Source: Arthrobacter sp. MA-N2
Lineage (GTDB): Bacteria; Actinomycetota; Actinomycetes; Actinomycetales; Micrococcaceae
Length of the DNA: 64,000 bases
Reading direction: 5' to 3'
NCBI RefSeq assembly: GCF_000517125.1
Contig: NZ_KI912155.1
Location: forward strand, 373,707-437,706
Position numbers and translations under genes: made by a program. Position 1 is the first letter of the stretch; each line of letters begins with the position of its first letter. The notes under the pieces were generated by a model that saw only the letters and a list, made by a program, of their open reading frames with translations, ran no database searches and had not been told where the DNA came from. Positions 1 through 64,000 of this stretch are shown here, one piece after another.

Positions 1-74
1 TTGAAAGCCGGATGCGCCGCAACGTCAAAGTGGTGAAGGTAGCCAGATCGGAAATTGTGGCGGCCGAGGGCTAG
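1..74 (+). CDS. C-terminal end of an unidentified protein (partial)
   Basis: An open frame enters from the left edge and stops at TAG (72-74). The visible tail is about 23 residues and strongly basic (MRRNVKVVKVARSE), ending in AAEG. It is directly followed by a strong hairpin, consistent with the 3' end of a real plus-strand gene convergent with dapE. Too little is visible to name the product. Confidence 0.5.
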   Translation, partial: ESRMRRNVKVVKVARSEIVAAEG

Positions 75-78
75 CCAA

Positions 79-113
79 AACGTGGGTGTGGCCCGCGGGG
101 CCACACCCACGTT
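79..113. terminator. Bidirectional terminator hairpin, upstream gene / dapE
   Basis: A perfect 16-bp inverted repeat (79-94 and 98-113) encloses a 3-nt loop. It sits between two convergent genes and can serve both strands. There is no long T-run, as is common in high-GC actinobacteria. Confidence 0.8.
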
Positions 114-125
114 CGCAGTTAAACG

Positions 126-1250
126 TTAGTCGGCCAGCCACAGACGAAGGGCGCGGAGGCACTCGCGGATGGCATCGGCGTCGACGTGTTCATTGTCCTT
201 ATGGGCCAGCAGCGGATCGCCGGGGCCGAAATTGACTGCGGGAACGCCTAGTTCACTGAAGCGCGCGACGTCGGTCCAACCGTATTTGGGTTTGGGATCG
301 GCGCCGACGGCGGCAACGAAGGACGCGGCAGCCGGGTGGTTGAGGCCGGGCCTGGCGCCAGCGGCGGCGTCGGTGCGGACCACGTCGAAGCCCTCCAACA
401 GTTCACGGACGTGGGCTTCGGCTTGGTCCGGGGTCTTGTCCGGCGCGAATCGGTAGTTGATTTCCACCACGCAGCGGTCCGGAATCACGTTGCCTGCGGT
501 ACCGCCGTTGATCTTCACGGCATTGAGGCTTTCCCGGTAGTCGAGCCCGTCCACGTTGACAGTGCGCGGTTCGTAGGCAGCCAAGCGGCTGAGGATGGGC
601 GCGGCAGCGTGGATCGCATTGCTGCCCATCCACGCCCGGGCCGAGTGGGCCGCCTCCCCCACCGTGGTGGCTTCGAAGCGGCTAGTGCCATTGCAGCCAC
701 CTTCCACGGTGCCGTCAGTGGGTTCGAGGAGGATCGCGAAGTCACCTTCCAGGAGATGGCCGTGGTTCCGTACCAAGCGAGCAAGGCCGCTCTTGACGGC
801 TTCGACTTCCTCATGGTCGTAGAAGACGAACGTGACATCCTTGCCCGGCTCGGCACCGCCGTCGAACATGGTGGCCGCGAGGGCAAGCTGTACCGCAACT
901 CCGCCCTTCATGTCGGTTGCGCCGCGTCCGTATAGATTCCCTGTGCCCGCGATGCCGGACTCCCACGTCGACGGCACTGTGCCTAGTGAACCTTCCACGG
1001 TGGGCAACGGTACGGTATCGAGGTGGCCGGCAAGGATGACCCGCTCAGGACGTCCAAGCTCGGTTCGGGCAATGATGGCGTCGCCATCCCGCACCAACCG
1101 CAGCCCCGGGATCGTGCGAAGGGCAGACTCGACGGCGTTCGCCAACGCGGATTCGTTGCCGGACACGCTGTTGATGTCCATGAGCGCTGCGGTCAGCAAC
1201 GCGACGTCTTGCCGGAGGTCAAGAAGAATCGGAGTAGTTTCGACGGTCAC
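126..1250 (-). CDS. dapE: Succinyl-diaminopimelate desuccinylase
   Basis: Cytosolic M20-family metallohydrolase of 374 aa that removes succinate from N-succinyl-LL-2,6-diaminopimelate in lysine and peptidoglycan precursor synthesis. Family landmarks are visible: the first metal ligands in AGHLDTVPL (H76, D78), the bridging Asp in GRGATDMKGG (about residues 108-117), the Glu pair in FYDHEEVEA (about 147-148) and a C-terminal His in LLAHKDNEHV. The start is GTG at 1250; a TACAGT -10 box lies exactly 6 nt upstream, so the mRNA is probably leaderless. It is divergent from dapD, the succinyltransferase of the same pathway, with only 93 bp between the two starts. Length and motifs are normal for the family. 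Confidence 0.95.
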   Translation of the reverse strand: MTVETTPILLDLRQDVALLTAALMDINSVSGNESALANAVESALRTIPGLRLVRDGDAIIARTELGRPERVILAGHLDTVPLPTVEGSLGTVPSTWESGIAGTGNLYGRGATDMKGGVAVQLALAATMFDGGAEPGKDVTFVFYDHEEVEAVKSGLARLVRNHGHLLEGDFAILLEPTDGTVEGGCNGTSRFEATTVGEAAHSARAWMGSNAIHAAAPILSRLAAYEPRTVNVDGLDYRESLNAVKINGGTAGNVIPDRCVVEINYRFAPDKTPDQAEAHVRELLEGFDVVRTDAAAGARPGLNHPAAASFVAAVGADPKPKYGWTDVARFSELGVPAVNFGPGDPLLAHKDNEHVDADAIRECLRALRLWLAD

Positions 1251-1256
1251 TTGTCC

Positions 1257-1262
1257 ACTGTA
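1257..1262 (-). promoter_or_regulatory. -10 box of dapE (leaderless start)
   Basis: TACAGT on the minus strand lies 6 nt before the GTG of dapE, with no Shine-Dalgarno between. The geometry matches a transcript starting at the start codon. Confidence 0.5.
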
Positions 1263-1331
1263 TCCCGCGATCCCGCGCGAATTGCGACCCTTGGGACCAC
1301 ACTCGGTTTCGAGGCAGCCAGCGGCTCTCGA

Positions 1332-1337
1332 TAGACT
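1332..1337 (+). promoter_or_regulatory. -10 box of dapD (leaderless start)
   Basis: TAGACT lies 6 nt before the ATG of dapD and no ribosome-binding site is present, matching the leaderless layout of dapE on the opposite strand. Confidence 0.55.
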
Positions 1338-1343
1338 TGCAGC

Positions 1344-2369
1344 ATGACTGAAACCGCTGCCTCAGCCGCACCCGATAGCGCATCTGCAAACCACCGTTCC
1401 GCCTATGGCTTTGGCCTGGCCACCATCGCCACCTCCGACGCCGGAGAAGCGACAGTACTGGACGCATGGTTTCCGGCGCCGGCCCTGGGCGTAGCGGCCG
1501 AGTCCCTGCGAACGGTGGAGCATGCGGATGAATCGTTGACCAGCCTTGCTTCTGATAGCCGCGACGCCGACCGCGGGACGGAGCAGAAGGTTGTCTTCGC
1601 CCAGATCAACCTGGATGAAGCCCCCGCGGACACCGTGGACGCCTACTTGCGCCTTCACTTGCTCTCGCACCGCCTGGTCCAGCCCAACAGCATCAACCTG
1701 GACGGTATCTTCGGCAAGCTCCCCAACGTTGTGTGGACCAACTTCGGTCCCGCCGCGGTGGACGGTTTTGAAGCGACTCGCGCCCGCCTCCGCAAGCGCG
1801 GCGCGGTCACCGTGTATGGAGTGGACAAGTTCCCCCGTATGGTGGACTACGTCGTCCCCAGCGGCGTCAGGATAGCTGACGCAGACCGTGTCCGTTTGGG
1901 CGCCTACCTCTCCGAAGGCACCACCGTCATGCACGAGGGCTTCGTGAACTTCAATGCCGGCACGCTTGGCACCTCCATGGTGGAAGGCCGCATCTCCGCA
2001 GGGGTGGTGACCGGTGACGGCACCGACGTCGGCGGCGGCGCCTCCATCATGGGCACCCTGTCCGGTGGCGGCAAGGAAAAGATCGCCCTGGGTGAGCGTG
2101 TACTGCTGGGGGCGAATTCCGGCGTGGGCATCAGCATCGGCGATGATTCCGTGGTTGAAGCCGGCCTCTACGTCACGGCAGGAACCCGCGTACGGATCCT
2201 CGGCCCAAAGGACGCCAACGGCGAGGACACCAGCAGCATCATCAAGGCCGTGGAACTCTCGGGCATGCCGAACCTGCTGTTCCGCCGCAACTCCAGCACG
2301 GGTGAAGTCGAGGTCCTCCCCCGCAAGGGACAGACGGTGGAGCTCAACGAAGCCCTTCACATCAACTAG
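1344..2369 (+). CDS. dapD: Tetrahydrodipicolinate N-succinyltransferase, actinobacterial type
   Basis: A 341-aa cytosolic enzyme that transfers succinyl from succinyl-CoA to 2,3,4,5-tetrahydrodipicolinate, the step that creates the succinylated intermediates used by DapC and DapE. The C-terminal half is rich in Gly and short hydrophobic hexapeptide-like turns (for example the stretch around GTSMVEGRISAGVVTGDG and GANSGVGISIGDDSVVEAG), the signature of a left-handed beta-helix acyltransferase. The long N-terminal alpha/beta region is typical of the actinobacterial DapD group. The start ATG has a -10 box 6 nt upstream. It is divergent from dapE, so the two enzymes that add and remove the succinyl group share one intergenic region. 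Confidence 0.95.
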   Translation: MTETAASAAPDSASANHRSAYGFGLATIATSDAGEATVLDAWFPAPALGVAAESLRTVEHADESLTSLASDSRDADRGTEQKVVFAQINLDEAPADTVDAYLRLHLLSHRLVQPNSINLDGIFGKLPNVVWTNFGPAAVDGFEATRARLRKRGAVTVYGVDKFPRMVDYVVPSGVRIADADRVRLGAYLSEGTTVMHEGFVNFNAGTLGTSMVEGRISAGVVTGDGTDVGGGASIMGTLSGGGKEKIALGERVLLGANSGVGISIGDDSVVEAGLYVTAGTRVRILGPKDANGEDTSSIIKAVELSGMPNLLFRRNSSTGEVEVLPRKGQTVELNEALHIN

Positions 2370-2380
2370 CTGATATCTGG

Positions 2381-3223
2381 ATGCGCCGTCTCCGACGCAC
2401 CATCATCTTGTTGCTGGCGCTTGCCTTGGTGGCTGGCGCCTTCTACGCCGTGGTGACTGTACTGCAGCGCTCCGAAACCCTGGTTACGGAGCGCTGCACC
2501 GCCGTCGTCGGCTCGGATTCCTACGAGTTGGCGACGGACCAGGCGGCAAATGCCGCCCTGATCGCGGCTATCTCAGTGAAACGGGGGCTGCCACCTCGCG
2601 CTGCCACCATTGCTGTCGCCACCGCCATGCAGGAATCCAGGCTGCGCAACATCGGCCACGGCGACGAGGTAGGCCCCGATTCGCGCGGGCTGTTCCAGCA
2701 GCGTCCGTCCCAGGGATGGGGGACCGAGGCGCAGGTCATGGATCCCGTTTACGCGACAAACGCTTTCTACGACCACCTGGTGAAGATACCCGGCTACGAG
2801 ACCATGGCGATCACCGATGCTGCGCAAGCGGTCCAGCACTCCGCATTCCCTCAGGCCTACGCGCAGCATGAAGCCATGGGCCGCGCCTACGCGTCTGCCC
2901 TGACCGGACACTCCGAAAGGGCTCTGGACTGCACGCTCCGCGCCGCGGACACTGCCGGTGATCCGAACGCCGTTGTGGATGCGATGACGACGGCGTTCGG
3001 GTCCCTGCCGGCCGTGGCCCAAGGCCGAACGGTCCAGCTGAACGTCACTGCTCCGCAATCGTGGGCTGTGGCCCAGTGGGCAGTGGCGAATGCCAAAGCC
3101 CTCTCGGTGACTCAGGTGGACGTGGCGGGCGGGACTTGGAACCGGCAGGATCGCAAAGGCTGGCAGGATTCCACGGCAGGATCGGGAACGGTGACTATCA
3201 CGGTTTCGGCGCCGAAGACGTAG
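2381..3223 (+). CDS. Membrane-anchored protein with a lysozyme/transglycosylase-like region
   Basis: 280 aa. A basic N-terminus (MRRLRRT) and one hydrophobic segment (residues about 8-28) predict a signal anchor with the rest outside the cell. Residues about 60-170 carry a conserved block (ATAMQESRLRNI...SRGLFQQRPSQGWGT...YATNAFYDHL) that resembles the fold signature of lysozyme-like or soluble lytic transglycosylase proteins: a Glu after the first helix, then GLFQQR. I recall similar actinobacterial proteins being loosely labelled heavy-metal transporters, which the sequence does not support. It starts 11 nt after dapD and may be cotranscribed. A peptidoglycan-related role is an inference. 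Confidence 0.7.
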   Translation: MRRLRRTIILLLALALVAGAFYAVVTVLQRSETLVTERCTAVVGSDSYELATDQAANAALIAAISVKRGLPPRAATIAVATAMQESRLRNIGHGDEVGPDSRGLFQQRPSQGWGTEAQVMDPVYATNAFYDHLVKIPGYETMAITDAAQAVQHSAFPQAYAQHEAMGRAYASALTGHSERALDCTLRAADTAGDPNAVVDAMTTAFGSLPAVAQGRTVQLNVTAPQSWAVAQWAVANAKALSVTQVDVAGGTWNRQDRKGWQDSTAGSGTVTITVSAPKT

Positions 3224-3257
3224 TCCCTGCCTGGTAGTCCGGTCCCCACCCCGCGCC

Positions 3258-3869
3258 TCAGACCAGTAGTTCAACCACCGGCTGGACGTAGCTGCGGAAT
3301 ATCTCCGGCTGGGACAACAGACCCTCGCTCATGATCATCTTGTCAGGCTCGAGGTACCAGGCCCTCGGCTCGTTGAGCGGCAGTTCGATGATCTTCAGGT
3401 TGAAGTCCCGGGAACTCCGTCCGACCTCCAGCAAGCGGTCCTCCACCATGTCACCAATAAGCATCGTGGCACCGCTGGCCTCGCGCTCGGCTTCAAGCTT
3501 TTCGTACTCTTCGACGCGTTCACGGGCCCACGTGAGGGCAGCACCGAAGTGTGCCTGCAGGACCCTGCGGAGGGCAGGCGAGTTGCCGAAAGCATTGAAA
3601 CCCGGGGGTGAAAGCTCTGGCGCGGCATCGGGATACGCTTTCAGCAGTTGCTCCCACCATGCTTCCCACTCGGTCTTGAGGGCCGGCATCCCGCCTACTT
3701 CGGCGGTAAGGTGTGTGTGGTCCGCGTGCCTCACTTTGGGTGTGGCATGGGAGAGCGCCGGCCTTCCGGCTCCGTCCAGTCCGGCAACGTCTCTCAGATA
3801 CAAGGCAATGAGCATCGGTCCTGAGGTGTCCATGGTGATCCGCCACCCCTGACCGCCTGTGTCATGCAT
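3258..3869 (-). CDS. Conserved hypothetical protein
   Basis: 203 aa, no signal peptide or membrane segment. The ATG at 3869 is preceded by GGGAGG at 8 nt, which fixes the start; a second ATG 13 codons in (MDTSGPM) is less well supported. The sequence is mixed alpha/beta with a Trp- and Pro-rich middle (EWEAWWEQLL, PELSPPGF) and an acidic helix (RVEEYEKLEAERE). I do not recognise the family. It is convergent with the 2381-3223 gene and 64 bp from the TetR gene stop on the same strand, so it may be downstream of that regulator. Confidence 0.6.
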   Translation of the reverse strand: MHDTGGQGWRITMDTSGPMLIALYLRDVAGLDGAGRPALSHATPKVRHADHTHLTAEVGGMPALKTEWEAWWEQLLKAYPDAAPELSPPGFNAFGNSPALRRVLQAHFGAALTWARERVEEYEKLEAEREASGATMLIGDMVEDRLLEVGRSSRDFNLKIIELPLNEPRAWYLEPDKMIMSEGLLSQPEIFRSYVQPVVELLV

Positions 3870-3933
3870 CCGAATTGCCTCCCTTGGCAGGTGCCCGCTC
3901 AGGGTTCCAGTCTATTCCCGATGAGCCTTGACG

Positions 3934-4560
3934 TTAACGGTTGGACGGCAGCCCAACGAGAGTGTCCAGATGCGCGGTCAGAACGTCACGGCAGACCTCC
4001 GCTGTCATCCACTCCGGCTGCAGCAGGGCATGCATGCACAGTCCGTCGAGGGTCGCCAAGAGGCGCTCGGCCTCAGTTACCAGGCGCTCCTGGCCGGTCC
4101 CGCCGTCGGGCATCAGTCGCATCACCAAGCGGCCGACGACGGCGGCCACGGCACGGTGGCTGCGTGCGGCTTCTTGTTGGAGTACGGGTTTGATCCGCGC
4201 CGCATGCCGGAATGCGATCCAGACGCAGGCGTCGACGGCCAGTTCCTCGTCGAGCGGCAGGAATTGACCCAGGAGGGTTAATACGGCGGCATCGTGTTCA
4301 GCCGAGTCCGGTTCCGAGGATTCGACGACGGCGAACGCTTCCTCGAGCCGCGCGGCGATCCTGTCGATGACCACGGAGAAGGAATGGACCAGCAATTCAT
4401 CGCTGCTGGCAAAGTAGTGGCGGACCGAGCCAACAGCAAGTCCGGCCTCGTCAGCCACCTCCCGCAATGAGGCACGTTCCAGGCCATCCGAGGCGATGAT
4501 CCTGAAGACGGCTTCGACTACTTCCTGGCGCCGGGCTTCGGCATCAACAATCTTGGGCAC
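3934..4560 (-). CDS. TetR-family transcriptional regulator
   Basis: 208 aa from GTG 4560. The N-terminal 55 residues form a TetR helix-turn-helix (EAVFRIIASDGLERASLREVADEAGLAVGSVRHYF), followed by an all-helical ligand/dimer domain. The open frame continues upstream past galE's promoter, but VPKIVDAEARRQEVV is the natural family start. The gene is divergent from galE with about 114 bp between, so it may control itself or neighbours; its ligand is unknown. The C-terminal domain has the helical layout of BetI-like TetR proteins (inference only). Confidence 0.88.
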   Translation of the reverse strand: MPKIVDAEARRQEVVEAVFRIIASDGLERASLREVADEAGLAVGSVRHYFASSDELLVHSFSVVIDRIAARLEEAFAVVESSEPDSAEHDAAVLTLLGQFLPLDEELAVDACVWIAFRHAARIKPVLQQEAARSHRAVAAVVGRLVMRLMPDGGTGQERLVTEAERLLATLDGLCMHALLQPEWMTAEVCRDVLTAHLDTLVGLPSNR

Positions 4561-4661
4561 AGATCTTTTTAGCACGAATGTGCTTGTACCGCGGGGGCGG
4601 CACCCGGGCGTGGCAAAACTGTGGCGCACGCAACAGTCAGCGGACACGGCCCAAGTTCGGT

Positions 4662-4667
4662 TAGCGT
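4662..4667 (+). promoter_or_regulatory. -10 box of galE (leaderless start)
   Basis: TAGCGT is followed by exactly 7 nt and then the ATG of galE at 4675. No purine-rich ribosome-binding site is present, supporting a leaderless mRNA. Confidence 0.5.
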
Positions 4668-4674
4668 TGGTTGC

Positions 4675-5688
4675 ATGAGAATTCTTGTCACGGGCGGCAC
4701 CGGTTACATCGGATCGCACACCGTCCTGTCCCTTTTGGAAGCCGGACACGAAGTCCTCGTGGTAGACAACCTCGTGAATTCAAGCGAAGAGTCCTTGCGC
4801 CGCGTTGTTGAACTCGCAGGAAAGGCGGCAGCGTTCCACCACGTAGATCTCTTGGATGCGGGCGCGCTTGAGTCTGTGTTCGATCAGCACAGTATCGACG
4901 CCGTGATTCATTTCGCCGGGCTTAAGGCAGTTGGCGAGTCCGTGGAGGAGCCGCTGAACTACTACTACAACAACGTTGGGGGAACGCTGAACCTGCTCCG
5001 GGCCATGGACAAATACGGCGTCCGGTCCATCGTCTTCAGTTCCTCGGCAACCGTGTACGGCGAGCACAACCCCATCCCCTATGTTGAGAAGATGGAGATC
5101 GGGGCGAACAACCCTTATGGCCGCACCAAGGAGCAGATCGAGGACGTCCTGACGGACCTCGGCGCAGCGGACGAACGTTGGCACATCGCCTTGCTGCGCT
5201 ACTTCAATCCGGTGGGCGCGCACCCCTCCGGCAGGATCGGCGAGGACCCGCAGGGCATCCCGAACAACTTGGTTCCGTACATCGCCCAAGTTGCTGTCGG
5301 TCGCCGTGAAAAGCTCATGGTGTTCGGTGGAGACTATGACACCCCGGACGGCACCTGCCTACGGGATTACATCCACGTGGTCGACCTCGCTGAAGGCCAT
5401 GTCGCCGCGTTGGACTACGTCGCGGTCCGCCCAGGAGTACACCGCTGGAACCTCGGCTCCGGAAAGGGTACCTCCGTGTTGGAGATGCTCCACGCCTTCG
5501 AACAGGCCGTGGGCCACGCGCTGCCGTATGAGATCACGGGACGCCGAGCCGGAGACCTGCCCGCGTTCTGGGCCGACGCCTCATCCGCCCTGGCGGACCT
5601 CAACTGGTCCACCACGAAGACCGTGGATCAAATGTGCGAGGACCATTGGCGCTGGCAGAAGAACAACCCGCTCGGCTATAGCTCTTAA
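4675..5688 (+). CDS. galE: UDP-glucose 4-epimerase
   Basis: 337-aa short-chain dehydrogenase fold enzyme that interconverts UDP-glucose and UDP-galactose for galactose use and cell-envelope glycans. It starts directly with the Rossmann NAD motif GGTGYIGSH (residues 7-15). The SSSATVYG serine loop and the catalytic YxxxK (in NPYGRTKEQIE) are present, and the C-terminal half has the sugar-nucleotide binding pattern DGTCLRDYIHVVDLAEGH. ATG 4675 is chosen over an in-frame upstream start at 4621 because the Rossmann fold begins there and a -10 box lies 7 nt upstream. The gene ends at a strong shared terminator facing gltA. Confidence 0.95.
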   Translation: MRILVTGGTGYIGSHTVLSLLEAGHEVLVVDNLVNSSEESLRRVVELAGKAAAFHHVDLLDAGALESVFDQHSIDAVIHFAGLKAVGESVEEPLNYYYNNVGGTLNLLRAMDKYGVRSIVFSSSATVYGEHNPIPYVEKMEIGANNPYGRTKEQIEDVLTDLGAADERWHIALLRYFNPVGAHPSGRIGEDPQGIPNNLVPYIAQVAVGRREKLMVFGGDYDTPDGTCLRDYIHVVDLAEGHVAALDYVAVRPGVHRWNLGSGKGTSVLEMLHAFEQAVGHALPYEITGRRAGDLPAFWADASSALADLNWSTTKTVDQMCEDHWRWQKNNPLGYSS

Positions 5689-5692
5689 AAGC

Positions 5693-5753
5693 AACGCGGG
5701 GTCACTTACGGCCCATGATGTCCTCCGGGACAGGCCGTAAGTGACCCCGCGTT
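5693..5753. terminator. Bidirectional terminator between galE and gltA
   Basis: A perfect 21-bp inverted repeat (5693-5713 and 5733-5753) with a 19-nt loop separates two convergent genes. It is the longest perfect stem I found in the window. Confidence 0.9.
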
Positions 5754-5758
5754 AGGGT

Positions 5759-7042
5759 CTAGATCGCCGGGTAGTCGCGTTCCGGTTCTCCGGTGTAGAG
5801 CTGCCGCGGGCGGCCGATCTTCGTCTGAGGATCGTTGATCATTTCGCGCCACTGGGCGATCCAGCCGGGAAGGCGCCCGATCGCGAACAGGACGGTGAAC
5901 ATCTTCTCCGGGAAACCCATGGCCTTGTAGATCAGGCCCGTGTAGAAGTCGACGTTCGGGTAGAGCTTGCGCTGGATGAAGTAGTCGTCAGCCAAGGCCT
6001 TCTCTTCGAGACGCATAGCGATGTCCAGGAGTTCGTCGTTACCGCCGAGCTTGCCGAGGATTTCGTGTGCCGTCGCCTTGATGATCTTCGCGCGCGGGTC
6101 GTAGTTCTTGTAGACCCGGTGTCCGAAGCCCATGAGGCGGACACCGTCCTCCTTGTTCTTGACCTTCTCCATGTAGTCCTCGGGCTTAACGCCGTCGGCT
6201 TGGATCTGGCGCAGCATCTTCAGCACGGCCTCGTTGGCGCCGCCGTGTGCGGGGCCGAAGAGGGCGTTGATGCCTGCGGAAACGGAAGCGAACAAGTTCG
6301 CGTTCGACGAGCCCACCAGGCGCACGGTCGACGTCGAGCAGTTCTGCTCGTGGTCCGCGTGCAGGATGAGCAGGAGGTCCAGCGCCTTGACGACGACCGG
6401 ATCCAGTTCGTACTGCTCCGCCGGCAGGCCGAAGCTCAACCGCAGGAAGTTCTCCACGAGGTTCATGGAATTGTCCGGGTACAGCATGGGCTGGCCAATG
6501 GACTTCTTATGGGCGTAGGCCGCGATGACCGGGAGCTTCGCCATCAGGCGGATGGTGGACACTTCCACATGCTCCGGGTTGAACGGGTCCAAAGAGTCCT
6601 GGTAAAACGTGGACAACGCGGAGACAGCCGAAGACAGGACCGGCATCGGATGCGCATCACGCGGGAAGCCGCCGAAGAAACCCTTGAGTTCTTCGTGGAG
6701 CAGCGTGTGGTGGCGGATGCGCTGGTCGAACGCGTCCAGCTCGGTAGGCGTGGGCAAGTTGCCGTAGATCAGCAGGTAGGAAACCTCCAGGAAGCTGGAG
6801 TGCTGTGCAAGCTGCTCGATCGGGTATCCGCGGTAGCGCAGGATGCCGGCATCGCCATCGATGTAAGTGATTGCCGACGTGGTGGCGGCGGTGTTCATGA
6901 AGCCGGGGTCATAGGCGACGGCGCCCGTCTGCTTCAGCAGCTTGGAAACGTCGTATCCTTCGTTCCCTTCTACAACCTTGATCCGCGGGAGCTCGAGCTC
7001 TCCGCCGGCATGGCGCAGGGTAGCACTGGTGGTCTCAGTCAT
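5759..7042 (-). CDS. gltA: Citrate synthase
   Basis: 427-aa type II citrate synthase that condenses oxaloacetate with acetyl-CoA at the entry of the TCA cycle. The active-site regions are intact: GPAHGGANEAV (substrate His), GFGHRVYKNYDPRA (second His and oxaloacetate-binding Arg), and the late Asp segment. The start ATG 7042 has AGGGGA about 5 nt upstream; the open frame extends further but that extension is not family-like. The roughly 230-bp leader suggests its own promoter, independent of dapC upstream. Confidence 0.97.
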   Translation of the reverse strand: MTETTSATLRHAGGELELPRIKVVEGNEGYDVSKLLKQTGAVAYDPGFMNTAATTSAITYIDGDAGILRYRGYPIEQLAQHSSFLEVSYLLIYGNLPTPTELDAFDQRIRHHTLLHEELKGFFGGFPRDAHPMPVLSSAVSALSTFYQDSLDPFNPEHVEVSTIRLMAKLPVIAAYAHKKSIGQPMLYPDNSMNLVENFLRLSFGLPAEQYELDPVVVKALDLLLILHADHEQNCSTSTVRLVGSSNANLFASVSAGINALFGPAHGGANEAVLKMLRQIQADGVKPEDYMEKVKNKEDGVRLMGFGHRVYKNYDPRAKIIKATAHEILGKLGGNDELLDIAMRLEEKALADDYFIQRKLYPNVDFYTGLIYKAMGFPEKMFTVLFAIGRLPGWIAQWREMINDPQTKIGRPRQLYTGEPERDYPAI

Positions 7043-7189
7043 GGAGTCCCCTTCATGAGGCTCTGGGCCTCGGTCGAAAGCTTGATCCAACCAACATCTG
7101 GTGACACCGGCCCCGGCCTGCAAGTGCAGGCGCCATCGGCCGGACTGCCTTCGTGGAGAAAGCCACCATTGATAGTCACTTAAAAGCTA

Positions 7190-7237
7190 CCGCCAGTCAG
7201 CGGGACAAACTAATCCACAAGCGACGGTTACTGGCGG
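7190..7237 (-). promoter_or_regulatory. Inverted repeat in the gltA leader
   Basis: CCGCCAGT (7190-7197) and ACTGGCGG (7230-7237) form an 8-bp inverted repeat 150-195 bp upstream of gltA. It could be a regulator site or a weak mRNA hairpin; I see no regulator gene tied to it. Nothing else is recognisable in 7043-7271. Confidence 0.25.
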
Positions 7238-7271
7238 AATGACGCGCCCTGTGCCGCAAGTCACAGGATTG

Positions 7272-8429
7272 TTATGGTGCGGCGTTCAAGCGTTCGACGG
7301 CGGCGTCGATGCGTTCGTCGGTCCCCGTGAGCGCCACACGGATGAAGCCGTTCCCGGCGTCACCATAGAATACTCCGGGCCCGACGACGATGCCCAAGTC
7401 AGCGAAGCGCTGGACGGCGTCCCACGTCGCCTCCCCCGCGGTAGCCCACAAGTACAGTCCGGCTTTTGACTCGTGGATCTTCAGGCCAAAGTTCTGCAGT
7501 GCCGGCAGGAGGCGTTCGCGGCGCCCGCGGTAGAGGTCCTTTTGCGCCAGTACGTGCCCGGCGTCGCCGAGCGCCACGCGCATGGCTTCCTGGACCGGGT
7601 AGGGCACGATCATGCCTGCGTGCTTGCGGCTGTTGACCAGGTTCGCCACGATCGTCGAGTCCCCGGCCACGAAGGCAGCGCGGTAGCCCGCCAGGTTCGA
7701 CTGCTTGCTGAGCGAGTAGACACACAACAGACCGTCCGTGGACCCACCGGTGACACGCGGGTCAAGGATGCTGGGTACCGCTTGGCCGCCGCGCTGGGCA
7801 TCCCATTGACCCCAGCCGAGTTCGGCATAGCATTCGTCCGACGCAACAACGGCGCCGATCTCACGGGCCTGGGCCACGATCTGCCGAAGTGATTCGACGT
7901 CGCGCACGCTTCCGGTCGGATTGCCCGGGGAATTGATCCAGATAAGGCGGACCCTGGCACGGGTGGCGGAGTCCAGTTCGTCCAGGCTGTCTGCAGCGAC
8001 CGCAGTGGCGCCGGCAAACATAGCGCCGATGTCATAAGTCGGGTAGGCCACAGTGGGACGGACCACGACATCGCCTGCCCTCAGGCCCAGCAGGAACGGC
8101 AGCCATGCCACCAGTTCCTTGGAGCCGACCGTGGGCATAATGTCCCTGGGGTCTATTCCTGAGACTCCGCGACGGCTGGCGAACCAGCCCGACACGGCCT
8201 CGCGAAGAGCTTCCGTGCCGTGGACGGTGGGGTAACCGTGCGCGTCCGCTGCGCCGGCAAGTGCCTCCCGAATGAGTTCCGGCGTAGGATCCACGGGAGT
8301 TCCAATGGAGAGGTTGACCACCCCGCCCGGATGTTGTGCAGCCTTGGCCACATACGGAGCCATGGCCTCCCAAGGGTAGTCAGGCAGATTGAGTCCAAAG
8401 GCGGGCGCCGCAGAAATCAAAGGAAGCAA
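7272..8429 (-). CDS. dapC: Succinyldiaminopimelate transaminase
   Basis: 385-aa fold-type I PLP aminotransferase that makes N-succinyl-diaminopimelate from the product of DapD. The N-terminus AFGLNLPDYPWEAM and the PLP lysine segment SLSKQSNLAGYR match the actinobacterial DapC group; NSPGNPTG is the phosphate/carboxylate-binding loop. The start appears to be TTG at 8429: an in-frame stop lies 9 nt upstream, so no earlier start is possible. The start is 6 nt after the fdxA stop, which implies translational coupling with ferredoxin. The gene is far from dapD/dapE but in the same 9-kb neighbourhood. Confidence 0.93.
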   Translation of the reverse strand: MLPLISAAPAFGLNLPDYPWEAMAPYVAKAAQHPGGVVNLSIGTPVDPTPELIREALAGAADAHGYPTVHGTEALREAVSGWFASRRGVSGIDPRDIMPTVGSKELVAWLPFLLGLRAGDVVVRPTVAYPTYDIGAMFAGATAVAADSLDELDSATRARVRLIWINSPGNPTGSVRDVESLRQIVAQAREIGAVVASDECYAELGWGQWDAQRGGQAVPSILDPRVTGGSTDGLLCVYSLSKQSNLAGYRAAFVAGDSTIVANLVNSRKHAGMIVPYPVQEAMRVALGDAGHVLAQKDLYRGRRERLLPALQNFGLKIHESKAGLYLWATAGEATWDAVQRFADLGIVVGPGVFYGDAGNGFIRVALTGTDERIDAAVERLNAAP

Positions 8430-8435
8430 CCGTTC

Positions 8436-8762
8436 TTAATGGTCTTGGTTCTGCGGGGGCAACGCAGCGATGAACGGGTGGTCCTTGCCGGTGTTGCCGA
8501 TCTTGGCAGCTCCACCCGGGGACCCGAGGTCATCGAAGAACTCGACGTTGGCCTTGTAGTAGTCCGCCCATTCCTCCGGGGTGTCATCCTCGTAGTAGAT
8601 CGCTTCCACCGGGCACACGGGTTCGCAGGCGCCGCAGTCCACGCACTCATCCGGGTGGATATAGAGGGAACGTTCGCCTTCGTAGATGCAGTCGACAGGG
8701 CATTCTTCAATACATGCCTTGTCCTTGACGTCCACACACGGCTGCGCGATTACGTAGGTCAC
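8436..8762 (-). CDS. fdxA: 7Fe ferredoxin ([3Fe-4S]/[4Fe-4S])
   Basis: 108-aa soluble electron carrier. Cysteines 9, 17, 21, 25, 40, 43, 46 and 50 follow the seven-iron pattern: C9/C17/C50 for the 3Fe cluster and C21/C40/C43/C46 for the 4Fe cluster, with C25 left over. The C-terminal acidic tail (EDDTPEEWADYY) is typical of actinobacterial FdxA. GTG 8762 is preceded by AAGGGA. The gene leads the fdxA-dapC unit. A GATAAT -10-like box (8852 down to 8847, minus strand) lies about 85 bp upstream in the divergent intergenic region. Confidence 0.93.
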   Translation of the reverse strand: MTYVIAQPCVDVKDKACIEECPVDCIYEGERSLYIHPDECVDCGACEPVCPVEAIYYEDDTPEEWADYYKANVEFFDDLGSPGGAAKIGNTGKDHPFIAALPPQNQDH

Positions 8763-8887
8763 GTCCCTTGCCTCTCCACAGTTGTCCCGGTCAATTTTCC
8801 GGGTAGTACCACCGGCCCTGTAGCCGGTACATCGAATTCTGAGCCTATTATCCACCAGCCGGAACGCCCCAACCTAGCCGGGCGTCC

Positions 8888-8893
8888 TACTAT
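8888..8893 (+). promoter_or_regulatory. -10 box of the 8900 gene (leaderless start)
   Basis: TACTAT is followed by 6 nt and then GTG 8900. An ATG overlapping the box reads into a stop after three codons, so GTG is the only useful start. Confidence 0.45.
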
Positions 8894-8899
8894 GAACTG

Positions 8900-9142
8900 G
8901 TGAGTTTGCCCCGCCCCCAGGATTTCCTGCTCAATACCGTATCCGGAACACGGATAGTTGTCCGATACCGGGTGAACACTGGCTTTACCGACGCCCTCGG
9001 CTACCTGCTCTCCGTCACCGATGGTGCGTGTACCATCCGCACCCGCCGATCCGACGTCGAGATCCCGCTGGCGCTTGTGGTGGCGGCAAAGGAGGTCCCC
9101 CCTCCCCCGGCACGCCGAGGCCCCCGCACCACCCCACAGTAG
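8900..9142 (+). CDS. Small protein, SH3-like domain (tentative)
   Basis: 80 aa, divergent from fdxA. Residues 8-65 (FLLNTVSGTRIVVRYRV..) read as a compact all-beta domain ending in a Pro-rich tail (PPPPARRGP). It resembles, from memory, the N-terminal SH3-like domain attached to some actinobacterial GNAT acetyltransferases related to Rv0428c, but here no acetyltransferase domain follows. It may be a stand-alone domain or a truncated remnant; the repeat cluster begins just after its stop. Confidence 0.55.
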   Translation: MSLPRPQDFLLNTVSGTRIVVRYRVNTGFTDALGYLLSVTDGACTIRTRRSDVEIPLALVVAAKEVPPPPARRGPRTTPQ

Positions 9143-9156
9143 CCCCGCCCCCACCC

Positions 9157-9340
9157 ACGAGCATGCCCCCTTCTGCGCCCACCCGCCGGACATGCCCCCT
9201 GTTTGTCCCAACCGATGGGCATAATGCCAATATGCCCGTTCATAGCTCCGAGCAACGAGCATGTCCCTTGGTCGATGGAATCTGGGCGAGGAACATGTCC
9301 ATGCTTGACCGCGAGCGCGGCGCATGTCCCTTGGGGCGGT
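9157..9340. repeat. Dispersed short repeat cluster, left of the AbiEi-like gene
   Basis: Five copies of an (A/G)CATG(T/C)CC core occur at about 9161, 9190, 9259, 9293 and 9322. Two of them share the identical 13-mer GCATGTCCCTTGG (9259-9271 and 9322-9334). The cluster includes a palindrome GGGCATA-N7-TATGCCC (9217-9237). A related cluster lies on the other side of the next gene. Confidence 0.6.
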
Positions 9341-9373
9341 AGTGAGCATGAGCACGCTCCCGGGGGCTGACTA

Positions 9374-10183
9374 TCACGCTGCGCGGTCGAGAGTCCTGAG
9401 AGTTTCCCTGACCATGGCAACAAATTCTCGAGGCCGATGCTTCAACATGGAATAGCTCACCACCAAGGTCGGAACGCCGAGCTTGGTGGTGACATTCCAG
9501 CGACGACGATCCTCCTCGAAGCTCGGCTTGTCCATGTGGTAGCTTGCCCCGTCGGTCTCAATCCCCAGTCTTCCGTCCACCATCAAATCCAGATGCCCCA
9601 TGCCCGGAATGTTCACCTGCGACTCAACGTGAAAGCCTGCATTCCGCAGGTGATAGCGCGCGATACACTCAATAATCGACTGCGATTGTGGCACGATCCG
9701 CGACACGAGTCTCCGCTCGTGCGCATCATTTCGCCCGTCAAGCCTCCTCCTCAGGCCCGAGAGTGGCAGCCGGCCGAGGACCACCGCAGATTCGGCAATG
9801 ACGAGCCCATCCAGGTCCGGCAAGCAGCGCAAGGCCTGGACCACCGAATCCATCAGGGTGGGCGGCGCCGCGGACCGATGACACACGAAACCCGCATACT
9901 TTCGGCTATGCGGGACCGCGACGTGGGGACATCTGGGGCTATCCAGAACCCACAGCCCGGATAGTTCAGCGGCGGAGACACAAGCCGGTTCGGCGGGAAG
10001 GGCGCGAACGGCGCGCAAAACGGGATTGGCGTCCGGCACGGCGTAGACCCCACGGGCTACGCGAAGAATCCGGCCGCTTGCCAACGCTGATTTCAGCTGG
10101 AAGTGCGAGACCCCGGCCGCTGCGAAATGCTTGGCCCGCGCCACGCCGTCGTACTCTGAAATGACTCCGCTGATCTTCACCAT
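9374..10183 (-). CDS. AbiEi-like N-terminal domain plus DUF559-type nuclease-like domain
   Basis: 269 aa. Residues about 15-60 (HFAAAGVSHFQLKSALASGRILRVARGVYAV) match the winged-helix wHTH of type IV toxin-antitoxin AbiEi-like proteins. The C-terminal 110 residues (ESQVNIPGMGHLDLMVDGRLGIETDGASYH...EDRRRWNVTTKLGVPTLVVSY) resemble DUF559, a Vsr/PD-(D/E)xK-like endonuclease fold, with Asp in HLDLMVDG and Glu in IETDG as candidate metal ligands. Proteins of this shape are common in Arthrobacter and often lie in variable regions. No partner toxin (AbiEii-type nucleotidyltransferase) is adjacent. Function is unknown; defence or DNA processing is an inference. Confidence 0.75.
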   Translation of the reverse strand: MVKISGVISEYDGVARAKHFAAAGVSHFQLKSALASGRILRVARGVYAVPDANPVLRAVRALPAEPACVSAAELSGLWVLDSPRCPHVAVPHSRKYAGFVCHRSAAPPTLMDSVVQALRCLPDLDGLVIAESAVVLGRLPLSGLRRRLDGRNDAHERRLVSRIVPQSQSIIECIARYHLRNAGFHVESQVNIPGMGHLDLMVDGRLGIETDGASYHMDKPSFEEDRRRWNVTTKLGVPTLVVSYSMLKHRPREFVAMVRETLRTLDRAA

Positions 10184-10269
10184 GAACCCATCGTTCCGGC
10201 CCAGATCGGAGGCGCGGAAGAGTCAATATTCGCTATGTGGACAAACTCGTAGTCCAACCTTAGGGTCAA

Positions 10270-10383
10270 CCATTGGACATGCGCCTTCATATCCATCGGG
10301 CATGCGCCACGCCTGCATCAAGGAATGCGCATAAGAGCATTATGCTCATTGCTGCGAGCCAAGGCTGGGCATGTCCCAAGGGG
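10270..10383. repeat. Dispersed short repeat cluster, right of the AbiEi-like gene
   Basis: GACATGCGCC (10276), GGGCATGCGCC (10298) and GGGCATGTCCC (10367) repeat the core of the left cluster. A palindrome GAGCAT-T-ATGCTC (10335-10347) parallels the left palindrome and is followed by a similar GCT-CGAGC spacer, so the two clusters look homologous. Confidence 0.5.
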
Positions 10384-11736
10384 TCAGGCGCCAAGCAACC
10401 CGTCTGGTAGCCGGCGCATTCCCCAGAGCGGCGAGAACAACACCGGCGCAACGAAGATAACGCCTCCACCCAAGCCGATCCAAAATGTCGGGACGAGGCC
10501 GAGGTTTTCGGCGAGGATTCCGGAGACAAGTGCCGCGATCGGCATGACTCCCCACACCACAAAACGAATGGAGGCATTCATGCGACCTTGCAGCCCGGGA
10601 GGACACACACGCTGCCGCATGCTGAGCTGCATGATGTTGTATACGAGGACACCGAAGCCGAACCCAAAATCGGAGACAATGAGCATCAGAAGGGACATCC
10701 ATCGTTCGGGAGCCACCACGCTCAAGGGAACAAGCAAGAGGAATAGCGAGCTGATCATCGACGACACCGGAATTACGGTCCCCTCGCCGATCCAGGCCGC
10801 GAACCTGGGTGCGGCAACTGCCCCGATCAGTCCGCCAACTGACCCCAGCGCCATGATGAGGCCCATGCCCTCCGGACCGAGTTCCAATTCACGAAGCACC
10901 AGCACGGGCATCAAGGTAAAGGCGATCGTGGTGAAGAAGTTGACCCCGCCCGTGCAGGCCACAATCCTGCTGATCAACGGATGCCCGACCACGAAGACCA
11001 GACCTTCCTTGATTTCGCTTGCTAGCGGCTGTCGATCCTTGGCAGGCACGGGCCGTTCCGCATCGCGCGTTCTGAGCAGGAAAATGGCGGACAGCAGATA
11101 CCCCATCGCCTCGCCAATGAAGAGCACCGGTGCGGACACGACAGCGAGCAACGCACCACCCGCGGCGGGCCCCCCGATCCGCGCGATCTGGGAGGTGGCT
11201 TCCAGCTTGGAGTTAGCCTGCGGCACTTTCGCGGCGTGCACGAGTACAGGCACATAGCTTTGGTAGGCGACGTCGAAGAAGACCGTTGCGGTTCCGACGA
11301 CGGCGGCTACCGCGTACAAGTGCCAGATCTGCAGCATGCCCGTCCACCACAGGAGTGGTACCGCCGCCATCGCCGCCGTCCGGACCAGGTCTGCCACGAT
11401 CATGGTGCGACGCTTCAGCCATCGGTCCACCCAGGCTCCCGCAGGCAGGCCGATCAGGAGGAAAGCCGCCAGGCCGGCGGCGTTGAGCGCGCCAACCTCG
11501 AACTCGCTGGCGCCGAGCAGGGACACCGCAAGGACGGGAAACGCCAGTTGCCCCAGTTGCGCACCCAGCTGACTGATGGCCTGGCCCGACCAGAAGGTGG
11601 TGAAGTTTTTGTCCCGCCAGAGCGAGGCCCCTTGCCGGGAAGTACCGGAACGCCGGACGGTGTCAATTTGCTGGGCAGTGTCAGTTTGCTGGGCAGTGTC
11701 AGTTTGCTCACCATGGTCACTGGCCCCGGCATTCAC
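10384..11736 (-). CDS. MFS exporter, EntS/MFS_3-like
   Basis: About 450 aa with 12 predicted membrane segments after a polar N-tail. FWSGQAISQLGAQLGQLAFP opens TM1, and the cytoplasmic loop GAWVDRWLKRRTMI after TM2 is the MFS motif A. The family (MFS_3, enterobactin exporter-like) moves drugs or siderophores. The open frame reaches GTG 11775, but that start lies inside an operator. GTG 11736 is preferred because TTGACA-N17-GAAACT ends 6 nt before it. The N-tail contains a (QTDTAQ)-type tandem repeat. The gene is divergent from, and probably repressed by, the ArsR-type gene at 11800. Confidence 0.88.
   Translation of the reverse strand: MNAGASDHGEQTDTAQQTDTAQQIDTVRRSGTSRQGASLWRDKNFTTFWSGQAISQLGAQLGQLAFPVLAVSLLGASEFEVGALNAAGLAAFLLIGLPAGAWVDRWLKRRTMIVADLVRTAAMAAVPLLWWTGMLQIWHLYAVAAVVGTATVFFDVAYQSYVPVLVHAAKVPQANSKLEATSQIARIGGPAAGGALLAVVSAPVLFIGEAMGYLLSAIFLLRTRDAERPVPAKDRQPLASEIKEGLVFVVGHPLISRIVACTGGVNFFTTIAFTLMPVLVLRELELGPEGMGLIMALGSVGGLIGAVAAPRFAAWIGEGTVIPVSSMISSLFLLLVPLSVVAPERWMSLLMLIVSDFGFGFGVLVYNIMQLSMRQRVCPPGLQGRMNASIRFVVWGVMPIAALVSGILAENLGLVPTFWIGLGGGVIFVAPVLFSPLWGMRRLPDGLLGA
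11661..11708. repeat. 18-bp tandem repeat inside the MFS gene
   Basis: About 2.7 copies of an 18-bp unit (11661-11678, 11679-11696, 11697-11708), in frame, encode repeated QTDTAQ in the cytoplasmic N-tail of the exporter. Confidence 0.75.
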
Positions 11737-11752
11737 CCGCCTAGTTTCCTGC

Positions 11753-11776
11753 AGTGATTGGTATATGTCAATCACT
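11753..11776. promoter_or_regulatory. Palindromic operator between MFS exporter and ArsR-type regulator
   Basis: AGTGATTG (11753-11760) and CAATCACT (11769-11776) are perfect inverted arms around an 8-bp AT-rich core. The site covers TTGACA (11771 down to 11766), the -35 box of the exporter, and lies just upstream of the regulator's -10 box (11787), so one bound dimer could repress both genes. Confidence 0.65.
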
Positions 11777-11786
11777 CAGGGATGGC

Positions 11787-11792
11787 TACACT
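11787..11792 (+). promoter_or_regulatory. -10 box of the ArsR-type gene (leaderless start)
   Basis: TACACT is followed by 7 nt and then ATG 11800. This favours 11800 over upstream in-frame starts at 11758 and 11782. Confidence 0.5.
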
Positions 11793-11799
11793 GACCACC

Positions 11800-12306
11800 A
11801 TGACCGAACATGCGCGCGAGGACAATGACCTGATGGCCAAGGGCCGCGCATTGAGCTCCCCGCTTCGCCTGAGGATCCTGCGGCTGTGCCTCCACCACGG
11901 GCGCACCAACAAGGAGATCGCCGGACTACTGGGTATCAATCCGGCGTCGAGCCTGCACCATGTGCGGACCCTGGTCCGCACGGGATTTCTCATGCCACAG
12001 GAGGGCCGGAAGGGAAAGCGGGGCGCCAAGGAAGTCCCCTATATCGCCACGCGCACGTCGTGGAGCACCCCTGTGGACGATATTTCTCCCGTCCTGATCG
12101 AAACGTTCGTCCAGGAAACCCGCGGACTCGCACCCGAGGAGATCGATGTCTGGCGACTTGGCGTGAAATTCAACGCTGCACGCCAGCAGGAAATGATGGG
12201 CAAGCTGCGGGCGGTCGTCGAGGAGTACATGCGCCTCCCCGCTGACGACGACGGCGAGGCCACCTCGCTCTTGATCGCCCACCACCGGGATCCAAGCGCC
12301 GATTAG
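11800..12306 (+). CDS. ArsR-family winged-helix regulator
   Basis: 168 aa. Residues about 15-75 form a winged helix (SSPLRLRILRLCLHHGRTNKEIAGLLGINPASSLHHVRTLVRTGFL) of the ArsR/HTH_20 type, followed by a basic wing (EGRKGKRGAKEVPY) and an alpha-helical C-terminal domain. It has no obvious metal-binding Cys cluster, so a metal sensor role is unlikely; a small organic ligand or drug exported by the divergent MFS protein is more plausible (inference). The palindrome at 11753-11776 is the likely autoregulatory site. Confidence 0.85.
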   Translation: MTEHAREDNDLMAKGRALSSPLRLRILRLCLHHGRTNKEIAGLLGINPASSLHHVRTLVRTGFLMPQEGRKGKRGAKEVPYIATRTSWSTPVDDISPVLIETFVQETRGLAPEEIDVWRLGVKFNAARQQEMMGKLRAVVEEYMRLPADDDGEATSLLIAHHRDPSAD

Positions 12307-12309
12307 CTA

Positions 12310-12687
12310 TCAGCGCCGCCGGCGGCTGTACCGTCGGCACCACAAGAGCATCACGAGGGTTACGGCCGCGATCCCATATACCCACACATTTCCCGCAACA
12401 TCGGCGACGATCAATTGCTTACCGGTTCCGGTCACCGAGAGTGCGCCAACGGCCGCATAGCAGGCAATGCCGGCCACCGCCGTCGGGAGCAAAGACCTGG
12501 ACCACGCGGCGAGCAGGAGTTCCAGCGAGGCGAGCAACAGCAGTGCCGCTGCGGCACCCCAATAAACGTCGACGCCGGCAAGGAGTAGCGCCTGCCGGTG
12601 CAGCGCAGTGCCCGCCAAGGCAGCAAAAAGAGCCACCGGAACAGCAACGGCAATGCCGCGTGCTGTTCCGGTGGCTCTTCTATTCAA
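12310..12687 (-). CDS. Small four-helix membrane protein
   Basis: Up to 125 aa with four predicted membrane helices (about residues 11-28, 44-60, 64-85 and 101-117) and a basic tail (RRYSRRRR). It is reminiscent of small actinobacterial membrane proteins of the DUF6113 kind (recollection, not verified). The open frame starts at TTG 12687, but the first 20 codons coincide with the typA terminator hairpin, so the true start is uncertain; GTG or TTG codons just inside TM1 are alternatives. It is convergent with the ArsR-type gene, 3 bp between stops. Confidence 0.55.
   Translation of the reverse strand: MNRRATGTARGIAVAVPVALFAALAGTALHRQALLLAGVDVYWGAAAALLLLASLELLLAAWSRSLLPTAVAGIACYAAVGALSVTGTGKQLIVADVAGNVWVYGIAAVTLVMLLWCRRYSRRRR
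12624..12678 (-). terminator. Rho-independent terminator after typA
   Basis: A perfect 18-bp stem (12629-12646 and 12661-12678) with a 14-nt loop is followed, on the minus strand, by TTTTT. It lies about 50 bp after the typA stop and overlaps the beginning of the next open frame. Confidence 0.85.
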
Positions 12688-12729
12688 CGTGTAGTCCGTT
12701 CATTGCGTCAGTCTGCAATTAGCGCAGGG

Positions 12730-14658
12730 TCAGACTTTGGCGCGGGCACGGGTAGCCTTGGCGCGCTCGTTGGAGTCCAGGATCAGCTTGCGGATCCGGA
12801 TGGACTCCGGGGTCACCTCAACGCACTCGTCCTCGCGGGCGAACTCGAGGGACTCTTCGAGGGTCAGGTCGCGCGGGGGCGTCAAGTTCTCGAAGGTGTC
12901 GGAGGAAGCGGCACGCATGTTGGTGAGCTTCTTTTCCTTGGTGATGTTGACGTCCATGTCGTCCGCGCGGGAGTTCTCGCCCACGATCATGCCTTCGTAG
13001 ACCTCGGACGTGGGCTTCACGAAGAAGGAGCCGCGTTCCTGCAGGTTGATCATTGCGAAGGGCGTAACCACACCGGCGCGGTCGGCAACCATCGAACCGT
13101 TGGTGCGGTATTCGATCGGGCCGGCCCACGGCTCGTAACCCTCGGAGATCGAGGAAGCGATGCCGGCGCCACGGGTGTCCGTGAGGAACTTGGTGCGGAA
13201 GCCGATGAGGCCACGGGCGGGAACGATGAATTCCATCCGGCACCAGCCGGTACCGTGGTTGGCCATGTTGGTCATGCGGCCCTTGCGGGCGGCCATGAGC
13301 TGCGTGACGGCGCCGAGGTACTCTTCGGGGACGTCGATGGTCATGTGCTCCATCGGCTCGTGGATCTTGCCGTCGATGGTCCGGGTGACAACCTGCGGCT
13401 TGCCGACAGTCAGTTCGAAGCCTTCGCGACGCATCTGCTCCACGAGGATGGCCAGCGCAAGTTCACCACGGCCCTGGACTTCCCAAGCGTCCGGACGCTC
13501 GGTGGGCAGAACCTTGATGGAGACGTTACCGATCAGTTCCTTGTCGAGGCGGTCCTTCACTTGGCGGGCCGTGACCTTGGCACCCTTGACTTTGCCGGCC
13601 AGCGGAGAGGTGTTGATACCGATGGTCATGGAGATTGCGGGATCATCCACCGTGATGAGCGGCAGCGGCTGCGGGTTCTCGGCGTCGGTCAGGGTTTCGC
13701 CAATGGTGATTTCCTCGATACCGGCGACAGCCACGATCTCGCCGGGCCCGGCAGACTCGGTTGGAACGCGGTCCAGGGCCTTGGTGGCCAGGAGCTCGGT
13801 GATCTTGACGTTCTTGAGTTCGCCGTTGGCGCGTGCCCAAGCAACGGTCTGCCCCTTGCGAAGGGTTCCGTTGTAGATGCGCAACAGGGCTAGGCGGCCA
13901 AGGAACGGGGAAGCGTCCAAGTTGGTGACGTGCGCCTGGAGGACGCCCTCGGGGTTATATGTCGGGGCCGGAATGTGCTCGATGATCGTCTTGAAGAGAG
14001 GTTCGAGGTCTCCGTTCTCCGGTGCCGAGCCATCGGCCGGCTGCTCCAAGGAAGCGCGGCCAACCTTGGCTGCGGCGTAGACCACGGGAACTTCCAGGAT
14101 CTTGTCCAGATCCAGGTCCGGAACTTCGTCCGCAAGGTCCGAGGCCAGACCGAGGAGCAGGTCCATCGACTCGTGGACCACTTCATCGATGCGTGCGTCA
14201 GGGCGGTCGGTCTTGTTGACCAGCAGGATGACGGGCAGGTGGGCGGCGAGAGCCTTGCGGAGCACAAAGCGGGTCTGCGGCAGCGGGCCTTCGGAAGCGT
14301 CAACCAGGAGGACAACGCCGTCGACCATGGACAGGCCGCGTTCTACCTCGCCACCGAAGTCGGCGTGGCCGGGGGTGTCGATCACGTTGATGGTGATGGT
14401 CTCGCCGTTGGACGACGGGCCGTTGTAGGCAACCGTGGTGTTCTTGGCGAGGATCGTGATGCCCTTTTCGCGCTCCAGGTCACCGGAGTCCATGACACGG
14501 TCTTCAAGGTGGTTGTGCTCGGCGAAGGAGTTGGTCTGCTTGAGCATGGCGTCGACCAGTGTGGTCTTGCCGTGGTCAACGTGGGCCACAATCGCGACGT
14601 TGCGCAGATCACTGCGCGATGCAGTGGCCGCGGCGGTGTTGGTGGTGGTTTCAGACAT
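12730..14658 (-). CDS. typA: Ribosome-associated translational GTPase TypA/BipA
   Basis: 642-aa GTPase that binds the ribosome and helps 50S assembly and growth under stress. G1 AHVDHGKTT (about residues 25-33), G3 [14 protein letters not shown] and G4 NKTDRPDA are intact, followed by the EF-G-like domains II, III and V and the TypA-specific C-terminal region ([18 protein letters not shown]). Length is normal. The ATG is preceded by about 200 bp of leader DNA; I could not assign its promoter. It ends at a strong terminator. Confidence 0.97.
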
Positions 14659-14857
14659 GCGTAATGGCTCGATTCAGTGGTGAAGTCAGCTGTTGTATCG
14701 CGACATTTCCAACCGGAACGCACGACGGATTAGCCCCTTTGACACAGGGCACCTTCCTAGAGTCTAAACGCTGTGGTATTTATTGGCCTAAAAATGACCC
14801 CCAAGCAACCGAATTGTGCCCTTCATCACAACCACGAGGTGTCTTCGAAGAACAGCA

Positions 14858-14900
14858 AAGAGCCGGTGCCACTTCCCAGAGAGAAGTTGCACCGGCTCTT
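14858..14900 (-). terminator. Terminator of the first oligopeptide ABC operon
   Basis: A 12-bp perfect outer stem (14858-14869 and 14889-14900) plus a 5-bp inner stem (71-75 with 83-87) lies 43 bp after the stop of the ATPase gene. Nothing else is evident between 14659 and 14942 except the typA leader. Confidence 0.8.
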
Positions 14901-14942
14901 CAGCTTGCCCAATCAGCGCTGGACAAGGGTTGCCCCAACAGC

Positions 14943-16655
14943 TCAGGCCACCACCGGCGGAAGCATCAGGCTCGCTCCTGGAATAGCGTGAAGCAGGGCC
15001 TTGGTGTAGTCCTGTTGCGGCGAATCGAAGACGTCGTCGGTGCTGCCGGTTTCCACGAGTTTGCCCTTCTGCATCACGCAGACATGGTCGGCGATCTGCC
15101 GCACAACGGCGAGGTCGTGCGTGATGAACAGATACGTCAGTCCAAGATTGGACTGCAGCTCGGCCAGCAAGTTCAGCACCTGGGCCTGCACCAAGACATC
15201 CAGGGCGGAGACCGCCTCGTCGCAGATGATCACTTCAGGGTCAAGTGCCAAGGCCCGGGCAATCGCGACGCGTTGCCGCTGTCCGCCCGAGAGCTCGTTC
15301 GGGTATCGCTGCATGGTGGACTGCGGCAAAGCGACCTGGTCCAGAAGTTCCCGGACCTTCTTCTCGCGGCTGGCCTTGTCACCAATCTTGTGGGTCCGGA
15401 GCGGTTCCTCGATGGTCCTGAAGATGTTGTACATCGGGTCGAGGGAGCCGTACGGGTCCTGGAAGATCGGCTGGACCCGGCGCCGGAACTTGAAGATCTC
15501 CCTGCTGTTCAAGGTGGAGGTGTCCACGCCGTCGAACACGATCCGCCCCGACGTCGGTGCCAGCAGGTTGAGGACCATCTGGGCCACTGTGGACTTGCCG
15601 GAGCCCGACTCCCCCACGATCGCCGTCGTCGTTCCCCGCGTGACGTTGAACGAGACGTTGTCCACCGCGGTGAAGTCCGTTGCCTTGCCCATGCCGGAGC
15701 GCAGCTTGAAGACCTTGCTGAGGTTCTCGACCTTCAGGACGTCTTCCGGCAACGCCTTTTCGACTACAGCCCCGGTGGGCGCCAGGAGTTCTTCCGTCTG
15801 GATGCCTTCGGCCTTGGCGGCCTGGATCCTCCGGGAAGCGAGGGAAGGCGCCGATGCCACCAGCCGCTGGGTGTAGGGGTGTTGCGGGTTGCGGAGCAAT
15901 TCGAGCGAAGGACCGGCCTCCACTACGTTGCCCCGGTACATGACCACCACTTTGTCCGCGCGCTCGGCAGCCAGGCCGAGATCGTGCGTGATGAGGAGGA
16001 CCGCCGTGCCGAGCTCCGCCGTCATGGTCTCGAGGTGGTCCAGGATCTGCCGCTGCACCGTGACGTCGAGGGCCGAGGTCGGCTCATCGGCAATCAGGAG
16101 GCGCGGCTGGCAGGACAGTCCGATCGCGATCAGGGCGCGCTGGCGCATGCCGCCGGAGAATTCGTGCGGGTACTGCTTGGCGCGCCGCGCAGAGTCCGGC
16201 AAGCCGGCTTCCCCCAGGACGCGGGCGACGTCGGCGGGACCGTTCGGCTTGCCGTTGGCGCGCAGGGTCTCGCGGACCTGGTAGCCGATCTTCCAGACCG
16301 GGTTGAGGTTGGACATCGGGTCCTGCGGGACCATGCCGATCGTGTTGCCGCGCAGCTCGATCATGCGCCGTTCCGTCGCGTGGGAGATATCCTCACCGTC
16401 GAGTAGGATCTGGCCGCCGGAAACCCGGCCGTTCTCCGGCAGGAGCCCGATCGCGGCGAGCGCCGTCGTGGACTTTCCCGAACCGGACTCCCCCACAATG
16501 GCAACTGTCTCGCCGGGCATGATGGTCAGGTGGGCGTTCTTGACGGCTTGGAATTCGCCGCTCGCCGTCTGGAAGGAAATGGCGAGATCCCTGATTTCCA
16601 GGAGTGGGCGCTCTTCCGTCTCAGCCTCGCCGATAGTGACGTTGGACGTTGTCAT
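14943..16655 (-). CDS. Dipeptide/oligopeptide ABC importer, fused dual ATPase (DppD-DppF)
   Basis: 570 aa with two complete ABC ATPase halves in one chain, equivalent to separate DppD and DppF. Each half has Walker A GESGSGKST, a signature (EFSGGMRQR in the first half, LSGGQRQR in the second), Walker B (LLIADEPTSALD and VIICDEAVSALD) and the OppD/F-type C-terminal segment (NPQHPYTQRLV in the first). ATG 16655 follows GGAGG at a proper distance; the upstream ATG at 16670 overlaps the permease stop and lacks a site. Last gene of the operon 20370-14943, it powers import from the cytoplasmic side. Confidence 0.94.
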   Translation of the reverse strand: MTTSNVTIGEAETEERPLLEIRDLAISFQTASGEFQAVKNAHLTIMPGETVAIVGESGSGKSTTALAAIGLLPENGRVSGGQILLDGEDISHATERRMIELRGNTIGMVPQDPMSNLNPVWKIGYQVRETLRANGKPNGPADVARVLGEAGLPDSARRAKQYPHEFSGGMRQRALIAIGLSCQPRLLIADEPTSALDVTVQRQILDHLETMTAELGTAVLLITHDLGLAAERADKVVVMYRGNVVEAGPSLELLRNPQHPYTQRLVASAPSLASRRIQAAKAEGIQTEELLAPTGAVVEKALPEDVLKVENLSKVFKLRSGMGKATDFTAVDNVSFNVTRGTTTAIVGESGSGKSTVAQMVLNLLAPTSGRIVFDGVDTSTLNSREIFKFRRRVQPIFQDPYGSLDPMYNIFRTIEEPLRTHKIGDKASREKKVRELLDQVALPQSTMQRYPNELSGGQRQRVAIARALALDPEVIICDEAVSALDVLVQAQVLNLLAELQSNLGLTYLFITHDLAVVRQIADHVCVMQKGKLVETGSTDDVFDSPQQDYTKALLHAIPGASLMLPPVVA

Positions 16656-16666
16656 GATTGCCTCCT

Positions 16667-17617
16667 TCATCGCTTGCGGCTCTTGGGGTCAAGGGCGTCA
16701 CGCAGCGCGTCACCAAGCATGATGAAGCTCAGGACCGTGATGGACAGTGCGGTTGCGGGGAACATCAGCACTTCGGGGTTGGTGCGCAGCGTGTCCTTTG
16801 CCGCGGAAATGTCGTTACCCCAGGACATGATGCTTCCGGGCAGGCCGATGCCAAGGAAGGACAGCGTTGCCTCGGTCACAATAAAGACGCCAAGCTCCAT
16901 GGTGGCAAGGACGATGATCGGCGCGAGCGCGTTGGGAACCACGTGCCGGACCAGGGTACCGATCTTGGAGACACCCAGCGAGCGGGCGGCGGTCACGAAA
17001 TCGGCGTTGCGGACCTCGATCACGGCGCCACGGGTGATACGGGCCATTTGCGGCCAGCCGAGCATCACAATGACCATGACCACCGTGAAGACGCTCTTGT
17101 TCTCACGGAAGAAGGGCAACTGGGTAACCACCAGCGCACCGAGGACCAAGGGCAAGGCGAAGAAGATGTCACCAATGCGGGCAATGACGGTGTCGACCCA
17201 GCCGCCGAAGAATCCTGCCAACGCGCCCAGGGTTACCCCGATGATCAGGACGAAGATAACGGAGACGACGCCGACGGTCAAGGATGCCTGTGTGCCGTGG
17301 ATGACGCGGGAGTAGATGTCGCAGCCCTGGAACGTGAATCCCAGGGGATGGCCGGCGGAGGGTCCTGCCAGGGAGTCGCTCAGCTGGCAGTTGTCGTTCG
17401 GAGCTGTCTGGGTGAACAAGCCCGGGAAGAACGCGACGACGAGGAGCAGCAGGATCATGAGCGCCGAGATGATGAAGAGCGGCCGACGGCGGAGCTTCCG
17501 CCAGGCGTCCGCCCACAGGCTCAGGGGTGCTGCGTCGACCTTGAGGGAATCGGTCGCCAGCAGCGGTGTCTCGTCGACAGGGGCAACATAGTGCTCGATC
17601 TGATGGTTACTTTTCAT
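16667..17617 (-). CDS. Peptide ABC importer permease, DppC type
   Basis: 316 aa with an N-terminal cytoplasmic tail, then about six membrane helices. The OppC-type N-terminal domain (KLRRRPLFIISALMILLLLVV) is followed by the extracytoplasmic loop HPLGFTFQGCDIYSRVIHG (the HPLGTD-like motif of the family) and the EAA loop EVRNADFVTAARSLGVSKIG that docks the ATPase. ATG 17617 starts 7 nt after the DppB stop. The gene ends in TGA at 16667-16669, just upstream of the GGAGG that starts the ATPase gene. Confidence 0.92.
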   Translation of the reverse strand: MKSNHQIEHYVAPVDETPLLATDSLKVDAAPLSLWADAWRKLRRRPLFIISALMILLLLVVAFFPGLFTQTAPNDNCQLSDSLAGPSAGHPLGFTFQGCDIYSRVIHGTQASLTVGVVSVIFVLIIGVTLGALAGFFGGWVDTVIARIGDIFFALPLVLGALVVTQLPFFRENKSVFTVVMVIVMLGWPQMARITRGAVIEVRNADFVTAARSLGVSKIGTLVRHVVPNALAPIIVLATMELGVFIVTEATLSFLGIGLPGSIMSWGNDISAAKDTLRTNPEVLMFPATALSITVLSFIMLGDALRDALDPKSRKR

Positions 17618-17624
17618 AACGGAT

Positions 17625-18554
17625 CTACTTTTCATAGCGAATCCTGGGGTCAAGCCAGGCGTAGAGGAGGTCGACCAACAGGTTGGCGGCAACGAAGACC
17701 AGCACCAGCACGCTCACAATGGCGACGACCGTGGGGCCTTCGCTGCGGATTACTGCTTGGTAGAGCTTTTGGCCGACGCCGGGCACGTTGAAAATGCCTT
17801 CGGTGACGATCGCGCCGCCCATCAAGCCACCCAGGTTCGCGCCCAGGTAGGTGACTACGGGAATCATGGAGTTGCGCAGGATGTGGGCCAGGACAACGCG
17901 GGGACGGGAGAGGCCTTTTGCGGTTGCGGTGCGGACGTAGTCGGCGTTCATGTTTTCAATGACCGAGGCGCGGGTCAGACGCAGCACGTAGGCAAAGGAG
18001 ACGAGGCCAAGGACTGTGGCCGGAAGGATCAGGGTGCCCCAGTCCGCGTTGGCTCCAACGGTCGGCTTGGCCCAGCCGAGCTGCACGCCGACGACGAGCT
18101 GAAGCACGAAGCCGAGGACGAACGTCGGGACGGCAATGACCACGAGGGAGGCGACCAGCACTGTGGAGTCGAAGATCTTTCCCTTGCGCAGGCCGGCGAT
18201 CAGGCCGAAGGCCACGCCGAAAACGGCCTGGATGGCAAGGGCCTCGACGGCGAGCATGGCGGTGACCGGGAACACGCGGCCAAGGGTGGCGGCGATGGGC
18301 TGGCCGGTGAAGTCCACCCCAAGGTTGAACGTGAAGAGGTTCTTGAGGAACAGGCCGTACTGGACCCAGAACGGCTGGTCGAGGTTGTATTGCTGGCGCA
18401 GCGCGGCAATGACGGACTCGCTGGGCGGTCGGTCGCCGAACAGGGCGCGGATGGGGTCGCCCGGGAGGGCAAAGACCATGAAGTACACGAGCAGGGTGGT
18501 TCCCAGGAACACCGGAATGACCTGCAGCAAGCGCCGGAGGATGTACTGGGTCAC
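17625..18554 (-). CDS. Peptide ABC importer permease, DppB type
   Basis: 309 aa, the usual DppB length. MTQYILRRLLQVIPVFLGTT is the family N-terminus (first helix), FALPGDPIRALFG follows, and the EAA loop NMNADYVRTATAKGLSRPRV is intact before the last helices. It pairs with the DppC-type permease to form the membrane channel. It is 134 bp downstream of the substrate-binding gene, with a hairpin in between. Confidence 0.93.
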   Translation of the reverse strand: MTQYILRRLLQVIPVFLGTTLLVYFMVFALPGDPIRALFGDRPPSESVIAALRQQYNLDQPFWVQYGLFLKNLFTFNLGVDFTGQPIAATLGRVFPVTAMLAVEALAIQAVFGVAFGLIAGLRKGKIFDSTVLVASLVVIAVPTFVLGFVLQLVVGVQLGWAKPTVGANADWGTLILPATVLGLVSFAYVLRLTRASVIENMNADYVRTATAKGLSRPRVVLAHILRNSMIPVVTYLGANLGGLMGGAIVTEGIFNVPGVGQKLYQAVIRSEGPTVVAIVSVLVLVFVAANLLVDLLYAWLDPRIRYEK

Positions 18555-18622
18555 AGCAACGGTTCCTGGGAGCTCTTGAATATATGGGGATTCATAAGGG
18601 ACAGCTTTCGTACCGAATCAAG

Positions 18623-18657
18623 GCATGGGGGCCCGGATTGTGGCCGGACCCCCATGC
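18623..18657 (-). terminator. Intra-operon hairpin after the substrate-binding gene
   Basis: A 14-bp stem with one mismatch (18623-18636 and 18644-18657) with a 7-nt loop sits between the binding-protein stop and DppB. Such hairpins commonly let the binding protein be made in excess by partial termination or by protecting the mRNA. Confidence 0.7.
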
Positions 18658-18687
18658 GCTAACGAGCTTGGAACAAGTCCAGTAGGA

Positions 18688-20370
18688 CTACTTTGCGGTG
18701 ATGTTGTAGTACAGCAGGACGCCGTTCCAGCCGGAGTCAACGTTGCTGACGTTCTGGCTCCATACAGCCTGGCGCGCCTGGTACCACAGGGGCAGGTTCG
18801 GCAGGTCCTTGAAGAGGATCTCCTGTGCCTGGGTGAACTTCTTGTTGGCGTCGTCCGTGGACTTGGAGGCCAGGCCCTCGGTCAGCAGCTTGTCGAACTC
18901 AGGGTTGCTGTAACCCTCGTAGTTGGCGCTGGCACCGGTCTTCAGCAGCGGGCCGAGGAAGTTGTACAGCGACGGGTAGTCTGCCTGCCAACCGGCGCGG
19001 GTGAAGCCCGGGAGGGTCTTGGCCGTGCGGAGGTTCAGGATCTCGGCAAATTTGGCAAACGGCTGGCCTTCTGCCTGGATGCCGAGGTTGTTCTTCAGGT
19101 TGTTGGCAACGGCGTCAATCCATTCCTTGTTGCCACCATCGGTGTTGTACGCGAGCTGAAGAACCTTGCCGGCGGGCCACGGGCTCATGGCGTTTGCCTG
19201 GGCCCACAGGTCCTTGGCCTTTGCGGCGTCGAACTTCAGAACGTCGGAGCCGGTCACGTTCGCGTTGTAGCCGTCAATGGAGGGAGACGTGAAGTCCTTC
19301 GCCGGGATACGGGTGCCGTTGAAGACGACCTTGGTGATCTCATCGCGGTTGATCGCCATGGAGATGGCCTGGCGACGCAGCTGGCCGGCTGCTCCCTGGA
19401 ACTCAGGCAGGTAGTTCGGGATGTTCAGGGTCGCGTTGCCTGCGTAAGCCTTGTTCAGGCTGTGGTCCGGGAAGTCCGTGGTGTAGGTCTTCAGGGCGTT
19501 CGTCGGCAGGACGTCGGTCACGTCAAGGTTGTTGGCCTGGACGTCCGTGTAAGCCGGAGCCGGGTCGGTGTAGAACTTGAAAGTCACGCCGCCGTTCTTG
19601 GCCGTACGGTTGCCCTGGTAGTCAGGGTTCTTGACGAGGGCGATCTGGCTGTCGTGCTGCCAAGCACCCTTGGCGGCCATCTTGTACGGGCCGTTGCCAA
19701 TGGGGTTTTCACCGAATGCCTTCGGGTCCTTCAAGGCGTCGGACGGAAGCGGCATGAATGCTGAGTAACCGAGGCGCTGCGGCCAGTCGGCTTCCGGCTG
19801 GGCCAGCTTCACCGTGATGGTCGAATCGTCCTTCAGTACCAGCCCTGACATCGTCTGGGCTGTCGGTGCGGGGGTTGAAGTGGACTTACCGTCCGCACCG
19901 GTCACCTTCTTGGTCGCGCTGACGGCGTCGTAGCCATCGATCGACTCGAAGAAGCTGCTGCTGGCCTGGGCGTTGGTGCTCAGGGCAGCGAAGTTCCAGG
20001 CATCAACGAAGCTCTTGGCCGTCACGGCCTCGCCATTGGTGAACTTGGCGCCGCTCTTTACCTTGATGGTGTAGTTCTGGCCATCGCTCGTGTCAATGGA
20101 TTGCGCGAGGGCATTCACGGACTTGCCATTTGCGTCGTAGGTGGTCAGGCCTTCGAAGAGGAGGTCGACGACGCGGCCACCGTACACCTCGTTGGTGTTG
20201 GAAGGCATGAGGGGGTGCTGGGGTTCATTGCTGTATGCGGTGATGATTTTGTTCGGATCGCCGGCAGTGGCCTGGCCGCTGCTTCCGGAGCCGGCGCTGC
20301 CGCATCCGGTAAGGGCAAGTGCGGCTACAGCCAGCAAGCCAAGAGCTTTGGAAGTGCGCGAAAAACGCAT
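18688..20370 (-). CDS. Peptide ABC importer substrate-binding lipoprotein
   Basis: 560 aa, SBP_bac_5 (OppA/DppA) family. The lipoprotein signal MRFSRTSKALGLLAVAALALTGC ends at the lipobox LTGC, so the protein is lipid-anchored outside the membrane. The body has the class C features of peptide-binding proteins: the early GRVVDLLFEGLTTYD region and the long central domain. ATG 20370 is preceded by AGGAGG; an extension to 20436 is not signal-like. The first 12 residues are nearly the same as in the second system's binding protein at 27958, evidence of paralogy. Leads the operon. Confidence 0.94.
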   Translation of the reverse strand: MRFSRTSKALGLLAVAALALTGCGSAGSGSSGQATAGDPNKIITAYSNEPQHPLMPSNTNEVYGGRVVDLLFEGLTTYDANGKSVNALAQSIDTSDGQNYTIKVKSGAKFTNGEAVTAKSFVDAWNFAALSTNAQASSSFFESIDGYDAVSATKKVTGADGKSTSTPAPTAQTMSGLVLKDDSTITVKLAQPEADWPQRLGYSAFMPLPSDALKDPKAFGENPIGNGPYKMAAKGAWQHDSQIALVKNPDYQGNRTAKNGGVTFKFYTDPAPAYTDVQANNLDVTDVLPTNALKTYTTDFPDHSLNKAYAGNATLNIPNYLPEFQGAAGQLRRQAISMAINRDEITKVVFNGTRIPAKDFTSPSIDGYNANVTGSDVLKFDAAKAKDLWAQANAMSPWPAGKVLQLAYNTDGGNKEWIDAVANNLKNNLGIQAEGQPFAKFAEILNLRTAKTLPGFTRAGWQADYPSLYNFLGPLLKTGASANYEGYSNPEFDKLLTEGLASKSTDDANKKFTQAQEILFKDLPNLPLWYQARQAVWSQNVSNVDSGWNGVLLYYNITAK

Positions 20371-20547
20371 TCCGCCTCCTATGGATTCAGGGGGATGGGT
20401 TCGGGGCAACTCATGGCTGCCCCCGGGGCCAGGCACAGAACTATCCTGTGACGCGGCCTACATGGATGTGTAATCCTAACCACACCTTGTCCGAAATATG
20501 GAATCCCATTGGCATGATCAACGAAGTGTGCACTTGACAGTTTTAGT

Positions 20548-20587
20548 AATGAAGCAGTCATTTCAGGTAAATGAAGCAGTCATTTCA
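20548..20587. repeat. Two 18-bp direct repeats, each a short palindrome
   Basis: AATGAAGCAGTCATTTCA occurs at 20548-20565 and 20570-20587, a period of 22 bp (two helical turns). Each copy contains the inverted arms AATGA-N5-TCATT. They lie 180-215 bp upstream of the first peptide-binding gene in a 425-bp gene-free stretch; tandem operators are the simplest reading. Confidence 0.55.
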
Positions 20588-20710
20588 CGTAATGGGTAAG
20601 TCCTTGCTAAACTCGCCATGCCTAATCCTGCACCTACCCCGGAATGCCGGGCTTTTTCGGGCGCCCAAGCCATACAAAGACACCCCAACAGTGCCTCAAA
20701 CAACCACGAA

Positions 20711-20745
20711 AAAGAGCCCCCGCCGGCCAATGGCCACGGGGACTC
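20711..20745 (-). terminator. Rho-independent terminator of the second fused ATPase gene
   Basis: On the minus strand a GC-rich stem (20745-20732 with 20728-20714) and tetraloop is followed by a T-run at 20713-20709. It lies 50 bp after the stop of the ATPase gene. A weaker plus-strand hairpin with a T5 run is at about 20638-20656. Confidence 0.8.
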
Positions 20746-20795
20746 CTTTGCGGTTCGCGACGGTCAGTCTGTGCCGCGGGCAATACTGAGGATTG

Positions 20796-22643
20796 CTACT
20801 CGATGCCCGCCGCCATGAGTTGGGCGCGCAGTTCCCGACGTTCGCGCTGCTTCTCGGGGTCCGGGAGGGGCACTGCGGCCAACAGCCTCTGCGTGTAGGG
20901 TTCCTGCGGATTGCGAAGGATCTGCTCCCGCGTACCCTGCTCCACGATCCGGCCCCGCTGCATCACGCAGATCCGGTCTGCGAGCACGTCAACGACGGCG
21001 AGGTCGTGCGTGACGAAAAGGCACGCGAACCCCAGTTCCTTCTGCAGGTTCTGGAAGAGTTCCAAAACCTTTGCCTGCACCGAGACGTCCAGAGCCGACG
21101 TGGGCTCATCGGCCACCATGAGTTTGGGCTGGAGGGATAGTGCACGGGCGATGCCCACACGCTGCTTCTGTCCGCCTGACAATTCATGCGGATACCGGTT
21201 CCGGTAGCCTCGCGGCAGCTCCACCTGGTCCAGGAGGGTTTCAATCCGCTTCTGCAAATCAAGGCCCTTGGCGACCCCGGCAAGGAACATGGGTTCGCCG
21301 ATGCTTTCGCCGATAGGCAGGCGCGGGTTCAGCGACGACGATGGATCCTGGAAGACCATGCCGATATCGCGCCGGACCTCGTGCAGTTGCTTCCCATTCC
21401 GCTTGGCGGCCGAAATGTCCTGCCCTACCACCCGCATGCTGCCCGCGGCCACAGGCAAGAGCCCGACGGCGGCGCGTCCAATGGTCGTTTTGCCGGATCC
21501 TGACTCGCCCACGAGGCCCACCACCTGGCCCGGGTAGATCACCAAGTTGGCCCCCTCAACGGCGCGGAACGCGGGAACCCGGCCTTGTTTGGGGTACTCG
21601 ATCGCTACATCGATCAACTCGAGCACCGGCTCGCCCTTGGGCTTGGCAGCTTCTTCCGCCGCCCCCTTCAGAGCCGCCTGGTTTTGCCGTTCCCTACGGA
21701 GCAGCTCGTCGTGTTCAACCGATTCCAGTTCCGTGTTGGTTGCCGCAGCCAAAGCTGCGGTCACGTCGACGTCGGCATTTTCTGCCCCCTGTCCCAAATG
21801 CGGAACGGCCGCCAGAAGCGCCTGGGTGTACTCATGCTGCGGGTTGCTGAAAATCTGTTGCGCAGTACCCGTCTCTACAATGACGCCCTTGCGCATGACT
21901 GCGATCCGGTCAGCGAGGTCTGCCACGACGCCCATATCGTGCGTGATGAGGACGATGGCACTGTCCAGTTTGTTGCGCAGATGGCGCATCAGGTCCAGGA
22001 TCTCGGCTTGGACTGTCACGTCCAGTGCAGTGGTGGGTTCATCCGCGATGAGGAGTTTCGGATCGCACGACAACGATTGGGCGATCATGGCCCGCTGACG
22101 CTGGCCGCCGGAAAGCTGGTGGGGATACGACTTGAAGGCCTTTTCGGGGTCCGGGAGTTCCACCAGCTCCAACATGCGCAATGCCCGTTCCTTGGCTTCG
22201 GCCGGGGATACGACGTTGTGCAGCCGGATGGTCTCCACGATCTGTGCTCCCACCGTATAGACGGGGTTGAGGGCAGTCATGGGCTCCTGGAAGATTACCG
22301 CCACGTCCTTGCCGCGGACTTCCCGAATCGCGCTCGACTTCGCGCCAAGCAACTCCTTGCCCGAGAGCTTCACGCTCCCGCTGACTCTGCTGTTGCTTGG
22401 CAGCAAATCGAGCAAAGCCATGGAACTGGCGCTCTTTCCGGAGCCGGATTCCCCGACGATCGCAAGGACCTCGCCTGCCCTGACTTCATAATTCAGTCCA
22501 ATGGCGGCCGGGACCCATTTTTTCTCCACGCCGAAGTCCACACTGAGATTGCGGACTTCCAGCACCACGCTCCCCGGCACAGTCTTATCTGAGGCAGTCT
22601 CGAGTTGGGTTACCTCTGGTTCGGGGCTGGCGTTGTCAGTCAT
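20796..22643 (-). CDS. Oligopeptide ABC importer, fused dual ATPase (OppD-OppF), second system
   Basis: 615 aa with two ABC ATPase halves, each with GESGSGKS/T Walker A, LSGGQRQR or LSGGQKQR signature and DEPTTALD/DEPTSALD Walker B. A linker of about 50 residues rich in Ala and Glu (about residues 290-340) joins the halves and is longer than in the first system. Its natural partners are the permeases and binding protein at 23374-27958, but it is separated from them by a gene on the other strand, so it needs its own promoter in 22644-22722. Confidence 0.94.
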   Translation of the reverse strand: MTDNASPEPEVTQLETASDKTVPGSVVLEVRNLSVDFGVEKKWVPAAIGLNYEVRAGEVLAIVGESGSGKSASSMALLDLLPSNSRVSGSVKLSGKELLGAKSSAIREVRGKDVAVIFQEPMTALNPVYTVGAQIVETIRLHNVVSPAEAKERALRMLELVELPDPEKAFKSYPHQLSGGQRQRAMIAQSLSCDPKLLIADEPTTALDVTVQAEILDLMRHLRNKLDSAIVLITHDMGVVADLADRIAVMRKGVIVETGTAQQIFSNPQHEYTQALLAAVPHLGQGAENADVDVTAALAAATNTELESVEHDELLRRERQNQAALKGAAEEAAKPKGEPVLELIDVAIEYPKQGRVPAFRAVEGANLVIYPGQVVGLVGESGSGKTTIGRAAVGLLPVAAGSMRVVGQDISAAKRNGKQLHEVRRDIGMVFQDPSSSLNPRLPIGESIGEPMFLAGVAKGLDLQKRIETLLDQVELPRGYRNRYPHELSGGQKQRVGIARALSLQPKLMVADEPTSALDVSVQAKVLELFQNLQKELGFACLFVTHDLAVVDVLADRICVMQRGRIVEQGTREQILRNPQEPYTQRLLAAVPLPDPEKQRERRELRAQLMAAGIE

Positions 22644-22722
22644 GTTGGGTGTTCCCTTCCACCCGGGCCACCCTCCAAGGGGTGATTAGTGAAGTAGCCC
22701 GGAATCCTGAATTATTAGGGGC

Positions 22723-23352
22723 ATGAGCCAAGAGCCACATGCTGGAAATGTCGAAATCTTCAAGGCCCGCACCAGCAAGCTGTTTGCCTGGATTTGCTGG
22801 GGAGTTGCGGCCTTCGGCGTGCTGGTGACGCTCGTGGTGGCCGGGCCAAGTGCGCTTCCGGGCACTATCCCGCTGCTCTTCGTCGCTTTCCTTGGCTGGT
22901 TGCTTTTCTGGCGTCCGGCCGTGGTTGTCCGGGACACCCACGTCACACTGGAGAATCCCTACCGGACCATCGACGTTCCGTGGGACGCCCTGGTCCACGT
23001 GGACACCCGCTACGCCCTCACCCTGATAACTCCGCGGAAGAAATATCCGGCGTGGGCTGCGCCGGCCCCCGGCATCTGGGGCGGGCGCCATGCCCGCCCT
23101 GAGCACCTGAAAGGGCTCCCGGGCTCCACGTATGGTCCTGGCAGCTCCGTTCGTCCCGGAGACCTCAAGAACACGGACTCCGGAATCGCAGCGGTCCTGG
23201 TCCGCACCCGTTGGCAGAACCTCGTGGAGTCGGGCCGCATTGAGCCCGGCCGCGCGGAAGACGCCGTGGTGGCCGTGGCTGTTGGATGGTTCCGGGTAGC
23301 GGCCACGGTGATTCTTGCCGCGGCCAGCTACTGGGCGGTCTTCCTGCAATAG
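22723..23352 (+). CDS. Membrane protein with PH-like domain
   Basis: 209 aa. Two membrane helices near the N-terminus (about residues 20-42 and 45-62) are followed by a PH-like (bacterial PH) beta domain (VVVRDTHVTLENPYRTIDVPWDALVHVDTRYALTLITP), a Gly/Pro/His-rich loop and a last helix at the C-terminus. Function unknown; bacterial PH-domain membrane proteins are widespread in Actinobacteria. It lies antiparallel inside the second peptide importer, between the OppC and OppDF genes, 21 bp from the OppC stop. A possible -10 AATTAT ends 7 nt before the ATG. Confidence 0.8.
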   Translation: MSQEPHAGNVEIFKARTSKLFAWICWGVAAFGVLVTLVVAGPSALPGTIPLLFVAFLGWLLFWRPAVVVRDTHVTLENPYRTIDVPWDALVHVDTRYALTLITPRKKYPAWAAPAPGIWGGRHARPEHLKGLPGSTYGPGSSVRPGDLKNTDSGIAAVLVRTRWQNLVESGRIEPGRAEDAVVAVAVGWFRVAATVILAAASYWAVFLQ

Positions 23353-23373
23353 GGTTCCCTCGGCGGGTCCCAC

Positions 23374-24468
23374 TCAGGCGCCCTTCGGAGTATCGGTGAG
23401 CGGCGCCGTCGTGCTTGAATGGCGGCTGGTTTCGACGGCGCTCTTGGCTTTGAACTTCTTCTGCCGCGGATCGAAGGCATCCCGCAGGCCGTCGCCGATG
23501 AAGTTGATGCTGAGGCAGATAAGAATGATGAACAGACCCGGGTACCAGAACAGCCACGGACGGGTAGCGAAGGCCTCCTGGTTCTGGGAGATCAACAAGC
23601 CCAGGGAGGTATCGGGTGAGTGCACGCCGAGGCCAAGGTAACTGAGGGCCGTCTCAAGCAGGATCGCAGCCGACATCGTCAGGGTGACGTTGACGATCAG
23701 CACGCCGACCGCATTCGGGAGGATGTGCTTGAAGATGATCCTGGCATTGGACGCACCTGAAATCCGGGCGGCATCCACGAACTCCCGCTCACGAAGGGTC
23801 AAGAACTCGCCACGGACCAGACGGGCCAGGCCAACCCAACTCACGAGTCCCAGGAAAATACCCAGGATGACCACGCCGTTGCTGGAAGCAAATCCGGCAA
23901 TCCAACTTCCTTCGTCCCTTCGGCTGGCGATCTGGCCGACCACTGCGGCGAGAAGCAGCACGGGAATGATGATGATGACGTCGGTGAGGCGCATGAGGAT
24001 GGCCTCGACCCAGCCTCGGAAGTAGCCTGCCAGTCCCCCGATGATCGCGCCGATCGCACCCGCAATGCCACCGATCAGGAGCATTACCGTGATGGACTGC
24101 TGCGCGCCACGCATCGTCATGGCAAACAGGTCGCGCCCGATCCGGTCTTGGCCGAACGGATGCTCGCCCCAGGCCGGTGGCCACAACGACGACGTCGGGG
24201 CGCCGTCATTGACGAGCGGCGAGACGTCCAGGTAGTTGTACTTCCACCATCCAGGCAGGCCGAAAGCACCCACGGACGTGAACGCAAGCAGGAAAATCGC
24301 CACGAAGACTGCCAAACCTATGAGGGCGCCCGTGTGGCCGAAAAATCTCTTGCGGACAATCTGGCCCTGGCTGAGGCCGCTGGTAAGTTCGCTGCCTGTT
24401 TGGGTGGCTGCAGCTTCGGCGAGCGCCTGGTGCGCGAGGAGTTCTTCCTCTTGTGTTGGCTGGCTCAT
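23374..24468 (-). CDS. Oligopeptide ABC importer permease, OppC type, second system
   Basis: 364 aa. A long polar N-tail (MSQPTQEEELLAHQALAEAA...) precedes the OppC N-terminal domain and six helices. HPFGQDRIGRDLFAMTMRGAQ is the family loop and EREFVDAARISGASNARI is the ATPase-docking EAA loop. The start ATG overlaps the OppB stop by four bases (ATGA), showing translational coupling. The C-terminal tail (KKFKAKSAVETSRHSSTT) is longer than usual. Confidence 0.93.
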   Translation of the reverse strand: MSQPTQEEELLAHQALAEAAATQTGSELTSGLSQGQIVRKRFFGHTGALIGLAVFVAIFLLAFTSVGAFGLPGWWKYNYLDVSPLVNDGAPTSSLWPPAWGEHPFGQDRIGRDLFAMTMRGAQQSITVMLLIGGIAGAIGAIIGGLAGYFRGWVEAILMRLTDVIIIIPVLLLAAVVGQIASRRDEGSWIAGFASSNGVVILGIFLGLVSWVGLARLVRGEFLTLREREFVDAARISGASNARIIFKHILPNAVGVLIVNVTLTMSAAILLETALSYLGLGVHSPDTSLGLLISQNQEAFATRPWLFWYPGLFIILICLSINFIGDGLRDAFDPRQKKFKAKSAVETSRHSSTTAPLTDTPKGA

Positions 24469-26006
24469 GCTTTGATCCTTACACGTGGGTCGAGTGCGGA
24501 GTAAGCGAGGTCCGCTATCAGGTTGAAGACCATGGCTGTAACGGCCACACACAGGAATACACCCATCACGGGGTTGGGGTCGGTGTGCAGAAGTCCGTCG
24601 ATGAACAGGAAGCCCATGCCTCGAACAGAGAAGACCGTCTCCGTAATGACGGCGCCGCCGATCAGGGCTCCGATGTCGAAGGCTACAATCGTCGCGATCG
24701 GAATCAGGGCATTGCGGAAGGCGTGACCCATGATCACGGAACGTTCGCTCAGTCCCTTTGCCCGTGCGGTCCGGATGAAGTCCATGTTCATGATTTCCAG
24801 CATCGAGGAGCGCGTAAACCGCGTGTAGCTCGCCAAGGACACCAGGATCAAAGCAACCGTCGGCAGGACGAGGTGCGTAAGCGTGTCGGTTGACAAAATC
24901 CAGAAATCGCCTTGGATGTTCGGGGTTCCGGCCCCGATGGTGGCAATGGGACGACCACGCACCCTGCTGTTGCTGAAATAGGCGGGCCAGGCTTGCATGA
25001 AACGGTCCACGACGACGAGGGCCCCGACCAGGAAGGCGGTGATCGCGGCGGCCCGCATCGATTGGCCGCGATCATAGCCACCCATGAAGTAGCCCACCGC
25101 TAAGCCCACCAGAACGGTGGCAATCGCGAGGAGGAAAATCATGAGTCCGGTTGCTTCATTGAGCAACGGTTGTACCGCAAAGTAGGCGACCACGCCGATA
25201 CCGACCACGATCAGGCTCGATTGCAGCGCCTTCCGGTTCTTAAGACCGGAAACCAGGATGGTGATTCCGACGGCGATTCCCGCACCGAGGATGGCGATGA
25301 TGACCGGCCCCAAACCGGGATTGCGGAACCACTGTGTCAAGGAGAAGTAGAAGAGGACAAGCGAGACAGCTACGAAAACCGAACCACCGACGATCAACCG
25401 GCGCTTGGCTGCCCCGCCGACGACCACTGCGCCGATGACGCCGAGAACGGCACCAATCCCGAGGGCCACAGCCGGTGGTATTTCCGGATTTCGCAGGAAG
25501 TCGTTGAAGCCGATGGCGCCGAATTCCTTGAGGAGTACAGCCACCCAGAAGATCGGCAAAGAGAAGAACAGGAAGGCCATGAACGTCACGCCATAGTCCA
25601 GAGCGCTGTACTGACGGAGCGCAGTGACAACGCCGAGCGAGATGCCGATGAGGATGGCCAGGATGGTTGCGCCCGTGACGAGTGTCAGGGTCTGAACCAA
25701 CGCGAAGCCGAGCGCCTCCGTAATTGGCTGCCCCGCGATGTTCTTGCCCAGGTTGCAGGCGTTTCCAAAAGGCACCAGGCATTGGGCGGCGCCACCCAGC
25801 CACTTGAAGTAGCGCAGGGGTGCAGGAGTGTCGAGATCGAGCAAATTGGTTCGCGAGTCCATCAGCGCTTGCCTGTTTGGTGCGCTGCTGGCCCGGAACT
25901 CTGCCAGGGGGTCTCCAGACAACGCTGTCAGGAGATACACCAGGAATGATGCTCCCAGAAGAATGAGTGCGGCGGTGACGAGCCGACGGACGATATAGGT
26001 CAACAT
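24465..26006 (-). CDS. Oligopeptide ABC importer permease, OppB type with a large membrane insertion
   Basis: 513 aa, about 180-200 longer than standard OppB/DppB. Residues 1-170 are the normal N-terminal part (MLTYIVRRLVTAALILLGAS, LSGDPLAEFR, then helices 2-3) and residues about 365-513 are the normal C-terminal part with the EAA loop NMDFIRTARAKGLSERSV. Residues about 172-345 are an insertion with about six extra hydrophobic segments (roughly 180-198, 204-222, 233-253, 263-281, 287-306, 319-336). The frame is uninterrupted and base composition is uniform. The gene is coupled to the OppC gene by an ATGA overlap, so it is expressed as part of the importer. Confidence 0.92.
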   Translation of the reverse strand: MLTYIVRRLVTAALILLGASFLVYLLTALSGDPLAEFRASSAPNRQALMDSRTNLLDLDTPAPLRYFKWLGGAAQCLVPFGNACNLGKNIAGQPITEALGFALVQTLTLVTGATILAILIGISLGVVTALRQYSALDYGVTFMAFLFFSLPIFWVAVLLKEFGAIGFNDFLRNPEIPPAVALGIGAVLGVIGAVVVGGAAKRRLIVGGSVFVAVSLVLFYFSLTQWFRNPGLGPVIIAILGAGIAVGITILVSGLKNRKALQSSLIVVGIGVVAYFAVQPLLNEATGLMIFLLAIATVLVGLAVGYFMGGYDRGQSMRAAAITAFLVGALVVVDRFMQAWPAYFSNSRVRGRPIATIGAGTPNIQGDFWILSTDTLTHLVLPTVALILVSLASYTRFTRSSMLEIMNMDFIRTARAKGLSERSVIMGHAFRNALIPIATIVAFDIGALIGGAVITETVFSVRGMGFLFIDGLLHTDPNPVMGVFLCVAVTAMVFNLIADLAYSALDPRVRIKA

Positions 26007-26115
26007 TGTGTGAAACCTCGAAATCCAGGCCCGGGATCGCCAGTGCCTATCGCAGGATCGTGTCCCTTCCCTGCTTGAGGTCGGTGGGAAGCAGACTGTT
26101 CAGTACCAACCCGAA

Positions 26116-26149
26116 GGCGCCGGGACCATGATCCTTCGGTCCCGGCGCC
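26116..26149 (-). terminator. Intra-operon hairpin after the second substrate-binding gene
   Basis: A perfect 12-bp GC-rich stem (26116-26127 and 26138-26149) lies 34 bp after the binding-protein stop and upstream of OppB, the same position as the hairpin in the first system. Confidence 0.75.
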
Positions 26150-26182
26150 CCGGCTAGCGGTGTTGCTCGCTGGGTTGAGACC

Positions 26183-27958
26183 CTACTTCTGAGCCCACTC
26201 CCAGAAGTTCCACCAGACACCGGTCTGGTTCGGCATGAGCTTTACGCCCGTGATGCGGTCGCTGTAGGCGTCCACGTTCACCGACTGGAAGAGCGGAACA
26301 CCGTATGCGCTGTCCCAGATCTTCTTGTCGATCTGCTTCTCAAGGTCATCCTGCTTGCTGCGGTCCGTGGTTACCACGAGCTGCTCCATCAACTGGTCGG
26401 CATCTGTGTTGCTGAACTGGTTGAAGTTGTTGCCGCCGGCGGTCTTGAAGATCTGCGGAACGCCGGAGACTCCGACGCCCGGGTTGATCCAACCGAAGAT
26501 CGTGGCATCGTAGCCGCCCTTGCCGAGCGCTTTGCCCCAGTCGGAGGCACCGAGGCCGCCGTCGACGATCTTGAAGCCCGCCTTGGTGGCGGATTCGCGG
26601 ATCAGCGAGAAAGCGTCAACACGGTTCGGGTTGTCCTTGTTGTACATGATCCGGATTTCCGGCGTAGCACCGTTCAGGAGCTTCTTGGCACCATCAATGT
26701 CCACGTCCTGGTAGGCCGAGGAGCCATTGTTCTTGGCGGAATCAGCGTAGGCAGCCTGCTGGGGAACGAAGATCTGCGAATCCAGCGGCTTCGCGTTCGG
26801 ATCAAGCTTGCCCACAATCTTGCTGACGATGTCCTTGCGGGGCACTGTCTTCATGAAAGCCGTGCGCACGTTTTGGTCGGCCAGCGGGCCCGAGAAGTTC
26901 AGGTCCAAGTGATCGAAGGCCAGCTGATTGCCCTGGTCAACGGTGACGCCTTGGCTCGTGAGCGCCTTGAGCTGGTCAAGCGTGTCAGCGGAAGCCTGCG
27001 GGGCAATGATGTCCGCCTCGCCGTTCTTGAGGGCTTGAACCTGTGCCGGTGCCGAACCGATGTATCGGACGGTGATTTCGTCCAGGTTCGGAGTCGGTCC
27101 CCAGTTGTAGTCCTTGTTCCGGACCATGGTGAGGGACTGGTCCTGGTTCATGCTCTTGACGATGTAAGGACCGTTTGAGAGGAACAGGGTGGGGTCCGCG
27201 GGAAGCGTCTTCGTGTCGAAGCCGGTGTTCCACATGTCCGACATTGCCTTCAGCTTCGGGTCCGCAGGCAGCGGTGCCTTGGAGTCTCCGCGGGGCTTGC
27301 TCTTGAAGAAGTCGATCAAGGCCTGGGTGTCCTTCAGGCCGGCCTTCTGGGCAAGGACGTGGGCAGGAACGTCAATGCCGGGACCGCCGAGCGCGATCTC
27401 CCAGTCAGCGAACGGCTTGGAGTACTTAAGCGTGAGGGTCTTGTTGTTGTTGCTGATCTCCGGGAAGTCCGTGAGACTCAGGCCTGTATTGTCACCGGCG
27501 TAGGAGAAATACGAGGTACCGGTCTTGGCCTTGGGGTCGGCGTCGTCGTAGTAACCGGAGAACGCTGCCCACTGCAGGAGGAGGTCGGCTGCAGAAACCG
27601 GGGTACCGTCGGACCACTTCACGCCATCATTGATGGTGTACTTCACGGTCAGTGGGTTGTCCGAGACCTTTTCCATCGAGCCGAACTTGTCGTTGTGAAC
27701 GACGTTCAACTTGTTGTCAATGTAGTAGAAGCCCGAGTGCGTTGCGTAGCTGATCTTGGAGTTGATGTCCGTGTTGCCGTCGGCTGTGTTGGGGTTGAAG
27801 GTGTTGAAAGCGTTGACCTCGACCACGGTGGCCGTGCCGCCCGTCTTGGCTGCTCCAGTGGATGGGGTATTGCCACCGGAGTTGCCGGCGCAGGCGCTCA
27901 GTGCCATCACGGCGATTGCCGCAATACCCACTGCTTTGGAAGTACGTCCGAAACGCAT
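26183..27958 (-). CDS. Oligopeptide ABC importer substrate-binding lipoprotein, second system
   Basis: 591 aa, SBP_bac_5 family. The signal MRFGRTSKAVGIAAIAVMAL ends with the lipobox LSAC, followed by a Gly/Ser/Thr-rich linker (GNSGGNTPSTGAAKTGG). The peptide-binding body includes NDGVKWSDGTPVSAADLLLQW, the family landmark for the first domain. ATG 27958 is preceded by AGGAGG. The leader and ribosome-binding region closely resemble those of the gene at 20370. First gene of the second importer. Confidence 0.94.
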   Translation of the reverse strand: MRFGRTSKAVGIAAIAVMALSACAGNSGGNTPSTGAAKTGGTATVVEVNAFNTFNPNTADGNTDINSKISYATHSGFYYIDNKLNVVHNDKFGSMEKVSDNPLTVKYTINDGVKWSDGTPVSAADLLLQWAAFSGYYDDADPKAKTGTSYFSYAGDNTGLSLTDFPEISNNNKTLTLKYSKPFADWEIALGGPGIDVPAHVLAQKAGLKDTQALIDFFKSKPRGDSKAPLPADPKLKAMSDMWNTGFDTKTLPADPTLFLSNGPYIVKSMNQDQSLTMVRNKDYNWGPTPNLDEITVRYIGSAPAQVQALKNGEADIIAPQASADTLDQLKALTSQGVTVDQGNQLAFDHLDLNFSGPLADQNVRTAFMKTVPRKDIVSKIVGKLDPNAKPLDSQIFVPQQAAYADSAKNNGSSAYQDVDIDGAKKLLNGATPEIRIMYNKDNPNRVDAFSLIRESATKAGFKIVDGGLGASDWGKALGKGGYDATIFGWINPGVGVSGVPQIFKTAGGNNFNQFSNTDADQLMEQLVVTTDRSKQDDLEKQIDKKIWDSAYGVPLFQSVNVDAYSDRITGVKLMPNQTGVWWNFWEWAQK

Positions 27959-28170
27959 TCCGCCTCCTATGTATTTGAGTGGAAAAAGCCGGCGCTGTTG
28001 ACTCCGGCAGACTGCCACAACCCCCTCAGCAGGCTTGTGGCTAGTCTCACATGAGCAGTAGCCTAGCGCCCGGAACGGATGTTTGTGGCCAAAGTTTCCC
28101 GTCGGTAAAGTTTGTTATCGATATGCAATCATTGAAGGACGTCCAAGTGGTTCAATGATCCAGCTGACAC

Positions 28171-28209
28171 GACACAAGCCCCGGATCAAGGCGAACCGGG
28201 GCTTGTGTC
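28171..28209 (-). terminator. Terminator hairpin after ychF
   Basis: A perfect 14-bp stem (28171-28184 and 28196-28209) with an 11-nt loop lies 31 bp after the ychF stop. No T-run follows on the minus strand. The rest of 27959-28170 shows only the leader of the binding-protein gene. Confidence 0.7.
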
Positions 28210-28240
28210 AGTTAATTCTCCATCACTGAAGATGGTGGTC

Positions 28241-29326
28241 CTACACGTTGAAGCGGAACTCCACCACATCGCCGTCGGCCATGACATACTCTTTGCCTTC
28301 AATACGGACCTTGCCGCGGGACTTGGCCTCGGCCATGGAACCGGCATCGATAAGGTCGTCGAAGGAGACAACTTCGGCCTTGATGAATCCCCGCTGGAAA
28401 TCCGTGTGGATGACTCCTGCGGCCTGGGGCGCGGTATCGCCCCGGTGGATGGTCCAGGCGCGGGCTTCCTTGGGACCGGCCGTCAGGTAGGTCTGCAGCC
28501 CGAGGGTGTGGAAACCGACCCGCGCCAGCTGGTCGAGGCCGGATTCGTCCTGGCCGTTCATCTCGAGCATCTCGCGGGCTTCTTCTTCGTCGAGTTCGAC
28601 GAGATCGGATTCCAGCTTGGCATCAAGGAAAATGCAGTCAGCCGGCGCCACCAAGGCACGCAATTCCTCCTGCTTTTCCGGGCTGCCCAAGATTCCCTCG
28701 TCCGAGTTGAAGACGTAGATGAAAGGTTTGGCAGTGAGGAGGCTGAGTTCCTTGAGGTGCTCCATCTCCAGCTTGTCGCTCTTGACCGAGGAGAAGATGG
28801 TGTCGCCACGTTCCAACACGGCCTGGGCGGCCAGGATTGCCGCCAGTTCCGCGGCTTCCCGCTTCTTGATCTTTACTTCTTTTTCGATCCGCGGAATGGC
28901 CTTTTCGATCGTCTGGAGGTCTGCCAGGATCAATTCGGTGTTGATCGTCTCAATATCGGAGCGCGGATCGACCTTGCCGTCGACGTGGACCACGTCCGGG
29001 TCATCGAAGACACGAATCACTTGGGCGATGGCTTCTGCCTCGCGGATGTTCGCGAGGAACTTGTTGCCCAGGCCTTCGCCTTCGGAGGCGCCCTTCACGA
29101 TCCCGGCGATGTCCACGAACGAGACAACGGCCGGCAGGAGGCGCTGGGACCCGAAGACCTCCGCCAGCTTCTGCAGGCGCGGGTCCGGCAGGTTGACGAC
29201 ACCGACGTTGGGCTCGATGGTGGCGAACGGATAGTTCGCTGCCAGCACCTGGTTGCGGGTCAGTGCGTTGAAAAGAGTTGATTTGCCGACGTTGGGCAGT
29301 CCGACGATGCCAATAGTAAGAGCCAC
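28241..29326 (-). CDS. ychF: Redox-regulated ATPase YchF (Obg family)
   Basis: 361-aa P-loop protein with Obg-type fold and ATP preference, implicated in ribosome binding and oxidative stress response. G1 GLPNVGKSTLF starts at about residue 8, the switch region NYPFATIEPNVG and G3 DIAGIVKGASEGEGLGNKFL follow, and the C-terminal TGS domain (QTYLTAGPKEARAWTIHRGD...) ends in DGDVVEFRFNV. GTG 29326 gives MALTIGIVG, the usual start; an ATG two codons upstream is possible and the open frame runs on far beyond it. A TAGAAT box lies 8 nt upstream. Confidence 0.95.
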   Translation of the reverse strand: MALTIGIVGLPNVGKSTLFNALTRNQVLAANYPFATIEPNVGVVNLPDPRLQKLAEVFGSQRLLPAVVSFVDIAGIVKGASEGEGLGNKFLANIREAEAIAQVIRVFDDPDVVHVDGKVDPRSDIETINTELILADLQTIEKAIPRIEKEVKIKKREAAELAAILAAQAVLERGDTIFSSVKSDKLEMEHLKELSLLTAKPFIYVFNSDEGILGSPEKQEELRALVAPADCIFLDAKLESDLVELDEEEAREMLEMNGQDESGLDQLARVGFHTLGLQTYLTAGPKEARAWTIHRGDTAPQAAGVIHTDFQRGFIKAEVVSFDDLIDAGSMAEAKSRGKVRIEGKEYVMADGDVVEFRFNV

Positions 29327-29334
29327 GAGCATTG

Positions 29335-29340
29335 ATTCTA
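29335..29340 (-). promoter_or_regulatory. -10 box of ychF
   Basis: TAGAAT on the minus strand ends 8 nt before GTG 29326 and 2 nt before the alternative ATG, consistent with a leaderless or near-leaderless mRNA beginning at GTG. Confidence 0.45.
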
Positions 29341-29441
29341 CCCGTTGAGTGCCCTTGTCCGCTTTGCGGAAGATCCCAGCACGGCAGTGCCGCCGGTTCA
29401 CCTTCCTTATATTGTCCGGCCCCTGTGCCAAGGTTGGGGAC

Positions 29442-30653
29442 ATGGATGGTTTTGCAGTGATTCTCGCGTTGTTCATGCTTCTTCTCGGAGCGGCCGGCGG
29501 CCTGGTGGCCGGGTTCCTCTTCTTCAGGCGCCGCAGCCTCGCGCTGGAAGAAGATTTCGACGGCGTCTCGGCCCGCCTTTCCGCGGTGAACGCCCAGTTT
29601 GCCGCCGCCGACGCCGAACGGCGGCTTTTGTTGTCACAGAACCGTGAACTGAACGAGTCCAGGAACCAGGATGGAAGCGTGCTGCGTGCCCTTGGCCCGG
29701 TTGCCGAGAAACTGACGGCTGTCCAGCAACAGGTATCGCTTCTGGAACGGGACCGATTGGAACAGTACGGGCAGCTTGCCCAACAGCTCCAGGAAGCCCG
29801 GCTGTCGGACGAACAACTGCTGCGCTCCACCCATGCCCTCGCATCTGCCCTGCGATCCAACAGCGCACGGGGCCAGTGGGGAGAAGTCCAGCTGCGCCGG
29901 GTGGTGGAAGCGGCCGGCATGCTGCGGCACGTCGATTTTCATGAGCAAGTGCATTCCGCGTCCGTGGACAATGCTGTCCGTCCGGATCTGGTGGTCCAGT
30001 TGCCGGGCGGGAAGCAGTTGGTGGTGGATGCGAAGGTTCCGTTGGCGTCCTACCTCGCTGCCCAGGAACAGGGCAACGCGCTGCACTGGGCAGGAAACGG
30101 GACGGGAAGCTCCGGCACCGATGCTTTGCTGCTGGCTCATGCGAAAGCCCTCAAGTCCCATGTGGATGCTTTGGGATCCAAGAAATACTGGGACATCCCT
30201 GGAAACTCGCCCGAGCTGGTCATCTGCTTCCTGCCTGCCGAATCAATCTTGGCGGCAGCGCTCGAAGCGGACCCGGCACTCTTGGACCACGCCCTCTCCC
30301 GGAACGTCGTACTGGCTTCGCCCGGCACTCTGTTGGCCGTTCTTAAGTCCGTTGCCTTCACCTGGCGCCAGGACGTTTTGACTGACAACGCCCGGGAACT
30401 CTTCGAGCTCGCCCGGCAGCTGTACGAACGCATGGGCACCCTTGGTGAGAACGTGGGAAAGCTGGGTTCGTCGTTGAAGACCTCGGTGGATCGCTATAAC
30501 GCCCTTGTCGGAACGCTGGAGGCCCGTGTCTTGCCCACGGCACGCAAGCTCAACGCCATGGACACAGACGGCCTGCAGTCACCGCCCGCCGTGGAAGCAG
30601 TGCCGCGGACCTTGGCCGCACCCGAACTCATCGAAGGAGAATCGGCGGCCTAG
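29442..30653 (+). CDS. rmuC: DNA recombination protein RmuC homolog
   Basis: 403 aa. One N-terminal membrane helix (about residues 4-26, AVILALFMLLLGAAGGLVAG), a coiled coil (about 35-110) and the RmuC nuclease-like core: GQWGEVQLRRVVEAAGM, RPDLVVQLPGGKQLVVDAKVPL, then KKYWDIPGNSPELVICFLPAES. The core belongs to the PD-(D/E)xK superfamily, with Asp in RPDLVV and Asp/Lys in VVDAKV as likely active residues. RmuC limits DNA inversions at short repeats in E. coli. ATG 29442 is chosen because the helix starts there; the open frame upstream runs through the promoter region. Divergent from ychF. Confidence 0.92.
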   Translation: MDGFAVILALFMLLLGAAGGLVAGFLFFRRRSLALEEDFDGVSARLSAVNAQFAAADAERRLLLSQNRELNESRNQDGSVLRALGPVAEKLTAVQQQVSLLERDRLEQYGQLAQQLQEARLSDEQLLRSTHALASALRSNSARGQWGEVQLRRVVEAAGMLRHVDFHEQVHSASVDNAVRPDLVVQLPGGKQLVVDAKVPLASYLAAQEQGNALHWAGNGTGSSGTDALLLAHAKALKSHVDALGSKKYWDIPGNSPELVICFLPAESILAAALEADPALLDHALSRNVVLASPGTLLAVLKSVAFTWRQDVLTDNARELFELARQLYERMGTLGENVGKLGSSLKTSVDRYNALVGTLEARVLPTARKLNAMDTDGLQSPPAVEAVPRTLAAPELIEGESAA

Positions 30654-30688
30654 AAGTGGCCGGCCGGCGAGGAGTCGGCCACGAGCCC

Positions 30689-31774
30689 CTAGGACGTCGG
30701 GCGGTTTCCGCGTCCGCCCAGGGCACGGGTGACGTCGCCGGCTTCTTTGAGGGTGGCGCGCAGTTCCTTAGGCAAGGAGAACAAGAGGTCTTCCTCCGCT
30801 GTCACGATTTCCTCAACCGCACCGTAGCCGTAGTCGGCCAGCAAGCGGAGCACGTCCTGAACCAGGACCTCGGGAACGGATGCGCCGGAGGTCACGCCAA
30901 CGGTAGCGACGCCCTCGAACCAGCTTTCGTCGACCTCGTTCGCGAAGTCGACCCGATGGGAGGCCTTCGCACCATACTCGAGCGCCACCTCGACGAGCCG
31001 CACGGAGTTGGAGGAATTCGCCGACCCAACCACGATCACCAAGTCGGCCTGCGGGGCGATCTTCTTGATGGCGACTTGGCGGTTGGTGGTGGCATAGCAG
31101 ATGTCGTCGCTGGGCGGATCCTGCAACGTGGGGAAACGCTCCTTGAGCATTCGGACCGTTTCCATGGTCTCGTCCACGCTCAGGGTGGTTTGCGAAAGCC
31201 AGATGGTCTTCTCCGGATCCCGCACGGTGACTTTGTCCACCTCGTGCGGACCGTTGATGATTTGGATGTGGTCCGGGGCTTCGCCGGCCGTGCCTTCCAC
31301 TTCCTCGTGCCCGTCATGGCCGATCAGGAGAATATCGTAATCGTCTTTCGCGAAGCGTACGGCTTCACGATGGACTTTCGTGACGAGGGGGCACGTCGCA
31401 TCGATGGTGCGCAGGCCGCGGTCTTCGGCCGACTGTACGACGGCCGGGGACACGCCGTGAGCAGAGAAGATCACCAGCGCGCCTTCGGGCACTTCATCCG
31501 TCTCGTCGACGAAGATGGCCCCCTTTTCCTCCAGCGAGGTGACCACATGCACGTTATGCACGATCTGCTTGCGCACGTACACGGGCGGCCCATAGTGTTC
31601 CAACGCCTTCTCCACCGCAATGACAGCGCGGTCGACTCCTGCGCAATATCCGCGCGGTGCCGCGAGCAGGACCCGTTTGGCACGGGTTACTGGCGCGGCA
31701 GCCAGCACCTCTTCCGGCGTCCGGCGCCTACGCGGGACAGAGGGCATCGGAATGGAGACTGCTGAGCTGCTCAT
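30689..31774 (-). CDS. ispH: 4-hydroxy-3-methylbut-2-enyl diphosphate reductase
   Basis: 361-aa iron-sulfur enzyme of the last MEP-pathway step, making IPP and DMAPP. The three cluster ligands are present: C44 ([12 protein letters not shown]), C129 ([11 protein letters not shown]) and C227 (ICYATTNRQ). The substrate-binding His and Ser motifs FSAHGVSP and GSANSSNS are also seen. Its ATG overlaps the stop of the upstream membrane protein gene (ATGA), so they are coupled. It is convergent with rmuC; a 7-bp-stem hairpin at 30656-30682 may separate the two. Confidence 0.96.
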
Positions 31775-32661
31775 CCCTCCATGCTACCGGCAGCGCTCCC
31801 CCGCATACCCGGCCTGGCTTTGGGAGCCAGGATCAGCATGATCAGGCCGAGCAGCGCTAGAACTCCCCCGGCGACCGCGGCGACAGTGATCCAGCCAGTG
31901 AAATTGTCCACCGATGCTGCGACCAACTCCCGGGCGAACAGCGCGCCGGTAGCAGTTCCGCCGAGGCCTGCGTCTCCTGCGCCCTTCAGCACCGTAGCGG
32001 CTGCTTGCCACAGACCGGCGAGTGCGGCCAGTCCCAGTCCTGTGAACAAGAAAATTGCGCCCCGGCGCCTCGCGGCCATCAGCGCAAGTCCAAGCAAAAG
32101 GATGGCGCCGAGGGCCGGGATCCACCACATCGGCGCATACGCCGCGACACTGTCTACCTGCTGCCGCTGGGCAGGGCCTCCGATGTTGATCAGGGTGGAT
32201 GGTGGCGGCTCAATGGGGAGTTTTGTTGTTACGGCCAGCCGGTCCGCGAGAAGCTTCGTCAAGGGACCGACGTCGAGCACCAGGGAGGTTCCCGCGTTTG
32301 AGTTTTCAGAACCGATACTTCCGGCGAAATTCAGCCGATGGCTCCGGCGCACGGTTTCATTCCATGCCTGGGGGTACTCGGGCCATTTTGACATTGCGGT
32401 GGCCGCATCCTTGAGGAACGAGGCGCCAAGTTGCTCCACAGGAGCAGGCAGTTCGACTTTGGATTCAAGACTTCCGATGGCGGTAGCGGCCAGTCGGGCC
32501 TGGAACGCCTCGTTCTTTCCAAGCGAGGACGTGAGCGCCACGAACCCGTCTTCCCGGACGATGTTGGCGTCCGTCCATGCCATGGGGACGGCGATTCCTG
32601 TGAGCAGAAGGGCAAAGATCACTGCGATTGCAGAGACGAACGAGCGCAAGGGGTTCCTCAA
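31771..32661 (-). CDS. Membrane protein of unknown function upstream of ispH
   Basis: 296 aa from TTG 32661 ([22 protein letters not shown]), chosen because a signal-anchor helix begins there; an ATG at 32727 in the same frame is an alternative. One N-terminal helix, an extracellular domain of about 150 residues, then three or four C-terminal helices (about 165-185, 192-212, 240-275). The pattern resembles actinobacterial proteins with an external domain between helices. Gene order suggests coupling to ispH by the ATGA overlap, but no functional link is known to me. Divergent from xseA. Confidence 0.75.
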
Positions 32662-32878
32662 GTTTGGCGTGCAACGGTTCCAAGCGGGCGACGATGAGTA
32701 GACGATGAATAATTGTCGGCCATGCATGCTAAAGGTATGGATAGAGTTGGAAGCCTGCCGCCGGCGTTTCGGTAGCAAGCTTTCAATAGCACCGACAGCA
32801 GCGGTGCTTCCACCAGCCCTTAGCAAAGTACCAGCGAGGACGGAACCATGCATCAGCCACCATCAGGAGGCTACCCGC

Positions 32879-34219
32879 GTGTCCTATGATGCCGTACCCG
32901 GCGGCACGTCATCGGCGTCGCCCATGGGAAGCTCCCCCGAGGAAGAGTCCACCCTGCCTGCCACGGCATCGGAGACCAGCCCGGAGAACCCCTGGCCGCT
33001 GCAATTGTTGTCCCGCAAACTGAAGACCCATATTGAGCGGGCTCCCGCCGCGTGGATCGAAGGTCAAGTCATCGAGCTCAACCGTCGTGGCAGCAGTGCT
33101 TTCGTCACGCTGCGGGACACCGACGCTGAAATCTCTTTGCCGGCATCACTGTGGTCCAACGTCCTGGACCGCCAGAAGGTGCCGCTGGAGCGTGGCTCAC
33201 GCGTTGTCGCCTTGGTAAGACCCGAATTCTGGCTTAAGACCGGGCGGCTCAACATGTCGATCAAGGACATCCGTCCGGTAGGTCTTGGCGATCTCCTCGC
33301 CAGAATCGAACGCCTGCGCCAGGCCCTTGCCGCCGAAGGATTGTTCTCCGAGTCGCGGAAGAAAAGGCTGCCCCTGCTCCCCCACCGGATCGGACTCATC
33401 ACCGGCCGCGACTCGGACGCCAAGAAAGACGTCCTCCGCAATGCTGCCCTCCGCTGGCCCGCCGTCGAATTCGCCGTCCGCGAGGTCGCAGTCCAGGGTG
33501 TCACCGCAGTCAGCCAGATCCTGGCGGCGCTCAAGGAGTTCGACGCCGATCCCCACGTGGACGTGATCGTGATCGCCCGTGGCGGCGGAGCCCTGGAGGA
33601 CCTGCTTCCGTTCAGCAACGAAGAGCTGGTCCGGGCAGTATCTGCAACGACTACGCCCGTGGTCAGCGCAATTGGGCATGAGGCCGACCACCCGATCCTG
33701 GACGATGTCGCCGATCTGCGGGCGTCAACACCCACCGACGCAGCGAAACGGATCGTGCCGGACGTCGCCGAGGAGCTGGCGAGGGTCCGGCAAGCCCGTG
33801 AGCAACTTCACCGCAGCGTGGGCCGTCTGGTGGACCGGGAGACGGACCGACTTCACGCGTTGAGGTCACGCCCCGTGTTGGCATCTCCGGAAGGAATGGT
33901 CACAGCCCGGGAAGAGGATGTCGAGCGGCTCCGGAGGCATGCCCACACGGCGGTGAGCTCCGCCGTCGTGCGCGCACTCGACCAGGTGCACCACCTGCGC
34001 GCCCAGGTGCGGGCGTTGTCCCCGCAAAAAACGCTGGACCGAGGCTACGCCGTGGTGCAGCTTGCGGGAGCGGACGGCCTCGGCCAGGACGTGGTCCGGA
34101 GCCCCGAGCAAGCGCCAGTCGGCACTGAACTGACCCTGCGTTTGGCGGAAGGCCGCCTCGCCGCCGTATCTTCCGGAGCCGCCGGACACCCAAGCAACCA
34201 CCAGCAGAATGAGGATTGA
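32879..34219 (+). CDS. xseA: Exodeoxyribonuclease VII large subunit
   Basis: 446 aa. An N-terminal OB-fold (HIERAPAAWIEGQVIELNRRG...AFVTLRDTDAEISL) precedes the catalytic core with the family motifs PHRIGLITGRDSDAKKDVLRN and DVIVIARGGGALEDLLPFSNE, and ATTTPVVSAIGHEADHPILD. A C-terminal coiled coil binds several XseB copies. GTG 32879 follows AGGAGG at 8 nt. The first 40 residues are a disordered Ser/Thr/Pro/Glu-rich tail. Operon with xseB, 3 nt apart. Confidence 0.96.
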   Translation: MSYDAVPGGTSSASPMGSSPEEESTLPATASETSPENPWPLQLLSRKLKTHIERAPAAWIEGQVIELNRRGSSAFVTLRDTDAEISLPASLWSNVLDRQKVPLERGSRVVALVRPEFWLKTGRLNMSIKDIRPVGLGDLLARIERLRQALAAEGLFSESRKKRLPLLPHRIGLITGRDSDAKKDVLRNAALRWPAVEFAVREVAVQGVTAVSQILAALKEFDADPHVDVIVIARGGGALEDLLPFSNEELVRAVSATTTPVVSAIGHEADHPILDDVADLRASTPTDAAKRIVPDVAEELARVRQAREQLHRSVGRLVDRETDRLHALRSRPVLASPEGMVTAREEDVERLRRHAHTAVSSAVVRALDQVHHLRAQVRALSPQKTLDRGYAVVQLAGADGLGQDVVRSPEQAPVGTELTLRLAEGRLAAVSSGAAGHPSNHQQNED

Positions 34220-34222
34220 GAA

Positions 34223-34480
34223 ATGACGGCAGAGAACGCCTCCCCCGAGGCCACAGCTTCAACTGAGAACCTGGACGCCCTCAGCTACGAGGAAGCCCGC
34301 GAACAGCTCATGGGCGTGGTCGGCCGCCTCGAAGCCGGCGGAGCAAGCCTCGAGGAATCACTCGCGCTATGGGAACGCGGAGAAGCCCTCGCAAAGCGCT
34401 GCGAAGAATGGCTGGAAGGTGCCCGCAGGAGGCTCGCCGCGGCCCGGCACAGTGGCGAGGACGACGCGGCCACGCGTTGA
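34223..34480 (+). CDS. xseB: Exodeoxyribonuclease VII small subunit
   Basis: 85 aa. Two helices with the family pattern [45 protein letters not shown]; it assembles on the XseA coiled coil and is needed for activity on single-stranded DNA. The start is 3 nt after the xseA stop. The acidic, Thr-rich N-terminal 20 residues are variable in the family. Confidence 0.95.
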
Positions 34481-34512
34481 ATCATGCGCGCCAAGAACGT
34501 GCCCCCGGCCTC

Positions 34513-35367
34513 CTAGGATTGGACGGCCATCGCCCGTTCGGCCGACACGTTGAAATTGGCTTTCGGCCAGCTGAGATCCAGCTTTCCAAGCGCCTCCAGA
34601 AGAAGCTCCTGGACTGCGATCCTCGCAAACCACTTCTTGTTCGCCGGAACCACGTACCACGGCGCCACCTCGGTTGAGGTCTTCTCGAAAACGAGTTGAT
34701 AGGCCTTCATGTAGGAGTCCCAGAGCGCCCGTTCCCTGAGATCGCTCGTGTTGTACTTCCAATGTTTGGACGGGTCGTCCAAGCGTGCCAGAAGTCGCGT
34801 TTTCTGCTCATCGCGGCTGATGTTCAGCATGACCTTGACGATCGCGGTGCCCTGTTCGGCCAGACGCGCCTCGAACTCGTTGATGGCTCCATAGCGCCGT
34901 TCCAGTTCAGCCTCGTCGGCCCAACCGTGCACGCGGTGGATCAGCACGTCCTCGTAGTGCGAGCGATCAAAAACTCCAACGAAACCGGCGTCGGGCAAGG
35001 CTTTCTCGACCCGCCAAAGAAAGTCGTGGGCTTTCTCTTCCTCAGTCGGCGTCTTGAACGGAGCAACCCTCACTCCCTGTGGATCCATCGATCCCACGAC
35101 GTGTTCGACAATCCCTCCCTTGCCGGCGGTGTCCATGGCTTGGAGGATCAGGAGCACTCGCTTCTGGCTGCCAAACTTTCCCTGGGCAAAGAGCATCTCC
35201 TGCAGGACGTCCAAACGATCGTCCTGTGCTGCCAGCAAAGCGACCCCGTTAGGCTTCTTCCCTTTGTAGCCGGGCGTCGATTCGGGGTCTACCGCGTCGA
35301 GCGAGAATCCGGCCCCGACCTTCAAGACCGTTGATACTTGCTTGGTAAACTCCGTTGCCCCAGCCAT
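34513..35367 (-). CDS. Polyphosphate kinase 2 family protein
   Basis: 284-aa cytosolic PPK2 enzyme that transfers phosphate between polyphosphate and nucleotides. Walker A lies at MDTAGKGG (about residues 78-85), Walker B-like DRSHYEDVLIHRVHGW follows, and KHWKYNTSDLRERALWDSYMKAY is the lid region. The length and lid sequence suit a one-domain PPK2 that uses polyphosphate to phosphorylate AMP or ADP, but the exact class cannot be read with confidence. ATG 35367 has a GGAG site about 10 nt upstream; an upstream in-frame start at 35412 is not supported. Confidence 0.92.
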   Translation of the reverse strand: MAGATEFTKQVSTVLKVGAGFSLDAVDPESTPGYKGKKPNGVALLAAQDDRLDVLQEMLFAQGKFGSQKRVLLILQAMDTAGKGGIVEHVVGSMDPQGVRVAPFKTPTEEEKAHDFLWRVEKALPDAGFVGVFDRSHYEDVLIHRVHGWADEAELERRYGAINEFEARLAEQGTAIVKVMLNISRDEQKTRLLARLDDPSKHWKYNTSDLRERALWDSYMKAYQLVFEKTSTEVAPWYVVPANKKWFARIAVQELLLEALGKLDLSWPKANFNVSAERAMAVQS

Positions 35368-35417
35368 TTCGGCTTCTCCTCTGGTGTGGCCGCGCTGATG
35401 GCGGCGATCCACTTAGG

Positions 35418-36638
35418 CTAGTTGCCTTGGTACCGCTCGAGGAAGTCCGCCATGCGGCCGATCGCTTCTTCAATATCTTTGACGTTCGGCAGCGTCACCA
35501 TGCGGAAGTGGTCCGGACGCACCCAGTTGAAGGCGCGCCCGTGTGAAACCAGGATCTTTTGCTCCTTGAGCAGGTCGAGGACGAATTTCTCGTCGTCACG
35601 GATGTGATAGACCTCAGGGTCCAACTTCGGGAACAAGTACAGCGCACCCTTGGCCTGCTGGGTGCTAACGCCCGGGATGGCGTTCAGCAGATCGTAGGCC
35701 TTGTTCCGCTGTTCGAGGAGCCTGCCGCCGGGCAGAATCAGATCTTTGATGCTTTGGTGGCCGCCCAGTGCGGTCTGGATAGCATGCTGTGCCGGCACGT
35801 TGGCGCACAATCGCATGTTGGCCAGCAGGTTGATGCCCTCAAGGTAGTCGGCGGCGTCCTTCTTGGGACCGGAGATGGCCATCCAGCCGGCGCGGTAGCC
35901 ACACACCCGGTAGGCCTTGGACAGTCCGCTGAAGGTCAGGCATAGGACGTCATCGCCGGTGAGCCCGGCAAGATTTACGTGGACGGCGTCTTCGTAGAGG
36001 ATCTTCTCGTAGATCTCGTCGGCAAACACCACGAGGCCATGTTTTTCCGCCAGGGCCACGATCTTCTTCAGGGTCTCTTCCGGGTACACCGCACCCGTGG
36101 GGTTGTTCGGGTTGATGACCACGATGCCCTTGGTGCGGGAGGTGATCTTGGATTCCAAGTCCTCAAGGTCCGGCTGCCAGCCTGATTCTTCGTCGCACAA
36201 GTAGTGGACCGGACGGCCGCCGGCCAGCGCCACCGAAGCTGTCCAGAGAGGGTAGTCGGGAGTGGGGATGAGGATTTCGTCCCCCACTTCCAGCAAGGCC
36301 ATGAGCGACATGGTGATGAGCTCGCTGACACCGTTGCCGAGGTAGATGTCGTCAACGTGAATGTTCTGGATGCCGCGGGTCTGGTAGTACTGCGAGACGG
36401 CGGTGCGTGCCGAGAAGATACCGCGCGAGTCACTGTATCCCTGGGCATGGGGCAGGTGGCGGATCATGTCCACCAAAATCGCGTCCGGCGCTTCAAATCC
36501 GAACGGTGCCGGGTTTCCGATATTCAGTTTGAGGATGCGGTGCCCCTCTGCCTCCATCTGCTGGGCGGCCTGAAGAATCGGTCCACGGATGTCGTAAAGG
36601 ACATTATGAAGCTTGGTGGACTGCTTGAATTCTGCCAT
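35418..36638 (-). CDS. alaA: PLP-dependent aminotransferase, AlaA-like
   Basis: 406 aa, fold type I class I aminotransferase. Family landmarks: QNIHVDDIYLGNGVSELI, TPDYPLWTASVALAGG, VINPNNPTGAVYP, VFADEIYEKILY and the PLP lysine in FSGLSKAYRVCGYRAGW. The N-terminus (STKLHNVLYDIRGPI) and overall sequence match E. coli AlaA, the glutamate-pyruvate aminotransferase that makes alanine. A CATATT box lies 6 nt before the ATG, suggesting a leaderless mRNA. The gene symbol is given by resemblance. Confidence 0.9.
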   Translation of the reverse strand: MAEFKQSTKLHNVLYDIRGPILQAAQQMEAEGHRILKLNIGNPAPFGFEAPDAILVDMIRHLPHAQGYSDSRGIFSARTAVSQYYQTRGIQNIHVDDIYLGNGVSELITMSLMALLEVGDEILIPTPDYPLWTASVALAGGRPVHYLCDEESGWQPDLEDLESKITSRTKGIVVINPNNPTGAVYPEETLKKIVALAEKHGLVVFADEIYEKILYEDAVHVNLAGLTGDDVLCLTFSGLSKAYRVCGYRAGWMAISGPKKDAADYLEGINLLANMRLCANVPAQHAIQTALGGHQSIKDLILPGGRLLEQRNKAYDLLNAIPGVSTQQAKGALYLFPKLDPEVYHIRDDEKFVLDLLKEQKILVSHGRAFNWVRPDHFRMVTLPNVKDIEEAIGRMADFLERYQGN

Positions 36639-36694
36639 TCATCAAATATGCCACACCGGGGATGTACTTCCGTTGAGACATCACTCACACAAGC

Positions 36695-36740
36695 GACGAC
36701 GGCGGCGAGGCCCCGCAAAGGGTTCCTCACCGCCGTCGTC
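36695..36740 (-). terminator. Terminator of the ProU-type operon
   Basis: A 16-bp stem with one mismatch (36695-36710 and 36725-36740) and a 14-nt loop lies 128 bp after the binding-protein stop, upstream of the alaA leader. A weaker hairpin closed by CCCC/GGGG is at about 36783-36812. Confidence 0.7.
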
Positions 36741-36867
36741 CTTGGCAGGGCCCTCCGCCGCCTGGGCCCACGCCACCGAGGGGCCCCAATCGAGCTTGCG
36801 AGTTTTGGGGAGGTGGCGGGGAGGGTTCCCTGGATGAGCGGAGCGAGGCGAGGGAGGCGGTGGGGAC

Positions 36868-37812
36868 TTACTTCACGATGCCCTTGTCCTTGAGCCAGGC
36901 GGCAGCAGCATCCTTGGGATTCTGCTTCTGGTTGCCGCTGACCGCGCGGTTGAGGTTAATGAGATCATCCGTGGTCAGAATCTTCGACACGCCGTTGAGG
37001 GCTTCCTTCGCCTTGTCCGTCATTTTGGCGGTGTTGTACAAGGGAAGGACCTGCTGGGCCTTGAAGTTGTTCTTGGGGTCGTCGAGGACCACCAGGGCAT
37101 TGTCCTGGATGGACGGCGTAGTGGTGTAGATGTCAGCGACCTGGACGTCGTTGGACAGCAGGGCCTGCAACGTCAGGTTGCCGCCGCCGTCGCTGAATGG
37201 CTTCAAGCCCTTCATGACGCAGTTGTAGTTGGCCTTGAGGCCGGGGAAACCGTAGGCACGGGTCTCAAAGGTTGCCGGTGCCCCCATGGTGAGGTCCTGG
37301 CAGACCTTGGCGAGGTCGTCGATGGACTTGAGCTGGTATTTCTCCGCCGTGGCCTTCGTGACGACCATGGCGTCCTTGTCTTCGGCCTTGGCGGGGTCGA
37401 GCACTCCCAGGCCCTGTGGAAGTTTGCCGGGAAGTGCCTTGTAGACGTCATCGGCCGAGACCTGGGTGGCGTTCGCATCAAGATACGAGAGCAGGTTGCC
37501 CGAGTAGTCCGGCGCGAGGTCGATCGAACCGTCCTGGACAGCTTTGAAGTAGATCTCGCGCGAACCGATGTTGGGCTTGGTGGTCGCCGTGACCCCGGCG
37601 GCGTTGAGCGCTCCCGCGTAGATTTCGGCGATGACCTGGCTCTCCGGGAAATCCGCCGAGCCCACGGTGAGCGAGCCGCCGGCCCCGGAGGCAGCATTGG
37701 TGGATGGGCTCGACAGCGGGCTGCCTCCACATGCGCTCAGGGCGAGCGCAACGCCCACCCCTGCCGCTAGGCCGCCGAACCCTCGGCGGGTCAGGGTGAC
37801 GGGGTGCTTCAT
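36868..37812 (-). CDS. Glycine betaine/choline-type ABC importer, substrate-binding lipoprotein
   Basis: 314 aa, OpuAC/ProX-like (OsmX, OpuCC type). The signal MKHPVTLTRRGFGGLAAGVG has a twin-arginine motif (TRRGFGG) and ends in the lipobox LSAC, so Tat export of a lipoprotein is possible. The ligand domain starts GSLTVGSADFPESQVIAEIYAGAL, the family hallmark. Last gene of a four-gene operon with ATGA-type overlaps throughout. Likely substrates are glycine betaine, choline or a similar osmolyte (by family). Confidence 0.92.
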   Translation of the reverse strand: MKHPVTLTRRGFGGLAAGVGVALALSACGGSPLSSPSTNAASGAGGSLTVGSADFPESQVIAEIYAGALNAAGVTATTKPNIGSREIYFKAVQDGSIDLAPDYSGNLLSYLDANATQVSADDVYKALPGKLPQGLGVLDPAKAEDKDAMVVTKATAEKYQLKSIDDLAKVCQDLTMGAPATFETRAYGFPGLKANYNCVMKGLKPFSDGGGNLTLQALLSNDVQVADIYTTTPSIQDNALVVLDDPKNNFKAQQVLPLYNTAKMTDKAKEALNGVSKILTTDDLINLNRAVSGNQKQNPKDAAAAWLKDKGIVK

Positions 37813-38555
37813 GCGGTACCTCCTTGAACGGCAGCCCCTGCTGGTGCAGCGGCTGCGAGATCTTCGGCGGCCTTGTGGCCGCCGCTGGAATCGATGGAAA
37901 GTCCGGGCGGGAGGAGGATCCTCTGCGCCAAGGCCAGAATGAGGTCGACAGCAATTGCCAATGCCGCGATGAGCAGTGACCCGCCCAGCATTCGGGGGAA
38001 GTCCTGGAGGACCAATCCGTCAAAAAGATAACGCCCCAAGCCTCCCAAGGGAAGGTAGGCCACCACGGAAACCGTCGCGATGACTTGGAGGACTGCAGTG
38101 CGGATGCCGCCGAACATGACCTGAAGGCCGTTGGGCAGTTCCACCTTGAACAAGACCTGGAGTTCTGTCATACCCATGGCACGGGCTCCGTCGACAACGG
38201 TCGGGTCCACGCTGGAAATCCCTGCATAGGTCCCCGCAAGGAGAGGCGGCACCGTCAAGATGACCAAAGCCCAGACAGGAGGCATGAGTCCGCTGCCGGC
38301 CAACAAGGCGAACAGGACCAACAAGCCGAGGGTGGGGAGTGCCCTCAAGGCGCCGGCGATTGCGACCGCGACGACGCGCCCCCGTCCGGTGTGGCCAATG
38401 AAAAGTCCCACCGGCACGGCGATGGCCGCGGCAATGACCAGGACCAGCCCGGAATACTGCAGGTGTTCCAGGATCCGGGTTGCGATTCCTCCGCTTCCGG
38501 TCCAGTGCACGGGATCCGTGAGCCATGCCAGGGTGTCAACGAAGATGTTGCTCAC
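37809..38555 (-). CDS. Glycine betaine/choline-type ABC permease (OpuCD/OpuCB-like)
   Basis: 248 aa, six predicted helices. The BPD_transp_1 domain holds the EAA-like loop VDGARAMGMTELQVLFKVELPNG before the last helices. A Gly/Ala-rich tail (KAAEDLAAAAPAGAAVQGG) follows TM6. Overlaps the neighbouring genes by ATGA at both ends, so the subunits are made together. Confidence 0.92.
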   Translation of the reverse strand: MSNIFVDTLAWLTDPVHWTGSGGIATRILEHLQYSGLVLVIAAAIAVPVGLFIGHTGRGRVVAVAIAGALRALPTLGLLVLFALLAGSGLMPPVWALVILTVPPLLAGTYAGISSVDPTVVDGARAMGMTELQVLFKVELPNGLQVMFGGIRTAVLQVIATVSVVAYLPLGGLGRYLFDGLVLQDFPRMLGGSLLIAALAIAVDLILALAQRILLPPGLSIDSSGGHKAAEDLAAAAPAGAAVQGGTA

Positions 38556-39262
38556 CGGCCCACCTCCGAGTGGATCCGGGTGTCGGCGATGAAGTGTTCG
38601 GCTTTGGCATCTTGCTTGGCAGTGGTGGCACCCGCCCGCGTCCAGGGTGTCAGCAGCTTCTCCAGCAGGACCAGGAACGTGTCCATGACCAGGGCCAGCA
38701 GAAGAATGGCGATGATACCGACCACCACCTCAGTGACAAACGTCCTCTGAAGCCCGTCGGTGAACAGCATTCCAAGGTTCCCGACTCCCAAGAGCGCGGC
38801 GACGCTGACGAGGGAAATATTGCTGACGGACACGACGCGCAAGCCCGCGAAAAGCACGGGCAAGGAAAGTGGCAGGTCGATCTGCAAGAACCTCGCGGTT
38901 GGTTTGAATCCCATGGACACCGCTGCCATCCGGAGGTCGTCGTCCACTGAATCGAACGCGTCCATGGCAGCCCGCACCAGCAAGGCGACGGCGTAGATCG
39001 TGAGTGCAACCACCACGTTGAGCGGATCCAGGATCCGGGTTCCCAGGATCGGCGGCAAAATGATGAAGAGCGCCAGGGAAGGAATGGTGTACAGCAGGGA
39101 GCTTACCGTGGTGATCACAGCCCGGAGGGTCCGGTTCCTGCGAGCCAGTTGCCCCAGGGGCACCGCGATGAGCAGGCCCAGGACCATGGGAATCAAAGCG
39201 AGGACAAGGTGCTCGCCTGCCCGCTGGAAGACCATGTCGCTGTTCGCCAGGAACCATTCCAT
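38552..39262 (-). CDS. Glycine betaine/choline-type ABC permease (OpuCB-like)
   Basis: 236 aa, second permease of the heterodimer. It starts with an external-side helix (EWFLANSDMVFQRAGEHLVL), six predicted helices in all, and the docking loop DDLRMAAVSMGFKPTARFLQIDLPL. Its start overlaps the ATPase stop by one base (TGATG). The C-terminal tail is polar (TTAKQDAKAEHFIADTR). Confidence 0.92.
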   Translation of the reverse strand: MEWFLANSDMVFQRAGEHLVLALIPMVLGLLIAVPLGQLARRNRTLRAVITTVSSLLYTIPSLALFIILPPILGTRILDPLNVVVALTIYAVALLVRAAMDAFDSVDDDLRMAAVSMGFKPTARFLQIDLPLSLPVLFAGLRVVSVSNISLVSVAALLGVGNLGMLFTDGLQRTFVTEVVVGIIAILLLALVMDTFLVLLEKLLTPWTRAGATTAKQDAKAEHFIADTRIHSEVGR

Positions 39263-40344
39263 CAGGGGGCGTCCTCCCGGTTGTGCCGGGTTTCTTCGAT
39301 CAGGGCCAGTACTTCCTCGGATTTGAGGACCCCGGCGAACCGACCGTCGTCGTCGACCACTACGCCCAGTCCCGATGGAGATGACAAGGCCGCATCCAGC
39401 GCTCGTCGCAGCGTATCCCCGCGACGGAAAAGGGAACCGCCGGGAATCAGCCCGGCTCCGTCACGCGGGGAGGCCCATCCCAACGGCCGGGAGTCGCCGT
39501 CGAGCACCACAGCCCATTCGCTGTCCGCGCCGAGTTGCGGCGCCGCTACGGTCTTGACCGGATGCACCGGAACGGCATTGGCGTCGTTGAAGGCCAGGTG
39601 CCGGAAGCCTCTGTCCCGCCCGACGAACGAGGCCACGAAGTCATTGGCGGGCGCGCGGAGGATTTCCTCCGGTGCCGCGTATTGCGCCAGTTTGCCACCG
39701 ACGGCGAAAACGGCCACCTTATCGCCCAACACGGTGGCTTCATCGATGTCGTGGGTGACGAAGACGATGGTCTTGGCCAGTTCGCGCTGGAGCCGGAGAA
39801 GTTCCTGCTGGAGTTCGTCGCGAACCACGGGGTCAACCGCGCTGAAGGGTTCATCCATCAGCAAGACGGGCGGGTCTGCTGCGAGCGCACGGGCTACCCC
39901 GACACGCTGCTGCTGGCCGCCGGACAACTGGGACGGGTACCGTTTGCCAAGCACCGAGGCCAACCCGACGACGTCGAGCAATTCTTGCGCGCGCTTTCGG
40001 GCTGCCGCCTTGGAAACACCGTTGAGCCTTGGAACCGTGGCAATGTTGTCCAGCACCGAACGGTGAGGCATGAGCCCCGAAGACTGCATGACATAACCCA
40101 TGGAGCGGCGTAACCGGGCAGCCGGTTCATTCGAAACATCCCGTCCGCCCACAGTGATGGTGCCCGAGGTGGGCTCCACCATTCGGTTGATCATCCGCAG
40201 GGAAGTGGTCTTTCCGCAGCCCGAGGGTCCCACGAATACGGTGATGGCACCCTTGTCGATGGACATGCTCAATCCATCAACCGCGGGTTGCCCGCCCTGA
40301 TACTGCTTGGTGACGCTCTGGAACTCAATCATGGCTTCAGCCAT
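39262..40344 (-). CDS. Glycine betaine/choline-type ABC ATPase with CBS region
   Basis: 360 aa, ProV/OpuCA type. Walker A GPSGCGKTT (about residues 38-46), signature LSGGQQQRVGVARA, Walker B VLLMDEPFSAVDP and switch VFVTHDIDEA are intact. The C-terminal 100 residues form CBS-like halves (SEWAVVLDGDSRPLGW... LGVVVDDDGRFAGVLKSEEVLALI), which in OpuA-type transporters sense ionic strength. First gene of the operon. ATG 40344 is used; ATG 40332 (MIEFQSV) is an equally good family start. Confidence 0.93.
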   Translation of the reverse strand: MAEAMIEFQSVTKQYQGGQPAVDGLSMSIDKGAITVFVGPSGCGKTTSLRMINRMVEPTSGTITVGGRDVSNEPAARLRRSMGYVMQSSGLMPHRSVLDNIATVPRLNGVSKAAARKRAQELLDVVGLASVLGKRYPSQLSGGQQQRVGVARALAADPPVLLMDEPFSAVDPVVRDELQQELLRLQRELAKTIVFVTHDIDEATVLGDKVAVFAVGGKLAQYAAPEEILRAPANDFVASFVGRDRGFRHLAFNDANAVPVHPVKTVAAPQLGADSEWAVVLDGDSRPLGWASPRDGAGLIPGGSLFRRGDTLRRALDAALSSPSGLGVVVDDDGRFAGVLKSEEVLALIEETRHNREDAP

Positions 40345-40368
40345 TCCCGGGCTTACCTAACTGTTGGG

Positions 40369-40392
40369 CTGCACTATCAACTGCACTATCAA
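40369..40392. repeat. Perfect 12-bp tandem duplication upstream of the ProU-type operon
   Basis: CTGCACTATCAA occurs twice head to tail. On the minus strand each copy carries TTGATA, a -35-like hexamer, about 25-48 bp upstream of the ATPase start codon. Confidence 0.6.
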
Positions 40393-40491
40393 GGGTGGAA
40401 ACGATTCAACAGTGAACATTGTTTCTACAGCCTAGCCAGCACCACCGACGATGTCAGCGCAGGCGCGAAGACCGTAATGAATCGGCAATGC

Positions 40492-40950
40492 TCAGGGCGT
40501 CGGGAGTTTTCCGTTGAGGGGCCTTTCACTGTGCAGACGGAGGCCGATGTCCACGAGGGACACCCGGTTCAGTCCTGGTACCTTCTCCAACGGCACCCAG
40601 GCCGCGTGCGTAGTGCTTCCGTCTATCTCGTGGGTCAGTTCGCCGCCCGTGATGGTGGCCTCGTAGATCAGGCGGATTGCCTGGAAATCACGGTCTGCCC
40701 CGTCCAGCCGATCTTGGTCCGGCCAGTGCCCGACGTCGATGCCGAGCATTGGGCCGATGACGGCGTCGTACCCGGTTTCCTCCATGATTTCGCGGCGGCA
40801 GCCGTCCACGGGATGCTCCCCCAGGTCCAAGCCTCCGCCGGGAAGGGTCCACCCTTCTTTGCCGTCTTGCTTCCAATAGGCGAGAAGGATTGCATGGTCG
40901 CGGATGACGACTCCGTAGGCGGCAGGTCGGGTGTCGAAATCGATGCTCAT
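40492..40950 (-). CDS. NUDIX hydrolase
   Basis: 152 aa. The NUDIX box is complete: GGLDLGEHPVDGCRREIMEETGY (G, x5, E, x7, REIMEETG), at about residues 37-60. The beta-rich flanks (AAYGVVIRDHAILLAYWKQDGKEGWTLPGGG) fit the fold. Substrate cannot be read from sequence; NUDIX enzymes cleave nucleoside diphosphates linked to another moiety. A TAGGCT box 6 nt before the ATG predicts a leaderless mRNA. Confidence 0.92.
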   Translation of the reverse strand: MSIDFDTRPAAYGVVIRDHAILLAYWKQDGKEGWTLPGGGLDLGEHPVDGCRREIMEETGYDAVIGPMLGIDVGHWPDQDRLDGADRDFQAIRLIYEATITGGELTHEIDGSTTHAAWVPLEKVPGLNRVSLVDIGLRLHSERPLNGKLPTP

Positions 40951-40956
40951 GGAGCC

Positions 40957-40962
40957 AGCCTA
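40957..40962 (-). promoter_or_regulatory. -10 box of the NUDIX gene (leaderless start)
   Basis: TAGGCT on the minus strand is followed by 6 nt and then ATG 40950, with no ribosome-binding site. Confidence 0.45.
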
Positions 40963-41051
40963 TGCGGGGAGCAACGCCACGGGACTAGGCTGGTGGAAGT
41001 TCCGGGTTCAATATTTTTGATTTTGCAAATTTCGGCACATGGAGTTTTATC

Positions 41052-42095
41052 GTGACCAACTTGGAAACGGCCCCGTCCCAGGAAATCTGCCCTGCAGGTC
41101 ACCCCGGCCAGGGTCCTTGCGTGCAGCTTTGGCCGGCCCGCAACGTTCCTTTGGGCGGTGTCCGCAATATGACGGTCTCCCGTACGCTTCCCCAGCGTGG
41201 CCTCCCCACCGTGGGCGCCTGGTGCTTCCTCGATAGCTTCGGCCCGGATCGCGTGGCGATGAGCGTCCTCCCCCACCCCCACACCGGCCTGCAAACAGTC
41301 ACGTGGCCGCTGCAAGGCGAAGTGCGGCACCGCGACAGCCTGGGCAGCGACGTCGTGGTCCGCCCGGGGCAATTGAATATCATGACCGCAGGCCGCGGCA
41401 TTTCGCATTCCGAGTTCGCAGTCCTTCCGGCAGGACTTCGCCCGGACACGCTCGACGCCGGCGCTCCCCTGCCGATTTCCCGGGGGCTGCAGTTATGGGT
41501 CGCTTTGCCGGACGCCGTCAGGCACCGGGCGCCCTCGTTCCAGCAAATCGTCGATCTGCCGGTGGTCATCGCGGACAATTTCAGGGCCACTGTACTCGTC
41601 GGCGAATTCGCCGGACACAGTTCCCCCGCCACGATGTACAGTCCCATTGTCGGCGCCGAAGTCACAGCCTCGGGCGACGTCGGACTGCCCCTGAACCCCG
41701 ATTTTGAACACGCGGTCCTGGTCCTGGACGGCTCCGCGGTCATCGATGGCCAAACTATCGAGCCCGGGCCCCTCGCTTTCCTTGGCACGGGCCGTGAATC
41801 GCTCCGCGTCGAGGTCGCTCCTGGCACGCGGTTCATGCTCCTCGGCGGTGAACCCTTCGAAGAAGACATCCTGATGTGGTGGAACTTTGTGGGCCGGACG
41901 CACAAGGAAGTGGAGCAGGCGCGCGAAGAATGGGAAGCCCAGGCGCTCCTGAGCGATGACGAAGCCCGCTCCGCGAGATTCGGGTGGATCAACGGGCATG
42001 GGCCCGACGCCGGTGCGGAAGCCGGGCGCATCCCGGCACCTCCCATGCCGGGGGTTCAGCTGAAACCAAGGACCCGGAACCGGGCTACCGAGTAG
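41052..42095 (+). CDS. Pirin family protein
   Basis: 347 aa. Bicupin fold of the pirin family: the metal site pattern PHPHTGLQTVTWPLQGEVRHRDSLG and GQLNIMTAGRGISHSE gives the conserved His and Glu ligands (HxH ... H ... E). Bacterial pirins act as quercetinase-like dioxygenases or as modulators of metabolic enzymes; the role here is not evident. GTG 41052 is preceded by GGAG at 7 nt. The C-terminal 60 residues (FVGRTHKEVEQAREEW) are the usual pirin C-domain extension. Confidence 0.92.
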   Translation: MTNLETAPSQEICPAGHPGQGPCVQLWPARNVPLGGVRNMTVSRTLPQRGLPTVGAWCFLDSFGPDRVAMSVLPHPHTGLQTVTWPLQGEVRHRDSLGSDVVVRPGQLNIMTAGRGISHSEFAVLPAGLRPDTLDAGAPLPISRGLQLWVALPDAVRHRAPSFQQIVDLPVVIADNFRATVLVGEFAGHSSPATMYSPIVGAEVTASGDVGLPLNPDFEHAVLVLDGSAVIDGQTIEPGPLAFLGTGRESLRVEVAPGTRFMLLGGEPFEEDILMWWNFVGRTHKEVEQAREEWEAQALLSDDEARSARFGWINGHGPDAGAEAGRIPAPPMPGVQLKPRTRNRATE

Positions 42096-42227
42096 GAGTT
42101 GGGAGCGACACCCAAAAAGCCTGGCGCCACATAGCAGGACTTAGGACACCGGTATCAGCGCGTCGCCGGTCTTTCTCCGTGTCCGTCGGCAGTTTGCGCG
42201 TCGCTCAGCATGAACCGCCTCTGCGCT

Positions 42228-43154
42228 TTAGGACAGTTCCCCGACAATCCGCATGACCCCGAAAACCGGTTCCTGCTCCAAAACCCGTACATCGGTGATC
42301 CCATGGGTGGCGAGTCCCGCCCGGAAAGCGGTCTGTAGGGCCTCCACATTCATGCCGAGCCCGCCACCCAATATCACCGGTCCGCGGAGGCCAAGTTGCC
42401 GAACGGGCTGCGCAGCCAGCTCCGCGAGGTCCCGGCCCGCCTGGTCCAGCAACTGGCGGCTGGTCTCGAGTCCTTCGCGCGCGGTTTCCACCACTGCGCT
42501 TGCCCGCTGAGCCCAGTACCGCCGGTCGGTGTCCTCCGAATGGAAGAGCGCAATGAGTTTGTTGGGATCGTCCACCCCGCAGGATTCCAGGAGAGCCGTG
42601 GTGAGGCCATCCGGTTCCAGCCCTTTGTTCATCCGGCGAAGGCTATGGCGGACCGCCTCCCGGCCGAGCCAATAACCACTGCCCTCGTCGCCCAGGAGGA
42701 ACCCCCAACCCCCTGCGCGGGCTTCCTCTCCCGCCGCGTTCTTTCCCCACGCCGCGGATCCGGTTCCCGCGATGACGGCCACTCCCGTGCTTGCGCCGCC
42801 GGCCGCCAGCAGGAGGCGGGAATCGTGCACCACCGTGACCTGTGCGCCGGGGACATGGGGTTCGATCAGTCCGGCGAGGGCGCGGGCATCGGCGTCGGTA
42901 TCGATTCCGCCCGCGCCGGCAAGGACGCGGTCCACGGTGCCTCCACCGATCAAGGCGAAGAGCTGCGCGAGATTCTTGGCCGCCGTCTCTCTGCTGACGT
43001 TTTGGACGTTGGAGCTGCCGGTGCTTTCGTCGCGGACCGGTACACCGTCCTCGAACCGCACGCCTCGGGTTTTACTACCACCGATGTCCAGTCCGATGAC
43101 CGTTGCCGGTACCGATCCGTCGGGCCGGGGGGTCGGGTTTTCTGCTGTCTCCAC
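42228..43154 (-). CDS. BadF/BadG-type ATPase, probable N-acetylglucosamine kinase
   Basis: 308 aa of the actin/hexokinase (ASKHA) fold. The phosphate-1 loop GLDIGGSKTRGVRF, the GAGGIDTD segment, the phosphate-2 AVIAGTGSAAWG and the adenosine motif GPVILGGGLGMN are in order. The segment GGWGFLLGDEGSGYWLGREAV is characteristic of N-acetylglucosamine kinases in the BadF/BcrA family. GTG 43154 is chosen because TACGCT lies 7 nt upstream; TTG 43160 two codons earlier is the alternative. No amino-sugar transporter is adjacent. Confidence 0.85.
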   Translation of the reverse strand: METAENPTPRPDGSVPATVIGLDIGGSKTRGVRFEDGVPVRDESTGSSNVQNVSRETAAKNLAQLFALIGGGTVDRVLAGAGGIDTDADARALAGLIEPHVPGAQVTVVHDSRLLLAAGGASTGVAVIAGTGSAAWGKNAAGEEARAGGWGFLLGDEGSGYWLGREAVRHSLRRMNKGLEPDGLTTALLESCGVDDPNKLIALFHSEDTDRRYWAQRASAVVETAREGLETSRQLLDQAGRDLAELAAQPVRQLGLRGPVILGGGLGMNVEALQTAFRAGLATHGITDVRVLEQEPVFGVMRIVGELS

Positions 43155-43161
43155 GTCCAAA

Positions 43162-43167
43162 AGCGTA
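43162..43167 (-). promoter_or_regulatory. -10 box of the BadF-type kinase (leaderless start)
   Basis: TACGCT on the minus strand is followed by 7 nt and then GTG 43154. Confidence 0.4.
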
Positions 43168-43202
43168 GCGCGGGCCCGCGCTGTGATCCTAAGGTGGAGG
43201 TC

Positions 43203-44177
43203 CTATTGGCTTCCGGATCTCGCCTTCACCAGTCCCCCGAGTAGTCCCGGCCCTTCGGAAAGTACCAGTTCGCGGAAAAGCTGTACGGGATCGGGCTCTT
43301 TGCGCCGCTCTCGCCATGCAATCCCTATCTCCCGGTACGCGAGTTCCGACTCAAGCGATACCTCCACCCAGCCGAGGTCCGTGGAATCCAGGACGCCCTG
43401 GGGTCCGGACCCCAGTCCGCCCGGCGGCAGGATGCTGTAGCCCAATCCGGCGGACACCAGCCCCCGGATGGTGTGCGAATCCTGGCTTTCGAAAGCGACC
43501 CTGGGGCGAAAGCCCGCATCCCGGAAGATCGCGTCGGCCAGCGAGCGCAGGCCGAAACCCGGTCCCATGGAAACGAACGGCTCATGCTTGAGCTCGACGA
43601 GCCGCACGCTCGACCTTCGGGCCACCGGATGGCGGTGATGGACCACCAATCGCAACGGTTCCCGATACAAGGCCGCAGAGCCGAGGTTCCTGCCAGGGCC
43701 CGCAACGGGTGCTGTCAAGGCGAAGTCGGCGTCTCCCGCGATGAGCGATTCAAGGCACGCGGCACGGGCTCCTTGACTGAGCTCGAAGGCAGTGGAGGGG
43801 TGCCGGTTCCGGAAGGCACTTATGAGCAGCGGCAACGTTGCTTCGCCGAAAGTGTGCTGGAAAGTCACCCTGATTCTGCCGCGGACCACGTCGGATTCGT
43901 GGCGGACCGCGTCCAGCCCCGCCTGGAATTCCGCCAGAGCTGACTCAATATAAGGCAGCAACGCCTTCGCGGCGGGGGTCAGGCGGACGCCGCGGCCTTC
44001 ACGGATCAGGAGTTCGGTCCCGACGACGGCGCTAGCCCGGGCCAGCGCCCGGCTGACGGTCGATTGGGGTACTCCCAACAGCTCTGCAGTCTCGGTGACG
44101 TGTTCTGTCCGGCCCAGCTCAGCCAGCAGCGGCAGCATCGGCAGTAGCTGGACCAGTTGCTTGTGTTCGCTGTCCAT
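43203..44177 (-). CDS. LysR-family transcriptional regulator
   Basis: 324 aa. The N-terminal LysR helix-turn-helix (LPMLPLLAELGRTEHVTETAELLGVPQSTVSRALARASAVVG) precedes a substrate-binding domain (VRGRIRVTFQHTFGEATLPLL...). It is divergent from the MFS gene at 44271, the classic LysR arrangement, so that transporter is the likely target. The 93-bp gap carries two ATCAAT half-sites 12 bp apart near 44201-44218. ATG 44177 has an upstream GGCGGACCGGA; starts 6 codons earlier are less likely. Confidence 0.9.
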   Translation of the reverse strand: MDSEHKQLVQLLPMLPLLAELGRTEHVTETAELLGVPQSTVSRALARASAVVGTELLIREGRGVRLTPAAKALLPYIESALAEFQAGLDAVRHESDVVRGRIRVTFQHTFGEATLPLLISAFRNRHPSTAFELSQGARAACLESLIAGDADFALTAPVAGPGRNLGSAALYREPLRLVVHHRHPVARRSSVRLVELKHEPFVSMGPGFGLRSLADAIFRDAGFRPRVAFESQDSHTIRGLVSAGLGYSILPPGGLGSGPQGVLDSTDLGWVEVSLESELAYREIGIAWRERRKEPDPVQLFRELVLSEGPGLLGGLVKARSGSQ

Positions 44178-44258
44178 TCCGGTCCGCCTTTTCAATCATC
44201 AATATCTGCTATCAATCTTAGGTAAATCATGCATTGGAATCATCACTTCGGGCGGCCG

Positions 44259-44264
44259 TACTGT
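44259..44264 (+). promoter_or_regulatory. -10 box of the MFS gene at 44271 (leaderless start)
   Basis: TACTGT is followed by 6 nt and then GTG 44271. Confidence 0.45.
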
Positions 44265-44270
44265 TGAAAC

Positions 44271-45533
44271 GTGAGTACAAGCGCAGCATCCACGAGCGGG
44301 AGCCCGGGCGAGTTCGGCTGGGAAGGCCACCTGAAAGGCTCTGCGGCGTATCGGAGGATCCTTGCCGGACTCGCCCTTGCCGGTGTGGCTACGTTCGCGC
44401 AGCTTTACTCCACCCAAGCTGTCTTGCCACTCATGGCGAACGAGCTGCACATCACGGCAGCCGAGGCTGCGCTCACCATTTCCTTTGCCACGGTAGGACT
44501 TGCGGCGACGGTGTTGCCCTGGTCCTTCGTTGCCGACAGAATTGGCCGCGTGCGTGCCATGACTATTGGAATCGCGGCCGCCACTGTCCTGGGCCTGCTC
44601 GTCCCCATGGCCCCCGCTTTCCCCCTCGTCCTCGCGCTGCGGGCACTCGAGGGCATGGCCCTGGGCGGTATTCCAGCCATCGCCATCGCGTACCTGAATG
44701 AGGAAGTCAACAAAGGGCACGCCGCGCTGGCTGCCGGCAGCTACGTGGCCGGCACCACCCTCGGTGGACTTGCGGGTCGTTTGCTGGCAGGCCCGGTCGG
44801 CGAGTTATGGGGGTGGCGCGCGGCCACTCTTGCGGTTTCCCTCCTTGCCACCCTGTCGGCCGCCCTGTTTCTGCTGCTGGTTCCGCAGCCGCGGCGCTTC
44901 ACTCCAAGCTCGGCAGGAGGATTCCGAGGGGCGATGAGGACCTTGGTGGGCCATTCCTCCAATCCACGACTCGTTGCCCTCTACGTTCAGGCGTTCTTGT
45001 TGATGGGTGGTTTCGTTGCCGTCTACAACTACCTCGGGTTCCGACTGCACGCCGAGCCTTTTGGACTGCCCGCCACCGTGGTGAGCCTCATCTTCCTGGC
45101 CTATTTGTCCGGCACCGTGAGCTCCCGCTGGGGAGCAGGACTGTCCATGCGCCTCGGCCGACGCACGGTCCTCCTCGTGGGCATCGCGACCATGACGGCT
45201 GGACTCGGGCTGACCCTGTGGGACAACCTCGCCGCGATACTGGTGGGCTTGGTGATCTTCACCGGAGGATTCTTCGCAGCCCACAGCATCGGATCGGGCT
45301 GGACCGGGACCATCGCGACGAACGGACGTGCGCAGGCGGCCTCGTTGTACAACCTCTCCTACTACTTGGGTTCCAGCATCATCGGCTGGGCCGGAGGACT
45401 CGCCTTCCAGACTTTCGGCTGGAACGCACTCGCCTGGACCGTCATCGCGCTGTGTTGCACGACGGCGGTGATCACCGCCGTCGTGCACCGCTCCCCGGAG
45501 CGCCGGGTCGGCGTCGTCGGCTCCTCCCTGTGA
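44271..45533 (+). CDS. MFS transporter, YnfM-like
   Basis: 420 aa, 12 predicted helices. A polar N-tail rich in Ser/Gly precedes TM1 (GLALAGVATFAQLYSTQAVLPL), a sequence close to E. coli YnfM-type arabinose/drug efflux relatives. Motif A in loop 2-3 reads SFVADRIGRVRAM. The divergent LysR regulator probably senses its substrate. The stop is 3 bp from the convergent aquaporin stop. Confidence 0.9.
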   Translation: MSTSAASTSGSPGEFGWEGHLKGSAAYRRILAGLALAGVATFAQLYSTQAVLPLMANELHITAAEAALTISFATVGLAATVLPWSFVADRIGRVRAMTIGIAAATVLGLLVPMAPAFPLVLALRALEGMALGGIPAIAIAYLNEEVNKGHAALAAGSYVAGTTLGGLAGRLLAGPVGELWGWRAATLAVSLLATLSAALFLLLVPQPRRFTPSSAGGFRGAMRTLVGHSSNPRLVALYVQAFLLMGGFVAVYNYLGFRLHAEPFGLPATVVSLIFLAYLSGTVSSRWGAGLSMRLGRRTVLLVGIATMTAGLGLTLWDNLAAILVGLVIFTGGFFAAHSIGSGWTGTIATNGRAQAASLYNLSYYLGSSIIGWAGGLAFQTFGWNALAWTVIALCCTTAVITAVVHRSPERRVGVVGSSL

Positions 45534-45536
45534 CTG

Positions 45537-46496
45537 CTATGTCTCGGACGTTGGGGCGGTCTCCATTCCCGTCCTGCCCGAAGGCGTGGGTTCCGCCAAC
45601 CGCGCCCGCGCGTGCAACACATCGCCGATGAACCAGTCGTAGATCAGCACACCGATGACCCCGCCGATCAACGGCCCCACGATCGGCACCCAGAAGTACC
45701 AGCTGAACGCTCCATCTACGGTGCCCGGCAGCGCCGTCTGCCCCCATCCGGCCAGCCAGGCAAACAACCGCGGTCCGAAGTCACGGGCCGGGTTGATGGC
45801 GTATCCAGCGTTCGCACCCACGGACATGCCGATCGCCGCCACGGCCAGGCCGATCATGAACGGGCCCAGATTGGCCTGGACAGCCGTGTTGCGCATGTCG
45901 ATGATGGCCACAACGAACAAGACCAGGAAAGCCGTGCCAACAACCTGGTCGATCAGCGGACCAACGGGATTTCCATTGAAGTACGGTGCTGGGAAGGTCG
46001 CGAAAATCGAGTAGGTGGCAAGCCCCTTCGAATCCGCACGCCCGGTGCCGACTGCCTTGTTATAGGCGTCGATCGCGTCGTGATAGAGCAGGTACACCAT
46101 CGCTGCACCAGCGAAGGCGCCGACAATCTGGGCAAGGATGTACGGACCCACCTTCTTCCACGGGAATTTCCGCCGGACTGCGAAAGCCACTGTCACGGCT
46201 GGGTTGATGTGCGCCCCGCTGACGCCGCCGGCGACGTAGATTGCCATGGTCACCGCGATGGCCCATCCCCACGTGATCAACAGCCAGTCACCGGCGGCCA
46301 TGAAGATAGTGGTGGACGTTGCGGCGCGTCCCGAGCCGGGCAACGCAGCCACGGCCATGGCCACAACGCCGTCGCCGAAGGAGATCAGGACGAACGTACC
46401 GAGGAACTCGGAGAGGAGCTCACCCCACGTACCGCCCAACTGCTTGAGGCCGCTTCCGTTGCGGACCGCATTCCTTAGGGGACTGACATCACTCAT
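45537..46496 (-). CDS. Aquaporin / glycerol facilitator (MIP family)
   Basis: 319 aa with six helices and two half-helices. Both NPA boxes are present: SGAHINPAVT and GYAINPARDFGPR; the Asp after the second NPA (NPARD) is typical of glycerol facilitators rather than strict water channels. The N-terminus has a 20-residue cytoplasmic tail, and a large loop (DAIDAYNKAVGTGRADSKG) resembles GlpF. GGAGG lies 8 nt before the ATG. The IS element begins 98 bp upstream of its start and may influence its expression. Confidence 0.93.
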   Translation of the reverse strand: MSDVSPLRNAVRNGSGLKQLGGTWGELLSEFLGTFVLISFGDGVVAMAVAALPGSGRAATSTTIFMAAGDWLLITWGWAIAVTMAIYVAGGVSGAHINPAVTVAFAVRRKFPWKKVGPYILAQIVGAFAGAAMVYLLYHDAIDAYNKAVGTGRADSKGLATYSIFATFPAPYFNGNPVGPLIDQVVGTAFLVLFVVAIIDMRNTAVQANLGPFMIGLAVAAIGMSVGANAGYAINPARDFGPRLFAWLAGWGQTALPGTVDGAFSWYFWVPIVGPLIGGVIGVLIYDWFIGDVLHARARLAEPTPSGRTGMETAPTSET

Positions 46497-46593
46497 CCCG
46501 AGTGCCTCCTTGAGTCATCTGATTCACCAATGGAAATTGACAACCCCAGCACATTCATGGTATGCCGATTGGCCTTGGGTGACCATGGCCCGC

Positions 46594-48002
46594 GTTGACT
46601 CATTGAAAACCTCCGCGTAGCCGGATACGTTGCCTCATTTGAAAACCTCCGTGTAGCGGCGTGGTTCGCAATTGTGGCGGCGGTTGGGGGCTATGCCCGT
46701 TTTCATGGAGCTAACGATGGCCCAGCGGCAAGCTGTGACGAAGAAGAAGGCCCTCGCCTATAAGGGTGCTGATCGTGCAGGGAAGTCCCGGATCTTGAAC
46801 GAACTGGTCGAGCTGACCGGTTGGCACCGCGACTACGCCCGGGCGGCGTTGCGGGATGCCCTGGTGTTGAAGATCGTCAGACCACGCCCGGGCAGGACCG
46901 CGGTCTACGGGCCTGATCTGCTGCCTGCCCTCATCAAGTGCTGGGCCGTGCTGCGCGCCCCTGCCGGCAGGCTGCTGGCCCCGATGCTGCCTGTCCTGGT
47001 CCCGCTGCTGCGCAGGGACCGGGAGCTTGAGCTGACCGATGAACAGGCCGGACTGCTGATGCGGATGAGCGCAGCGACCATCGACCGGAAACTCGCCGGC
47101 GAACGGGCAAAACTTTTCCCGCGGGGACGGTCCCATACCAAGCCGGGCACGCTGCTCAAATCCCAGATCCCGGTCCGCACCTGGGCCGAGTGGGATGACG
47201 CCGTCCCGGGGTTCGTGGAGATCGACCTGGTGGGCCACGAGGGAGGCAACAGCTTCGGCGAGTTCTGCTGCACCCTGACCGTGACGGACATCGCCACGGG
47301 CTGGACCGTGAACCGGTCGGTGCGGAACAAGGCCGCCAAATGGGTCTTCGAGGCCCTCGAACACGTCACTGCCGTGTTCCCGTTCCCGATCATCGGCATC
47401 GATTCAGACAACGGTTCCGAGTTCATCAACGAGCATCTGCTGGCCTACTGCCACGCGCACGAGATCACCTTCACCCGCTCCCGGCCCGGCAACAAAAACG
47501 ACGGAGCCCACGTGGAGCAGAAGAACTGGGCCAGGGTCCGGGAACTGGTCGGCTACCTGCGCTACGACACCGACGCGGAACTGGCCAAACTCAACGAGAT
47601 CTGGGAGCTGGACCGTGTCTTCACCAACTACCTGCTGCCGCAGCAGAAGCTACTCTCCAAGCAGCGGCACGGCGCGAAAGTCACGAAGAAACACGACGCC
47701 CCCGCCACACCCCACCAACGCGCGATCCGGCATGAACGGATGAACAAACGCCCGGTCATCCAGATGAACGCCGCCTTCAAACGCATCAAGCCCGGAGCCC
47801 TTTCCCGCGAGATCCTGGCGCTTACCGGGCAGCTGGAAACACTGGCCTTAGCCAAGAAACCAGCACCCCTCAAACCCGTCAACCGCGCCTGGAACAGCTA
47901 GGCCTCGCGGAGGCTCTTCAACGAGGCAACGAAACCACCCATCCGGAGGTTTTCAAATGAGGCAACGTATTACTCTTCCCGGAGGTATTGCAATGAGTCA
48001 AC
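46594..48002 (+). mobile_element. Insertion sequence, about 1.4 kb, DDE/rve integrase type
   Basis: The outer ends are inverted: GTTGACTCATTGAAAACC at 46594 pairs with its imperfect complement ending at 48002. Just inside, a second and perfect 25-bp inverted pair is found at 46627-46651 and 47944-47968, which carries the same CATTTGAAAACCTCCG core. Each end thus holds two copies of the transposase-recognition-like motif. One transposase gene fills the element. No clear target-site duplication is visible (flanks TGGCCCGC and AGGGGCCA). The family resembles rve-type IS elements placed in ISNCY/IS481-like groups; exact assignment is not possible here. Confidence 0.85.
46693..47901 (+). CDS. Transposase with integrase (rve) core
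   Basis: 402 aa, intact. The N-terminal 75 residues include a helix-turn-helix (KSRILNELVELTGWHRDYARAAL). The DDE core reads VEIDLVGHEGG (first Asp), GIDSDNGSEFINEH (second Asp) and the C-terminal catalytic Glu in NKNDGAHVEQKNW. A basic tail follows (KVTKKHDAPATPHQRAIRHERMNKRP). ATG 46693 is chosen over GTG 46672 and ATG 46705 on the GGTTGGGGGCT purine-rich stretch. An intact frame and good terminal repeats suggest the element may still be active. Confidence 0.88.
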   Translation: MPVFMELTMAQRQAVTKKKALAYKGADRAGKSRILNELVELTGWHRDYARAALRDALVLKIVRPRPGRTAVYGPDLLPALIKCWAVLRAPAGRLLAPMLPVLVPLLRRDRELELTDEQAGLLMRMSAATIDRKLAGERAKLFPRGRSHTKPGTLLKSQIPVRTWAEWDDAVPGFVEIDLVGHEGGNSFGEFCCTLTVTDIATGWTVNRSVRNKAAKWVFEALEHVTAVFPFPIIGIDSDNGSEFINEHLLAYCHAHEITFTRSRPGNKNDGAHVEQKNWARVRELVGYLRYDTDAELAKLNEIWELDRVFTNYLLPQQKLLSKQRHGAKVTKKHDAPATPHQRAIRHERMNKRPVIQMNAAFKRIKPGALSREILALTGQLETLALAKKPAPLKPVNRAWNS

Positions 48003-48029
48003 AGGGGCCAACGTCAGCCGAGGGACCGG

Positions 48030-48472
48030 CTACCGGGTGGACTCGATGGCACAGACCAAGTCATCGACGATATCGGCGGAGTCTTCCAATCCAATCGAAA
48101 GCCTGAGCATGCGCGCGTGCGGCTTGGCCCCAGGGCCCTCCGGCCAGGCCGCCAACCGCACGGCGCTGAAGGCGGCTATTCCTGAAGCAAGACCCACCGA
48201 TTGCCCCACTCCTTCGAGCGCCGTAACGCCGTCTTCGAACCTGGCTACCGTAAGATTCCATAGACGCTGCTACACGTTGCTTTGACCTCCGAGGGTTTCC
48301 CACCCGTGGCCATCTGCCCGTACGCAAGTCCGCCGTCGCGAACAGCAGGCAAAGGAGCCGTGGTCGATAGCTTGATGGGCAGGGCGTGAACGCCCCGTTC
48401 CGCGAGTCCCGTCCGGCCCGCTGGGACCGCGAGCGCGTCGCAGGCCATCACTGCTCTGCTTGAATTATTCAT
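48030..48472 (-). pseudogene. Decayed Cys/Met-metabolism PLP enzyme (methionine gamma-lyase-like)
   Basis: The minus strand encodes recognisable parts of a trans-sulfuration PLP enzyme. The N-terminus is LAERGVHALPIKLSTTAPLP followed by DGGLAYGQMATGGKP. After a frameshift (about 48283-48300) the frame reads GGQSNV-stop-QRLWNLTVARFEDG, where TAG at 48270-48272 replaces the expected Tyr codon. The sequence then jumps from SGIAAFSAVR directly to the C-terminal HARMLRLSIGLEDSADIVDD, so about 230 residues, including the PLP lysine, are deleted. Three independent lesions make it non-functional. It was probably controlled by the divergent Lrp gene. The IS ends 28 bp from its stop codon. Confidence 0.85.
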
Positions 48473-48482
48473 CGCTGAATTC

Positions 48483-48496
48483 GCCAAATATCTGGC
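48483..48496. promoter_or_regulatory. Palindrome between the pseudogene and the Lrp gene
   Basis: GCCA-AATATC-TGGC is an inverted repeat with an AT core, the usual look of an Lrp/AsnC site. It lies 10 bp from the pseudogene start and 86 bp upstream of the Lrp gene. Confidence 0.4.
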
Positions 48497-48582
48497 AATA
48501 ATTCGGAGACTTATGGTGTCAATGAATGGATTGTGCGGAAAATGGCAACTATGATGAATAGACAGCACTTTCAGGAGGATTC

Positions 48583-49086
48583 GTGAGCACCACCCCGAAG
48601 AACGTTCGGCCCGTCAGCACCAGCGAGCCCCTGGATGCGATCGACGAGCGCATCCTTGCAGCTTTGGTGGGGGATGCCCGGATCTCCAACAAGCAGTTGG
48701 CCGAACTGGTCGGCATTGCACCGTCAACCGCACTCATGCGCACACGGTCACTTTCCGAACGCGGCATCATTGAGGGATTCGAGGCAGTCCTCAGCCTGCC
48801 CGCGATCGGTCGATCGGTCCAGGCCCTGATCGCCGTGCGCCTGCGTGCCCACGACCGGGACCAGATTGACCGCTTCACTGCCCGCGTGCCTGCGCTTCCT
48901 GCGGTGATCTCGACGTTCCACACTTCGGGCTCGGTGGACTACCTTCTGCATATCGCCGTAGCCAACACCGATGACCTCCGTGACTGGGTCCTGGACAATC
49001 TCGCGACGGACCCCGTGGTGGGCCATACCGAGACCACCTTGGTCTTTGCCCACATCCAGGGCAACCACGGCCCACTTCCGGATTAA
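48583..49086 (+). CDS. Lrp/AsnC-family regulator
   Basis: 167 aa. The N-terminal AsnC-type helix-turn-helix (LDAIDERILAALVGDARISNKQLAELVGIAPSTALMRTRSL) is followed by a RAM ligand domain (IAVRLRAHDRDQIDRFTARVPALPAVISTFHTSGSVDYLLHIAV). GTG 48583 is preceded by AGGAGG. It is intact although its probable divergent target, the PLP enzyme, has decayed, so it may now be an orphan regulator or act elsewhere. Confidence 0.92.
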   Translation: MSTTPKNVRPVSTSEPLDAIDERILAALVGDARISNKQLAELVGIAPSTALMRTRSLSERGIIEGFEAVLSLPAIGRSVQALIAVRLRAHDRDQIDRFTARVPALPAVISTFHTSGSVDYLLHIAVANTDDLRDWVLDNLATDPVVGHTETTLVFAHIQGNHGPLPD

Positions 49087-49096
49087 CGGCCTTGTT

Positions 49097-49324
49097 TCAG
49101 TGGCGCGGTTCGAGCCCGGAGTGCGCGGCTCCGATAGCGTCCTGGCGTAAATCACCGAGTTCCCGGCGGCGCCTGAAGGCCGCGCGCTGCAGGGCCAGGT
49201 CGACCGGCGGAATGTAGCGCCTGCGTTCGGCCCATGAAATCAGATTGGCTCCGATTCCCGCAGCGGCCGACTCCAGCATGGAGGGTCGCCGGTAGGATCC
49301 GCATGATGCGGTGGCAGTGCTCAT
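49097..49324 (-). CDS. Small hypothetical protein downstream of the ArsR-type regulator
   Basis: 75 aa. The start ATG overlaps the ArsR-type gene stop (ATGA), which supports real translation. The sequence is basic with an Arg-rich helix (LQRAAFRRRRELGDLRQ) and a Trp (ISWAERRRY). The frame is convergent with Lrp (10 bp between stops). No family recognised. Confidence 0.5.
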   Translation of the reverse strand: MSTATASCGSYRRPSMLESAAAGIGANLISWAERRRYIPPVDLALQRAAFRRRRELGDLRQDAIGAAHSGLEPRH

Positions 49325-49998
49325 GACTCTTTCCCTTCAGTGGTTGCTGCGGTGCTTGCTGCGTGCGACTTCGCGTCGCGGGATTTCTTGTCTCCGGCCC
49401 ATGCGGGGACACCCAGGATGGGGAATGCGTTGATGTGGATCTGGACTGGACGGGCATCGTCTGCCTCGGGTTCGCTCCGGATTTCCTCCAGAAGCTTGCG
49501 GCCCACGGCTTCCATGGCACGGGCGTAGCGGCCAAGCTGCTCGGCCGACATCCGGGCATTGGCCGTATTGACGATGGCGGCCTCGAGCCACTCTTCATCC
49601 AAAGATTCCATGCCGTGGGCCATGAAGTCGGCGAGGACAGCCTGCCTGCTGCGTTCGAATTCGCGGGTGACCAGCCGCGACGCCTCCTGGGTCGCCGGTG
49701 AATGTGCCAGCTCGGGCGAGGTGATCTGGATGGCTCCCTTAGGCCGCTCCCACCACCGTTCCCTGGCCGTCCCCTTGCCTTGGACCTCGCGGACAAAGTC
49801 GAACTTGGCGAGCTGGCGCAGGTGGTAGCTTGTGGCGCCGCTGGATTCGTTCAGGAGTTCGGCCAGGCTGCACGCCGTCTGCGCTCCGTAACGGGACAGC
49901 ATCTCAAGAATTTGGACCCGCAGGGGATGTGCGAGCGCTTTGAGGGATGCCGTATCGACCTTACGGACGGGCAATTCCGGTTCCTGAACCTTGTCCAT
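49321..49998 (-). CDS. ArsR-like winged-helix regulator
   Basis: 225 aa. Residues about 18-85 form an ArsR/HTH_20 winged helix (LKALAHPLRVQILEMLSRYGAQTACSLAELLNESSGATSYHLRQLAKFDFV) with the basic wing GKGTARERWW. The remaining helical domain (ARMSAEQLGRYARAMEAVGRKLL) probably dimerises or binds ligand. ATG 49998 is set by the -10 box 7 nt upstream; an extension to 50052 would run through the iteron array. The downstream 75-aa gene is coupled. The MFS gene at 50105 lies upstream on the same strand and ends only 28 bp before the array. Confidence 0.88.
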   Translation of the reverse strand: MDKVQEPELPVRKVDTASLKALAHPLRVQILEMLSRYGAQTACSLAELLNESSGATSYHLRQLAKFDFVREVQGKGTARERWWERPKGAIQITSPELAHSPATQEASRLVTREFERSRQAVLADFMAHGMESLDEEWLEAAIVNTANARMSAEQLGRYARAMEAVGRKLLEEIRSEPEADDARPVQIHINAFPILGVPAWAGDKKSRDAKSHAASTAATTEGKES

Positions 49999-50005
49999 GT
50001 CGGAA

Positions 50006-50011
50006 ACGCTA
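50006..50011 (-). promoter_or_regulatory. -10 box of the ArsR-type gene (leaderless start)
   Basis: TAGCGT on the minus strand is followed by 7 nt and then ATG 49998; the iteron array abuts it upstream. Confidence 0.5.
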
Positions 50012-50014
50012 CTC

Positions 50015-50076
50015 TTGCAAAGAAACCTTTGCAAGCATTTCTTTGCAAGCATTTATTTGCAAATCAGTCTTTGCAA
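50015..50076. promoter_or_regulatory. Five TTGCAA iterons with exact 14-bp period
   Basis: TTGCAA, itself a palindrome, starts at 50015, 50029, 50043, 50057 and 50071, an unbroken 14-bp spacing. Copies two and three also share GCATTT(C/A)T in the spacer. The array covers the -35 region of the ArsR-type gene and ends 28 bp from the preceding MFS stop. Repeated binding sites for the encoded regulator are the simplest reading. Confidence 0.7.
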
Positions 50077-50104
50077 GTTGCCTTGCCTTGCCAGGGGCCC
50101 GCCG

Positions 50105-51349
50105 TCAGCCCTTCCGGAGTACTCCACGGACCGACACGGCCGCAAGCACCATCGCTGCCAGTCCGCACGCCACCGTGAAGCAGCTGGCAGCGGCGCCCAG
50201 TCCGATCACCGAAGCGGCCAGCCCCAGTCCGATGACGGGCACCGCGCTTCCGAGGTAGGTGATGACGTAGAGGGTACTGATGATCTGGGCGTGCCGCGAC
50301 GCCTCCACTTTTCCGGCAACATCGTTGAACACCAAACGGAATGCGACCCCCTGCCCAACACCGGCGGCGAGGCTGGCCGCCACCAGCAACACCGGGCTGG
50401 ACAGCGACGCTGCCGCGCCCACCAGAACGATGGATCCCCCCAACACTGCCAGTCCCGCCGGCACTGCGAACCTGCCGCGGACGGTCAGGAGCTGGCTCAG
50501 CGCGGACGCGCCCAACGTCAGCCCGGCGAGCAGCCCGGTCATGGGGCGGGAATCGGCATGCACGACGACGGCGAAGTAGCCAGGCGCCAGGGAGAGGCAG
50601 AATCCAAACACGGCAAAGCTCAAGAATCCAACGCTGGAGGCCAACCAGAACGCGCCCCTCGCGTCCCGCGATACAGAGGGCCGCCGGGGGGCGAGCACTG
50701 TGTAGGGGCGCGGGCCTTCGGCCGGACGAATCGCGGGCCGGGCCTTGAGGAGCCACAGCGGCACCAGCAAAAGCAGCAGGACGGCCGCATGAATGACAAA
50801 GGGCGTGGAGGTGGCGCCCGGGAGCAGCGAAAGCAGTCCGCCGATCGCAGGACCGGCAGCCACCCCGCCGGACGAAGAAAGCAACGTGAATCGTGAAGCC
50901 CATTCCGGCCGGTACGGAAGCAGCTCCCGGAGCGCCGCGGAACTCGCCCCGGTGGCAAGTCCGACCGCAACGCCCTGGAGCATCCGGCCAGCAGAGAGCA
51001 TCAACAGGTTGTCAGCGTTGGCAAAAACAAGGCCACCGGCCAGGCCCACGACGACGGCGAGGACCAAGGCAGCGCGCCTGCCGATGTGGTCCGACCAATG
51101 ACCGGCGAGCATCAGCACGCCCACGAGCGCCAGGACGTAGCTTGCGAAGGCGATCGTCACGCCCAGGGAGGTTATCCCCAACTCCGACTGAAGCAACGGA
51201 TACAGCGGGCTCGCCAGGTTGGCGCCTACCAGCAGCGTGAACATCACGACGCCGGCCAGGACCAGCCGTGCCCTCGTGGAAGCATCCCAGCCCCAGCGTT
51301 CGGCGGTGGCCGGACGCATGCGGAGTTCGCTAAAGACAGTCATTCCCAT
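50105..51349 (-). CDS. MFS transporter
   Basis: 414 aa, 12 predicted helices. TM1 is VVMFTLLVGANLASPLYPLLQ and motif A reads GHWSDHIGRRAALVL in loop 2-3. Length and pattern fit sugar/drug efflux-type MFS proteins. The start is ATG 51349, with GAGGCGAAGG upstream; ATG 51343 is possible. Divergent from the Lrp gene at 51529 and upstream of the ArsR-type gene, so either could regulate it. Confidence 0.88.
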   Translation of the reverse strand: MGMTVFSELRMRPATAERWGWDASTRARLVLAGVVMFTLLVGANLASPLYPLLQSELGITSLGVTIAFASYVLALVGVLMLAGHWSDHIGRRAALVLAVVVGLAGGLVFANADNLLMLSAGRMLQGVAVGLATGASSAALRELLPYRPEWASRFTLLSSSGGVAAGPAIGGLLSLLPGATSTPFVIHAAVLLLLLVPLWLLKARPAIRPAEGPRPYTVLAPRRPSVSRDARGAFWLASSVGFLSFAVFGFCLSLAPGYFAVVVHADSRPMTGLLAGLTLGASALSQLLTVRGRFAVPAGLAVLGGSIVLVGAAASLSSPVLLVAASLAAGVGQGVAFRLVFNDVAGKVEASRHAQIISTLYVITYLGSAVPVIGLGLAASVIGLGAAASCFTVACGLAAMVLAAVSVRGVLRKG

Positions 51350-51480
51350 GCCTTCGCCTCAGCGGCCATCACGCTGCCGGGCTTTGTGGGCCGGGACGCA
51401 ATGACCCAATTATTGTTGGCAATAGGATGTCGCAGGACTGCCAGATAGATCAGATATTCATGAAAGAATTGATCAAAACT

Positions 51481-51492
51481 GTCAATATTGAC
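51481..51492. promoter_or_regulatory. Perfect palindrome in the MFS / Lrp intergenic region
   Basis: GTCAATATTGAC is a perfect 12-bp palindrome with an AT core, 37 bp upstream of the Lrp gene and 132 bp from the MFS start, a likely Lrp/AsnC operator. AT content rises sharply across 51400-51500, unlike the flanking coding DNA. Confidence 0.5.
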
Positions 51493-51528
51493 GCTCGTTG
51501 ATAGCCACAAATGACCCGGAGTGATGAT

Positions 51529-52068
51529 GTGAACACCCTCGACCCGACAGATCTGAAGATCCTGCTGGAATTGATCCGCGATCCCCGGGTCCAGATCGGC
51601 GAACTCAGCGAGTCCCTCGGGATTGCGCGCAATACCGCCCAGTCGCGGATGCGCCGGCTGGTCCGTTCGGGCGTACTGAACGACGGCGGCCGCGAGGTCG
51701 ACCTCGAAAAGGTGGGGTACGACGTCGTCGGCTTCGTGACGTTGGAGGTGACCCACCGGGAGCTCGACGGCGTGATCGGCTCCCTGCGCCGCATTCCCCA
51801 GGTCCTGGAGGTGCATGAAATTTCCGGGAGAGGCGATCTCCTGTGCCGGGTGGTAGCCACCGACACGCACAACCTGCAAACCGCGCTCCGCTCCATCCTC
51901 AGAATCAAGGGCGTCATCCGTACGGAAACCGTCCTCGCCCTGCACACCCACATCCCGTACCGGACCGAGCCGCTCATCGGCAGGCTCACGGACGCCGAGA
52001 CCGCAGGAACCGCGAAACGGATCAAACCGCAGGATTCCTCCCCTTCGCCGGTCAGCGAAGCCGACTAG
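51529..52068 (+). CDS. Lrp/AsnC-family regulator
   Basis: 179 aa from GTG 51529. The helix-turn-helix (LDPTDLKILLELIRDPRVQIGELSESLGIARNTAQSRMRRLVRSGVL) precedes a RAM domain (VGFVTLEVTHRELDGVIGSLRRIPQVLEVHEISGRGDLLCRVVATD). A GGAG lies 7 nt before this GTG; ATG 51511 has none. Polar C-tail of about 25 residues. The divergent MFS transporter is its natural candidate target. Confidence 0.9.
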   Translation: MNTLDPTDLKILLELIRDPRVQIGELSESLGIARNTAQSRMRRLVRSGVLNDGGREVDLEKVGYDVVGFVTLEVTHRELDGVIGSLRRIPQVLEVHEISGRGDLLCRVVATDTHNLQTALRSILRIKGVIRTETVLALHTHIPYRTEPLIGRLTDAETAGTAKRIKPQDSSPSPVSEAD

Positions 52069-52103
52069 GATTCCGGAATGGATCGGCTCTTATTTGGGTC
52101 CCC

Positions 52104-52265
52104 ATGATCGTGGCGGCGTCGGTGACGAGCATCCTGCTGGCTGTCCTCATCGTCAAGTCGGGAGTGCACGGAGGCATGGCCGGCGCCTTCTTTGCGCTGG
52201 TGATGTCCGTCGTCTTCCGCACCGGCGGCCCAGCGGGAGGAGAATGGCCTCGTGACCATCATTGA
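52104..52265 (+). CDS. Possible small membrane protein
   Basis: 53 aa (MIVAASVTSILLAVLIVK...) with two hydrophobic segments (about residues 2-17 and 24-38) and a polar tail. Its end overlaps the corA start by 14 bp, which would couple translation. No ribosome-binding site is evident, so it is uncertain whether it is translated. Confidence 0.35.
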   Translation: MIVAASVTSILLAVLIVKSGVHGGMAGAFFALVMSVVFRTGGPAGGEWPRDHH

Positions 52266-53247
52266 TAACGCCGTCTACGTGAACGGCATCCGGACCGCCA
52301 CTCCGGACAGTCTTGAGCAAAGCGTCGAAACGCTGGCCGCCCACGGCGGAATGGTGTGGATAGGCCTGTACCGGCCGGACGAAACCGAAATGGCGGCAGT
52401 GGCGGCCGAGTTCGGCCTGCACTTGCTCGCCGTCGAGGACGCCGTCAATGCCCACCAACGGCCCAAGCTTGAACGCTACGACAACAACCTCTTCACGGTC
52501 CTCCGGCCCGCGCGATACCTGGATCAAACGGAGACCGTGGAATTCGGCGAGCTTCACATCTTCACCGGAAGCAACTTCGTGGTGACGGTCCGCCACGCGG
52601 AAACCCCCGGAGTAGCCCAGGTCCGGCGCAATCTGGAACAACAACCGGAGCTGTTGCGCCATGGGCCCGAAGCCGTCCTTTATGCATTGCTTGACCAAGT
52701 GGTGGACGATTACGGTCCGGTGATTTCCGGGCTGGAAAACGACATTGACGAGATCGAGGACCAACTCTTCGGCGGTGACCCCACCGTTTCCCGGCGCATC
52801 TATGAGCTCGCCCGCGAGGTCATCCAGTTCCAGCGCGCCATCAACCCGCTCCCGGAGATGATGGCCGCCCTCAAACGCGGATTCGTGAAATACGGTGTCG
52901 ACATAGAGCTGCAGCGTAAACTCCGCGATGTGGAGGACCACGCCGAACAAGTCATTTCCCGAGCCAACGGGTTCCGCGACCTGCTGCAGAACGCCTTGAC
53001 CCTCGATGGCACCCTGACCGCGAACCGGCAGAACGAGGCGAGCGCAGCACAAAACGAACAAACCAAGAAGATTTCATCGTGGGCAGCGATTTTCTTCGCA
53101 CCGGCCTTCGTTACCGGGCTCTACGGCATGAACTTTGACATTATGCCCGAGCTCCATTGGACCTACGGTTATCCCATGGCGATCGGCCTGATGGTCGTCG
53201 CATCGTTGCTCATGTACACCATTTTCAAGCGGAAGAGCTGGCTCTGA
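52252..53247 (+). CDS. corA: CorA-family divalent cation transporter
   Basis: 331 aa. A large N-terminal cytoplasmic domain, a long stalk helix (LEDIDEIEDQLFGG region through QRKLRDVEDHAEQ) and two C-terminal helices. The signature YGMNFDIMPEL (GMN motif, about residues 291-293) follows TM1, as required for the Mg2+ selectivity loop. The C-terminus KRKSW is the usual basic end. GTG 52252 is preceded by AGGAG. The next gene starts within its stop codon. Confidence 0.94.
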   Translation: MTIIDNAVYVNGIRTATPDSLEQSVETLAAHGGMVWIGLYRPDETEMAAVAAEFGLHLLAVEDAVNAHQRPKLERYDNNLFTVLRPARYLDQTETVEFGELHIFTGSNFVVTVRHAETPGVAQVRRNLEQQPELLRHGPEAVLYALLDQVVDDYGPVISGLENDIDEIEDQLFGGDPTVSRRIYELAREVIQFQRAINPLPEMMAALKRGFVKYGVDIELQRKLRDVEDHAEQVISRANGFRDLLQNALTLDGTLTANRQNEASAAQNEQTKKISSWAAIFFAPAFVTGLYGMNFDIMPELHWTYGYPMAIGLMVVASLLMYTIFKRKSWL

Positions 53248-53765
53248 TGACCCCCGGCCAGGAAGGCTTCAACAAGGGCTGGATCATCACACCCGGGACG
53301 CCGGCGCAGCTGGGGGCCTTCGGTTTGTTTCGCCCGTCGGCGTCACAAGAGCGGGTACTCACTCCCACAACCCACGGGATCACCGTCAAAGCGGCCGACG
53401 ACCTCCTCTGGATCGGCTTCTCCGAATTATGCGGCGGCCCGACGTCGACGGCGGACTATGAGGCCTTGGCCGGGGACTTCAAGACCTGGGTGGTCGACGG
53501 CGTTCCCTCACCACATCGGGAGTCATCTCTCGGATCCGCGGCGGCCTGGCAGCGATTCACCAAGGTGATCGATGTTCTATGCGAGCAAGACATCACCCTG
53601 TTCCTGATCGGACATGGCCCGCTGGATTGGGAGCCAGCCCAGGATCCGGTCCACCGAAGCGATATCCAGCCAGTTGACTTGGCCAGGATCGCGAGCCGCC
53701 TCTCGCCCCTGGGCAGGGTGGAGGCTTCAGCGCCTTTCGAAGACGCAGAGACTTGGGGCAGCTGA
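53247..53765 (+). CDS. Truncated ZapE/AFG1-like protein (C-terminal part only)
   Basis: 172 aa. The ATG overlaps the corA stop (TGATG). Residues about 50-130 (DLLWIGFSELCGGPTSTADYEALAGDFKTWVVDGVPSP...AWQRFTKVIDVLCEQDITLFLIG) resemble the C-terminal part of ZapE/AFG1 ATPases, which normally follows a P-loop NTPase domain. Here the Walker A and B region is absent and the protein begins with a distinct 45-residue segment (GWIITPGTPAQLGAF). It may be a remnant, or a stand-alone domain adopted for a new role. The similarity is judged by eye. Confidence 0.6.
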   Translation: MTPGQEGFNKGWIITPGTPAQLGAFGLFRPSASQERVLTPTTHGITVKAADDLLWIGFSELCGGPTSTADYEALAGDFKTWVVDGVPSPHRESSLGSAAAWQRFTKVIDVLCEQDITLFLIGHGPLDWEPAQDPVHRSDIQPVDLARIASRLSPLGRVEASAPFEDAETWGS

Positions 53766-53792
53766 ACGATTTCCCTTGCGGGACAGGCGGTT

Positions 53793-54161
53793 TCAGAGCA
53801 AAGAAACCAGCCCGACGCCGGCCGCTGCGGCTCCCACGCAAGCGGCCATGGTGCCCACTCCATTGAGGAGGGCCAGGCCCGTCCGGCCGCTCTGGATGAG
53901 CCTGACGGTTTCAAGGCTTGCCGTGCTGAACGTCGTGTATCCGCCAAGGAATCCGGTGCCGAGAATCAACTGCAGGGACTCGGGTGCCTGCCTTGTCATC
54001 ACCAGCCCGGCCAAGATCCCCATAAGCAGCGAGCCGGAAACGTTGATGAAGATGGTGCCCAGAGGCAGCGCAGTCCTGGCCCAGGAACGGACAAGTCCAT
54101 CCATTACGAACCGGGCGGCCGCACCTGCGCCGCCCGCGAGTGCGATCAGAAGGATGGTCAT
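53793..54161 (-). CDS. crcB: Fluoride channel subunit CrcB/Fluc
   Basis: 122 aa, four helices. The family motifs are present: GGAGAAARF near the N-terminus, FINVSGSLLMG (Asn of the pore) and GTGFLGGYTTFST (the TYTTFST segment that lines the pore). Its start overlaps the preceding crcB stop by ATGA, so the two subunits are made together and probably form a heterodimer that exports F-. Confidence 0.93.
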   Translation of the reverse strand: MTILLIALAGGAGAAARFVMDGLVRSWARTALPLGTIFINVSGSLLMGILAGLVMTRQAPESLQLILGTGFLGGYTTFSTASLETVRLIQSGRTGLALLNGVGTMAACVGAAAAGVGLVSLL

Positions 54162-54661
54162 GGCGGGCTGTTCCGTTTCTTTTCGGCGGATTTGTGCCGA
54201 AAGGCTCCAAGCCAAATACCGAGGGTAGTGGCCGCTGCACCGCCAAATAGGCTAGCCGCGAGGTACCAGACAGCGTCCATTCCGCGTCCTGCGCCGAAGA
54301 GATGCACCGAGTCCAGGGCCAGGGTGCTGTAGGTGGTGTAGGCACCGAGGAAGCCACTTCCGATGCCCAACCGGGCAACCCGCCGGAGACCGGCGTCGGG
54401 ACCGCTCCGGGCGAGTTCTTCGAGGAGCCAGCCAAGCGCCAGCGCGCCCGTCAGATTGATGAGCAAGGTGGGCAGCGGCCACCCATCTGGCGCCGGAAGG
54501 GCCATGCCAAATCCGTAGCGGCTCGAAGCCCCCAGGATTCCCCCGGCCGCGACAAGCAGAACGAACGGTCCGTGCAGATGGAGCGGGCGGTGCGAAGGCC
54601 TGTCAGTCGGGGGCGCCTCCGGAGTTTTGGCGCCGGTCGGTGCGGTGCTGCTGTCCTTCAT
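54158..54661 (-). CDS. crcB: Fluoride channel subunit CrcB/Fluc, long N-tail
   Basis: 167 aa. A 30-residue Pro/Thr-rich N-tail (MKDSSTAPTGAKTPEAPPTD) precedes the CrcB fold: GGILGASSRYGFG, LINLTGALALGWL and GSGFLGAYTTYST. The two CrcB paralogs face the same membrane with probably opposite topology, as in known two-gene Fluc systems. Its ATG overlaps the usp stop. Confidence 0.93.
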   Translation of the reverse strand: MKDSSTAPTGAKTPEAPPTDRPSHRPLHLHGPFVLLVAAGGILGASSRYGFGMALPAPDGWPLPTLLINLTGALALGWLLEELARSGPDAGLRRVARLGIGSGFLGAYTTYSTLALDSVHLFGAGRGMDAVWYLAASLFGGAAATTLGIWLGAFRHKSAEKKRNSPP

Positions 54662-55194
54662 TGATCCCTGCTTGCATCATGACGGCCCAAGGGAACCATG
54701 AGCACAGGGCAGTTCTGGCGATGGGCCAAGTGCAAGGCTACCGATCCGGTGACCAGTCCCTCAAACCTCGGGCCGAGGCCGTGTTCCTTGGTTCCCACGA
54801 CGATCATGGAAGCGTTGATGCTCGCGGCATAGCGGCCCAACGATCTCGCAGGCTCGCCGGCGAGCGTGACAAATGACCACTGCACCGCCGTACCGCGCAA
54901 TTGGTCCGCGATGCGGGACTGGAGTGACTCCGAAATGGCCGCAGCGTCGTCGTCGATTCCGTCGGGGTCGATCGGCTGGGCCGCGAGATGCCCGTCCCGG
55001 TCCCCCGCAGCAGGAAAGTTCGTGACATCAGCGAAGGCAAGGACCAGTTCCAACCCGGCACTGAGCGCCACCTCCGCGGCTTTCTCCACCACGGTTCCAG
55101 GCTGCTTCGGGAGCACCCCTGCCAGTACCGGCCCGGCCAACCTCGACGGCCGCCCTTTGGCCAACGGCGTGTCATCGCCACGCGGATTGCTCAT
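54658..55194 (-). CDS. Universal stress protein family
   Basis: 178 aa. USP fold: GPVLAGVLPKQPGTVVEKAAEVAL (strand and helix 1) and the ATP-binding C-terminal pattern MIVVGTKEHGLGPRFEGLVTGSVALHLAHRQNCPVLMVPL, with G-2x-G-9x-G(S/T) present as GTKEHGLGP...GSVA. ATG 55194 is chosen because GGAGG lies 5 nt upstream. First gene of a three-gene unit with crcB and crcB, all with ATGA overlaps, which ties a stress protein to fluoride export. Confidence 0.9.
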   Translation of the reverse strand: MSNPRGDDTPLAKGRPSRLAGPVLAGVLPKQPGTVVEKAAEVALSAGLELVLAFADVTNFPAAGDRDGHLAAQPIDPDGIDDDAAAISESLQSRIADQLRGTAVQWSFVTLAGEPARSLGRYAASINASMIVVGTKEHGLGPRFEGLVTGSVALHLAHRQNCPVLMVPLGRHDASRDQ

Positions 55195-55313
55195 GGGGCC
55201 CTCCAAATTTCCGGGTTGTCAGGATACGGGTTCTTCTATCTTGCTCCAGAAAGCTGCACGAAGCCCGTCGTCGAGGACTGGCGTCGTCCCAAGCGCTAGG
55301 TAAGAATGTCGAT

Positions 55314-56048
55314 ATGTGCGGTCGGTTCAGTGTCGGTTTCGAAGCAGATTACCTCTCGAGGAAGCTCGGCGCTGTACTGCGCGGCGATATCGACTACCCC
55401 TCGCCGACCCTCCAGATTAATCCGACTGATCCCGTGGTCTTTTTGCGGGGGCGGGCCGAAGACGGCGCGGTGGGCCGGGAGCTTGCCGCGGGCCGGTGGG
55501 GCTTGGTTCCGTCCTTCTCCAAGTCCTTCGACTCGAAGGTACCCACCTGGAACGCACGTTCTGAAACCGCCGGCCAGATCCCGGCGTTCAGGGCTTCCCT
55601 GCCCAAGTGGCGGGCAGTCGTTCCGGCCTCTGCCTACTACGAGTGGAAGAAATCAGGACCTGGACGCAAGGACCCCAAGCAGCGCTACATTGTTGAACCA
55701 CGCGATGAACTGATTACCTTCGCGGGATTGTTTGCTCCGTGGCGCGACGAGAGCATCGAGGACAGGTCCGCGCCCGGCGCATGGCGTTTGTCCTGCTCAA
55801 TCCTGACCATGGATTCCCCTCCGGAGGGCGTCCACGAGAGACTGCACCATTTGCATGACAGGATCCCGGTGCCGATTTCTCCGGACATGATCGACGATTG
55901 GATCGACCCTAAGGAAACCCGGGGCCAGGCCCTCTTGGATGCCGTGCTGGGCGATGCGTACGCTTTGGCGTCGTCATGGACACTGCGACCGGTGGAACTT
56001 CTGGACGACAACACCCGTCTGGTGGACGTCGCGAACCCGGCCGCCTGA
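55314..56048 (+). CDS. SRAP-family protein (YedK/HMCES-like)
   Basis: 244 aa. Cys2 (MCGRFSVG), which becomes the N-terminal catalytic residue after Met removal and cross-links abasic sites in ssDNA, is intact. The active-site Asn and Glu in TWNARSETA and the PASAYYEWKK Glu are present, as is the HDRIPVPISP His. The family protects abasic DNA and is linked to SOS responses. An AAGAAT -10-like box lies 6 nt before the ATG. Length is standard. Confidence 0.93.
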   Translation: MCGRFSVGFEADYLSRKLGAVLRGDIDYPSPTLQINPTDPVVFLRGRAEDGAVGRELAAGRWGLVPSFSKSFDSKVPTWNARSETAGQIPAFRASLPKWRAVVPASAYYEWKKSGPGRKDPKQRYIVEPRDELITFAGLFAPWRDESIEDRSAPGAWRLSCSILTMDSPPEGVHERLHHLHDRIPVPISPDMIDDWIDPKETRGQALLDAVLGDAYALASSWTLRPVELLDDNTRLVDVANPAA

Positions 56049-56065
56049 GTCCCCGCTCGTAGCAC

Positions 56066-56335
56066 TCACCGTTCGTAGCGCAGCTCCGCCCGGACGTCCG
56101 TGTCTTTCAGCCAGGTGAGCCGCGTCCCCGATCCGAACGGGTTCGGCCACCACTGCACCAGGACCTTGCCCTCCGCCGTCCGGGTGACCATGGCGGGAAC
56201 GTATTGAAGGTATTTCGGCCAAACGAGCTTGGCGATGACAGGCACCCTTGAAACAGTGGATAGCGGCTCCGTCTGACGCGGAGGCGGGGCGCCCACTGAA
56301 TTCAACGGCGCGGGATATTCGGGCTGCTCAGGCAT
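56066..56335 (-). CDS. Small hypothetical protein
   Basis: 89 aa. A Pro-rich N-tail (PEQPEYPAPLNSVGAPPPRQ) is followed by an apparently folded part (VIAKLVWPKYLQYVPAMVTRTAEGKVLVQWWP) with Trp pairs and a beta-like pattern. Convergent with the SRAP gene (17 bp). Conserved-looking codon use, no family recognised. Confidence 0.55.
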   Translation of the reverse strand: MPEQPEYPAPLNSVGAPPPRQTEPLSTVSRVPVIAKLVWPKYLQYVPAMVTRTAEGKVLVQWWPNPFGSGTRLTWLKDTDVRAELRYER

Positions 56336-56418
56336 GCCGGAATACTACTGCCGGGCAACGACAATGTACCGAGTCAATCGATATCGGTGGCTGCCACGCT
56401 CATCCGCGCCAACATGCA

Positions 56419-56450
56419 ACGGCCATTCCCTTGTCGCCGGGAATGGCCGT
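56419..56450 (-). terminator. Terminator after the gluconokinase-GH3 gene
   Basis: A perfect 12-bp stem (56419-56430 and 56439-56450) with an 8-nt loop lies 6 bp after the gene's stop codon. Confidence 0.85.
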
Positions 56451-56456
56451 CACAAG

Positions 56457-58781
56457 CTAAAGCCGGGTGTCGAACGAATCGCAGAACACGTTCTCGTTGA
56501 ACGTTCCCTGGAACTCGGACTTGCCCTGGATCTTCTGGATGGTCGCCCGGATGGCCTCGCGAGTGCCTGCATGGGCGTTGATGGCAGTCTTGACCATCGG
56601 CACATCGATCAGGTGGTTCGGCTGGTTCAGGGAGACGAACACCGTGGGCACTTCCGTGACGTACCAAGGGATTTCCGCGGCCATGGGGCTCGACCATTTG
56701 ATGCGGATGGCGGCCTCCTGGGCGAAGCCCTTGACGTTCGCAAAGACGAATGCTGCGTCGTACTTGTCCGCATAGTCGCCGGTGGCCTCGTCGGAGATGA
56801 CGCTCATGAAGTTCACGCCGGTCTCCCCCGCGGCTTCACGCTGCTCCGCCGTCTTGAAGACATGGACTTCGAAACCGGCGCTTTCCAGTTCCTCCTGCAC
56901 GGTGTCCAGATAGGCCAGCGGATCCGCCCGCGTGAAATCGGAACCGCCGGAGATGCCGTACAGGCGAATACGCTTGTGCGTTTCCGAGGTGATGGGCAGG
57001 TTCCGGGCCGTGTCCTTGATGAGCGTGACGGTCTTGTCCGCAATTTCGGCGGCGACGGCGAGGTGGGCTTCGCTGCCAATCAGCTGCAGGGCCTCGGGCG
57101 ACGGAGTCAATTCTTCCGGAAGCTTCTTATGCAGCCCCAGGCTCGCCTTCAGTGCGAGGATGCGGCGCAGGGCGTCATGCAAACGCTGCTCGGTGATCAC
57201 GCCGGATTTGTAGCCGTCCATCATGTACTGGAAGTCCTCCGCGGGGTTGCGGAAGAACAGGAACATGTCGCAGCCGGCCGCGATGGTGGCCGGAACCAGG
57301 TCCTTGCGCCTCATGGCCTGGGTAAGGCCCACCATCTGCGATGCGTCCGTCAGGATCAGCCCGTTGAAGCCGAGCTCGCCACGGAGCAGGTCCTGGAGGA
57401 GCTCCGGAGCCAAGGTGGCGGGCCGGATGTCCGCGTCCACCGTGCCTGGCCGGAAATGCCTGGACAATTCCGGTGCCCCGATGTGCCCGACCATGATCGA
57501 TTGGACCCCATGGCCGATCATTTCCCGGTACACGTGCCCATAGCTGGAATTCCAGTCCGCGTAACCGAGCGTGTTGTGGGAAGTGACCACGTGCTGGTCG
57601 CGTTCGTCGATGCCGTCGCCCGGGAAGTGTTTGATGGCGCATACGGTGGGCGATTCGCTGATGCCGTCGAAGTATTCCTTGGCACGCTCCACCACGATTT
57701 CCGGCGTATTGCCGAAGGCGCGGGTGGAGATGACGGTGTTGCGCCAGTTGTAGTGGATGTCAACAATGGGCGCGAAGGCCCAGTTGCAGCCCAAGGCCGC
57801 AGTCTCCACTCCGGCCACTTGGCCCATCTTCCGGGCGATGGACTTGTCCGGGTGCGAACCGGCCTGCAGGTGGGTCGACACGAACGTTCCGTCGTCGCAG
57901 CTTCCGGCTCCCCCCATTTCCGGGTTGGAGGCCACCAGGAGCGGGATGCGCGTTTTGGACTGGGCATAGCGGATGTGCTGCTGCACGGCAGCGGACGGGC
58001 CCGGCCTGTACCGCATGCCGCCCACGTGAAAGTTCTCCAGCACACCGTCGAGATACTCCGGAGAGTAGTCGTTGTTGTGGTTGATGAAGAGCTGCCCGAT
58101 CTTCTCCTCAAGGCCCATGCCCTCGATCGTCGAGTGCACCCACGCGACGGCCTCGTCGTCGAGGGTGAACGGCGCCGCCCGGAGGTCGACGTCGAACTGG
58201 CGCGCTTGGGTGCCCGGAGCGCCCGCTCGGCTGCCCGCCCGGGCCATGGAACCGGCGACGGCGGCAATGCCGGCTAGCGCCTCGGCCACCACCTGGTTGA
58301 CCGGGGCGGCGATGTCCACGACGATACCGGTCTCGTCGACGTCGAGCGGTTCCAGCGTGGCGAGCTGTGATTCAAGGAGGGCAGGCGGCATGAAGTGGCC
58401 GGAACGGCCTTCCGTCCGTTCCTTAAGCACCTCTTTACTGCCATGCAGGTGCAGGAAGACGGTGTCCGGCGCCTGTGCCCGGATGGCGTCCCGGTAGCTA
58501 CGACGCAGGGCCGAGCAGGCAAGTACCAACCCGCCATCCCCCGCATTCGCGAGTTCGGTACCCACGGTGGCCAGCCACGGCCAGCGGTCTTCGTCGGTCA
58601 GCGGGATACCGGCAGCCATTTTGGCGACGTTCTCCACGGGGTGGAGCGAATCGCCGTCGAGGAACGGCACCCCGAGTTCCCGGGCAACAAGGTCCCCGAT
58701 GGTGGTCTTGCCGCAGCCGGACACGCCCATGACCACAATGCGGCGTGGCGTTGCCGCGGCAATGTCCCGGTCCCCCGTCAT
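56457..58781 (-). CDS. Fusion protein: gluconokinase domain plus glycoside hydrolase family 3
   Basis: 774 aa in one uninterrupted frame. Residues 13-175 form a complete GntK-type gluconokinase (P-loop GVSGCGKTT at 19-27, DGDSLHP, CSALRRSYRD, GRSGHFMPPALLESQ). After an Ala/Gly/Arg linker (about 178-200) comes a whole GH3 enzyme of NagZ-like type: KHFPGDG at 384-390 with Asp395/His397 as the acid/base dyad, and Asp479 in LILTDASQMVG as nucleophile. ATG 58781 follows AGGAA at 7 nt and is 10 nt past manD, in whose operon it lies. Both halves keep their catalytic residues. It may cleave a beta-linked uronide or amino-sugar and phosphorylate a released sugar acid, but the substrate is unknown. Confidence 0.9.
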   Translation of the reverse strand: MTGDRDIAAATPRRIVVMGVSGCGKTTIGDLVARELGVPFLDGDSLHPVENVAKMAAGIPLTDEDRWPWLATVGTELANAGDGGLVLACSALRRSYRDAIRAQAPDTVFLHLHGSKEVLKERTEGRSGHFMPPALLESQLATLEPLDVDETGIVVDIAAPVNQVVAEALAGIAAVAGSMARAGSRAGAPGTQARQFDVDLRAAPFTLDDEAVAWVHSTIEGMGLEEKIGQLFINHNNDYSPEYLDGVLENFHVGGMRYRPGPSAAVQQHIRYAQSKTRIPLLVASNPEMGGAGSCDDGTFVSTHLQAGSHPDKSIARKMGQVAGVETAALGCNWAFAPIVDIHYNWRNTVISTRAFGNTPEIVVERAKEYFDGISESPTVCAIKHFPGDGIDERDQHVVTSHNTLGYADWNSSYGHVYREMIGHGVQSIMVGHIGAPELSRHFRPGTVDADIRPATLAPELLQDLLRGELGFNGLILTDASQMVGLTQAMRRKDLVPATIAAGCDMFLFFRNPAEDFQYMMDGYKSGVITEQRLHDALRRILALKASLGLHKKLPEELTPSPEALQLIGSEAHLAVAAEIADKTVTLIKDTARNLPITSETHKRIRLYGISGGSDFTRADPLAYLDTVQEELESAGFEVHVFKTAEQREAAGETGVNFMSVISDEATGDYADKYDAAFVFANVKGFAQEAAIRIKWSSPMAAEIPWYVTEVPTVFVSLNQPNHLIDVPMVKTAINAHAGTREAIRATIQKIQGKSEFQGTFNENVFCDSFDTRL

Positions 58782-58791
58782 GGCTTCGTTC

Positions 58792-60021
58792 CTACCAGTC
58801 ATGAACGGTGCCGTCCACAAGGCGGTTGTACGGCAGGTAGGCCTGCTGGTACGGGAAGGAATTGGCGGCTTCTTCGTTGAATTCGACGCCGATACCGGGC
58901 TTGTCGCCCGGGTGCAGGTAGCCGTCCTTGAACGTCATGGACTGTTCGAAGACCGTATTGGTCTTGTCCGAGTGCTGCATGTATTCCTGGATGCCGTAGT
59001 TGTGAATGGCCAGGCCCACGTGCAGCTGCGCGGCGAAGCCGACCGGGGAAATGTCGGTGGGGCCGTGGAAGCCGGACTTGATCTGGTACTGCGCGGCGAA
59101 GTCCATGACCTTCTTCAACGGCGAGATTCCGCCGAAGTGCGTGGACGCGGCACGGACGTAGTCGATCAGCTGCTCCTTGATGAGCGTCTGGAAGTCGTAC
59201 ACGGTGTTGAAGATCTCGCCGATGGCGAGCGGCGTGGTGGTGTGCTGACGGACCAGGCGCAGCCCTTCCTGGTTCTCGGCCGGGGTGCAGTCCTCGAGCC
59301 AGAAAAGATCGTATGGCTCCAGGGCCTTGCCGAGCTTGGCTGCCTGGATGGGAGTCATACGGTGGTGGCCATCGTGCAGCAGCGGGATTTCCGGGCCGAA
59401 CTCGTTGCGCACGGCTTCGAAAACGGTAGGCAGGTGCCGGAGGTAGGCGCGGGTGTCCCAGTCCTCTTCCTGCGGGAAGGCACCCCGGCCGGCGGGTTCG
59501 TAGTCGTAGCGCTCGCCCGAGGCCTGCGCCTGCGCGGCCACGCCGTACACGGCTTTGATGCCGGGGATGGCGGTTTGGATACGGATGGACTTGTAACCGA
59601 GCTCCAGGTGCTCCCGGACCGAGTCGAACAGGGAAGGGGTGTCCGCGCCCGAGGCGTGCCCATAAGCGCGCAGGCCGTTGCGGGACGCGCCGCCGAGGAG
59701 CTGGTAGACCGGCAGGCCGGCGACCTTGCCCTTGATGTCCCACAGGGCCATGTCGACGGCGGCGATCGCGGCCATCGTGACGGGGCCGCGGCGCCAGTAC
59801 GAGGACCGGTACAGGAACTGCCAGGTATCCTCGATCCGATGCGGGTCCTTGCCGATCAGCAGCTGCGCGACGTGTTCCTTCAAGTACGCCGCGACCGCAA
59901 GTTCACGGCCGTTGAGCGTCGCGTCGCCGATGCCGGTGACTCCCTCATCCGTAGTGATGCGGAGAGTGACGAAGTTGCGGGTGGGGCTGGTCACGAAGAC
60001 TTCCGCGGCAACGATTTTCAC
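58792..60021 (-). CDS. manD: D-mannonate dehydratase, ManD/RspA type (enolase superfamily)
   Basis: 409 aa. The sequence follows E. coli RspA closely: [26 protein letters not shown] at the N-terminus, [64 protein letters not shown] and AIGEIFNT, with the metal ligands Asp/Glu/Glu in these segments. It dehydrates D-mannonate to 2-keto-3-deoxygluconate (by family; some members act on gluconate or have low activity). GTG 60021 follows AAAGGA. A LacI-type operator lies at its -35. Followed by the fused kinase-hydrolase. Confidence 0.92.
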
Positions 60022-60098
60022 AGCTGGTCCTTTCAAGGTTGCTGTTCGAGGGCTGGCCTGACCCGGATGCGAGGTGCACCACAGGGCGGGTAAAGATG

Positions 60099-60135
60099 AT
60101 CTTAGGGCGGATGACAATTATTGGCAACCGGTTGC
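60099..60135 (-). promoter_or_regulatory. manD promoter with LacI-type operator
   Basis: TTGCCA (60127 down to 60122), 17 bp, TAAGAT (60104 down to 60099) forms the promoter. The perfect 12-bp palindrome GCAACCGGTTGC (60124-60135), with CG at its centre as in LacI/GalR sites, overlaps the -35 box. The design matches that of the symporter promoter. Confidence 0.7.
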
Positions 60136-60203
60136 AGTAGTTATTTTCCAGAACCTGCTGTTATTTGGCAGAAACTCTTTCTGACGGGTCCGCTTCCCCC
60201 CAG

Positions 60204-61592
60204 TCACCTCGTGGGGACCACGCTGGCGGCGTCCGCGCGAGAGGATGTTCCGCCGCGTGCTTCCAGAGGGCGGCGGGCCTTGATCTCGCCTAGGATTTCG
60301 GCGTGGAACGCATCGGTCAGTTTGTACTTGGCCATCACGACGATGGCAAGGATGGTCATGATGGCAGGCAGGGCACCTGCGGCGAATTGGATGGCCTGTA
60401 GTGATTCGGCGCTGTGGGTGGCGCCGGACTTGTACCCGCCGGCCGCGAGGGCGTAAGCAGCAAGGGCGCCACCCACAGCCTGGCCCGTCTTGCGGGTGAA
60501 GGAGAACAGCGCGTAGGTGATGCCTTCAGTCCGGACACCGGTCTTCCACTCGCCATATTCCACAGTGTCTGCCTCGAGCGCCCACACGACGATGTTGATG
60601 GCCATGACACCGACCATACTCAGGAGGAGGCCCGAGTAGCCGACCCAGACCATGGCCGCCGGGGCGAAGAACACGATCCCGCCGCCCACCACGGAGAGGG
60701 CCCCGGCCACCACGTAGATGGTCTTCTTGCCGAAGTTCCGAACGAGCCTCGGCAAGAGCGGCGCAAGGCTAAAAGTCACCAGCAACTGGACGATGGAAAG
60801 CACCGCGTAGAGGTCCAGCCGGCCCAGGACGTCGCGCAAGTAGTAGAGCTGCACGGACGACAGTGCCATGTAGCCGGTCAGGAAGAGGAAGGAGCTCAGG
60901 CACAGCATAAGCAATGGACGGTTGGTCTTGAGCGTCTCCATGCTCTGCTTGAAGGAAACCTTGGGTACCGAGCGGTGGACGCGCTCCTTCGCCGTCAGGA
61001 AGGTGAAGAAGTACAGGGCGGCGCCGATCACGACGAAGACCAGGGTGATCGTGGTGAACAGGGACTGCAGATTGGCACCAGGCTTGATCAGGGGCGCAAC
61101 AAAGATGCCGAGGGCCGAACTGACCAGGAGGGCGCCAACCATGCGGGCGGACCCCAGCTTGGCACGCTCGCCGGGGTCCTGGGTCATAGCGCCCGCCAAG
61201 GAACCGTAGGGGATGTTCACCAGCGAGTAGGCCAGGCCCAAGGCCGCGTATGTCACGTAGGCGTAGAGCAGCATTCCCGTGTGGCCGATCTGCGGCACGG
61301 AAAAGGCCGCAACGCTCAGGAGCAACAAGGGAAATGACCCAAACATGATGAACGGGCGGAACTTTCCGAAACGCTTGCTGAAGGCGCGGTCAACGAGCCG
61401 TCCCGCAAAGACGTCCGCAAAGGCGTCGAAGATCCGCACAGTGAGCAACAGGGTGCCGGCTGCCGCCGCAGAGATCCCTGCCACGTCGGTGTAGTAGACC
61501 AGCAGGAACATGGTGGCCGTGGTGAAGGCAAGGTTGTTGGCGGCGTCGCCAGCTCCATAACCTAAGATGCTGAGTTTGCTGAGCTTGTTCAT
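60204..61592 (-). CDS. GPH-family sugar symporter (glucuronide/hexuronate type)
   Basis: 462 aa, 12 predicted helices. The N-terminus LSILGYGAGDAANNLAFTTATMFLLVYYTDVAG is the glycoside-pentoside-hexuronide:cation symporter signature (MelB/UidB-like). Its relatives import beta-glucuronides, xylosides or melibiose with H+ or Na+. ATG 61592 follows AAAGGAG. Surrounded by uronate genes, it probably brings in a glucuronide or free uronate. A LacI-type operator lies about 120 bp upstream. Confidence 0.92.
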   Translation of the reverse strand: MNKLSKLSILGYGAGDAANNLAFTTATMFLLVYYTDVAGISAAAAGTLLLTVRIFDAFADVFAGRLVDRAFSKRFGKFRPFIMFGSFPLLLLSVAAFSVPQIGHTGMLLYAYVTYAALGLAYSLVNIPYGSLAGAMTQDPGERAKLGSARMVGALLVSSALGIFVAPLIKPGANLQSLFTTITLVFVVIGAALYFFTFLTAKERVHRSVPKVSFKQSMETLKTNRPLLMLCLSSFLFLTGYMALSSVQLYYLRDVLGRLDLYAVLSIVQLLVTFSLAPLLPRLVRNFGKKTIYVVAGALSVVGGGIVFFAPAAMVWVGYSGLLLSMVGVMAINIVVWALEADTVEYGEWKTGVRTEGITYALFSFTRKTGQAVGGALAAYALAAGGYKSGATHSAESLQAIQFAAGALPAIMTILAIVVMAKYKLTDAFHAEILGEIKARRPLEARGGTSSRADAASVVPTR

Positions 61593-61684
61593 TGCGGGCT
61601 CCTTTACCCTGGCCGGCACCAAGGTCCCGGCGTTGCGAATGACAGAAGGCCAGGCCTTCGGCTGCGATCGTTGAAGATTGATGT

Positions 61685-61722
61685 AATTCTAATCACTTCG
61701 GCAACCATTCGGCAAGCGGTTG
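61685..61722 (-). promoter_or_regulatory. Symporter promoter with LacI-type operator
   Basis: A TTGCCG -35 (61714 down to 61709), an 18-bp spacer and TAGAAT (61690 down to 61685) form the promoter. GCAAGCGGTTGC (61711-61722), a one-mismatch version of the manD operator, overlaps the -35, and an extra half-site CGGCAACC is at about 61698-61705. The remaining parts of 61593-62068 hold repeats and a terminator. Confidence 0.65.
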
Positions 61723-61893
61723 CCAAAAGTTTCCATATATTTTCGCACACCCCTTATAGCGCACGGGAGGTTGAGGGCACACGAGCGGGCGTTCGGCATC
61801 ACCTGCGCTGAGACGCTCAATCACAAGACGTGAAGGAGCGTCGAGCGAAATCCCTTCGAAAGCGAGCGGGCGTTTGCAAAAAGGCGGCCAAAA

Positions 61894-61997
61894 GTGAGCG
61901 AGCGTGTGTCCTGCCACACGCTCGCTCACGTATAGCGCCTGCCTGCCACACGCTCGCTCACGTATAGCACCTGCCTGCCACACGCTCGCTCACGTAT
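61894..61997. repeat. 32-bp tandem repeats with an inverted copy
   Basis: CCACACGCTCGCTCACGTAT starts at 61914, 61946 and 61978 with 12-nt near-identical spacers (CTGCCTG core), a period of 32. The reverse copy GTGAGCGAGCGTGTG (61894-61908) immediately precedes the first, so it can form a 15-bp hairpin with any of them. Weaker related pieces (CGAGCGGGCGTT) occur at about 61783 and 61863. Confidence 0.75.
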
Positions 61998-62009
61998 TCG
62001 GGCCTACAC

Positions 62010-62052
62010 GACGGCGCCCGCCACCTTCGCGTGGAAGGCAACGGGCGCCGTC
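62010..62052 (-). terminator. Terminator after uxuB
   Basis: A perfect 11-bp stem (62010-62020 and 62042-62052) with a small inner stem lies 17 bp after the uxuB stop. Confidence 0.8.
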
Positions 62053-62068
62053 GAAACTTCCCAGCGGA

Positions 62069-63487
62069 TTAGCTGAGGTGTCCGGCGTCCGCGAAGGTCT
62101 CGGACAAACCGGCTATGAGCTCCACGATTCCGGAGTCGGCGCTCAGCTCCGGATCCAGGACGTCCAGTAGGGCTTCGAGCCGGGCACGGCCGGAGAGCAG
62201 ATTGGCGGCGGCAATGTTAGCCGCTTGTGGGTCCTGCAGGCCGGTGGCCGTTGCGGTGTAGGCGGACCAGGCCGCGATCATCCGCGCAGCCGCTTGTCCG
62301 CTGCGGCCGGCAGCGCGCTCGGCGCGAAGCACGGGCAATGCCCGCATGCGCAGTTTGGCACTGCCGTCCATGGCAATCTGGGCCAGGTGGTGCGCTATCC
62401 GGGAGTTGCCGAAGCGCTCCAGGAGGGCGGCCCGGTACTCGGGGATGTGCAAGTCCGCACCGTCAAGGTTGGCGGCGGCCTCGTCCCAGAAGTCCTCCAC
62501 TGCCCGGCGGCAGGAATCGTCGGCGAGGGCCTCGGCCACCGTCTTGTATCCGCGCAGCTGGCCGGCATAGGCCAGGAGCGAGTGGGCGCCGTTGAGGAGC
62601 CACAGCTTGCGGTTCTCGTAAGGCTCGATCTCGTCGACGAAAACGGCGCCAGCGTCTTCCCAGCGGGGACGCCCCGCTGGGAAGCCTCCGCTGAGGACCC
62701 AGTTATGGAAGGGCTCGGTGACCACGGGAGATTCGTCGCGGTATCCGCAGGCTGCGGCGACGGCGTCGATATCGGCGTCTGTGGTTCGTGGCGTGATGCG
62801 ATCAACGGAAGTGCTGACGAAACTGACGTTGGCGTCGACCCAAGCGGCGAGGCCGGCGTCGAACGCCTTGGCCATCCCCATCACGGCGCTTCTTGCAACT
62901 GTCCCGTTGTTGGAGAGGTTGTCGCAGCAGACCACGGCAAGGGGGCCGGCGTCGGAGTCGCGGCGGGCGGCGAGGCCCAGCACCAGGCGGCCCAGCGGCG
63001 TCGTCGGCTTGCTGGAGGCAGGGCCGGCACCGCCAGAGAGCAAAGCGAGGTCTGCGGCGACGTCCGGCGCCCGGCTGTCCAGCTTGCCGTCAACGCCGAG
63101 CCGGTAAGCCGCCTCGGTGATGGTCAGGGTGATGAGCGAAGTCAGCGGCGCGGCGACAAGCTCGACAAAACGGTCGACGTCGGCACCATCGACGGCTTCC
63201 ACAATGCTGGCGATGACCTCGAAGGAATCACCGGCGTCCGCGCGCTCCACCACGGTGTAAAGACCGTCCTGTGCGGCCAGGACCTCCGCGGCGTCGGGCC
63301 GACGTCCGGTGAAGGCGGCGATGCCCCAGTCCGCCGCATCGCCGGCGTGCTGGGTGTACCAGGCCTGGTGCGAGCGGTGGAAAGCACCCAGCCCCATGTG
63401 CACAATCCGCACGGGGGCCTTGCCAAGGGGCCGGACGGCACGATTCAAGCGGGGAAGGTCGGCGGGCTGCTTCGGCTCGGTGGTCAC
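62069..63487 (-). CDS. uxuB: Fructuronate reductase / mannitol dehydrogenase family
   Basis: 472 aa, long-chain polyol dehydrogenase. An N-terminal NAD fold (APVRIVHMGLGAFHRSHQAWY) is followed by the all-helical catalytic domain with KLWLLNGAHSLLAYAGQLRG, where Lys, Asn and His are catalytic. The neighbours make fructuronate-to-mannonate reduction (UxuB) the best role rather than mannitol oxidation. GTG 63487 overlaps the uxaC stop (GTGA). The open frame runs upstream through uxaC, but the Rossmann fold defines the start. Confidence 0.92.
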   Translation of the reverse strand: MTTEPKQPADLPRLNRAVRPLGKAPVRIVHMGLGAFHRSHQAWYTQHAGDAADWGIAAFTGRRPDAAEVLAAQDGLYTVVERADAGDSFEVIASIVEAVDGADVDRFVELVAAPLTSLITLTITEAAYRLGVDGKLDSRAPDVAADLALLSGGAGPASSKPTTPLGRLVLGLAARRDSDAGPLAVVCCDNLSNNGTVARSAVMGMAKAFDAGLAAWVDANVSFVSTSVDRITPRTTDADIDAVAAACGYRDESPVVTEPFHNWVLSGGFPAGRPRWEDAGAVFVDEIEPYENRKLWLLNGAHSLLAYAGQLRGYKTVAEALADDSCRRAVEDFWDEAAANLDGADLHIPEYRAALLERFGNSRIAHHLAQIAMDGSAKLRMRALPVLRAERAAGRSGQAAARMIAAWSAYTATATGLQDPQAANIAAANLLSGRARLEALLDVLDPELSADSGIVELIAGLSETFADAGHLS

Positions 63488-64000
63488 AGCTTGAAAACCC
63501 TTCGAGGTGAAGAGTCGACGACGTCGACGATCAATTCGTGCGCGCGGTCTTCGCTGACGCGGTGCTCCGCGACGAGGCGCGCCAGGAACGAAGCTTCGAT
63601 CCGGCGGGAGGCGTCGTGCCGGGCGGGGATGGAGCAGAAGGCGCGGGTGTCGTCGATGAAGCCAGACGAGCGGGAGAAGCCGGTGGTTTCGGTCACGGCC
63701 GAACGGAAGCGCAGCATCGCATCCGGGGCGTCCAGGAACCACCACGGTGCGCCGAGGTACACGGAGGGGTAGAACCCTGCAAGCGGGGCCAGCTCGCGGG
63801 AGAATACGGTCTCGTCCAGGGTGAACAGGACCAGATGGAAGTCCTTGGCCGTGCCGAAGTCCTGCAGCAACGGCCGGATCGCCTCGGTGTAGTTGGTCGC
63901 GAACGGGATGTCGTGACCGGTGTCCGCGCCGTACGCGTCGAAGGTGGGCTGGTGGTGGTTGCGGAAGGAACCGGGATGGATGGTCATGACCAAGCCATCT
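63484..64000 (-). CDS. uxaC: Glucuronate isomerase, C-terminal part (cut by window edge)
   Basis: About 172 C-terminal residues are visible and the frame continues past the right edge. The segment TIHPGSFRNHHQPTFDAYGADTGHDIPF and LGAPWWFLDAPDAMLRFRSAVTETTGFSRSSGFIDDTRAFCSIPARHD are hallmarks of UxaC (amidohydrolase-like fold), which converts D-glucuronate to D-fructuronate. It is translationally coupled to uxuB and gives the first step of the pathway. Confidence 0.93.
   Translation of the reverse strand, partial: DGLVMTIHPGSFRNHHQPTFDAYGADTGHDIPFATNYTEAIRPLLQDFGTAKDFHLVLFTLDETVFSRELAPLAGFYPSVYLGAPWWFLDAPDAMLRFRSAVTETTGFSRSSGFIDDTRAFCSIPARHDASRRIEASFLARLVAEHRVSEDRAHELIVDVVDSSPRRVFKL

Follow-up and report, generated by a model that had tools for sequence, protein, structure and literature searches.

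The window, the whole 64,000-nucleotide stretch of Arthrobacter sp. MA-N2 DNA analyzed here, contains a single reading frame in which a GntK-type kinase is followed by a glycoside hydrolase family 3 (GH3) part. This fusion gene stands last in a cluster ordered lacI, uxaC, uxuB, GPH transporter, manD, fusion. The features on which the analysis draws are as follows.

56457..58781, minus strand: fusion gene, GntK-type kinase plus GH3, 774 residues plus TAG (ATG at 58781, TAG ending at 56457)
58272..58739, minus strand: kinase domain, residues 15–170 (TIGR01313 match)
58200..58247, minus strand: disordered linker core, residues 179–194 (pLDDT <50)
57153..58112, minus strand: GH3 N-terminal barrel domain, residues 224–543 (PF00933 match)
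58011..58013, minus strand: Arg257, candidate carboxylate-binding residue (Arg/Met split)
57591..57599, minus strand: Asp395/His397 acid/base dyad (alignment with BglP)
57345..57347, minus strand: Asp479 nucleophile (alignment with BglP)
56460..57026, minus strand: C-terminal alpha/beta domain of the GH3 half, approximately residues 586–774 (full-length 5VQD/5VQE match and model secondary structure)
58792..60033, minus strand: manD, D-mannonate dehydratase (NF043051, 687 bits, cut-off 550)
60123..60136, unstranded: predicted LacI-type operator upstream of manD-fusion (pattern match)
60204..61592, minus strand: UidB-type glucuronide transporter, GPH family (NF007353, 633 bits, cut-off 528)
61711..61724, unstranded: predicted LacI-type operator upstream of the transporter (pattern match)
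62069..63490, minus strand: uxuB-like fructuronate reductase, start approximate (below equivalog cut-offs)
63484..64000, minus strand: uxaC, glucuronate isomerase, 3-prime part, continuing beyond the window

The 774-residue frame contains no internal stop. Its kinase half matched the NCBIfam gluconokinase model TIGR01313 over residues 15–170 (186.1 bits, cut-off 113.75) and fell below the equivalog cut-offs of PRK11545 (132.9 of 265 bits) and PRK09825 (127.9 of 304 bits). Residues 224–543 matched the Pfam GH3 N-terminal model PF00933 (186.2 bits, cut-off 27, E 1.3e-54); identity of the GH3 half with NagZ proper was ruled out, the PRK05337 equivalog scoring 106.9 bits, below its cut-off of 207. 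Both domains were modeled with AlphaFold2 (mean pLDDT 86.6, pTM 0.73), with residues 179–194 predicted as disordered, in agreement with the original prediction of two domains joined without a stop by a short linker. The GH3 catalytic residues named there, Asp395/His397 and Asp479, are all in place and match those of the beta-glucoside phosphorylase BglX/BglP (PDB 5VQD) in the alignment, and the dyad of the GH3 half is of the His/Asp rather than the Glu/Asp type.

The two-domain protein is genuine and is conserved in Micrococcaceae; many Arthrobacter-type soil bacteria make it. Among the matches listed, it was found in a single frame and at least 93% query cover in 41 of 61 genomes of the genus, the genome studied here included, and in two further genomes (G051 and G053) it is present but broken up. 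Among the matches listed for 38 genomes of other families there was no fusion, and three of these genomes (G062, G086, G088) had a clear stand-alone GH3 relative. A scripted check of named loci, covering the best 80 of 119 relatives, recovered an in-frame upstream kinase in 68 of 80; GH3 similarity was the main way in which these loci were gathered, and they are not independent (L051 and L052 are one strain, and L178, examined in addition, repeats L124). The remaining 12 loci lacked an in-frame kinase (L104, L109, L110, L112, L113, L115, L117, and L120–L124). Between the window and eight fused orthologues, dN/dS was 0.08–0.15 for the kinase, 0.03–0.12 for the two GH3 parts, and 0.26–0.61 for the linker, ratios that indicate purifying selection on both halves. 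Frame breaks in four of the 68 fused loci (L069, L101, L106, L111) are what an assembly artefact or a decaying gene would have in its favor. Against this, the single frame recurs across independent assemblies and named loci, and both halves are under purifying selection; a frameshift or artefact was therefore ruled out, and we give this explanation a negligible probability. In broader samples, the GH3 was detected at E 1e-80 in 29 of 396 genomes of the order and in one of 396 of the phylum, namely the genome studied here, and at E 1e-90 in 21 of 245 genomes of the family. The original prediction knew of no described enzyme with this architecture, and a literature search, with most subscription papers outside its scope, likewise yielded neither a description of GntK plus GH3 nor a paper combining "gluconokinase," "glycoside hydrolase family 3," and "fusion." Each of the two domain families is itself known, and GH3 beta-glucuronidase activity has a precedent in SN243, as judged from PDB titles.

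The genomic setting is that of glucuronate catabolism. manD ends 10 nt upstream of the fusion gene, as first described for this locus, and the UidB-type transporter, uxuB-like, and uxaC genes adjoin; co-linear homologs with the same neighbors were recovered from the genus. Upstream of lacI lie two genes for Gfo/Idh oxidoreductases and two PF01261 TIM-barrel genes. Operons of similar composition occur with other partners. G010, of the same genus, holds uxaC, uxuB, a GH2 beta-glucuronidase (890.8 bits, cut-off 544), a transporter, manD, and a stand-alone gntK. In G049 and G008, uxaC, uxuB, manD, and gntK are present, with no GH3 match within the fetched loci (L031 and L207), and in L030 manD is followed by a kinase of the same clade as the fused one, with a GH2 glucuronidase in place of the GH3. 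In a genome of another family (G883), the GH3 shares a cluster with genes for a GPH transporter and a PfkB kinase as well as uxuB-like, uxuA, eda, and uxaC. In G062 its neighbors are genes for a GH2 beta-glucuronidase (802.5 bits, cut-off 544) and a GPH transporter. Such coexistence, seen in nine of 68 uronate loci holding the GH3, weakened the idea that the GH3 is a plain replacement of UidA.

A partly palindromic site near GGCAACCGGTTGCC was found upstream of uxaC, the transporter, and manD. The pattern drawn from those three sites, KGCAACCGNTTGMC, had no fourth site in 4.83 Mb, compared to three for the reversed control. The pattern DGCAACCGRTTGHM gave four distinct sites in the same 4.83-Mb genome, all within the uronate cluster, and one for the reversed-pattern control. 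When up to three mismatches were allowed, seven sites occurred in the window as against 6.4 expected, so weak matches carry no meaning. At up to two mismatches and within 300 nt upstream, in the named loci and L178, the site preceded uxaC in 50 of 62 loci, the transporter in 33 of 42, and uidA in nine of nine; it was less frequent at manD (17 of 63), lacI (8 of 41), gfo1 (3 of 32), and sugPE1 (6 of 19), and was found at none of 61 uxuB genes. A mononucleotide shuffle of 20 uxaC regions gave 0.005 sites per region. This distribution suggests a putative LacI-type operator that links the uxaC, transporter, and manD-fusion units of the operon. The GH3 itself was preceded by a site in six of 81 loci, which are the stand-alone Microbacteriaceae copies of L120–L124 and L178. 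In G943, a member of the Microbacteriaceae, one site lies between a TIM-barrel gene and uxaC, approximately 11 kb from the GH3, and the GH3 has a site of its own as well. Elsewhere, G080 and G883 each contain a single site, outside the uronate cluster; G973 contains two, neither at the GH3; and G012 and G022 contain one and two, respectively, at other positions. Taken together, the putative operator ties the GH3 to the glucuronate regulon in Micrococcaceae and Microbacteriaceae, and not beyond.

UxaC, UxuB, and ManD convert glucuronate to 2-keto-3-deoxygluconate (KDG), the expected product of ManD, and gluconate is not an intermediate of this route. Among 76 loci holding uxaC or uxuB, which are related, mostly chosen by GH3 similarity, and not independent cases, 69 contained gntK only, three PfkB-type kdgK only, none both, and four neither; in the last group, L181 and L217 are cut off early and L219 holds just a piece of the G010 cluster. 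In some related operons an in-operon PfkB-type KdgK fills the slot after ManD; this enzyme, present in uronate clusters L182, L209, and L216, belongs to another kinase family than the fused GntK-type kinase and has the same function as is proposed for it. The one-kinase rule fails outside uronate operons, because in L201, L203, and the metagenome-assembled L060 a cluster that includes an enolase-superfamily dehydratase carries kdgK as well as gntK or the fusion. Contig C3 of the genome studied here also encodes a PfkB kinase of KDG/KDGal type beside eda (182–189 bits, cut-offs 400–440).

By sequence comparison, the whole kinase domain matches GntK/IdnK-type gluconokinases (TIGR01313; PDB 3T61, 4EUN, 1KNQ). 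Unlike these, it is joined to a GH3 and falls in a clade separate from GntP-linked GntKs. The two other GntK genes of the same genome each lie beside GntP permeases, and of 30 loci retrieved for comparison because they resemble one of these two genes, 27 had a GntP-like gene and none had manD. A kinase tree was built from 115 of 158 copies, after removal of 41 listed near-duplicate or broken loci (L133 being restored) and of copies shorter than 140 residues. In it, 82 rows, comprising all fused kinases and their unfused operon kin, split with support 100/94 from 33 rows; 31 of these are GntP-type kinases, and the other two are those found next to manD in L201 and L203. L202 had a very long branch. 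Linkage to manD alone does not define the kinase clade, as the L201 and L203 kinases show by grouping with the GntP type. Kinases of the same clade as the fused one follow manD in uronate operons in which no GH3 was seen (L031, L207, L030), which ties the kinase to ManD, and hence to KDG as its expected product. In the original prediction, the hydrolase frees a sugar and the kinase phosphorylates the corresponding acid; the occurrence of the kinase behind manD speaks against this.

Two fold searches, each with the best 50 matches considered, returned matches covering the GH3 half. Its nearest solved relative among the matches listed is BglX/BglP (5VQD, 5VQE), described as acting on glucosides in a review (PMC8950772). 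The whole GH3 half aligned with 5VQE (Z 59.5, rmsd 1.9 over 548 residues) at 36.6% identity (203/555), with the D-Q-H dyad and TDA nucleophile motif common to both. In contrast to the fusion, BglX/BglP stands alone and has Met in place of Arg257. The GH3 beta-glucuronidase SN243 (PDB 7QEA, 7QE1), which has a beta-glucuronide ligand in its entry title, shares the GH3 fold at 19% identity (Z 33.9) and, as judged from PDB titles, has no kinase part. Residue 257 lies in a predicted strand (255–258) of the AlphaFold2 model, probably at a level similar to that of K384/H385 and D479. In the branch with the fusions, 25 of 26 GH3s have Arg at this position and L082 has Cys; in the f3 branch, four of four have Arg. 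Met is found in 12 of 12 GH3s with a beta-PGM gene nearby, as well as in BglP, L023, L024, and L196. Arg257 was also found in L025, L028, L029, L193, and L195; near L179, one of the Arg257 members of the fusion branch, no uronate genes were seen. Arg257 could bind a carboxylate; alternatively, it may mark hydrolysis. The glucuronate operon, the putative shared operator, and Arg257 all favor a uronic-acid glycoside as a likely GH3 substrate, a possibility already raised in the original prediction. The hydrolysis assumed there is less sure, the nearest relative being a phosphorylase.

We tentatively propose, at a little short of an even chance, that the protein is a bifunctional enzyme of glucuronide catabolism, in which the GH3 part would cleave beta-glucuronides and the GntK-type part would phosphorylate KDG. 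Beta-glucuronides would be imported by the neighboring GPH transporter, and the GH3 half would split them to give glucuronate, with hydrolysis a likelier mechanism than phosphorolysis. UxaC, UxuB, and ManD would then yield KDG, which the fused kinase, in the slot of a PfkB-type KdgK, would convert to KDPG. The fusion would couple the first and the last dedicated step, possibly to the benefit of the pathway.

The least improbable of the competing readings, and still an unlikely one, takes the GH3 half for a glucuronide phosphorylase that uses phosphate to produce beta-glucuronate 1-phosphate, which another enzyme would convert further. The review cited above (PMC8950772) gives the His/Asp dyad as a mark of GH3 phosphorylases, and the nearest solved relative is a phosphorylase with this very dyad. 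Related GH3s also adjoin or are fused to beta-PGM: in family f9, with 13 of 15 GH3 places examined, beta-PGM was in frame with the related GH3 in seven of 13 loci, one of these fusions (L184) being confirmed by family model, and this supports phosphorolysis in the f9 branch. In G883, a HAD-like ORF of 306 amino acids, labeled by eye, follows the GH3, but it had no NCBIfam match at 1e-20. Hydrolysis is preferred for the fusion because UxaC requires free glucuronate and no beta-PGM match was found among the operon genes of the window (L026); Arg257, moreover, marks branches without beta-PGM.

The f9 fusions also show that N-terminal partners in this GH3 branch are pathway partners, which lends some weight to the kinase using the GH3 product, as the beta-PGM partner acts on the expected product of its GH3. 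The kinase would then be a true gluconokinase, consistent with the subfamily of its model match, and the GH3 would release gluconate, e.g., from an aldobionate, so that the halves act sequentially on one substrate. The same kinase clade behind manD in operons without GH3, the GntP permeases beside the two further GntK genes, and the absence of gluconate from the UxaC-UxuB-ManD route all argue against this, and we consider it improbable. Equally improbable is a GH3 active on a non-uronic glycoside, with its place in the uronate regulon reflecting mixed substrates, together with the Gfo/Idh and TIM-barrel genes of the cluster. Such a role would account for the loci in which a GH2 beta-glucuronidase coexists with the GH3, for the Microbacteriaceae, where Gfo/Idh, TIM-barrel, and ABC genes are the direct neighbors of the GH3, and for Arg257 outside seen uronate contexts, but not for the putative operator common to GH3 and uxaC in G943 or the location of the GH3 within uronate operons of several families.

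As to the origin of the proposed glucuronide-catabolism fusion, manD, gntK, and gh3 are separate neighbors in the same order in five of the 80 named loci (L109, L110, L113, L115, L117); in L109 the gntK stop lies approximately 35 bases before the GH3 start. Two neighboring operon genes may thus have been joined, the unfused order being the presumed starting point. One origin of the fused kinases was rejected, since they belong to two lineages of the kinase tree, each with unfused members too, and the fused state requires six changes on it. Compared to the window, L049 and L079 are 56–57% identical in the kinase half and 88–90% identical in the GH3 half. In a quick GH3 tree of 77 rows with SH-aLRT support only (14 loci, GH3s shorter than 540 residues, and every second type-II fusion were left out), the GH3s of L049 and L105, whose kinases are of lineage I, are placed within the fusions of lineage II. 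The deep order of both trees is unsafe because of long branches. Exchange of the kinase within the fusion is the simplest reading of these sequences, and separate fusion events for the two kinase lineages are possible.

An extended and more doubtful version of our proposal, which we hold to be plausible rather than probable, is that a phosphorylase-type GH3 was made glucuronide-cleaving by Arg257, at the end of barrel strand 255–258, and joined to a GntK-family KDG kinase replacing KdgK, that the fusion is maintained by selection even as its kinase is swapped between two lineages sharing only about 57% identity, and that the beta-PGM::GH3 parallels reflect a recurrent fusion platform. If the proposed functions are right, a catabolic pathway has its entry and exit steps in one protein that can be assayed, the GH3 family has a second group of enzymes acting on glucuronides, with a candidate residue for their specificity, and many manD-adjacent "gluconokinases" deserve renaming as KDG kinases. 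Nature offers separate, fused, and kinase-swapped versions, from which the value of fusion could be measured. Two further loci, L104 and L041, contain a GH3 with a linker-like end and no kinase match, located away from the operon, and look like cases of later kinase loss.

In seven of the 13 fetched loci of another family, f9 (L184, L185, L187, L188, L189, L190, and L192), the N terminus of the related GH3 protein is an in-frame beta-phosphoglucomutase, which is a second fusion within the GH3 branch of the kinase-GH3 protein. This partner fits with the GH3 domain being a retaining phosphorylase. The GH3 proteins of loci L104 and L041 have no kinase and carry a linker-like N terminus; their neighbors, labeled by eye, are an FAD monooxygenase-like gene and a DhaK-like gene.

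Kinase copies were also found downstream of GH3, with an additional gntK present in L109, L110, L113, L115, L117, and L118. These second copies are 66 to 72% identical to the window kinase and form a separate clade in the kinase tree. L115, whose record is titled Sporosarcina beigongshangi, carries an operon typical of the Arthrobacter type and may be wrongly labeled or wrongly assembled. In L060, a metagenome-assembled contig, the fusion follows a dgoD-like gene, eda, kdgK, and manD, with manD as a possible point of recombination or misassembly.

The window and L026, the fetched locus holding the operon of the fusion, also include the following features.

L026:13813-17890, past the window end: a pair of Gfo/Idh oxidoreductases along with TIM-barrel genes of PF01261, close to GH3
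Window 46672-47901: transposase-like ORF (labeled by eye)
Window 53793-54661: two adjoining CrcB-like small membrane proteins (labeled by eye)

A Gfo/Idh pair with PF01261 TIM-barrel genes also lies close to GH3 in L182 and in L120-L124 (Microbacteriaceae loci with a stand-alone GH3), and the operator of the uronate operon recurs at some of these sets. Their composition recalls LgdA/LgdB1/LgdB2/LgdC, described as a levoglucosan breakdown set (PMC7676230, PMC10066097), and they possibly constitute an oxidative glycoside-cleaving route. In the Microbacteriaceae genome G943, an operator-like site distant from the GH3 cluster precedes a gene of the aldose 1-epimerase family (L243; G943:C4:135949).
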